DNA of 26,331 nt from a virus: IMG/VR virus record IMGVR_UViG_3300042391_000611, positions 1-26,331 of that record. One strand, written 5' to 3'. Numbering within the stretch: the first letter of the stretch is position 1; every line of letters begins with the position of its first letter. The translations under genes and the position numbers were made by a program. The notes under the pieces are model-generated. The model was given only the letters and a program-made list of their open reading frames with translations. It searched no databases and had not been told where the DNA came from. This document shows positions 1 to 26,331 of this stretch, one piece after another.

Positions 1-245
1 CCGTTGCCCATGAATACCACGTTACCGTCAGTGGCGGACCTTTTGAACGTGATGGCGTGAACTCGCGAGGAATTGCCCATCCACTTGTCAATGACGATGC
101 CGGGACGCTTCACGATGCCGCCGAACGGAGTCGGGATGAAGTTCTCCAACTGCACGCAGCCTGTGCGCAGTTTCTCAATGTCAAAGCGCCCACCGATGCG
201 CGGAGTCATTAATCCGCCGTTGAAATTAGCGTGTAAAGTATTCAT
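1..245 (-). CDS. tail tubular protein B-like, N-terminal part
   Basis: This is the first 81 codons of a gene that runs off the left edge of the window. The N-terminus has the pattern usual for T7 gp12-like tail nozzle proteins: GG, then TPRIGGRFDIEKLRTGC, then LENFIPTPFGGIVKRPG. These proteins form the distal tail tube of podoviruses. The ATG at 243-245 overlaps the stop of the tail tubular A gene in an ATGA arrangement, which fixes the start and points to translational coupling. The order A then B is the usual one in podoviral tails. The assignment rests on N-terminal pattern and neighbours only. Confidence 0.8.
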   Translation of the reverse strand, partial: MNTLHANFNGGLMTPRIGGRFDIEKLRTGCVQLENFIPTPFGGIVKRPGIVIDKWMGNSSRVHAITFKRSATDGNVVFMGN

Positions 246-1069
246 GCGGAGAGGAAGCCACGGCGAGCACGGACAACGCGGGAATCATAATCAGGATCAA
301 TCACACGGCCCTTGCCCTGCCTCGCGTCCTGGCCTTTGGCTTTTGGCCCAATTTGCTGCTCGAATCTACCGCGAAGCTCCGCAGCTTTGCCGCTAGGGCC
401 GGTCAAGTCTTGAGCGATGTAGGAGGCAAGCAGGAGCGCGAATGCGTTGATGAAGTGCTGACTCCATTCTGTCTGCGTCTCGTTTTTGTAAACGTAGCGG
501 AGGGTCACGATGTCCTCATTCGTGAGCAGCTTGCCAAGCTCCACCGCGTAAGGGACCGAGTCGTTTTCGTTCGCCTCGAAGCCGTTCACGTTGACCACGC
601 GCAGGCAGTCGGCAGGAAGTGTGTGCTGGTAGTCCCAGCCGAATAGCGGAGCTTTCACCCACTTACCTGTGCCGCTGGTATGCGAGCCGCTGAAAACTGA
701 GTCGTCTAGGTCGAAGGTGTTTGAGTTGATCACCGTCACATACCAAGTCCCGTTCGCGTCCACGCCTTCCACTTCCTTGATGTGGACACGATCACCCGTC
801 GTCAGTCCGTGGCTTGTAGCGGTCACGCGAATTTCATCACTCGCCCCAGCATCGGCCAGAGCCACGCCAGATAGCGCCGTCCATGCAATCTCATTGCGCC
901 ACCGCTTCGTTGCGAAGTTCCACGGATGCGAAGCTAATGCCTCATCCCTCGCAGGGTCAAACCACTTCCGGCATGTCACAGCCTGCGGAGTGTTGTCAGT
1001 TAATAGCGCCGTCAGCGACTTGCCGCCGATTAGCGAGATGGCAAGGTTTGCAATTTGAGTTTCAGTCAT
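242..1069 (-). CDS. tail tubular protein A-like (T7 gp11 family)
   Basis: A 275-residue protein that probably forms the adaptor ring between portal and tail nozzle. The N-terminus (TETQIANLAISLIGG, then WFDPARDEALASHPWNFATKR) and the C-terminal helices (HFINAFALLLASYIAQDLTG, then the LRGRFEQQ region) match the gp11 pattern. Residues about 70-140 are an inserted beta-rich stretch (TATSHGLTTGDRVHIKEVEG followed by SNTFDLDDS) resembling the FCCH-type domain often found in phage virion proteins. The upstream sequence has no clear Shine-Dalgarno. A terminator lies between it and the preceding virion gene, so it may have its own transcript or depend on read-through. Confidence 0.88.
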   Translation of the reverse strand: MTETQIANLAISLIGGKSLTALLTDNTPQAVTCRKWFDPARDEALASHPWNFATKRWRNEIAWTALSGVALADAGASDEIRVTATSHGLTTGDRVHIKEVEGVDANGTWYVTVINSNTFDLDDSVFSGSHTSGTGKWVKAPLFGWDYQHTLPADCLRVVNVNGFEANENDSVPYAVELGKLLTNEDIVTLRYVYKNETQTEWSQHFINAFALLLASYIAQDLTGPSGKAAELRGRFEQQIGPKAKGQDARQGKGRVIDPDYDSRVVRARRGFLSA

Positions 1070-1086
1070 GGCTTTTCAAAAGGAAA

Positions 1087-1114
1087 GCCCGACGCAGATC
1101 ACTCCACGTCGGGC
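1087..1114 (-). terminator. rho-independent terminator after the virion protein gene
   Basis: A perfect 8-bp stem, GCCCGACG at 1087-1094 with CGTCGGGC at 1107-1114, has a 12-base loop. On the minus strand it is followed by TTTCCTTTT. It lies 39 bases after the stop of the 1153-1644 gene and just before tail tubular A. It could limit or separate expression of the tail genes from the abundant head proteins. Confidence 0.75.
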
Positions 1115-1152
1115 CGGTAACACCAACAACACGACCAAGCGTTGTTCCCGGT

Positions 1153-1644
1153 TTAGCCGAGAGTGTAGGCCAGATTCCAGTTCTGCGTGTGCGAACTAGC
1201 GCCTGTAACAGTGGTCCAAGTGACGACGATCCAGACATCCGTGGTGAAAGTCACGGGAGTGAGGAAATCGACGCCGATGGTGCCAGCCTCAGAGAGGAAC
1301 TTGCGACCAGCGGCAGAGCCAAGAGCCAAAGCGGTGCCGAAGGCGTCCACATCAACGACAACAGGAGTGTCGGCGGTAGTGAAGTAGCCGATGGAGCCCG
1401 TGCAGGCCGTGGATGCTGGCGCGCCGTAATCCACAGAGCAAAGCTGAGGAATGAGGCGGGCGCCTTTGGGGAGGCGAGCGAGATAAAGCGGATCAGCCGT
1501 AGCAGCGGTGTAACCGGTTTTCGTCACTTGCAAGAAGTGAAGATTACCGCCCGCTTGCTTGAGGTTAGGAGCCGCCGAGGAATCGCCAGTAGCGCCCCCA
1601 GCAGAGTTCTGAGACGTTGCGAAGGTAGTGAAGACGTTAGCCAT
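1153..1644 (-). CDS. virion protein next to the major capsid gene (possible decoration protein)
   Basis: A 163-residue protein rich in Gly, Ala, Thr and Ser with few charged residues, as expected of a beta-structured virion protein. No family is recognised with confidence. It is the only gene between major capsid and tail tubular A and is isolated by terminators on both sides (1678-1699 and 1087-1114), so it is likely made in quantity as its own unit. In related phages this position holds a head decoration or head-completion protein; that role is inferred from position and composition. The leader CTCAATTCCTCACTATT before the ATG has no Shine-Dalgarno and resembles the leader of the capsid gene. 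Confidence 0.72.
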   Translation of the reverse strand: MANVFTTFATSQNSAGGATGDSSAAPNLKQAGGNLHFLQVTKTGYTAATADPLYLARLPKGARLIPQLCSVDYGAPASTACTGSIGYFTTADTPVVVDVDAFGTALALGSAAGRKFLSEAGTIGVDFLTPVTFTTDVWIVVTWTTVTGASSHTQNWNLAYTLG

Positions 1645-1677
1645 AATAGTGAGGAATTGAGAGTTGAGGTTTAGAAA

Positions 1678-1699
1678 GGGGCGGCTTTTAGGCCGCCCC
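1678..1699 (-). terminator. rho-independent terminator after the major capsid gene
   Basis: A perfect 8-bp GC-rich stem, GGGGCGGC at 1678-1685 with GCCGCCCC at 1692-1699, has a 6-base loop. On the minus strand it is followed by TTTCTAA. It begins 13 bases after the capsid stop codon and would end the capsid transcript. Confidence 0.8.
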
Positions 1700-1711
1700 G
1701 TTCAGTTCAGG

Positions 1712-2602
1712 TTATGGGCTTTCGTCAGCGTAGATGCGGACGACACGGGTGTTCTCAGTGCGGACAGCACCAGCGCGATAGACGCCGCGAAGCTGCTTGG
1801 CATGACGACGATCAGGCAGAAGGTCGATGTGAACGGTGCGACCGATCTCAGCGAACTTGACGCCAGACTTGTGCCAGGCAAAGCAGGTGCGGACATCCGT
1901 GCTGGTGTTCAGGCTCAGACGCTCAGTGCGGATGAACTTGAAACCAGCGAACATATCCACAGAGCCAGAGGCGAGAGCCTTCACGTTCACGAAATCGCCA
2001 GAGGTGATTTGAGTCGTGAGGAGCATGTCCTGAAGCTGCTGTGCCGAGGTGGCGAAGTAGCGTTCGCCGTCGTCCACTTCGGCCTCGTCCAGAATCTTCT
2101 TGGCCTGGAGAATCTTCGCCACGGTCAGGCCGCTGTTAGCGGTAGAACCGGAAGCGACGTAATCCACGGCGATGGAGAAGTTCGAGTCGAATGCGTCAGT
2201 GGTCGTTCCGTCCTCGCCGATGTAGCGAGTGGCGTCGAAACTGGAGATGATGACCGAATCCTTCGTGCGATTGCTCGCAGCCTGGAGGCTCATCACTTCG
2301 TCCGAGTCGGGCAGAGCGATTTGACCAAGGTTGATTTCATCGTCCTCATCCCAGACTTTCACGAACTCGAAGCGGCGGCGGTAGATCCAGTATTTTGTGC
2401 CGGTGGAGTCACCGTCTGGAGTGTCGCCCTTGCGAGTGGTGATCTCGGTCATGGTGCCGAGGTCAAGCATGTTGTATTGCTTCCGCTTGCCGGTGAAGGA
2501 ATCGGATGTGACGGCTCCGCCAAGGCGGGAGTCCGTTTGCTGGGCTTTCATTTCCCAGTTCGTTGCGACTTCTTTTTCGAAGAATGTAGTGAGTTCAGCC
2601 AT
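1712..2602 (-). CDS. major capsid protein
   Basis: A 296-residue protein that should form the icosahedral shell. It starts with AELTTFFEKEVATNWEMKAQQ and has the DSFTGKRKQYNMLDLGTMTEITTRKGDTP and YRRRFEFVKVWDEDDEINLG regions seen in the Phage_capsid_2 type of major head protein. The C-terminus (AWHKSGVKFAEIGRTVHIDLLPDRRHAKQLRGVYRAGAVRTENTRVVRI) is the usual final beta segment of this family. It follows the scaffold gene, as normal. The gene has a long untranslated leader after a terminator, suggesting independent and strong expression. The ATG has no Shine-Dalgarno; the leader is CAATTCTCGCATTTT. Confidence 0.88.
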   Translation of the reverse strand: MAELTTFFEKEVATNWEMKAQQTDSRLGGAVTSDSFTGKRKQYNMLDLGTMTEITTRKGDTPDGDSTGTKYWIYRRRFEFVKVWDEDDEINLGQIALPDSDEVMSLQAASNRTKDSVIISSFDATRYIGEDGTTTDAFDSNFSIAVDYVASGSTANSGLTVAKILQAKKILDEAEVDDGERYFATSAQQLQDMLLTTQITSGDFVNVKALASGSVDMFAGFKFIRTERLSLNTSTDVRTCFAWHKSGVKFAEIGRTVHIDLLPDRRHAKQLRGVYRAGAVRTENTRVVRIYADESP

Positions 2603-2777
2603 AAAATGCGAGAATTGCGACTTGTCCGAGTCGGGACGTGTCAGGATTAGAATCCCTTGTTTCTCGCGGGTGTCTGCGTAGCAGGCCGCTTGTAACGGGT
2701 GCAGGCAGGTGTCGCACGTTGTGCGGCTGCTTTGACTCGTCGTGAGTCTGCTAGATTACTTCGGAGATGTCAAATAA
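2603..2777 (-). promoter_or_regulatory. leader region of the major capsid gene
   Basis: A gene-free stretch of about 175 bases between the terminator at 2778-2809 and the capsid ATG. It probably holds the capsid promoter, but I cannot point to convincing -35 and -10 boxes. The frame of the capsid gene is open upstream for some 45 codons and encodes a CxxC-containing peptide, but it has no ATG or GTG, so I do not extend the gene. No other structure is evident. Confidence 0.4.
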
Positions 2778-2809
2778 AAAAGCGGCCCCCATTTCTGAGA
2801 GCCGCTTTT
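2778..2809 (-). terminator. terminator between scaffold and major capsid genes
   Basis: A perfect 9-bp stem, AAAAGCGGC at 2778-2786 with GCCGCTTTT at 2801-2809, has a 14-base loop. The minus strand continues with a run of T (GCTTTTTTATTTG), typical of rho-independent termination, and the plus strand also has TTTT in the right arm. It sits about 50 bases past the scaffold stop, so it separates portal/scaffold transcription from the capsid unit. Confidence 0.8.
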
Positions 2810-2857
2810 GCTATGCCACAAACATATACCACCCCAGCACCACACCGAAGTTCGCCT

Positions 2858-3817
2858 TTACAATATCGTATCCTTCACGCCTTGCAAGCGCATCATTAGC
2901 GACTGTGCCTGCTGCTGCCGCTCTTTGCCCTCCTTGTTGTGATAGGCCGCGTGCCAAGGATTCGCGGGATTCCTGCGGATGTCTTCCGCCTGATCCGCGC
3001 CCGTCAGCCCCAGCCCGACCTTATTCGATGCGACGAATTTGTCTTCCTGAATCAGCGATGCCGCCGAGTGTAATGCCTTAATCATCTTCGCCGAGTTGCC
3101 AATCTCCGCGTCGTTGACATCGAGTCCGAGGAGTTCAGCGGCTTTCAGCGCCTTGCCGACGTTGTTTTGGTAGTTCTCGCCCCACTCCTTTTTCAGTGCG
3201 TCACGCTCGCCAGCAATGAATGCGTCGAGCTTCGCCTTACCGCCAGCGTTCATCTTGCCCATGCGTTCGGTGTCGAATGCCACCAGCTTTTGAGCCTGCG
3301 CAGGAGTGAGGCCGAGTTCATGCGCCAGCGCGCCAAACTTGCCGACTTCTTCCTCGTTCCACTCTACGCCTTCCGGCAGTGCGTCGGGTTTCTTGAGCCC
3401 GTAGCCGGTCACGTCGTCAGGAACGCCGATGGCCTTACGATAGGCCGCAATTTCCTCGGGCTTTGCGTCAGGGCCGGGAACTTTGACGCCGGGAGCGACA
3501 CGTTGGCCGATGAGCTTCTGCGCGTTTCCGTGGCCTCGTAGGAGTTCAGCGACGTTTGGATACTTGCCGAGCGTCCCAGCGTAGTCCTTCAAATCGGGCG
3601 GCAGCGTGTCAACCCATCCCTGCTTGAAAGCGCCTTTGTCATCGAGCGCAGAGCGGAAGTCCCATTCACCACCAGTCGTGGCAGTGGTCGTGGTGGCCGC
3701 TGCCGCTGTGGTTGTAACTGCCGACTGTGTAGATGCTCCAGCGTCTCCGCCGAGGATGGTTGTTGAACCACCGCCAGCGCCAGAACCATCGTCAGGAGAA
3801 AAGAGAAACGTCTTCAT
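2858..3817 (-). CDS. capsid scaffolding / assembly protein
   Basis: A 319-residue protein just upstream of the capsid gene. After a low-complexity Gly/Ala/Thr region (residues about 10-50) it has EWDFRSALDDKGAFKQGW, then LRGHGNAQKLIGQRV, then IAAYRKAIGVPDDVTGYGLKKP, then helical segments ending in LMMRLQGVKDTIL. This arrangement (linker, VPDSPEGY-like motif, long helices, short basic C-terminus) is usual for podoviral scaffold proteins, which guide procapsid assembly and leave before packaging. The start overlaps the stop of the upstream gene by one base (TAATG). A GGAG element lies within the end of the upstream gene. Confidence 0.82.
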   Translation of the reverse strand: MKTFLFSPDDGSGAGGGSTTILGGDAGASTQSAVTTTAAAATTTTATTGGEWDFRSALDDKGAFKQGWVDTLPPDLKDYAGTLGKYPNVAELLRGHGNAQKLIGQRVAPGVKVPGPDAKPEEIAAYRKAIGVPDDVTGYGLKKPDALPEGVEWNEEEVGKFGALAHELGLTPAQAQKLVAFDTERMGKMNAGGKAKLDAFIAGERDALKKEWGENYQNNVGKALKAAELLGLDVNDAEIGNSAKMIKALHSAASLIQEDKFVASNKVGLGLTGADQAEDIRRNPANPWHAAYHNKEGKERQQQAQSLMMRLQGVKDTIL

Positions 3818-4428
3818 TACTCAGCGTCTCCTTTCTTGTCAGTGGTTTCCGAGGGCAGGCGTTGCAGTTTGGCGATGCGGATCTTCTCGCCTGCGTCGCG
3901 TTCAGCTAATGACGGCTGCTTGCGATTCGGCGGATAGATCACTGCAAACTCTTCCTCCGTGGCGTGAGAGCGAACCCACTCAACAAAAGCGGGCGTTTTG
4001 TCGCCCATGTCTGGCAGAGTCGCAGGAGGTGGCGAGATGGCGGAGAACTTGGCGATGAGTTCCTGCTTGTTGAGAATGCGTGCGTTGAACTGTGGTTCCT
4101 CCTGCTTGGCGACTGAAGCCACGGGAGCGAGTCCGCGCCGTTGAAGCTCTGCCAAAAGCTCAGCGTCAGAGAGCGCTTTCTCAACGCGAGAGGCCACCTC
4201 AAACGCCCCCGTTGACGGGTGAAGTTTGCTAACCACCTCGCGAGTGATTGCCTCAGTCTCGCCAATCTCAGCCACGATGAAGCTCAGCTTGTCGCTGTTG
4301 AGCGCCTTCTTGATTGCACCCTTGACCGTGGGGCCGAGAGCCTTCGGAGACGTGATAACGTCCCCCGATATGCTGGCGATTGTCTCGCCGTCTTTTAAGA
4401 CGTTTCCGCCTTCGATTTCGATGTTCAT
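3817..4428 (-). CDS. hypothetical protein upstream of scaffold
   Basis: A 203-residue soluble protein with no family I recognise. The N-terminus (MNIEIEGGNVLKDGETIASI) looks like a small beta structure, followed by helical segments (VASRVEKALSDAELLAELQRRG) and a Pro-rich linker. The C-terminus is charged. It lies between portal-side genes and scaffold, so an accessory role in head assembly is a fair guess only. Its leader is GAACCAACACACGAC directly before the ATG, a C/A-rich type without Shine-Dalgarno that recurs before other genes here. Confidence 0.65.
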   Translation of the reverse strand: MNIEIEGGNVLKDGETIASISGDVITSPKALGPTVKGAIKKALNSDKLSFIVAEIGETEAITREVVSKLHPSTGAFEVASRVEKALSDAELLAELQRRGLAPVASVAKQEEPQFNARILNKQELIAKFSAISPPPATLPDMGDKTPAFVEWVRSHATEEEFAVIYPPNRKQPSLAERDAGEKIRIAKLQRLPSETTDKKGDAE

Positions 4429-4444
4429 GTCGTGTGTTGGTTCA

Positions 4445-4759
4445 TCAAGGCTTCATGCCCTGAAATTCTGCGGGTGCCTCTGCGGGCTTGGAAATGTCAT
4501 CTTCGTCCAGCATCGCGACTCCGAGGGCGAGACGCTTGGCTATGTGGGCGATCACGTTTTTCTCGCCGTCCCTGATTGCCGCCGCGTGCGTGTTGTGCCC
4601 GTCGTCACTGCGGAAGCTTGGCTTGATCGGATTGAACTTCGATTGCAGATCCTTTTCCCAGACGGTTTTAAAGGACGGATTCAGCGCCAGCACTTCCCAC
4701 GCGGCCCTCACTTCGGCCTCGCGGTTACGCCTCTGCCCTTCGATTTCTGCGGGTGTCAT
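4445..4759 (-). CDS. Bbp19-like small phage protein
   Basis: A 104-residue protein with NPSFKTVWEKDLQSKFNP, then the PSFRSDDGHNTHAAAIRDGE stretch, then KNVIAHIAKRLALG. The layout (short helix, a gap, then a His/Asn/Ala-rich turn and a GEKNV helix) resembles the small Bbp19-type protein that often lies between portal and scaffold in podoviruses; its function is unknown. The 28-base spacer upstream is almost entirely the C/A-rich motif in tandem (ACCACACGACCAGACACCAA then CACGACCAA), with no Shine-Dalgarno. Family membership is by eye. Confidence 0.65.
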   Translation of the reverse strand: MTPAEIEGQRRNREAEVRAAWEVLALNPSFKTVWEKDLQSKFNPIKPSFRSDDGHNTHAAAIRDGEKNVIAHIAKRLALGVAMLDEDDISKPAEAPAEFQGMKP

Positions 4760-4787
4760 TTGGTCGTGTTGGTGTCTGGTCGTGTGG

Positions 4788-5048
4788 TCACAATCGTTTT
4801 GCCGCGAGTTGCCCCACGGTGTTCATAAATCGGGCGAACTGGTAGGTTGCCATTTCGATCGCGCATTCCTCGTCAGCGTCGGAAGGCAGTGCCACGCGGT
4901 CCTCAAAAGTGCGGCCGTAAAACTTGAGCACGAATTTGAAACAGTAAATGCCCTCGCGGAAGGCGTTCAGCGTGCGAGCGCGCACCGTTGAAATGTTCGC
5001 GCTTTCATCCAGCCAGATCACACAAAGGTCTTTCGTTGGTGCGCTCAT
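4788..5048 (-). CDS. hypothetical protein downstream of portal
   Basis: An 86-residue soluble protein (MSAPTKDLCVIWLDESANIS at the N-terminus, ending GQLAAKRL). I recognise no domain. Its ATG overlaps the stop of the portal gene (ATGA), and the portal C-terminal codons supply a good Shine-Dalgarno (GGAGG, 7 bases before the ATG), so the two proteins are likely made in a coupled way. A minor virion or assembly role is inferred from location. Confidence 0.65.
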   Translation of the reverse strand: MSAPTKDLCVIWLDESANISTVRARTLNAFREGIYCFKFVLKFYGRTFEDRVALPSDADEECAIEMATYQFARFMNTVGQLAAKRL

Positions 5049-6748
5049 GCCATTTCCTCCATAGCCTTTTTAGTTTCATCGACTCCGCCCATGTTTTTTA
5101 CGGCCTTCGAGCCCTGCTCAAGCATCATTGCGGCCTGTTGAGCTTGAGCGGCTTCGGCCCGCGCCTGACGAGTTTGTGCCACCTGCTCGCCATCGAGCAT
5201 CCAAGCCGCAGGCATTCCGTTAGAACGCGCACGGTCACGAGTGATACGATCAAAGTCATAGTTGTCGAGAATGTCGGGGCGCGTCTGCGCAATCACTAAA
5301 TCAGTCTCAAGCTGGCGTTCAAAGCCGTTCATTCCAAGTTGATCGAGCGCCAGCGCCAGCCGTGAGGAGTAGCTGATAGCAGGGTCAGGAATGACGCCCA
5401 TGAACTCAGAGACGGGGATGATTGCCTCCTCTGGTGGCTGCTCCAATAGTCCCGCTTCCATCGCCATCGAGAACACGCGCAAGAGGATTGGATTGTGCTT
5501 CTCACTGCTCAGTCGGGAGAACGCGGGCGAGATGAGCACGATCTTCTCAGCGGCTCGCTCTGCCACTTCTCGAGCTGTCATCTGCCGGTCCAATGTGGCA
5601 AACATTCGGAAAAGCTCCGCGTGGAACTTCATATTCACGGCCTCCTGCCGCATCTTCACACGATCCACGGCGACGTTGTAATCTCCCGTTTGCTGGATGG
5701 GTTTCGGCCAGCGGTCAGACTGAATCGAGCCGGGCATGTAGGTAATGCCGCCAGCGGAGAGAATAAGCTCTCCCTCCATGTCCTCCGGCGCAATCATCGC
5801 AGGACGCACGATCTTTTCAGCCGCGCAATCCAGCATCATCTGAAGGAAGTTGACCTGCCGAGTGTCTGCCAACGCAGCGAAGCCGGGGCCGTAGCCATAG
5901 GGCGATTTGCTCGAAAGCGCCGACCATTTGAGATACCGACCGACCGCGAATGGGAACGAATCATAGCCCGACTCCTTCACGACCTTCTTCGACTTCGTTT
6001 CGACGTAGCAGGACGCAAACGCCTTCCCCCATGAGGCATTCCGGCCCGCGCCCTCTGGCCGTTCACTCTCTGGCCTTGGGTAAACGGCGTGAATGAACTT
6101 ATGCTTGAGTTGCGCTTTCTTGTCGTCCTTGAGGCAGTCTTTGACATCCTTTGGAAGATTGTCATCGCCGAACAAATCAGCGGCTTGCTTGGCCGTGATG
6201 TCCATCTCACGATAGAGCGTGCTCACTTTGCCGAATCCGTCCTCTTCAATGGCAAAGGAGCCGAGCGGCAAGGACTCGAAACGAAATTGACCATCCTCCA
6301 TCCCGCAGAACATGGCCGAGGTGCCGAAGGTGCAATGCGTCAGCAGATCCTCATGGATCTCGGTGTAGAAATTCGAGTTCGCCAGCAGTTCGCGAATGCG
6401 CTCAGAACATCCCGCAAGCCACTGCTTCACGCGGTCATTCCCTCGAAGCTCGAAGATTGGCTTGTAATTGAACCACGCCTCATTCGCTGGCGAGGTCCAG
6501 GACATGAGACCGCCCGCCATTGTCATAGCCGCGTCTCCCGCAGTCGTGTCGAAAAGCAGCGCTTCCTTGGAACTCGAAGGCGTTTCGTAAGTCGTGGAGA
6601 TGCCAGCTTTACGAGGCATCATCAAATCAGCGATCTCCTGCCACTGCGGCTTCCACACGGATAGCTCAGTGCTCATTCCCTGCCACTGGCGGAGGATGTC
6701 AGCGCCACGGGCGGACGATGCCGAGGGCGGTTTAGAGTTCTCCTCCAT
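5045..6748 (-). CDS. portal protein (podoviral head-to-tail connector)
   Basis: A 567-residue protein of the T7-type connector family, which forms the dodecameric ring through which DNA is packaged and ejected. Diagnostic regions are WKPQWQEIADLMMPRK (about 35-50), LLFDTTAGDAAMTMAGGLMSWTSP (about 64-87), HCTFGTSAMFCGM, and FPFAVGRYLKWSALSSKSPYGYGPG (about 265-290), followed by MTAREVAERA. The C-terminus is an Ala/Gln-rich helix. The start is set by ATG at 6746-6748 with GGGAGGTG 11 bases upstream, inside the end of the preceding gene. The length fits the family, and the neighbours (TerL upstream, scaffold downstream) agree. Confidence 0.92.
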   Translation of the reverse strand: MEENSKPPSASSARGADILRQWQGMSTELSVWKPQWQEIADLMMPRKAGISTTYETPSSSKEALLFDTTAGDAAMTMAGGLMSWTSPANEAWFNYKPIFELRGNDRVKQWLAGCSERIRELLANSNFYTEIHEDLLTHCTFGTSAMFCGMEDGQFRFESLPLGSFAIEEDGFGKVSTLYREMDITAKQAADLFGDDNLPKDVKDCLKDDKKAQLKHKFIHAVYPRPESERPEGAGRNASWGKAFASCYVETKSKKVVKESGYDSFPFAVGRYLKWSALSSKSPYGYGPGFAALADTRQVNFLQMMLDCAAEKIVRPAMIAPEDMEGELILSAGGITYMPGSIQSDRWPKPIQQTGDYNVAVDRVKMRQEAVNMKFHAELFRMFATLDRQMTAREVAERAAEKIVLISPAFSRLSSEKHNPILLRVFSMAMEAGLLEQPPEEAIIPVSEFMGVIPDPAISYSSRLALALDQLGMNGFERQLETDLVIAQTRPDILDNYDFDRITRDRARSNGMPAAWMLDGEQVAQTRQARAEAAQAQQAAMMLEQGSKAVKNMGGVDETKKAMEEMA

Positions 6749-7019
6749 AGCTGGTCACACCTCCCGAGCTTGCACCAAGTTTTGACTTCTTCCCGAGAGT
6801 CGGCGTGTTGAACTCACCCGCGAGAATCGTGTCTTGCAGCCCATTACGACGGCCAGCGTTGCGAATTGCTTCAGCTTCCGGCTCAGGTTCCACACGAACG
6901 GGCGCAGGAGATGGCGCTGGTTTCGGCGGTTTGGATGCGCCCTTGTGCAAGCGTGAGAGCTTACCGTTTGCGCCGATCAAGTCGGCATCCCAGAAGGGAC
7001 CATTAAAGTCGATGTGCAT
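6732..7019 (-). CDS. small podoviral protein between terminase and portal
   Basis: A 95-residue protein with a Pro/Glu-rich middle (about 30-52) and a C-terminal segment GRRNGLQDTILAGEFNTPTL followed by GKKSKLG. Short proteins with a TIL(T/A)G...LG tail are commonly found beside terminase and portal genes in podoviruses; their function is not established. It overlaps the portal start by 17 bases and its end supplies the portal Shine-Dalgarno. No Shine-Dalgarno is seen before its own ATG. Confidence 0.65.
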   Translation of the reverse strand: MHIDFNGPFWDADLIGANGKLSRLHKGASKPPKPAPSPAPVRVEPEPEAEAIRNAGRRNGLQDTILAGEFNTPTLGKKSKLGASSGGVTSYGGEL

Positions 7020-7087
7020 GATGGATAGTCTTTAAGGTGGCTTGCGCAAACCTCCGCCAAAGCGGTGCTAATCCATTTCTAAACGAT

Positions 7088-8419
7088 TCAGCGCCCTCCT
7101 ACAAACGAAAACTTTGACTGCCCTCGGCGTCGTGGCTTGTCGTCATCGTCGTGCATTCGGTCAATCATTGGTGCGGCGAGTTTGATAAATCCCGCTTGAA
7201 CGGCCTCGGCCATATACCGGAGCGCATCTGCGGTATGGCTTGAAAAGTCGTGGACCGGCTCGCTGGAGATGATCTTGCCAATCTCAACTTCTTTTGTGTG
7301 ATACGCTTCGAGCGCCTCGATTCCGTATGTCGTCTGCTTTTTCCTGAACACCAGCGACGGGAAAAGCCCCTTGAGCCCGTTAATGCCCGTCCATATGTCA
7401 GATGTTCGTGGCAGGATCACGCAGCTTGTCAGCCCTGCTTTGACTAGTTCGCCGTGCATCGTTGCTCCGCTGTTTTCTGTCCGCCCTGCGTCGTGCGGGA
7501 GGAAGTGCTTCCCGAATGAGTAACCCTTCCGCAGCATCCATGCCACGCGCTGAGTCGCCGTCTCCACGTTCGGGAGGAGCCCGATGTCACAGTCGATCAC
7601 GCGAATCTCACGCCCGACTACCTGCCAATACCAGACGGAAGTGTTCGAGGGTGCGCCCAAGTCCCAAGACGTATGCACCAACGTATCGGCTACCGGGCAA
7701 TCGCAGATTCGGCCTTCTGCGTAAGCCTGCTCGATGAGCTTGGCATACACGGCCCCAGGGCGTCCAATGTTAAAATCGCACTCCATCTCCTGCGCGTAGC
7801 TGTCGGCGGATAGCTTGGCTTTCATCGTCGCCAGTGCGTCAGGTGACAGGATGCCGGACTCTGAGGCTTTGAGCATGAGGGCAAACGAATCAGCGTCGCT
7901 CTGTGCATTGCAGAACGCCTTATAGAACGCATTCTTCCCCTTCGGAGTGCCGATGCGGCAGTGCCATCCGTTATAATCGAGAAGGCACGGCAGAATGACG
8001 TAATCGAACGCCTGCGCTGGTATGTCGGCATCCTCATCGCTCACCACGCCGTCGAAATATAGGCCGCGCATTCGCTCGTAATTCTCGCCAGAGTAGAGTC
8101 GGATTTGAGCCCGGTTCAGGAACGTGATACGAAGCTCTGACTCGTTCACCTCGCTGCCGGGTATCTTGCCGGCGTAGTCTTTCAGGTATGCCCAGGCAAT
8201 GTCTTTGGCCTGATCTCGTGTCGGAGCGATGTAGCCATATCGCAGCGGAGGGCCGGGCCTTTTGTGCGTCAGAGCACACTGGATCAGCTTTTGAACCACT
8301 GCCACCGTCTTCCCTGCTCGCCGATGGGCAACAAGCACAAGCCACCGCTTCGCCGATTCGAGGAACGCTCGAAACTGTGAGCGAGGCCGAATTTCGATGT
8401 TAACTCTCTGCGTTGCCAC
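7088..8419 (-). CDS. terL: terminase large subunit
   Basis: A 443-residue packaging motor and nuclease. Walker A is AHRRAGKT at about residues 31-38, Walker B is VVSDEDAD at about 125-132, and the nuclease acidic residues are in SWDLG (D253) and HDFSSHTADAL (D391, D398). I chose the GTG at 8417-8419 (VATQRVNIEIRPRSQF) because it overlaps the end of terS and leaves a normal N-terminus; an ATG-started frame begins farther upstream at 8470 but would overlap terS by 71 bases. The Walker B segment has an extra Asp compared with the usual DE-A pattern. Confidence 0.93.
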   Translation of the reverse strand: MATQRVNIEIRPRSQFRAFLESAKRWLVLVAHRRAGKTVAVVQKLIQCALTHKRPGPPLRYGYIAPTRDQAKDIAWAYLKDYAGKIPGSEVNESELRITFLNRAQIRLYSGENYERMRGLYFDGVVSDEDADIPAQAFDYVILPCLLDYNGWHCRIGTPKGKNAFYKAFCNAQSDADSFALMLKASESGILSPDALATMKAKLSADSYAQEMECDFNIGRPGAVYAKLIEQAYAEGRICDCPVADTLVHTSWDLGAPSNTSVWYWQVVGREIRVIDCDIGLLPNVETATQRVAWMLRKGYSFGKHFLPHDAGRTENSGATMHGELVKAGLTSCVILPRTSDIWTGINGLKGLFPSLVFRKKQTTYGIEALEAYHTKEVEIGKIISSEPVHDFSSHTADALRYMAEAVQAGFIKLAAPMIDRMHDDDDKPRRRGQSKFSFVGGR

Positions 8420-8852
8420 CGATAACGATATTGACCTCCAGTGAGTGTTTTTCAGGGTCATTCCATCCACACATCGCCGCGATCTGCTTCATGGCGTCAG
8501 CTTTGGATGGAAGTTTTACCTGTGAACAATCCTCAGTATCACGGAACTCTTGAGCGAGCCGATGGAGTTTATCAACCTCGCCGATTGGAGTTTCGAGGAT
8601 TTCCACAAGGTAGCTGAGAGCCTTCTCTTTGTTCCAGCCAAGACGCTTTTCGAGCGTGGTTTCTGCCAGTTTTTGCAGTTCTTCGACCCTTGCGGCCACA
8701 TTGCGGTCAGCAAGCAATCTACACGCCTGCTCAATCGCTGTCTTCGTGGTGCATCCTTGAGCCACCTCATCACGATACGCTTGAACACCAGTCGCGCCGT
8801 TAGCGATGGCTTGCGCAAACGCCTCGTGAGGCGGATGTTTCAATGCTGGCAT
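8400..8852 (-). CDS. terS: terminase small subunit
   Basis: A 150-residue DNA-recognition subunit of the packaging terminase. The N-terminus (HEAFAQAIANGATGVQAYRDE, then a helix-turn-helix-like stretch with NVAARVEELQKLAE) matches the common TerS layout, followed by a middle oligomerisation helix and C-terminal MKQIAAMCGWNDPEKHSLEV. It immediately precedes terL and overlaps it by 20 bases. The leader CAGCACCTTCACGACC before the ATG lacks a Shine-Dalgarno. It is the first gene after a strong promoter. Confidence 0.85.
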   Translation of the reverse strand: MPALKHPPHEAFAQAIANGATGVQAYRDEVAQGCTTKTAIEQACRLLADRNVAARVEELQKLAETTLEKRLGWNKEKALSYLVEILETPIGEVDKLHRLAQEFRDTEDCSQVKLPSKADAMKQIAAMCGWNDPEKHSLEVNIVIGGNAES

Positions 8853-8888
8853 GGTCGTGAAGGTGCTGTGATTATCCGCTAATGCAAG

Positions 8889-8918
8889 ATTTTACCTTGA
8901 TTATGAAAAATGTGTCAA
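8889..8918 (-). promoter_or_regulatory. sigma70-like promoter for the morphogenesis operon
   Basis: On the minus strand a perfect TTGACA (8913-8918) is followed after 18 bases by TAAAAT (8889-8894), five of six matches to the -10 consensus. It lies downstream of a terminator and about 37 bases before the terS ATG, giving a leader of about 30 bases. A short inverted repeat GTGC-ATAG-GCAC at 8928-8939 lies just upstream of the -35 and could bind a regulator. Confidence 0.75.
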
Positions 8919-8943
8919 GCTTATTCGTGCATAGGCACAAAAA

Positions 8944-8968
8944 AGCCCGCCCCTTGTGAGGGCGGGCT
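8944..8968 (-). terminator. rho-independent terminator ending the regulatory/replication transcript
   Basis: A perfect 9-bp stem, AGCCCGCCC at 8944-8952 with GGGCGGGCT at 8960-8968, has a 7-base loop. The minus strand continues with a run of six T. It is placed 15 bases after the stop of the 8983-9375 gene and before the terS promoter, separating the replication block from the morphogenesis block. Confidence 0.85.
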
Positions 8969-8982
8969 AATTCGAGGCCACG

Positions 8983-9375
8983 TTACTCTGCCACGTTCGG
9001 CAAGTAATCCACGACGCGCATGGCCTGCGTGGTGACGATGGTGCTCGTGGCCTGCGCTCCACGGAAGCCCATCTTGGCTCGCCACGAGGTGCGATTGTCC
9101 ACCACTCGGCAGGTGATGGCCTTCACGCGCTCCTCACGATGGGCGCGGTTGATCATCTCCGCCTTTTCCGCTTCCAGGGCGTGAATCCTGGCGAGCAGTT
9201 CGGCGGTTGTTTTGATTGCCTCCAGCTTTGCCGTTTCCCGCGCTTTGGCGGAAGGTGGCAAGATGAAGACTGCGGGCTCTGACTGCGGACGCGGAGAACG
9301 CAGGCTTTGAGCTGTTAGCGCGGCGGATGACAAGTCATGGCGTCGCACGAGGTTAGCGGGTGTTCGTGTTTTCAT
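8983..9375 (-). CDS. hypothetical protein with coiled coil
   Basis: A 130-residue protein I cannot assign. The first 60 residues are basic and low in structure (MKTRTPANLVRRHDLSSAAL). Residues about 62-95 form a probable coiled coil (TAKLEAIKTTAELLARIHAL and on through EKAEMINRAHREE), and the C-terminus has VVDNRTSWRAKMGFRGAQAT. The start ATG at 9373-9375 overlaps the stop of the upstream RHH-like gene (ATGA); a longer reading from 9459 is less likely. The last gene before a terminator. Confidence 0.6.
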   Translation of the reverse strand: MKTRTPANLVRRHDLSSAALTAQSLRSPRPQSEPAVFILPPSAKARETAKLEAIKTTAELLARIHALEAEKAEMINRAHREERVKAITCRVVDNRTSWRAKMGFRGAQATSTIVTTQAMRVVDYLPNVAE

Positions 9376-9587
9376 TGGTGTTTGTTGCTTGGGTTTCTGC
9401 CGCTGTCGGCAAAATCTGTGACGGCTAGGATTAGCGCGGCCCTTACCCACTTTGACCACGAGACGGAGCCTCTGGCCTTGTCTTGAGCGTCAATCTCGGC
9501 GCTGGTGAATCGAATCGTCTTCGTGATGCTTTTGACCTTATCTGGCGCTTTGGCGGCGTTGCGCTTGCCGGTGTTTCCGTGGCTCAT
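9372..9587 (-). CDS. ribbon-helix-helix-like small protein
   Basis: A 71-residue basic protein. Residues about 19-55 (SITKTIRFTSAEIDAQDKAR then SVSWSKWVRAALILAV) have the spacing of a ribbon-helix-helix fold, a short beta strand with alternating polar residues and two helices, similar to Arc/MobC-like DNA-binding proteins. A transcriptional regulator role is likely but not proven. It starts 3 bases after the stop of the LacI-like gene and overlaps the next gene by four bases, so the three are one operon. Confidence 0.62.
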   Translation of the reverse strand: MSHGNTGKRNAAKAPDKVKSITKTIRFTSAEIDAQDKARGSVSWSKWVRAALILAVTDFADSGRNPSNKHQ

Positions 9588-9590
9588 GGG

Positions 9591-9788
9591 TTAGATTCCG
9601 CTGAGTTCGCGACGGTTGATAAATTCGGCTTGTTTCAGCAGGCGAGGGGTGGATGCGGCCAAGATGATCTTGGCGACTTTCCCGTGCTTGCGGCCCCAGA
9701 CGGCGGGACGTTTGCCGGTGATGAGGATGCGGGCAGCGGTGCCAACGGTGCAATTGGCTTTTTCGGCGAGGATGTGGAGTGAGGTCAT
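9591..9788 (-). CDS. small LacI-like helix-turn-helix protein
   Basis: A 65-residue protein. The stretch TSLHILAEKANCTVGTAARI followed by LITGKRP and KVAKIILAAS has the shape of the LacI N-terminal DNA-binding domain (helix, turn, recognition helix, then a hinge-like helix), without any ligand domain. It may be a phage regulator. I chose the ATG at 9786-9788 over a longer reading from 9836 because the bases before it, AACGAACACCACACCACT, match the recurrent C/A-rich leader in this phage. Confidence 0.62.
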   Translation of the reverse strand: MTSLHILAEKANCTVGTAARILITGKRPAVWGRKHGKVAKIILAASTPRLLKQAEFINRRELSGI

Positions 9789-9835
9789 AGTGGTGTGGTG
9801 TTCGTTGTTTTCTCTGACAACGGGATTCTGCCACA

Positions 9836-9864
9836 ATTAAAACGTGACGCAAATTAAAAGTGAA
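9836..9864 (-). promoter_or_regulatory. possible promoter for the small-regulator operon
   Basis: On the minus strand TTCACT (9859-9864) and TTTAAT (9836-9841) are separated by 17 bases, with 4 of 6 and 5 of 6 matches to the sigma70 consensus. The region is AT-rich compared with its surroundings and lies between the helicase stop and the LacI-like gene. Moderate support only. Confidence 0.42.
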
Positions 9865-9870
9865 TTTATT

Positions 9871-11145
9871 TTATTCGGTATCCGTGGGCATCTCCTTAAA
9901 AGTGAACGTCGGGCCGGAGAATGCCAGCGGCAGAATCCAGTGGCGTTTCCCTCCACGGTTCTTCTCGCACCATAGCTTGCGCTGTGTGTCGTCGGTTCCC
10001 CCTTCGACTTCAACTTTCGAGATAATAAAAACGCCGTCCGCATCCTGTCCAATAGCGCGAGACTCGCGGAGTTTGCCAGAGTCGTTTAGCTGCGAGGCCG
10101 TAAGAATGTGAGTGCCTGTGCGCTTTGCCACGTTCTTCATGCGGCGGGAGATTCGAGCAATAATCTCCTCCCGCGTGGCACCTTTGCGACCCTCGTCCTC
10201 CATAAGTTGCAGGTAATCGACAACGGCGACGTCATACCCTCCGTGCTCGATGTCGGCTAGGATGTCCGACGCCGTGGCATTGTCAGTGTTCACAAGATCA
10301 CAGCCAAGCTCTGAGAGTTGCCGGATTGACCGTGAGAGCATTTCTTGCTGACTGCGGCTCATAAGGCCGTTGTAAAGCGCGCCGTTCTCAACTCCGCTAT
10401 CTTCGCACAAAAGCCTCATTGTCTGCTCCGTGGTGGGCATTTCCAGCGAATACCACGCCACGCGAGCCCCTGCCCTGAGTGCGTTTCGTGCGCAGTTCTG
10501 CATGATTGCGCTTTTCCCGTCCGATGGCAGGCCAGCGAATACGGTCACTCTGCCTTTTTGGAGTCCGCCGCATTTCTCGTCGATAGATGGGAACCCGGTC
10601 GTGAACCCTGGGATTGCGCCCCCTCGCTTCATTCGTTCCTCAATCTCGTCCATCGTAGCCGAGATGGCATCCTTCATCGTCACCCGTGAAAGCTTGCGCA
10701 CGATGGCGTTGTCCACGGCATCCAGAGCGGCCTGTGCCTTTTCGATGGCATTGGCTATCGGCATGGCCTCGTCTTGGAAGGCTTCAAGCGCCAGCGTGTG
10801 AGCTTCAATGTTCCTGCGGGCGAGGTATTTATCGGCGACGATGCGCTTGTATTCGAGATAATGAGCAGGGCCGGGAATGTAGCCGAAAAGCTCCATGATG
10901 TAAGCAGGGCCGCCGATGGCATCCAGTTCGCCCTTGTTTCGGAAGTGCTGGGTTAATAGCGGCGGGTCAATAGGAGTCCCGGCGTCGTAAAGCGAGACGA
11001 GGGCGGTAAAGATTCGCCTGTGAGCTTCAGAGTGGAAGGCGGAGACGTTCAAGGTGTTCCTCGCCTCGCCAATTCGGTTCACGGGATCTTGAAGGAAGCA
11101 GGAGAGCAGGGAGCTTTCGGCCTCGTGGGAGTGTGGGAGGTTCAT
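9871..11145 (-). CDS. dnaB: replicative DnaB-like helicase
   Basis: A 424-residue hexameric helicase. The N-terminal domain (LPHSHEAESSLLSCFLQDP, then HRRIFTALVSLYDAGTPIDP) and the RecA-like domain match DnaB: Walker A GLPSDGKS at about 205-212, Walker B VAVVDYLQL at about 306-314, and the conserved TASQLNDSGKLRESRAIGQD region with FIISKV. The start at 11143-11145 is the ATG that overlaps the stop of the initiator gene (ATGA); an ATG 15 codons upstream is less likely because the DnaB N-terminus begins NLPHSHEAE. Placement after an initiator gene fits a phage replication module. Confidence 0.93.
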   Translation of the reverse strand: MNLPHSHEAESSLLSCFLQDPVNRIGEARNTLNVSAFHSEAHRRIFTALVSLYDAGTPIDPPLLTQHFRNKGELDAIGGPAYIMELFGYIPGPAHYLEYKRIVADKYLARRNIEAHTLALEAFQDEAMPIANAIEKAQAALDAVDNAIVRKLSRVTMKDAISATMDEIEERMKRGGAIPGFTTGFPSIDEKCGGLQKGRVTVFAGLPSDGKSAIMQNCARNALRAGARVAWYSLEMPTTEQTMRLLCEDSGVENGALYNGLMSRSQQEMLSRSIRQLSELGCDLVNTDNATASDILADIEHGGYDVAVVDYLQLMEDEGRKGATREEIIARISRRMKNVAKRTGTHILTASQLNDSGKLRESRAIGQDADGVFIISKVEVEGGTDDTQRKLWCEKNRGGKRHWILPLAFSGPTFTFKEMPTDTE

Positions 11146-11825
11146 AAAAACGAGTGTCCTTTCGGCCAAGGTCCAGATGGTCCGAGGCATGATTCAGGCG
11201 GTTTAGGTTTGGGTTTGATCGTGAGAGGCTTTTCAACCTTTGAAATCCAGTTCTCAAAAAAGCGTCTGGTATTCTGGCGGTTGTTTTTCAGGCACCATTC
11301 ATGCGCTCGTCTAAATTCAGAGTCGATGTTTTTGCCTTCGTGATCTGGATTCGTTTTGAGAGATGCCATCCATTCGTCGTCTGGGATTTCAAAAGGCTTG
11401 AGAAGCTTTTCGGATTTCGGTTTTTTCGGCACCTTTTCCGTTTCCGTTTCCTCTTCTTTTTCCTTTTCCTTTTCTTGTAGGGTATGGATACCCTTTGGAT
11501 ACCCTTTCAATCCATGTTTTTCCAAACTTGAGAAGATAGGATTGTGAGCCTTACAATCGGGAGACAAGTTGCCGTATTGGAACTCAATAAACTTGGGAAT
11601 AAAGAACTTCCCACATGGTAATTTGATCACCCTTTGACCAAACTCCGAAAGGGTATCTATAGGGTATTGATACCCTACCTGGAAGGATGCCAACTCAATG
11701 TCGATGTCGATCACTCCGGCGTTGTCGCAGCTATCCAAAAGCCAAGCCCAAAGCAGTTTCATTTCTGGCTTCAGCCTTCTGAACCACGGATCTTCCCACT
11801 TGTTTGTTTCGGTGAATCTTTTCAT
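11142..11825 (-). CDS. replication initiator / helicase-loader-like protein (DnaD/O-like)
   Basis: A 227-residue protein. The N-terminal half (TETNKWEDPWFRRLKPEMKL then LWAWLLDSCDNAGVIDIDIE, and later FIPKFIEFQYGNLSP) is a winged-helix pattern seen in many phage initiators placed next to dnaB. A charged linker (EKEKEKEEETETEK, about 119-132) leads to a C-terminal helical domain with DDEWMASLKTNPD and FRRAHEWCLKNNRQNTRRFF, also usual for this group. It probably binds the origin and recruits the helicase encoded directly downstream. Iteron-like repeats and a polypurine tract lie inside this gene, as the lambda origin lies inside O. Its start overlaps the upstream stop (ATGA). Confidence 0.82.
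   Translation of the reverse strand: MKRFTETNKWEDPWFRRLKPEMKLLWAWLLDSCDNAGVIDIDIELASFQVGYQYPIDTLSEFGQRVIKLPCGKFFIPKFIEFQYGNLSPDCKAHNPIFSSLEKHGLKGYPKGIHTLQEKEKEKEEETETEKVPKKPKSEKLLKPFEIPDDEWMASLKTNPDHEGKNIDSEFRRAHEWCLKNNRQNTRRFFENWISKVEKPLTIKPKPKPPESCLGPSGPWPKGHSFL
11432..11676. other. candidate replication origin: iteron-like repeats plus polypurine tract
   Basis: The heptamer AGGGTAT or its complement occurs six times in 200 bases: 11479-11485, 11488-11494, 11499-11505, 11650-11656, 11661-11667 and 11670-11676. Two pairs form palindromes (AGGGTAT-GG-ATACCCT and AGGGTAT-TG-ATACCCT). An 11-base unit GGATACCCTTT is repeated in perfect tandem at 11486-11507, and its complement recurs with one change at 11648-11658. 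The two tandem units are read in different frames, so the peptide does not explain them. A nearly pure pyrimidine/purine tract (11432-11476) adjoins the first cluster. The site is inside the initiator gene. Origin function is inferred. Confidence 0.65.
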
Positions 11826-12010
11826 CCTTCAGCCTCCTTTAAAGTGGTGATGGCATCTTGAAAAAACTCTATCATTTCGGGTATTCTGTCCGCAGTAATA
11901 AATATCTCTTGGTCGCCGTCAGGATATAATGATTCTTTGATCGAGACGCCATTTTCTTGAAGTGTAAGTTCAAGACGATTTCTAGCTTGGAATGTGAATG
12001 TCATAGTCAT
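11822..12010 (-). CDS. small hypothetical protein upstream of the initiator
   Basis: A 62-residue protein (MTMTFTFQARNRLELTLQEN, ending TTLKEAEG) with a likely small beta-sheet followed by a helix (RIPEMIEFFQDAITTLKEAE). No family is recognised. The ATG at 12008-12010 directly follows a strong hairpin and five T; a second ATG two codons on (12004) is an alternative. GGAGAGGG lies 6 bases before the first ATG and could act as a Shine-Dalgarno, but it is in the 3' arm of the hairpin. The stop overlaps the initiator ATG (ATGA). Confidence 0.6.
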   Translation of the reverse strand: MTMTFTFQARNRLELTLQENGVSIKESLYPDGDQEIFITADRIPEMIEFFQDAITTLKEAEG

Positions 12011-12064
12011 AAAAATCCCTCTCCGTGTCGTCCCCACCGCTCGAAAGCAGTGGCACAGAGAGGG
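12011..12064 (-). terminator. long hairpin with T-run before a small gene (terminator or attenuator)
   Basis: An outer stem of 11 pairs with one mismatch (12017-12027 with 12054-12064) is stacked on an inner stem of 8 pairs with one mismatch (12034-12041 with 12046-12053) closed by a 4-base loop; a 6-base bulge (12028-12033) separates them on one side. On the minus strand the structure is followed by A, TTTTT and then the ATG of the next gene. It fits a rho-independent terminator or attenuator, and it also buries the only Shine-Dalgarno-like sequence, so translational control is equally possible. Confidence 0.6.
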
Positions 12065-12113
12065 GAAATTTTGACGTTGCTACGCTGGGACGAACAGCGG
12101 GAACGGGTGGAGT

Positions 12114-12266
12114 CTATTTACCCTCTCCCGGAAGGCAAACGGAACCGTTGAGTTTGTGCGGCTTGTCTTTGCAGCGTGGGCAGACTTCGGTTCTGCCGGT
12201 GCCGGTGTTTACAAGTATCTTCCCACGGCCCAAACATCGCGGGCAGGTCTTTTGAGGAGTGTTCAT
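12114..12266 (-). CDS. 50-residue zinc-ribbon protein
   Basis: A short protein with two CPRC knuckles: KTCPRCLGRGKI at residues about 7-17 and EVCPRCKDKPHK at about 28-38. The CxxCxGxG pattern resembles one half of the DnaJ central zinc-binding domain. It probably binds one zinc ion; target unknown. The leader GACAAACCAACA before the ATG is the C/A-rich type without Shine-Dalgarno. Located between replication genes on the same strand. Confidence 0.65.
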   Translation of the reverse strand: MNTPQKTCPRCLGRGKILVNTGTGRTEVCPRCKDKPHKLNGSVCLPGEGK

Positions 12267-12338
12267 TGTTGGTTTGTCACGGACGGGTGTGGATATTCAG
12301 TCAATTCGTTGGGTGATCTGTACTGTTCATCCAATAAA

Positions 12339-12740
12339 TTAGAGCGAGTCCTCGATGATAACCGCCCCCCGGAAGGTGAAGCCGTGCGAGTAGTAGCCGT
12401 TGTGGTGATTCTCCAGCCGTAAGAAGAGATCCGGCAGCTTAGACTTGTCCCATTGGCGACCCATCAGCTTGAACGTGGCGACGTATTCCTCGCCGCGTTC
12501 ATCGTTGTGGCGCTGGCAGTAGTTCGGATCGAAGCAGTAGCCATCCAGTTCGATTTCTTTCACGGCGTCATTATCGCCTTCGTGGATCGGGTTCTTACCG
12601 TCCGGCGTTTCGCTAATCGTCCAGAAGGCATGTTCACAGCAGTCTTGCCCGAGGTCGTAGCCAAGGATCACGTTGTTGCTGTCGATGAAGTTGACCTTCC
12701 CTGGGAAGGTTTCGGTGAGGTTCCAGATTCGTGTTTTCAT
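12339..12740 (-). CDS. hypothetical phage protein
   Basis: A 133-residue acidic protein. Notable parts are the NFIDSNNVILGYDLGQDCCE stretch (about 18-37), YCFDPNYCQRHNDERGEEYV (about 68-87) and the C-terminus HNGYYSHGFTFRGAVIIEDS. The DCCE motif following a beta strand recalls small phage proteins of the DUF7448 kind, but I am not certain. The start MKTRIWNLTE is chosen over an upstream ATG because of the leader ACTACCAAACGACT and the overlap with the stop of a tiny upstream ORF (ATGA). Confidence 0.62.
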   Translation of the reverse strand: MKTRIWNLTETFPGKVNFIDSNNVILGYDLGQDCCEHAFWTISETPDGKNPIHEGDNDAVKEIELDGYCFDPNYCQRHNDERGEEYVATFKLMGRQWDKSKLPDLFLRLENHHNGYYSHGFTFRGAVIIEDSL

Positions 12741-12817
12741 AGTCGTTTGGTAGTTCGGAAGAGGATGAACAAATCGCCGCATCCAACGGCGATAAGCTCG
12801 ATTGTGTATTCAGGCAT
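12737..12817 (-). CDS. possible 26-residue ORF
   Basis: The ORF encodes MPEYTIELIAVGCGDLFILF followed by RTTKRL, and its TGA overlaps the ATG of the next gene (ATGA), the coupling used widely in this phage. A purine-rich GAAAAAG lies just before its ATG. The gap between its neighbours would otherwise be about 100 bases. It is short and unsupported by any family, so it remains a candidate. Confidence 0.38.
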   Translation of the reverse strand: MPEYTIELIAVGCGDLFILFRTTKRL

Positions 12818-12844
12818 CTTTTTCGCCGTGGATGGGCTCGGCGT

Positions 12845-13024
12845 TCACTTCTCAAAAGTGACCCCCCAAGGTTGCGCCAGCCGCGTGAGCTTCTCGAAAG
12901 TGAAGCCGACGCGCTTAGCTGTGTTGTCGATGGAAAGGCCGGAAGTTCGGAAGAAGCGCCAGCGTTTGATGTGGCGGATGACTTCGGCTTTTGGCAGGGC
13001 TTGGACGATGGTGCGGGTGATCAT
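12845..13024 (-). CDS. small basic, helix-turn-helix-like protein
   Basis: A 59-residue basic protein, MITRTIVQALPKAEVIRHIK at the N-terminus. Residues about 31-55 (SIDNTAKRVGFTFEKLTRLA then QPWG) look like a helix-turn-helix, with a pattern close to S-I-x-x-x-A-x-x-V-G-F. It may bind DNA. The ATG at 13022-13024 is one base past the stop of the SSB-like gene; the longer reading from 13180 runs through that gene and is rejected. Confidence 0.55.
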   Translation of the reverse strand: MITRTIVQALPKAEVIRHIKRWRFFRTSGLSIDNTAKRVGFTFEKLTRLAQPWGVTFEK

Positions 13025-13025
13025 A

Positions 13026-13331
13026 TCAGAAGGTGATGGAAGTATCGTCTTCAGTTTCCTGCTGAGGCTGTGCCCGTGGAATGTTCCGCGTGGTGCGTGC
13101 TGGGGGCGCTTCCTGCTTCTTTTGGCCGATGCGCTTCCCGTTGCCGATGTAAGGCATTTTAACGCCGTTCTCACGGTCATCTTTGGAGCAGTCCTGCTTC
13201 ACTGAGAAATCGTTGCCGTATTCGTCGGGTGTGTCGTGCTCGTAGATTACGAGGTCGGCATAGGTGCCCTTTGCACCTTTGAAAAAGCGGGTTTTGTCCA
13301 ATTTAGTAACGTCGATTTTGAGTTTGATCAT
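13026..13331 (-). CDS. small protein with SSB-like acidic tail
   Basis: A 101-residue protein. The first 65 residues (MIKLKIDVTKLDKTRFFKGA, then TYADLVIYEHDTPDEYGNDF) look like a small beta barrel, a linker is Pro/Arg/Gln-rich, and the last residues are QQETEDDTSITF. Acidic tails ending in an aromatic residue are a hallmark of single-stranded DNA-binding proteins, where the tail recruits repair and replication partners. Its position next to RusA and near RecT and exonuclease supports a recombination role. I do not recognise a named family, so SSB function is inferred. Confidence 0.6.
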   Translation of the reverse strand: MIKLKIDVTKLDKTRFFKGAKGTYADLVIYEHDTPDEYGNDFSVKQDCSKDDRENGVKMPYIGNGKRIGQKKQEAPPARTTRNIPRAQPQQETEDDTSITF

Positions 13332-13335
13332 GGTT

Positions 13336-13731
13336 TTATGGTTCAGGATAGATAGTGATTTCGATTCGTGGGTTTCTTGCGTCTTTGAAGAACTGAGGCC
13401 GCTCTGGCCAAAGTGATTTGTCGTCGCGGATGATGCCGCTGTCAGCGATTCCATCGAGCGAACTTTTGAGCCGAGTAGTGAGGTTGTCAGGATCGGGAAA
13501 AGCCATCGTTTTAAAGTAGGCTTTCAGGTCGTAGCGAGCCTTGACCCATCCTGGGGGCGTGCGGCCTGCTAGAGCCGCAATGGATGCGATTCTAGCCGTG
13601 CTGCGTGCCGCCCTCGCGAGCTTCTGCCTGACTGCCCAATGAATGCGAGAGTTGAGCGAGAGCTTGGACGGCGGCATGGGAATGGTGATCGTGATTTGCT
13701 CGACGTGTTCGGTGATGGTGGGAGGTTTCAT
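13336..13731 (-). CDS. rusA: RusA-family Holliday junction resolvase
   Basis: A 131-residue endonuclease that cuts four-way DNA junctions. The diagnostic segment is FPDPDNLTTRLKSSLDGIAD (about 78-97) followed by SGIIRDD; the acidic residues D80, D82 and D103 or D104 match the metal-binding positions of RusA. The N-terminus ITIPMPPSKLSLNSRIHW is also usual. It would resolve branched replication or recombination intermediates before packaging. The gene ends 4 bases before the start of the SSB-like gene. Confidence 0.9.
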   Translation of the reverse strand: MKPPTITEHVEQITITIPMPPSKLSLNSRIHWAVRQKLARAARSTARIASIAALAGRTPPGWVKARYDLKAYFKTMAFPDPDNLTTRLKSSLDGIADSGIIRDDKSLWPERPQFFKDARNPRIEITIYPEP

Positions 13732-13736
13732 GGCGT

Positions 13737-14711
13737 TCAGTCCATTGAGTCGGAGCCGAATAGAAGCGGCACCTCTTCCATTTCGATGCCGCTTGCCGCC
13801 TGCTCACAATTCTTCACAGCTTGGTTAAAATATGCCGTTTTGAGTTCAATGCCAATAGCCTTGCGCCCGTTCAGAATCGAGTTGTAAGCCTCACTACCGA
13901 CGCCGAGATAAGGCGTCAAAACAACCTCACCCGGATTGCTCCAGAGAACGCACGCACGCTCGATCACGTCGGCCTGTAATGGGTGGCAATGTTTCTCGTC
14001 GTCGGCCTCAGTGACGTGGCGATATGGCAGCACCTTATCAATGCGGATGTCATCCCAGAAGGCATCCGCATAGCGCCTCCAAATCCAGTGAGAGAAGCGG
14101 TTTTTCTTTTGATCACCTTCCATGTTTTTTAGGCTAAGGAGTTCCGCTGGCATTTGCTCCTCGCCAGCATAGCGCTCAAGTCCCGTCGGATGAGCGATTG
14201 GCACCTTATTGTCGCCTGAGCGGCGGAAGATCAAAAGCTGATCGGCATTGGCCATGCTACAACGCGAGGAGTCTTCACAGCATGTGCGGTGAGCCAAGCT
14301 CTTCATCATCGTGCGGTTACGAACGGTGAGAGGCTCCTTCCAGATGAAATAACGGTGGGTGAATTTCCAGCCGTTTGCCTCATGAAGGCGGATGATTTCG
14401 CCGGGAAAGTCGATGAGTGAATCACATCCACTGTTACCTGTCGGAATGTCCATGCAATGAACGGCAGTCATTCTTCCCGGCTTGGTGAGGCGGTGAACTT
14501 CCTTTACGCAGAATTCATAATGCGTGAAAAACTCCTCACGGCTGATGCAGTTACTCATGTCTCGCTCATCACTGGAATACTGGTAAAGCCCAGCAAACGG
14601 CGGAGAGTAGATGGAAAGGTCAACGCATGAGTCTGGGAATTTCTGCATTACTTCCACGCAGTCTCCATTGTAAAGTGCGTAACGGTCTGTGATGGCTTGG
14701 TCTTGTTTCAT
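13737..14711 (-). CDS. DNA methyltransferase (N6-adenine/N4-cytosine type)
   Basis: A 324-residue AdoMet-dependent DNA methylase. The catalytic motif IV is SIYSPPFAG (SPPF at 36-39) and comes first; the AdoMet-binding motif I-like region TPYLGVGSEAYNSILNGRKA followed by IGIELK is near the C-terminus, the order expected of the N4/N6 methylase domain. The motif I Asp-Pro-Phe is TPY here, a variant. No partner restriction gene is in the window. It lies directly after an SNF2-like helicase, and the pair may act together on phage DNA; protection from host restriction is a reasonable guess. Leader AACACCACATCACCACA lacks a Shine-Dalgarno. Confidence 0.85.
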   Translation of the reverse strand: MKQDQAITDRYALYNGDCVEVMQKFPDSCVDLSIYSPPFAGLYQYSSDERDMSNCISREEFFTHYEFCVKEVHRLTKPGRMTAVHCMDIPTGNSGCDSLIDFPGEIIRLHEANGWKFTHRYFIWKEPLTVRNRTMMKSLAHRTCCEDSSRCSMANADQLLIFRRSGDNKVPIAHPTGLERYAGEEQMPAELLSLKNMEGDQKKNRFSHWIWRRYADAFWDDIRIDKVLPYRHVTEADDEKHCHPLQADVIERACVLWSNPGEVVLTPYLGVGSEAYNSILNGRKAIGIELKTAYFNQAVKNCEQAASGIEMEEVPLLFGSDSMD

Positions 14712-14730
14712 TGTGGTGATGTGGTGTTGG

Positions 14731-16155
14731 TTAAATCCAGTTTGGAATTTGCGGGTTGATGGCTTTAAACTCTCTCTCTTGTTTCAATGCATTGTGCATG
14801 TGAAAAACTAATTCTGAGAACATGAGGTCGGCTTGCTCGGCTTTTCTTGTCATGTTTTCACGGACTCTGACCTCGCCCTCACTGGCGATGATGTCCACGG
14901 TAACAGGCAGCTTTTGACCAAAGCGCCAGCACCGTCTAATTGCCTGATAATACTGCTCATAGCTGTGAGTCGCGAACGTGACGACGTGGTTGCAGTGCTG
15001 CCAATTCAGTCCCCATGCTCCGATTTTAGGCTTGATAATCAGCACGCGAACGGAGCCGTCAGCAAATCCCGAATAAGCGGATTCCTTTTCCTCATCCGTG
15101 GACTTGCCGGAGACTTGCACGCATCCTGGAATCATTTTTTCCAAAGCGTCACCCTCGTCATTGGTATGGCACCAGATGACGGCGGGGCGGTCATGATTCA
15201 CAAGGTCTGCGGCTTGGCGGCAGCGCTCATCCAAAGTGCGCCTTCTTTCATCACGTTCCTCCTTGAGTCCGAATGCTGGCAACGTGAGAAGCCAGCCGTC
15301 AGGGGGCGCGGAAGGCGTGACGATGTGCTCACGCTCTATCAACTCTGGCAGGTCATACCCGTTATCAGAAAAACCGAGGTCAGATGGTTTGCGGCAAGCT
15401 CGCGCCCATGAGCACACCCAGCGCCAGAAATGATCATGAGCATGACCCTTCAACCGCCAGCCATTAATAGCCTGAGACACGCGAAATGACAGTTTGGCGA
15501 AGTGCTTGCCAGCCTTTTCGAGATTGGCAATCTTGCGCTCATATTGGTCGGTTGTTTTTTGGTCCATCTGCTTGAAAAACATTTTCAGCATTTCGGAATG
15601 GTTCAGCCCGCCCAAAGCTTCTGAAGATGTCCCGAGTTCGGTGTAATCGTTAGGCGCTGCCGTTGCCGTCCAAAGTGAGCGGTAAGGCATCTTGACCATA
15701 AAGCGCGTGAGGTCTTTTTGGGTTTGCCCCTTGGCGTGCTTGATGATGGAGCTTTCATCGGCGCATACGCCGACATAATCGGAGGGATCAAATATGTGAA
15801 GCTTTTCATAGTTTGTCACCGTAATCGCCGCCTTTGATTTGCCATCCATGCTACGGGCGGCGTCCATCCCAAAGCGCCCAGCCTCACGAACCGTTTGCAC
15901 TCCGACCGCCAGCGGAGTGAGCAGCAGCACGCGGCCCTTGGTATGCCGTGCCACATTTTCCGACCATGCGAGCTGCATCATTGTCTTACCAAGGCCGCAG
16001 TCAGCAAAAACGGCAGCGCGCCCTTTGTTTACTGACCATTGAATGAGGCTCTTTTGAAAGTCAAAAGCGCCGTCAGGAATGAATGTTGGGTCAAATCCAA
16101 ACTCTCCGGTTAGGTGCGTTTTTTTACCGATAAAATCGGCGTAATTAGAAGTCAT
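14731..16155 (-). CDS. SNF2-like superfamily 2 helicase/translocase
   Basis: A 474-residue protein with superfamily 2 motifs: Walker A CGLGKT (about 53-58), motif II ADESS (about 132-136, DESS in place of DEAH), motif III TATAAP (about 163-168), and C-terminal motifs V/VI in WQHCNHVVTFATHSYEQYYQ followed by AIRRCWRFGQ. The pattern fits the compact SNF2-like ATPases found in phages, which translocate on double-stranded DNA. The gene adjoins a DNA methyltransferase on one side and an exonuclease on the other. The leader AACACCACACGACCAAA precedes the ATG and has no Shine-Dalgarno. Confidence 0.88.
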   Translation of the reverse strand: MTSNYADFIGKKTHLTGEFGFDPTFIPDGAFDFQKSLIQWSVNKGRAAVFADCGLGKTMMQLAWSENVARHTKGRVLLLTPLAVGVQTVREAGRFGMDAARSMDGKSKAAITVTNYEKLHIFDPSDYVGVCADESSIIKHAKGQTQKDLTRFMVKMPYRSLWTATAAPNDYTELGTSSEALGGLNHSEMLKMFFKQMDQKTTDQYERKIANLEKAGKHFAKLSFRVSQAINGWRLKGHAHDHFWRWVCSWARACRKPSDLGFSDNGYDLPELIEREHIVTPSAPPDGWLLTLPAFGLKEERDERRRTLDERCRQAADLVNHDRPAVIWCHTNDEGDALEKMIPGCVQVSGKSTDEEKESAYSGFADGSVRVLIIKPKIGAWGLNWQHCNHVVTFATHSYEQYYQAIRRCWRFGQKLPVTVDIIASEGEVRVRENMTRKAEQADLMFSELVFHMHNALKQEREFKAINPQIPNWI

Positions 16156-16179
16156 TTTGGTCGTGTGGTGTTTTGTTCG

Positions 16180-17367
16180 TTATTCCAACTGCCCTGCTGG
16201 GACGAGTTCGGTGCTGCCCTTGCCAGTTTCTACTGCGCCCGTCAAGACTTCGTCGTGAAGTTTATCGAGCGCCTTACCTTTCGCGTGCGTCGCGTTTCTG
16301 AGAAGCTCTTTCACGTCGCCGAGTCCGATGCTGCAATGGTTCGTGAAGTCGTCGGCGGTGACGCCGTGCTCTGCGCAGGCGTTAAAGACTTTCGTTACGT
16401 CCATAATGGACCGCTTGCCCTTCTTTTCGCGGAGTGTGAAAAACTGCTGGAAGTCAGGATCGTTTTCAGCCCTGGCCTTTGCCACGCCTTCGATGGTGGC
16501 AACGTAGCGTTTGACCATCGCTAGCCCGTTCATGGCGGCGGCCAGGCGTAATGCAGGAAGATCAAGAGCGCGCGACCACATCGCTTTCCGCTGCGTCTCT
16601 GCGTTGAGTCCTGCGATGGTGGCGGGCTCGATCACTTCGACTTCACGAATGGCGGAGTCTTGGAACGTGCGGCAATTCGCTTTAGCCTTGCACCATTTAC
16701 AGTGATCACCTGCGCGTGCGTCGTCCGGCGTGGCAGTCTCAGCGGCGTTGATGGCCGTGATGAGCCACGAATGAGCGAGATGTAGCGCGCCCTCTGAGTA
16801 GTCCGCCACGGTAGGCTTTCCTGCCCACGGCTGGACGATTGCAACGCGAACAGATGTCACCTTGTAGCGAAGGAAAACGAGCACGGCCAAAGCTGCAAGC
16901 TGCGGATTATCCTGCGCCACTGGCGTATCTCCGCGCCCCGTCTTGTAGTCGATCACAAGGGCACAATCACCGTCGATAATGATCATATCAGCCTGTCCAG
17001 TGAAGCGGAAAGACGCTTTGCTGGTAGGCGTTACGTTCACTGCACCGCCAAGCTGAGTGATGCCGATGCGCTGCTCGTAAAATATATCCGGTTCCTCGTC
17101 CGATGGTTGAGCCCATTCGTTTATGACCTGCTCTGCCTGCGCTGCGCACATATCATGCGTCTCAATCTCTGCTGCGCTGAGCGTGTCTGGCGCTGCCAAT
17201 CCTGCGAGCACGGCATGAATGCGCGTGCCGCTGGCGGCATCCTCGCGATGTTCCTCTGGCGGTGCATGACGCTCCATTTCAAAGGACGCAGGGCAGTTAT
17301 GCAGGCGGTCCATGCCGGATGCGGAAGGGGCTCCGCGCCGTTCATCAAGTTGTTGAATATCGCTCAT
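16180..17367 (-). CDS. PD-(D/E)XK exonuclease with Fe-S cluster (DUF2800-like)
   Basis: A 395-residue nuclease. The N-terminus SASGMDRLHNCPAS holds a lone Cys (C25), followed by the nuclease core GQADMIIIDGDCALVIDYKTG (D127, D140, K142) and Q156. A CxxCxxxxxC group (C223, C226, C232) with C25 would coordinate a 4Fe-4S cluster, as in Cas4 and AddB. Together with the RecT-type annealase just upstream it would make 3' single strands for recombination. The ATG overlaps the recT stop (ATGA), so the two proteins are translationally coupled. Family assignment is by motif. Confidence 0.85.
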   Translation of the reverse strand: MSDIQQLDERRGAPSASGMDRLHNCPASFEMERHAPPEEHREDAASGTRIHAVLAGLAAPDTLSAAEIETHDMCAAQAEQVINEWAQPSDEEPDIFYEQRIGITQLGGAVNVTPTSKASFRFTGQADMIIIDGDCALVIDYKTGRGDTPVAQDNPQLAALAVLVFLRYKVTSVRVAIVQPWAGKPTVADYSEGALHLAHSWLITAINAAETATPDDARAGDHCKWCKAKANCRTFQDSAIREVEVIEPATIAGLNAETQRKAMWSRALDLPALRLAAAMNGLAMVKRYVATIEGVAKARAENDPDFQQFFTLREKKGKRSIMDVTKVFNACAEHGVTADDFTNHCSIGLGDVKELLRNATHAKGKALDKLHDEVLTGAVETGKGSTELVPAGQLE

Positions 17368-18293
17368 GGCTTCACCCCCTTCACGATGTTCACGATGGCG
17401 TCGAACTGCGCGAGGCAGGAAGCGAGGACATCGGTAGGAGCTTCATTCAGCGGCACAAACTCAGGATCGGCAAGTCCTTGATCAGCCATCACGCCGTGAA
17501 CTTCGCTCCACTTCACGCCAGCGCCGGCGATCTTCAAAGTGACCTGTTCAGCGAGCGGCACGGGCTCGTCACTGAGAGAGAATGCTGCCGACTCATTTTG
17601 TGGGACCGAGCTGCACCCATCTCTAAGTGTAGTGCTCGGCGAGTCGGCAGTCTCTGACTGTGCCAGAGATTTGTAAACGGGAGGCTGCGGGCAGTCCTCT
17701 ACCGTGGGAGTTTTGGGCTTGAAGAGTTTTGACGCTTCGGCCTTGGGCGTCACGTCGCGAGCGATGCCAGGAGTGTTCACAGCTTCGTCCTCGTCAGTGA
17801 TGCCGGAGAATCCAAACGCGACGCGAGCGCATTGAATCGTTGCCTTATGGCGGAGCATCCGATGCTCCATCTTCCACGGCTCCGTGTTCCTGCGGCACTC
17901 GGAAAGGTATTCAGTCACGCAAATGGGATGCGTTCTGTCCTTCCGGTGAATGATGGCAGTGCATGAAATGAGCTTCCCAGCTTCGCTCATAAATTCAAAT
18001 TCGATGCCGTCGAACTGCGGGTGATCGTTCATCATGCGAAGCCATCCGTCGATGGAGACGACAGGGACGATACCGCCGCCCTTGGCAGGGAAAGCATAGA
18101 TTTCCTTCGTGAGCGGGTTCAATCCGTATTCGTTGGCGACGACGACGAGCGTCATCATTTCGTCATCGGATGCGCCCTTGAAGACGGTATTTTTCAGCGT
18201 CTCCAGTAGGCGTTTAGGATCGACTGAGAAGCGCGATGCCATGACGGAAAGCGCGGAGGACTTGGGGGGCGTGGTGGTGAGTTCGGTGGACAT
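17364..18293 (-). CDS. bet: Bet/RecT-family single-strand annealing protein
   Basis: A 309-residue recombinase. The region PKRLLETLKNTVFKGASDDE then MMTLVVVANEYGLNPLTKEI, followed by PVVSIDGWLRMMNDHPQFDG and MLRHKATIQCARVAFGF, is the Bet/RecT core. The C-terminal third is an unrelated, Pro/Ser-rich linker and a small tail. It anneals single strands made by the exonuclease encoded next. The start codon overlaps the previous stop by spacing of one base (TAATATG). Gene position and coupling support a Red-like module. Confidence 0.9.
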   Translation of the reverse strand: MSTELTTTPPKSSALSVMASRFSVDPKRLLETLKNTVFKGASDDEMMTLVVVANEYGLNPLTKEIYAFPAKGGGIVPVVSIDGWLRMMNDHPQFDGIEFEFMSEAGKLISCTAIIHRKDRTHPICVTEYLSECRRNTEPWKMEHRMLRHKATIQCARVAFGFSGITDEDEAVNTPGIARDVTPKAEASKLFKPKTPTVEDCPQPPVYKSLAQSETADSPSTTLRDGCSSVPQNESAAFSLSDEPVPLAEQVTLKIAGAGVKWSEVHGVMADQGLADPEFVPLNEAPTDVLASCLAQFDAIVNIVKGVKP

Positions 18294-18294
18294 A

Positions 18295-18516
18295 TTAAGC
18301 GAGGTAAAAAAGAGTGATGATAATAATGGCGAGAACGATCACGCCGAGGATGTCGGCGATCACTGAGTGATACTGAGCGAGGAGGAACCTGCGCTCTGCG
18401 TGAAGCCTGCGCTGGCGTGGCGACTGATGATCTTGCCAGCGCAAAGCGAACTGCGCCCGGTTATCGGTCACGCGGTCTTGATTGCCAGACCTGAATTTGA
18501 AGTGGGAAAGGTTCAT
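18295..18516 (-). CDS. small membrane protein
   Basis: A 73-residue protein with a very basic first half (MNLSHFKFRSGNQDRVTDNR and an Arg/Gln-rich stretch) and one C-terminal transmembrane segment (about 52-72, SVIADILGVIVLAIIIITLF). I recognise no family. It begins 3 bases after the stop of the upstream gene and ends one base before the annealase start, so it is in the operon. A membrane protein among recombination genes is unusual; the reading could also be of low importance. Confidence 0.5.
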   Translation of the reverse strand: MNLSHFKFRSGNQDRVTDNRAQFALRWQDHQSPRQRRLHAERRFLLAQYHSVIADILGVIVLAIIIITLFYLA

Positions 18517-18519
18517 GGT

Positions 18520-18843
18520 TTAGCTAAGGTGTTCAATAGCTTCGATGACAAGACCGGCAGGAGAGCGAGCGGAAAAACTACACTCCCAATCCTCGCTGCC
18601 GTCACAAATGCTAATGCCAGCAGCCTCGCCAGCAACCGGATAGGATGCGTAACGATCTGCAATGACAGTTGCATTGCCGCGCTCAAACGAAAGGCGGTAG
18701 CCGCCATCAATAGCGTTTGGATTTTCAAGCGTAAAGCCAGTTTTGACTAGCTCGCTAAAAACGTATGTAAAAAACTCGCGACGGCGCACGCCTTTTCCAA
18801 GGTGCTCAATCCACGGTTGTAGATGGGAAATGTCAGCGATCAT
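18520..18843 (-). CDS. hypothetical protein
   Basis: A 107-residue soluble protein (MIADISHLQPWIEHLGKGVR, then RREFFTYVFSELVKTGF). The C-terminal half, SEDWECSFSARSPAGLVIEA, looks like a small alpha/beta fold. No family is recognised. The ATG overlaps the stop of the RHH-like gene (ATGA). Gene order places it among early accessory genes. Confidence 0.58.
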   Translation of the reverse strand: MIADISHLQPWIEHLGKGVRRREFFTYVFSELVKTGFTLENPNAIDGGYRLSFERGNATVIADRYASYPVAGEAAGISICDGSEDWECSFSARSPAGLVIEAIEHLS

Positions 18844-19010
18844 ACGCTGTCCCCCTTCCGCAGACGCAGAGGGTTGCCGGTGGTGGCCTGCTTGCGTTTG
18901 AGCAGGTCGGAGAGCGCCTCATTAACGAGGGCTTTCAGTGTAATCCCGCGCTGGAGAGCGTGAGCCTTTGCCTTCATGTGAAGGTCGTATGGAACGTCGA
19001 TGGTAATCAT
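18840..19010 (-). CDS. ribbon-helix-helix protein
   Basis: A 56-residue protein beginning MITIDVPYDLHMKAKAHALQ then RGITLKALVNEALSDLLKRK. The short beta strand TIDVP, helix, RGITLKALVNEAL second helix is typical of the ribbon-helix-helix fold of Arc/CopG-like DNA-binding proteins. It is probably an early regulator and may bind the nearby divergent control region. No toxin gene is recognisable beside it. The leader AAAACTACAGCAACCC is C/A-rich without Shine-Dalgarno. Confidence 0.7.
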   Translation of the reverse strand: MITIDVPYDLHMKAKAHALQRGITLKALVNEALSDLLKRKQATTGNPLRLRKGDSV

Positions 19011-19066
19011 GGGTTGCTGTAGTTTTGGTTTTCCGCGTGTAGGATGCGCAGCCCCCGTGGGAAAGG

Positions 19067-19345
19067 TTAGCGAGTAGCGACTCCATATCTGGCAGCATAC
19101 TTTTCGGCGATTGCTTTAAATCGCATCATGTCATTGCCGGTATTGGCGGCGCGGCAGAGGATATGGCGAAACGCCAGAAGTGCGGATGCAAAAGCGTCGG
19201 AAGTGTAAGTGTTGCCGGGACGTTCAAAAGTGACGACTTGAAAGCCTTTAGCAGATTTCCAAATCTGGATTGATCCGGCCTTATATTCGGCCAAAAGTGA
19301 CTTGGCGCGCTTGCGAGCTTGGGCGGTGTAAGGAGTGAGTTGCAT
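19067..19345 (-). CDS. hypothetical first gene of the leftward operon
   Basis: A 92-residue basic protein (MQLTPYTAQARKRAKSLLAE then YKAGSIQIWKSAKGFQVVTF). I recognise no family. It is the first gene leftward from the divergent control region and has a probable promoter about 30 bases upstream. The leader CCCAAACAACACCACGCC directly before the ATG is the C/A-rich type. The 56 bases before the next gene hold nothing I recognise. Confidence 0.6.
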   Translation of the reverse strand: MQLTPYTAQARKRAKSLLAEYKAGSIQIWKSAKGFQVVTFERPGNTYTSDAFASALLAFRHILCRAANTGNDMMRFKAIAEKYAARYGVATR

Positions 19346-19372
19346 GGCGTGGTGTTGTTTGGGAACGCGGCA

Positions 19373-19401
19373 CTAAAACCACACCTTTTTCATGCCGTCA
19401 A
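19373..19401 (-). promoter_or_regulatory. candidate leftward sigma70-like promoter
   Basis: On the minus strand TTGACG (19396-19401) and TTTTAG (19373-19378) are 17 bases apart. The -35 matches 5 of 6 consensus bases, the -10 only 3 of 6. An AT-rich AATAAATAAATAAAG stretch lies upstream, as an UP-like element would. It would start the long leftward replication/recombination transcript with a very short leader. Confidence 0.45.
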
Positions 19402-19415
19402 ATAAATAAATAAAG

Positions 19416-19441
19416 TTTGCACTTTTTTTCCGTCGTGCAAA
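19416..19441. promoter_or_regulatory. inverted repeat in the divergent control region (candidate operator)
   Basis: TTTGCAC at 19416-19422 and GTGCAAA at 19435-19441 are perfect inverted copies with a 12-base spacer that is T-rich. They lie between the leftward and rightward operons and next to the AT-rich tract, where a regulator could control both. The ribbon-helix-helix or LacI-like proteins in this window are possible binders. No repressor is identified. Confidence 0.45.
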
Positions 19442-19470
19442 ACTGGAGCCGCTCAAGTGAGCTAACAAAT

Positions 19471-19878
19471 ATGAAACACGAATACACCGACGCCATACTT
19501 CAAGCTGCCATTGACGCGGCTTTTAACACGCAATCAAACGTCCCTTGGGGAAGCTTGGACACTCGCGACAAACACGATGGACACTGGAAAAGCGAATCCC
19601 CCGCCCGCCTAGCCCTAGCCCGCGCCCTGCTTGACAAGCTGCCAGAGCCCACGCCGCCAGTCTCGGTTGACAGCCAGCCTGCCGAGGTGGAGACACCTTG
19701 GACTCCCAAAGTCGGCGACGTGGTGCGGCTCAAGTCGGGCGGGGACGCATTGACAGTGACGGAATACGACGCCGAAAAGAACCAATGGCGCTGCGTTGGT
19801 CTGACTGGTGGATGCCCTTGCTATTTGTGCGTTCCGCTCGCTTGTCTCAAACCTGCGGCCAAGGAGGAACAGCCATGA
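19471..19878 (+). CDS. hypothetical protein with DUF2158/YodC-like segment
   Basis: A 135-residue protein. The N-terminal part (MKHEYTDAILQAAIDAAFNT) and a Pro-rich linker lead to KVGDVVRLKSGGDALTVTEY (about 82-101), the pattern of the small YodC/DUF2158 beta domain, though here with a Cys-rich insert (GGCPCYLCVP). Function unknown. First gene of the rightward operon; the ATG follows CAAGTGAGCTAACAAAT, with no strong Shine-Dalgarno. An upstream ATG at 19417 lies within the T-rich control region and is less likely. Confidence 0.62.
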   Translation: MKHEYTDAILQAAIDAAFNTQSNVPWGSLDTRDKHDGHWKSESPARLALARALLDKLPEPTPPVSVDSQPAEVETPWTPKVGDVVRLKSGGDALTVTEYDAEKNQWRCVGLTGGCPCYLCVPLACLKPAAKEEQP

Positions 19879-20252
19879 ACCTCGACCAACTAAAAACCGA
19901 ACTCCGCGAGTTCATCAAGCTCAGTCAGATGCTTGGGTCAACCACCTGGACACTCGAAGAAAAAGATTGGGGATGGGAACTCAGCGCAGAAAAATACTTT
20001 GCTGACCTTCACAAACTCACAAATGAGCCCGAGGAAGTTGCCGAAGCTCGCGCCTCATTCATCGCCCGCTCCCGCAACATCTCGCCGACGATGGCGAAGA
20101 TGATGTTGGTGGCGGTGGAACACATCGAAGCTATGTCAATGGGGGTGAACGTCGAGTGCTCGGATGAAATGCTTCGAGCTTACGACCAAGATTCAAAACT
20201 CGCCCAAGAGACGCTCCAGCAACTCCTAAACCTCTGGGAGGAAACGAAGTGA
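19875..20252 (+). CDS. hypothetical protein, Ead/Ea22-like motif
   Basis: A 125-residue acidic, mainly helical protein. The stretch EEVAEARASFIARSRNISPT followed by MAKMMLVAVEHIE is like the motif found in small accessory proteins of temperate phages (Ead/Ea22 type), whose role is unclear. The start is the ATG overlapping the upstream stop (ATGA), with AAGGAGG 7 bases before it. It ends WEETK, whose codons hold the Shine-Dalgarno for the next gene. Confidence 0.62.
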   Translation: MNLDQLKTELREFIKLSQMLGSTTWTLEEKDWGWELSAEKYFADLHKLTNEPEEVAEARASFIARSRNISPTMAKMMLVAVEHIEAMSMGVNVECSDEMLRAYDQDSKLAQETLQQLLNLWEETK

Positions 20253-20524
20253 ATAAAAAACAAACTCAGTTCTGGATTCTCGACACCGGAACCGCTGGCA
20301 TGTCAGCGGGGACGCTGCAAGCTCACGGGCCATACCCTACGCAAGTCGGCGCTGAACAGTGGCTCAAAGACACATCCGCCGAAGACTGGCTAAGTTCCTG
20401 CGGATGCCTGCGAACTGGCGACCCGCAAGCATGGGGTGATGAATATATTATCGTCCAAGTGGTGCGCAAGGTTAAGCCTGTGCCGCCGACTAAAATTAAA
20501 ATGAAATTGGAGGAAACGAAATGA
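20249..20524 (+). CDS. hypothetical protein, GTG start
   Basis: A 91-residue protein (MNKKQTQFWILDTGTAGMSA at the N-terminus, with a CGCLRTGDPQAWGDEYIIVQ middle). No family recognised. The GTG overlaps the previous TGA (GTGA) and is preceded by GGGAGGAAACGAA. It ends KLEETK, nearly the same as the end of the previous gene, and these codons again form the ribosome-binding site for the next gene. Confidence 0.6.
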   Translation: MNKKQTQFWILDTGTAGMSAGTLQAHGPYPTQVGAEQWLKDTSAEDWLSSCGCLRTGDPQAWGDEYIIVQVVRKVKPVPPTKIKMKLEETK

Positions 20525-21018
20525 ACACCAACACGCCAGAAACAGATGCCGAAACAATGGACGGCTCATTTAAAGAGCAGGGATGCACTATCACGTTGCG
20601 ACAATGGGACTACTACAAGTCTCCTGACGGCGACGTTGTAATGGCTGACTTCGCCCGCCGACTCGAACGCGAGCGAGACGCCAGCCGCGCCCAACACGCC
20701 GCCGACGTAGCCGAGCTAAACGCCCGACTCATCGACCGCCACGCCGACATGATGGCAACCATCGTGATGATGCGCACGGAGGTTAGAACAGCAGAAGCCG
20801 AACTCTCCGTGTCCAACGGCGAGCGCGACCACTACCGGCGCGAGAATGCGGAGATGCGGGAGGCGATCAAACAGTGTCACTCCTGCATCTCGTTATTCCT
20901 TGGCTGGCATTCACGAGACTTAGGAATGGATCACCTGCGCTACGTTTCGGAGACGTTAGCGAAGTGCGCCAATCAGCTTAACCATTCCTCTCCTGCCACT
21001 TCGCAAGAAAAGAGCTAA
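20521..21018 (+). CDS. hypothetical coiled-coil protein
   Basis: A 165-residue protein starting MNTNTPETDAETMDGSF. Residues about 42-122 are heavily charged and predicted by eye to form a coiled coil (MADFARRLERERDASRAQHA and on). The N-terminal TPETDA with a later ADFARRLERERD pattern is common in small accessory proteins of phages of unknown function. GGAGGAAACGAA precedes the ATG. Its end overlaps the end of the minus-strand 20978 gene by 41 bases, so the two operons converge. Confidence 0.62.
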   Translation: MNTNTPETDAETMDGSFKEQGCTITLRQWDYYKSPDGDVVMADFARRLERERDASRAQHAADVAELNARLIDRHADMMATIVMMRTEVRTAEAELSVSNGERDHYRRENAEMREAIKQCHSCISLFLGWHSRDLGMDHLRYVSETLAKCANQLNHSSPATSQEKS

Positions 21019-21184
21019 GCGGCTCGTCGCCATGACCATTCGTCCGGCAACTGCATTGTTTGTGCTGGCATTCGATCCACACGCATCCCGGCTCATATTG
21101 GACTTGGGGGCGTGCGTCTTTTGACCTTCTACACTTGGCCGTTGCGTTGAAGTGATTGGCGATGCGCTCGAAGTCAGAGATCAT
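20978..21184 (-). CDS. hypothetical Cys-rich protein at the end of the lysis operon
   Basis: A 68-residue protein (MISDFERIANHFNATAKCRR, then VWIECQHKQCSCRTNGHGDE). Its CxxxxCxC group and His residues could bind a metal, but no family is recognised. I chose the ATG at 21182-21184, which overlaps the stop of the upstream membrane ORF (ATGA), rather than one three codons earlier. The stop-proximal 41 bases overlap the convergent plus-strand gene. Confidence 0.5.
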   Translation of the reverse strand: MISDFERIANHFNATAKCRRSKDARPQVQYEPGCVWIECQHKQCSCRTNGHGDEPLSSFLAKWQERNG

Positions 21185-21306
21185 TCCACACATTGAGCCA
21201 CGATGTCAGCGAGCAGCAAGGCGATAATCGCGAGCAGACCGACGCCGACGCCAAACGCAGCGATGGCAAATAGCGACGCGGAGATTTGCCAGAACGCGAG
21301 TCTCAT
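21181..21306 (-). CDS. 41-residue membrane peptide after the endolysin
   Basis: The product MRLAFWQISASLFAIAAFGV then GVGLLAIIALLLADIVAQCV is almost entirely hydrophobic, with one long transmembrane helix (about 5-34). Both ends are coupled by ATGA overlaps, with the amidase upstream and the Cys-rich gene downstream. A holin-related or spanin-related role fits the context, but nothing in the short sequence proves it. Confidence 0.55.
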   Translation of the reverse strand: MRLAFWQISASLFAIAAFGVGVGLLAIIALLLADIVAQCVE

Positions 21307-21845
21307 AAGAGTTCCGCGATAGCCTCACAAGCTGCCATCCTGCGCACGGGATCAACCATCGCGGCAAGGTCCGCCGCGTTGTCGATGAATCCTAGCTCAA
21401 TGAGGAAACACGGCTGGAATGCCATTACAGCAAGCCTTGCGTGCTGCGACTGCTCTTCAGTTTTGATGCCGCGCGACTTGGTTCCCAGCGCCTTGCAAAT
21501 CGCCGCGTTGATCTTCTCTGCCAGTGGCGCGTTGAGCTTGCCACGGTAAAACGTCTCAGTGCCGTTTGCTGCCCCATTCGCCGCGTTGCAATGCAGGCTT
21601 AGCATAATCTCGCATCCGTATTGTTCAGCGATGCCTGCGCGCTCCGTGACGGGCGTGTGATCGCTGCTGCTTATGCGCGTGCGAATGACCTTGTGCCCGC
21701 GAGCCTGTAGGATGGCTCGAAGCTCATTTGTCCAGTCCATCGCAATCTCGGCCTCCTTTTTACCAAAGGCGCACGCACCGGAATCATAGACGCCCGTGCG
21801 CTTATTTGACATCCCGTGCCCAGGATCAATGCAGACGTTTCTCAT
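21303..21845 (-). CDS. endolysin: N-acetylmuramoyl-L-alanine amidase
   Basis: A 180-residue Amidase_3 enzyme that cleaves the bond between muramic acid and the stem peptide. Zinc and catalytic residues are visible: H10 in CIDPGHG, E31 in GKKEAE, H85 in LSLHCNA and E150 in FLIELGFIDN. No signal peptide, so release needs a holin. The ATG at 21843-21845 overlaps the stop of the upstream 31-residue membrane ORF (ATGA); a longer reading from 21866 adds MFLLMPK and is less likely. It is in the lysis cassette, as expected. Confidence 0.92.
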   Translation of the reverse strand: MRNVCIDPGHGMSNKRTGVYDSGACAFGKKEAEIAMDWTNELRAILQARGHKVIRTRISSSDHTPVTERAGIAEQYGCEIMLSLHCNAANGAANGTETFYRGKLNAPLAEKINAAICKALGTKSRGIKTEEQSQHARLAVMAFQPCFLIELGFIDNAADLAAMVDPVRRMAACEAIAELL

Positions 21846-21937
21846 TTTTGGCATGAGAAGAAACAAGCGATGATGCTAAACGCTCCAAAGGAGAGAATGC
21901 CAAAAGCAATCCCGAGAAATAGCCCAGCGATGTCCAT
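21842..21937 (-). CDS. 31-residue membrane peptide before the endolysin
   Basis: MDIAGLFLGIAFGILSFGAF then SIIACFFSCQK is one hydrophobic helix (about 4-28) with a short polar end. The ATG shares a base with the upstream TAA and the TGA overlaps the amidase ATG, so the reading is enclosed by coupled genes. It may help the holin or regulate lysis timing. Too short for family recognition. Confidence 0.55.
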   Translation of the reverse strand: MDIAGLFLGIAFGILSFGAFSIIACFFSCQK

Positions 21938-22110
21938 TACAGTCCAGTTTTATCACCGTCTTTCGCGGCGAGAAGTCCGAGTGAAACAGCAAGTGCGGCG
22001 ACTTGATTTAGTGTGCTGGCGTGATTCGGCGCCATGACTGGCACGATGACGGCGGCGATTCCGAACAATCCGGCGAGGGAGGTTTTCCAGTTTTTGAAGA
22101 AGTTTTTCAT
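21937..22110 (-). CDS. putative holin
   Basis: A 57-residue protein (MKNFFKNWKTSLAGLFGIAA then VIVPVMAPNHASTLNQVAAL) with two hydrophobic segments at about 10-26 and 36-49 and a tail AAKDGDKTGL. The NWKTSLAG start and the GLLAAKDGDKTG end are recurrent in short phage proteins annotated as holin-like. It would permeabilise the inner membrane for the amidase. The start overlaps the previous stop (ATGA); a longer reading from 22182 is rejected. Confidence 0.62.
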   Translation of the reverse strand: MKNFFKNWKTSLAGLFGIAAVIVPVMAPNHASTLNQVAALAVSLGLLAAKDGDKTGL

Positions 22111-22382
22111 GGCTTTTTTTTTGGTTCTTTGTGTTGTTCGACTGAGTATGTGTTTGTATCCAGCTTCCCAGCGAAAGGGCATCCGTCCACGCGGCAGGCG
22201 TTAATGAGTTTAGCCGCTCCTTCAGCGAGTCCAAGCCTCTCCGCCATCTCGGATATTAACGGTTCTTTTTCGGATCGCCATTCCTCACACTGTTTTGACC
22301 GCTCCCAGATGATCCGGAAGAGGAAGCACAGCCCGCCAGTTACGGCAGAGAGCGCAGTGAGGAGAGCGGTTTCTAGTGTCAT
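22107..22382 (-). CDS. membrane-anchored lysis-cassette protein
   Basis: A 91-residue protein with an N-terminal transmembrane helix (about 7-26, LLTALSAVTGGLCFLFRIIW), then a charged helical part (ERSKQCEEWRSEKEPLISEM, then AERLGLAEGAAK) and two Cys (CRVDGCPF). The C-terminus is KKKP. Inner-membrane spanins and antiholins can look like this, but it lacks a clear outer-membrane partner. It overlaps both neighbours by four bases. Confidence 0.52.
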   Translation of the reverse strand: MTLETALLTALSAVTGGLCFLFRIIWERSKQCEEWRSEKEPLISEMAERLGLAEGAAKLINACRVDGCPFAGKLDTNTYSVEQHKEPKKKP

Positions 22383-22795
22383 AATGCGTTGATGCTGACG
22401 GCGTCGATCTCCGCATAAATAGGGCGTGGATGCATGATGGACCTAGGATCGTTAGAGTGGCCGAGCCCGAGCGCATGACCTATCTCATGCAGCGCCAACG
22501 CGCGGAAACATGGCCGATTTGTGAAGGCACGGTGCATCCAAGACGTAGCCCACTGCCGCGATGGATCAAAGATGATTGAGTGTCTCCCGTTGCCGAGGGG
22601 ATAATGCCACGCAACAGCGGAGTCCTGCGGCGGCTTTCCTCCGCTGAAAGTAATATCTGGACTGCCGTTAGTTGCCATGAATCGCAGAGTTGCTTTGCTT
22701 GCGATTGACCATTTATTCATCGCCCACACAATGCAAGCCGCCGCCCCTTTGGGCAGGTTGCTGGGGTGGATGATGTAGCGGTAAGTTTTGCTCAT
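22379..22795 (-). CDS. matrixin-like zinc metalloprotease
   Basis: A 138-residue protein with the metzincin zinc site HEIGHALGLGH (H103, E104, H107, H113) followed by a Met-turn SIMHP (M121). The upstream part (ACIVWAMNKWSIASKATLRF, then SPDITFSGG) is the shortened catalytic core of matrixin-type proteases. No signal peptide or prodomain is visible. It would cut peptide bonds; whether in host wall peptides, surface proteins or virion precursors is unknown. It lies between fibre genes and the holin, which suggests a virion or lysis role. Start overlaps the upstream stop (ATGA). Confidence 0.82.
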   Translation of the reverse strand: MSKTYRYIIHPSNLPKGAAACIVWAMNKWSIASKATLRFMATNGSPDITFSGGKPPQDSAVAWHYPLGNGRHSIIFDPSRQWATSWMHRAFTNRPCFRALALHEIGHALGLGHSNDPRSIMHPRPIYAEIDAVSINAL

Positions 22796-22956
22796 TCTTG
22801 GGCGGTTTCTGGCGGGGGCGCTGGAGCTTCACACTCGGCAATAAGCTGCGTGACAACCTCGATGGCTCCAGCGACCGCGTTGAGGTTTGCCGCAAGCTGG
22901 TCACGCTGGCGGGTGAACTCAGCGAGCTTGGCTTCGAGATGGGCTTTGGTGACCAT
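22792..22956 (-). CDS. 54-residue coiled-coil peptide
   Basis: MVTKAHLEAKLAEFTRQRDQ then LAANLNAVAGAIEVVTQLIA is a helical coiled-coil pattern, with a Pro-rich end EAPAPPPETAQE. The TGA overlaps the metalloprotease ATG. No family is recognised, although similar short helical proteins accompany fibre and lysis genes in many phages. A chaperone or virion role cannot be told apart. Confidence 0.55.
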   Translation of the reverse strand: MVTKAHLEAKLAEFTRQRDQLAANLNAVAGAIEVVTQLIAECEAPAPPPETAQE

Positions 22957-22960
22957 GTGA

Positions 22961-23194
22961 TTATTCAGCTTTAGCGAGTTTCATCACGGCGGTTTGTTCA
23001 GCGACGGTGAGAGCAGAGAAGGCAGTCAATAGCTTCGCTTTTCGAGCAGCTTCTTTGGATTCAAGGACGGCGGAAATGTGAGGCTGAACCAAGGTATCAA
23101 TAAGAAATTGCTCAACGCTGACGGCATTGTTTCTGGCCGCGTCTTCAGTGAGAGCTTCGAGTTTTCGAGCGGATACAGGGAATGTAAGAGTCAT
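22961..23194 (-). CDS. hypothetical protein
   Basis: A 77-residue Ala-rich helical protein (MTLTFPVSARKLEALTEDAA then RNNAVSVEQFLIDTLVQPHI). The start resembles a short strand plus helix-helix pattern, but not clearly a DNA-binding one. It ends 4 bases before the next gene start and begins 4 bases after the fibre gene, so it belongs to this operon. Function unknown. Confidence 0.55.
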   Translation of the reverse strand: MTLTFPVSARKLEALTEDAARNNAVSVEQFLIDTLVQPHISAVLESKEAARKAKLLTAFSALTVAEQTAVMKLAKAE

Positions 23195-23198
23195 GGGA

Positions 23199-24104
23199 TT
23201 AGACGATGGTTAGGATTCCAAGGTTTGAATAAACATCGCCAGCCGAAAGTCCCGCGCTGGAGGTTGGGATGCCGGTGACGTTGAGGACTTTTCGGGCGGC
23301 GTTGATGGTCAGAACAGTGTTCAGCGTGCCAATGGCGGTGCCGCTGGCTCCGTTGGTACCATAGACTCCGAACTTTAAATCTCCACCCGTGCCCGTGCCT
23401 GTGGAGATTGAGCCAGTGATGGTGAAGCTGTTTGTCGGCGATCCGTTGGAGGTCGTTCCAACGATGGCACCAGCGGCTGATAGTTTTTGATCGACCCAAG
23501 CTGAGGCGAGAGGTTCGCCATTGGCAATGTGCGCAGCCGCAACACGAGTCCAAAAAGCATCGCAAGTAGTCGTGACTGAGCCAGTATGGGAATTAGCAGC
23601 AAAGCCAAGTTTTGAGTTGGACGGGGCGAAGGCGTTGCCGAAGTTCGCCACCCAATTCCAGCCGCCATCTTTGCGGGCGAGAATAACTGAGCCATGCGAA
23701 GAGTTGAAGGCTACCTGTCCCGCCCCCGCCCCATCACCCTCAATGGTTGGCATGTTGTTGATGCCCCATGATGTCTTCCTGGAGACGGAAAGGAACCGAC
23801 TGCCGCCACGGGTGATGAGGAAAAACGGAGACAGGTCCGCGCTGCTCGTGTCCGTGATGTCAACCCTCAACGCGGTCCCTGAGAGGCTGGCATTATTGAA
23901 AGTCTGCGAAATCAGGAAGGGCCGCGCCGTCGTGTCCGAGATCGTCCCGAGAGCAAACCCGGTCATGGCAGTGTTATTCGCCATTGCCACGCCGAAGTCG
24001 GTCAGTCCGGTAATCGTGCCAGAAGTGATGGCAGCCACAGAGCTTGCTCCGCCAGTTGTTCCAACAAAGACGTTTGAGAGTGCGTTGCGTAGGTTGAAGT
24101 TCAT
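23199..24104 (-). CDS. tail fibre / structural beta protein
   Basis: A 301-residue Gly/Ser/Thr/Asn-rich protein of repeated short beta strands (SSVAAITSGTITGLTDFGVA, then FNNASLSGTALRVDITDTSS, then RGGSRFLSVSRKTSWGI). Such composition is usual for phage tail fibres and adhesins, which form trimeric beta structures and touch the host surface. The gene lies just before the lysis cassette, a common site. No chaperone or enzyme domain is seen. Its start overlaps the upstream stop (ATGA). The exact family is not recognised. Confidence 0.68.
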   Translation of the reverse strand: MNFNLRNALSNVFVGTTGGASSVAAITSGTITGLTDFGVAMANNTAMTGFALGTISDTTARPFLISQTFNNASLSGTALRVDITDTSSADLSPFFLITRGGSRFLSVSRKTSWGINNMPTIEGDGAGAGQVAFNSSHGSVILARKDGGWNWVANFGNAFAPSNSKLGFAANSHTGSVTTTCDAFWTRVAAAHIANGEPLASAWVDQKLSAAGAIVGTTSNGSPTNSFTITGSISTGTGTGGDLKFGVYGTNGASGTAIGTLNTVLTINAARKVLNVTGIPTSSAGLSAGDVYSNLGILTIV

Positions 24105-24361
24105 GAGTCGATGACGAGGTAAACGCCGGTTGTGCCGGACGCGGATTTGATGCGGATTTCCTTAGCGTTGGAAACGACTTGGATCACGACGGAAAGGCCG
24201 TCAGCAAGAACGATCTCCTTCCCGGTGTCGGAGTCGTTAGTCATCTCAACGGAGAGAGTCGCGCCGGTCTTGTTGAGGATGGTCACAGCCTTGCATTGAA
24301 TGTCAGCGAGAGCGACATAAGAGGCGGTAGCGGTGACAGAGCGGAGGAGTGAAGCAGCCAT
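24101..24361 (-). CDS. small virion-type protein
   Basis: An 86-residue, beta-rich, Ala/Ser/Thr-rich protein (MAASLLRSVTATASYVALAD, then QCKAVTILNKTGATLSVEMT). It resembles short proteins encoded next to fibre genes that may bind the fibre or the tail. No family is confidently recognised. It begins 3 bases after the stop of the 24365 gene and overlaps the fibre gene, so the three are translated as a set. Confidence 0.55.
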   Translation of the reverse strand: MAASLLRSVTATASYVALADIQCKAVTILNKTGATLSVEMTNDSDTGKEIVLADGLSVVIQVVSNAKEIRIKSASGTTGVYLVIDS

Positions 24362-24364
24362 GCG

Positions 24365-24742
24365 CTATTTCTCCCCTCTTTTCCGCAACTTTGCAAGGGT
24401 AGAATTGAAGTCGTGGAACCGGAGATTGTTCCGCTTTTGCCAGCCGATGAGCGGCAGGGAATAGGGGAAAAGGACGAGGAGCGAGGCAAGATCACCGGCA
24501 GCGAGCCACACAAGCCATGCGTCTTGCTCCTCACGCGGGAAGCTGTGCCACGGATTTAGGATCAACTCAGTCTCCGCTAATGAGTCCACCGGCCTTGCCA
24601 TCACGAACGCCGTTGGAGTGCTGTGAACGTAGCCGTTTAGCAAGTGAGCTTCGAGGTCTTCGCGGAAGCTGGCGCTGCATTCCTCGCGGGTGTAAACTTG
24701 GGCGGCGAGCTCTGCGGGTGATAACATGGTGAAAAATGCCAT
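24365..24742 (-). CDS. hypothetical protein heading the tail-fibre/lysis operon
   Basis: A 125-residue protein (MAFFTMLSPAELAAQVYTRE, then ECSASFREDLEAHLLNGYVH, then SLAETELILNPWHSFPREEQ). The first half suggests an alpha/beta fold and the middle (DAWLVWLAAGDLASLLVLFP) is hydrophobic. No family is recognised. The longer reading from 24967 would run through a terminator and structured RNA, so I use the ATG at 24740-24742; an ATG five codons on is the alternative. No Shine-Dalgarno is visible. Confidence 0.58.
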   Translation of the reverse strand: MAFFTMLSPAELAAQVYTREECSASFREDLEAHLLNGYVHSTPTAFVMARPVDSLAETELILNPWHSFPREEQDAWLVWLAAGDLASLLVLFPYSLPLIGWQKRNNLRFHDFNSTLAKLRKRGEK

Positions 24743-24830
24743 TGACTTCACGGAATGGAAAGCGGAGAATCGACCCACGATATAGGTTTGCTCTGTGGTA
24801 GGAGTGATCCGCTCTACAGCGCAAGCCACT
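24743..24830 (+). promoter_or_regulatory. upstream part of the HNH cassette, with a 10-mer complementary to the terminator loop
   Basis: This stretch before the terminator contains TCTGTGGTAG at 24792-24801, a perfect inverse of CTACCACAGA at 24844-24853, which covers the terminator loop and the first two bases of its 3' arm. A TATAGG at 24782-24787 could be a weak -10. The pairing could compete with or be stacked on the terminator. No coding region is seen on either strand. Confidence 0.4.
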
Positions 24831-24862
24831 AAGGCCCGATCTTCTACCACAGATCGGGCCTT
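24831..24862 (+). terminator. strong terminator with complementary upstream element
   Basis: A perfect 11-bp stem, AAGGCCCGATC at 24831-24841 with GATCGGGCCTT at 24852-24862, has a 10-base loop TTCTACCACA. On the plus strand it is followed by TTTT; the minus strand has only two T after the stem, so it acts mainly on rightward transcripts. The loop plus two bases are complementary to 24792-24801. It stands upstream of the HNH operon. Confidence 0.75.
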
Positions 24863-24875
24863 TTCGTTGGTTACT

Positions 24876-25018
24876 TGCCCAACGTCCACAAAACAGGGCA
24901 GCGAAGCGGAAACGCTAGCACCGCTGGACATGCAGGCTTGAGACGCCAGTGCTACCCGAAGCGGCAAACTCGGGTGACTTCGCTGGGGGCTTATATGTCG
25001 GGGCGAAGTAAAACAAAT
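24876..25018 (+). ncRNA. candidate structured RNA upstream of the HNH gene (four-way junction)
   Basis: A short hairpin TGCCC/GGGCA (24876-24880 with 24896-24900) is followed by a nested fold: outer stem CAGCGAAG (24899-24906) with CTTCGCTG (24978-24985); a hairpin AGCG-GAAA-CGCT with a GNRA tetraloop (24905-24916, sharing two bases with the outer stem); a bulged hairpin AGCA+CTGG (24917-24920, 24924-24927) with CCAG+TGCT (24946-24953); and ACCCGA (24954-24959) with TCGGGT (24970-24975). An alternative pairing ACTTCGC/GCGAAGT (24977-24983 with 25003-25009) competes with the outer stem. The fold is by eye. No family is recognised and it is not a tRNA. Confidence 0.42.
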
Positions 25019-25099
25019 CCGGCAAGCACTCCTTTTCCTTTCATTCGCATGAGGGGAGGGGGAGCATTGCCAGAGAGAGTCTGCTCTTTACCTTTATGA
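24995..25099 (+). CDS. possible short leader ORF before the HNH gene
   Basis: A 34-residue reading (MSGRSKTNPASTPFPFIRMR then GGGALPERVCSLPL) whose TGA overlaps the HNH ATG in the ATGA arrangement used by the next two genes. The same frame is open back to a TTG at 24875, through the predicted RNA fold. Its composition is unremarkable and no ribosome site is obvious. I list it because of the overlap; it may be chance. Confidence 0.25.
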   Translation: MSGRSKTNPASTPFPFIRMRGGGALPERVCSLPL

Positions 25100-25449
25100 A
25101 CTATCACGCTTATCTGAAATCAGCTCAATGGAGCGCCAAAAGGCAGGCAAAGCTAACTGAGGCAAATTTTTGCTGCCAGAAATGCAAACGCCGCAGCAAT
25201 CTACAAGTTCACCACTTAACCTATGAGCGGCTAGGCTCAGAGCTTTTGACGGATTTGCAGGTGCTGTGTGATCGTTGCCACGAAAAGGCACACAATCTTT
25301 TCCCTGCCTATGTGGATGATTGGAAGCCCACGAAAAAAGGAGCAACTCCAAAGTATGAAAAGCCCGTCGAAATGCATCCTCTTTTTAAGTATGTGAAGCC
25401 GTTAAAAGATGGTCGAATTCCGGGCTATCGTAACCCCTCCGAAAAATGA
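25096..25449 (+). CDS. HNH endonuclease
   Basis: A 117-residue nuclease. Zinc-binding pairs are CQKC (C27, C30) and CDRC (C58, C61), and the catalytic HNH parts are LQVHHLTYERLG (H39, H40) and LTDLQVLCDRCHEKAH. Small HNH proteins of this form are often homing enzymes in phages. It is on the plus strand while the flanking virion genes are on the minus strand. A purine-rich GAGGGGAGGGGG lies 35-45 bases upstream, separated from the ATG by a GAGCA/TGCTC hairpin (25062-25066 with 25082-25086), an unusual leader. Downstream it overlaps a tiny ORF by four bases. Confidence 0.88.
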   Translation: MNYHAYLKSAQWSAKRQAKLTEANFCCQKCKRRSNLQVHHLTYERLGSELLTDLQVLCDRCHEKAHNLFPAYVDDWKPTKKGATPKYEKPVEMHPLFKYVKPLKDGRIPGYRNPSEK

Positions 25450-25589
25450 CCTTCACCGCCACAATACTAACCGCACAAAAGCAGGTCATCGAATCGGCCA
25501 CGTTTCCCACTTGGCGCGAGGCTGCGAATTGGCTGAATAAAACGACTGCGGAGGAACGGAGATGGAGCGAGATTAGAATAACACCATGA
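25446..25589 (+). CDS. 47-residue ORF coupled to the HNH gene
   Basis: MTFTATILTAQKQVIESATF then PTWREAANWLNKTTAEERRW. Its ATG overlaps the HNH stop and its TGA overlaps the next ATG, both as ATGA. It is helical and basic/acidic mixed, with no family recognised. Such chained overlaps favour real translation. It may be an accessory to the endonuclease. Confidence 0.5.
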   Translation: MTFTATILTAQKQVIESATFPTWREAANWLNKTTAEERRWSEIRITP

Positions 25590-25729
25590 GCGCCACTGAA
25601 TTTCTTGAATCAGATAAAAAGCTATCCGACCTCTCGCGGGCCGAGCTTCACTCGTTACTTTTCGACAAAAATATAACCGCTTGGCTTTATCAGGAGGTGT
25701 CGGAAGAATTGAGAAGTCGAATTCGATAA
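25586..25729 (+). CDS. 47-residue ORF, third gene of the HNH operon
   Basis: MSATEFLESDKKLSDLSRAE then LHSLLFDKNITAWLYQEVSE is a mostly helical, charged peptide of unknown family. The ATG overlaps the previous TGA. GGAGGAACGGAGATGG about 30 bases upstream is purine-rich but not ideally spaced. It is the last coding region of the cassette, followed 8 bases later by a strong composite hairpin. Confidence 0.48.
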   Translation: MSATEFLESDKKLSDLSRAELHSLLFDKNITAWLYQEVSEELRSRIR

Positions 25730-25737
25730 TATACATT

Positions 25738-25782
25738 CCCTCAGTAAAAGGGGCGGTTCGATTCCGCCTCATTGACTGAGGG
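25738..25782 (+). other. composite hairpin with a tRNA T-arm-like apex
   Basis: An outer perfect 8-bp stem CCCTCAGT (25738-25745) with ACTGAGGG (25775-25782) encloses a 4x4 internal loop and an inner 7-bp stem GGGGCGG (25750-25756) with CCGCCTC (25764-25770, one G-T pair), closed by the 7-base loop TTCGATT. G53-TTCGATT-C61 is exactly the form of a canonical T-arm. No T-run follows, so it is not a typical terminator. It may be an RNA processing, stability or recognition element of the HNH transcript. Confidence 0.55.
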
Positions 25783-25913
25783 CTGGCGCGAAGGGATCAA
25801 GGCGCAATTCCTTGTGATATGTGGCTGGCAAATGGTCAACCTAACTCTAGTGAGACAAATGGTCAGGGCGGCACGTCCTTTAGCAAGCTGGCGGAATCCG
25901 GCCTAGTGCACCT
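25783..25913. repeat. gene-free stretch with a 10-base direct repeat
   Basis: CAAATGGTCA occurs at 25829-25838 and again at 25856-25865, a spacing of 27 bases. CTAGTG occurs between the copies and again after them (near 25847 and 25901). No coding region is seen on either strand. The stretch separates the HNH cassette from the end of the large virion gene and could be a recombination or cassette boundary. Confidence 0.4.
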
Positions 25914-26331
25914 TCACTCACTCAGCCGCTCCTGAATCTTGCGAGCTTCACGAATCACGTTAGCGCCAACGTCAGCAGCGCCACCCGCAGGGCCGATAGC
26001 AGCAGACATACCGGCAGCGGCAGCGGTGGAAAGCGAATCGAGCGCATCCATGAACTCCTCTGGATTGTCAGGATCAAAAAGCTCATCCATATTTTTGCCA
26101 CCCTTGAGAAGATCATTCGCCGCTTTGCTCGCGAGGTCATCGGCAGGGAACACGCGAAGGCCAAGTAATCCGCGCCCGAGTTTGTCAATGAGTCGGCCAA
26201 AAACGAACAGCCCGTTGATAGGGCCGAGAGTGAGGGCAAGCGTCCACTGCTCCGTGCTCAATTCACGATCACGATCTTCATCGTCACCGAGCAGTGAAGC
26301 GATCACAACGGCCATGACCTGCGAGACTCCG
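25914..26331 (-). CDS. C-terminus of a large virion (internal/ejection-type) protein
   Basis: The last 138 codons of a gene that enters from the right edge; the frame stays open to the edge. The sequence VMAVVIASLLGDDEDRDREL, then LTLGPINGLFVFGRLIDKLG, followed by an Ala/Gly-rich helical segment, is typical of the C-terminal membrane-like part of very large podoviral proteins that are ejected with the DNA. The pattern GDD-DRD then TLGPINGL is common in such proteins. The end IREARKIQERLSE is helical. Only the tail is visible, so enzyme domains cannot be judged. Confidence 0.6.
   Translation of the reverse strand, partial: GVSQVMAVVIASLLGDDEDRDRELSTEQWTLALTLGPINGLFVFGRLIDKLGRGLLGLRVFPADDLASKAANDLLKGGKNMDELFDPDNPEEFMDALDSLSTAAAAGMSAAIGPAGGAADVGANVIREARKIQERLSE

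Follow-up and report, generated by a model that had tools for sequence, protein, structure and literature searches.

Attenuator and riboswitch leaders such as the crcB and pfl motifs are 5′ leaders that precede varied downstream genes, and their intrinsic terminator overlaps the conserved fold (PMC2864571). Free-standing phage HNH genes (e.g., T4 mob and Aeh1 mobE) are intergenic and have RNA structure upstream; the hairpins before free-standing homing genes mostly hide the ribosome-binding site, and for T4-type homing genes in opposite orientation, antisense transcription has been pointed out as a disadvantage (PMC2988022). Phage morons are self-contained units with their own promoter, inserted between genes that are adjacent in relatives, and in HEARO RNA and the IsrB-IscB omegaRNA a structured RNA lies upstream of an ORF with an HNH domain.

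The locus described here resembles each of these and departs from each. It lies in an uncultivated virus whose record, 26,331 bases long, is referred to here as the window; the leader of the locus is an RNA that we call RNA1. Unlike the attenuator and riboswitch leaders, RNA1 has a terminator whose own loop pairs with an upstream domain, lacks a match in Rfam, and was found only in phage contigs. Whereas T4 mob and Aeh1 mobE are HNH genes with hairpins in front, RNA1 is a conserved leader of several helices, includes a terminator, and is also found without an HNH gene. Compared with morons, the cassette in the window places a terminator-like hairpin right behind its promoter, before the cargo, and unlike HEARO and IsrB-IscB, it has no HEARO match, its protein is a 117-aa HNH-only product, and the RNA is kept elsewhere without HNH. 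We read the cassette as a promoter-driven unit that opposes the late genes and is led by a transcription attenuator, with the nuclease making it a free-standing homing or moron-type cassette, and give this reading a probability of about 0.6.

Layout of the cassette

The window carries podovirus-like virion genes, with a portal whose nearest isolates are BPP-1-type phages (~30% identity). The cassette (24742-25782, plus strand) consists of a promoter, RNA1, a second RNA region (RNA2), the HNH gene, and a coupled pair of tiny ORFs. One flank is formed by the gene of a 120-aa protein (24365-24727, minus strand) and the other by a very large minus-strand virion gene, with its stop at 25914, which is convergent with the cassette. 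A preliminary description of this DNA had reported an HNH cassette opposite in orientation to the minus-strand genes on both flanks, and this is what we see; the cassette is more than chance, and that earlier observation largely holds. Its features are as follows:

24742-24770, plus strand: sigma-70-like promoter, TTGACT-17-GAGAAT (promoter scan, 9/12)
24785-24868, plus strand: RNA1, leader RNA with terminator, ~85 nt (covariance model R1; two-sided pair changes)
24785-24791, plus strand: P1 5′ strand, pairing with 24821-24827 (covarying helix)
24792-24801, plus strand: K segment, partner of the terminator loop (8/8 columns change on both sides)
24801-24810, plus strand: P2, short hairpin with a GUGA tetraloop (conserved across alignments A4 and A7)
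24814-24817, plus strand: conserved CTAC after P2 (conserved across alignments A4 and A7)
24821-24827, plus strand: P1 3′ strand (covarying helix)
24831-24864, plus strand: P3, intrinsic-type terminator (12-bp stem, then TTTT; 7/9 pairs with two-sided changes)
24844-24853, plus strand: K′, in the loop and upper stem of P3 (complementary to K)
24869-25095, plus strand: RNA2 type A, between terminator and HNH gene (homologous to L180, L188, L198, and L200)
24876-24900, plus strand: RNA2 hairpin 1, TGCCC/GGGCA (covariation)
24901-24919, plus strand: RNA2 hairpin 2, GNRA tetraloop (covariation; loop GAAA/GTAA/GGAA)
24954-24975, plus strand: RNA2 hairpin 3, ACCCGA/TCGGGT, with conserved loop AGCGGCAAAC (4/6 pairs with two-sided changes)
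25096-25449, plus strand: HNH endonuclease gene, 117 aa (Pfam PF01844; PHROG 119 and 144)
25446-25589, plus strand: orfA, 47 aa, ATGA-coupled to HNH (ORF only)
25586-25729, plus strand: orfB, 47 aa, ATGA-coupled to orfA (ORF only)
25738-25782, strand unassigned: nested inverted repeats on the 3′ side of the cassette, with a T-arm-like hairpin (minus-strand terminator-like sites at 25738-25768)

RNA1, a probable leader with a predicted built-in terminator

RNA1 can be divided into P1 (~6-9 bp), K, a short hairpin, CUAC, the closing strand of P1, a G+C-rich hairpin, and a U-run, in that order. The short hairpin is usually capped by GUGA or GUAA, CUAC is present in most copies, and the conserved motifs are GUGAUCYG and CUAC. 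Copies were gathered by two IMG/VR pattern scans together with the covariance model R1; RNA1 recurs in ~20 uncultivated phage contigs, and 18 copies were aligned (L239 and L240, from the last viral pattern scan, were discarded as chance matches). The RNA1 of the window, which is in the training set, matches R1 at E 2e-14, and five copies outside the model-building set (L102, L071, L072, L257, and L258) still match it, with E values of 5e-15 to 2e-4.

In the 18 aligned copies, pairing is intact in 99.6% of the cells of P1 and the terminator stem, with 40 two-sided changes, in an alignment (A7) that was fitted to the P1/P3 structure and favors these two stems, K lying outside the model. None of 500 shuffles matched these 40 changes, and sliding the partner by 1-3 columns as a control lowered the P1/P3 pairing to 27-49%. 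The fold of RNA1 has a z of -6.3 versus dinucleotide shuffles, and the folded segment 24778-25095 of the window a z of -5.05 versus shuffles. An alternative P2 pairing taken from the minimum-energy fold of the window is absent in other RNA1 copies and was rejected.

The preliminary description had also noted a terminator whose loop pairs upstream, and the comparison bears this out: the hairpin at 24831-24862 pairs through 10 bp of K and K′ (24792-24801 with 24844-24853), and the arrangement is kept across lineages. All eight K columns have changes on both sides, and cognate K/K′ runs measure 6-10 nt in the 18 copies, as against mostly 3-5 between unrelated copies. The sequence of K differs by lineage while its complementarity to the terminator loop is kept within each copy, and in several members the paired bases reach into the uppermost part of the terminator stem. 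A G+C-rich stem and U-run before the first gene are conserved in all RNA1 members; that of the window may be a weak terminator because its U-run is short (TTTTCG, four U only).

In 15 of the 18 copies, RNA1 is preceded by TTGAC at a distance of 34-47 nt (expected, 0.014 per 14-base window), a count that includes many close relatives, with ~6/9 independent lineages carrying it; among the copies scanned, the hexamer is absent in L180, L257, and L071. By its position, RNA1 is the promoter-proximal, untranslated 5′ end of a predicted transcription unit. Elsewhere in the window, a plus-strand block (19417-21018) opens with ATAAATAAAGTTTGCAC...GTGCAAAACT (19408-19450, plus strand), which resembles the start of RNA1 P1, has neither terminator nor K pairing, and is a possible RNA1 vestige.

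What follows RNA1 varies, in related and unrelated phages alike. The HNH gene stands downstream in 4 of the ~20 contigs, including the 66.5-kb contig L102, which the searches for RNA1 added; elsewhere RNA1 is followed by an ordinary operon, by tiny ORFs, by another nuclease-like ORF, or by no ORF at all. RNA1 heads an operon unrelated to HNH in L069, L072-L074, L241, and L258, made up of small genes opposing the virion genes in L069, L072-L074, and L241, and it heads a PD-(D/E)xK-like ORF in L257; in L071, the slot is that of the window, and RNA2 type B comes next, without a recognized ORF. In L072, L069, and L241, near-invariant RNA1 copies are immediately followed by the first gene of an operon, a different gene in each of the three, with its ATG ~10-20 nt past the U-run. 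Genome G026 has two RNA1 copies that differ in P1 and K and are cross-complementary by only 3 nt, the first between the major capsid and scaffold genes, before the PD-(D/E)xK-like ORF, and the second before an operon. The mismatched K segments of these two copies favor a cis-acting leader.

One might instead regard RNA1 as a stand-alone phage small RNA, with the terminated ~85-nt transcript as its product and the downstream genes incidental. Its own promoter and terminator, its compact fold with conserved GUGAUCYG and CUAC, and its variable or missing cargo would all suit such an RNA. We consider this unlikely, since each of the two different copies in the same genome heads a unit, RNA1 is nearly invariant in L069, L072, and L241 while the first genes of the operons differ, and K changes so freely that a fixed RNA target for it is improbable.

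The put RNA of HK022 is a precedent for an antitermination RNA that modifies RNA polymerase. By analogy, RNA1 (perhaps with RNA2) could be a put-like element, after which a modified polymerase would ignore its own and later terminators, and the placement of a structured RNA close to the promoter, where phage operons begin, agrees with this. The terminator, however, lies within the conserved fold, with its loop paired to that fold, an arrangement that fits control of that very terminator better, and we hold a put-like role to be very unlikely.

In the attenuator reading that we prefer, RNA polymerase would start a few bases before P1, make the ~85-nt RNA1, and meet the intrinsic terminator. The transcript would fold into P1, a short hairpin with a GNRA cap, and the terminator hairpin with its loop paired to K; this pairing would set the efficiency of termination. 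The GUGA hairpin and CUAC, both conserved, may be where control is exerted by a factor, a ligand, or the stage of the phage. Most transcripts would end at the terminator, read-through alone would yield a message of RNA2 and HNH-orfA-orfB, and the nuclease would turn the unit into a free-standing homing or moron-type cassette, the same attenuator being reused by phages before units that oppose the late genes. Sequence comparison demonstrates how RNA1 folds, that K is paired, that RNA1 lies close to the promoter, that it is reused before different genes, and that insertion sites differ; that the terminator works, that it is regulated, and that the HNH protein homes is what we infer. If this is correct, RNA1 would represent an RNA family not described before, whose terminator takes part in a pseudoknot through its own loop, phages would use it as an interchangeable leader for units opposing late genes, and a selfish nuclease gene could be read against virion genes without constant antisense transcription. 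RNA2 would add further structured RNAs outside known families.

Searches of several collections bear on the novelty of these RNAs. Rfam 15, at gathering and relaxed thresholds, gave no match for RNA1 or RNA2 in the window or its relatives, the sole hit in this region of the window being to the hairpin ribozyme (16.6 bits, E 3.6, gathering 65). Nothing similar to the RNA1 and RNA2 regions was found in 50,697 phage records, and a plasmid similarity search with one RNA stretch (L199) gave no match in PLSDB. An RNA1 pattern run on 84,980 cellular genomes returned 37 stretches, none with both the closing stem and a cognate terminator loop, although this pattern requires GTTTGC and divergent copies such as L071 would escape it; the R1 model found no match in four cellular genomes, a sample too small to mean anything. 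Judged against these collections only, RNA1 looks like a previously undescribed RNA family. The idea that RNA1 is part of a tRNA was rejected, as no tRNA was found.

The preliminary description had proposed that the RNA might be a degenerate intron core. A nuclease ORF adjoining a structured RNA with a GNRA hairpin would invite this reading, yet the models for group I and group II introns and HEARO have no match in the window even at E <= 10 and none in relatives. The RNA is intergenic, there is no interrupted gene that its removal would restore, it is 5′-terminal behind a promoter-like element, and its covariation is intact and hence gives no sign of decay. That the RNA is what remains of a group I intron, or of some other intron, is in our estimation exceedingly improbable.

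RNA2, the nuclease gene, and their possible partnership

RNA2 denotes the ~220-450 bases between terminator and cargo, where several types (A/C, B, D, and E) are swapped. In types A/C (the window, L180, L188, L198, and L200), all 16 tested pairs are formed (100%) and 8 have two-sided changes, in a sample of five sequences, effectively about three independent ones; in type B (eight sequences), 95.6% of 34 pairs are formed and 14 have two-sided changes. The alignments from which the helices of both were picked, by eye or from a fold, are the ones on which they were tested, which favors these helices somewhat. Type D is 93% identical over 212 bases in two unlike phages, preceding HNH in L099 and a different nuclease-like ORF in L257 (G026), and type E is a single instance, the stretch in L102. 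Taken alone, RNA2 has a z of -2.6 (the background has a mean of -0.35 and an sd of 1.5), a stability slightly above that of shuffles, and in several members its stability is unremarkable; the case for RNA2 therefore rests on covariation.

A four-way junction with a GNRA tetraloop had been described here from the sequence. The GNRA hairpin (24901-24919) is real and has a covarying stem, but the junction comes from energy prediction only, and the comparison supports three hairpins (24876-24900, 24901-24919, and 24954-24975) in its place. The broader claim of a structured RNA ahead of the HNH gene stands, with covariation present and conservation extending beyond the HNH frame. Two other candidates were set aside: RNA2 as a coding sequence, because the overlapping ORF (24875-25099) hits an in-frame stop in L180, and a pseudoknot in type B (columns 224-228 with 323-327), for which a single pair covaries and which we do not propose.

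As the preliminary description had it, a 117-aa HNH ORF is followed by two ATGA-coupled 47-aa ORFs. The protein scores 22.7 bits against Pfam HNH PF01844 (cut-off 21.4), with an HNH fold and intact Cys/His residues that are conserved in L063. Its closest relatives are 62% (L063/L099) and 56% (L101/L180) identical over nearly the full length, and in both the HNH gene again opposes minus-strand virion genes and has the same RNA in front. An alignment of HNH run against cellular genomes found no relative, orfA has no family or homolog, and no homolog of orfB was found.

That description had also suggested a new RNA partner for the nuclease. RNA2 and the HNH protein could be a functional pair, either a nuclease that an RNA guides or assists or a ribozyme and the enzyme that homes with it: covariation is seen in RNA2 of types A/C and B, the second RNA region stands before nuclease ORFs in the window, L180, L099, L102, and L257, and type D is nearly the same before different nuclease-like ORFs. 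This last point also tells against a dedicated partner, as does the occurrence of RNA1 mostly without HNH. Moreover, RNA2 lacks a recognizable nuclease ORF in L071, L181, L184, L188, L194, and L198-L200, its types are mutually unlike, the HNH protein is of a short common type that matches HNH only and not the RuvC-like plus HNH domains of HEARO/IsrB, and there is no HEARO or intron match; we think such a pair highly improbable. RNA2 is kept without a visible cargo ORF in L199 and L071, which suggests a role beyond leading a gene. A bolder reading is conceivable but doubtful: the RNA2 modules (A/C, B, D, and E) could be a group of unclassified phage RNAs that share RNA1 as their leader, move together with exchangeable nuclease genes, and work as ribozymes or ribonucleoproteins to aid the spread of the cassette or control its nuclease.

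Other ORFs can take the place of HNH behind RNA2. A small PD-(D/E)xK-like ORF does so behind type D (L257:2535-2873, plus strand), its assignment resting on a motif, VIIEVK, picked out by eye, with Pfam NERD below the cut-off (E 0.11); a homolog lies at L076:6033-5698 (minus strand), where there is no RNA1 match. Unrelated ORFs are found at L198:2788-3027 (80 aa) and L181:1013-1201 (63 aa), neither with a family match above the cut-off.

Insertion sites and neighboring elements

Relatives without the insert are the obvious place to look for its ends. In L064 and L065 (neighbor 88% identical), the cassette is absent, the flanking genes are intact on both sides, and the virion gene is separated from the next gene by ~85 bp. 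These relatives confirm the insertion but leave its exact ends in the window undefined, the adjoining 120-aa gene being absent as well.

Across the contigs there are at least three kinds of cassette site: the end of a virion gene (the window and L071), the junction of the major capsid protein (MCP) and scaffold genes (L180, L183, and L257), and a position near the terminase (the L099 group). The MCP/scaffold junction of the window (2603-2857) is empty and holds a terminator-like hairpin similar to the one seen by eye between the 3′ end of the cassette and the end of the scaffold gene in L183, L180, and L257. On this comparison, the junction and its counterparts appear to be an insertion hotspot. 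In G006, a 1,723-aa plus-strand ORF lies behind the capsid gene.

On the 3′ side of the cassette, the T-arm-like hairpin noted earlier exists (25752-25768), but it scans as a minus-strand terminator-like site, and no tRNA was found. The nested repeats at 25738-25782 are probably a terminator between the convergent orfB and virion gene. The direct repeat is also real but short (CAAATGGTCA at 25829 and 25856).

Further along the minus strand of the window, a Matrixin-type (Peptidase_M10) metallopeptidase gene (22379-22795; Pfam E 1.3e-12) lies near an Amidase_3 gene (21303-21866). Known RNAs also accompany some RNA1 phages. The abiF RNA (RF03085) exceeds its gathering score downstream of RNA1 cassettes at L184:9735-9771 and L181:1277-1313 (both minus strand), and a type-P1 twister ribozyme match (48.3 bits, gathering 67.2, E 5.6e-8) lies at L244:4782-4846 (minus strand), in the phage that carries the L102 cassette.
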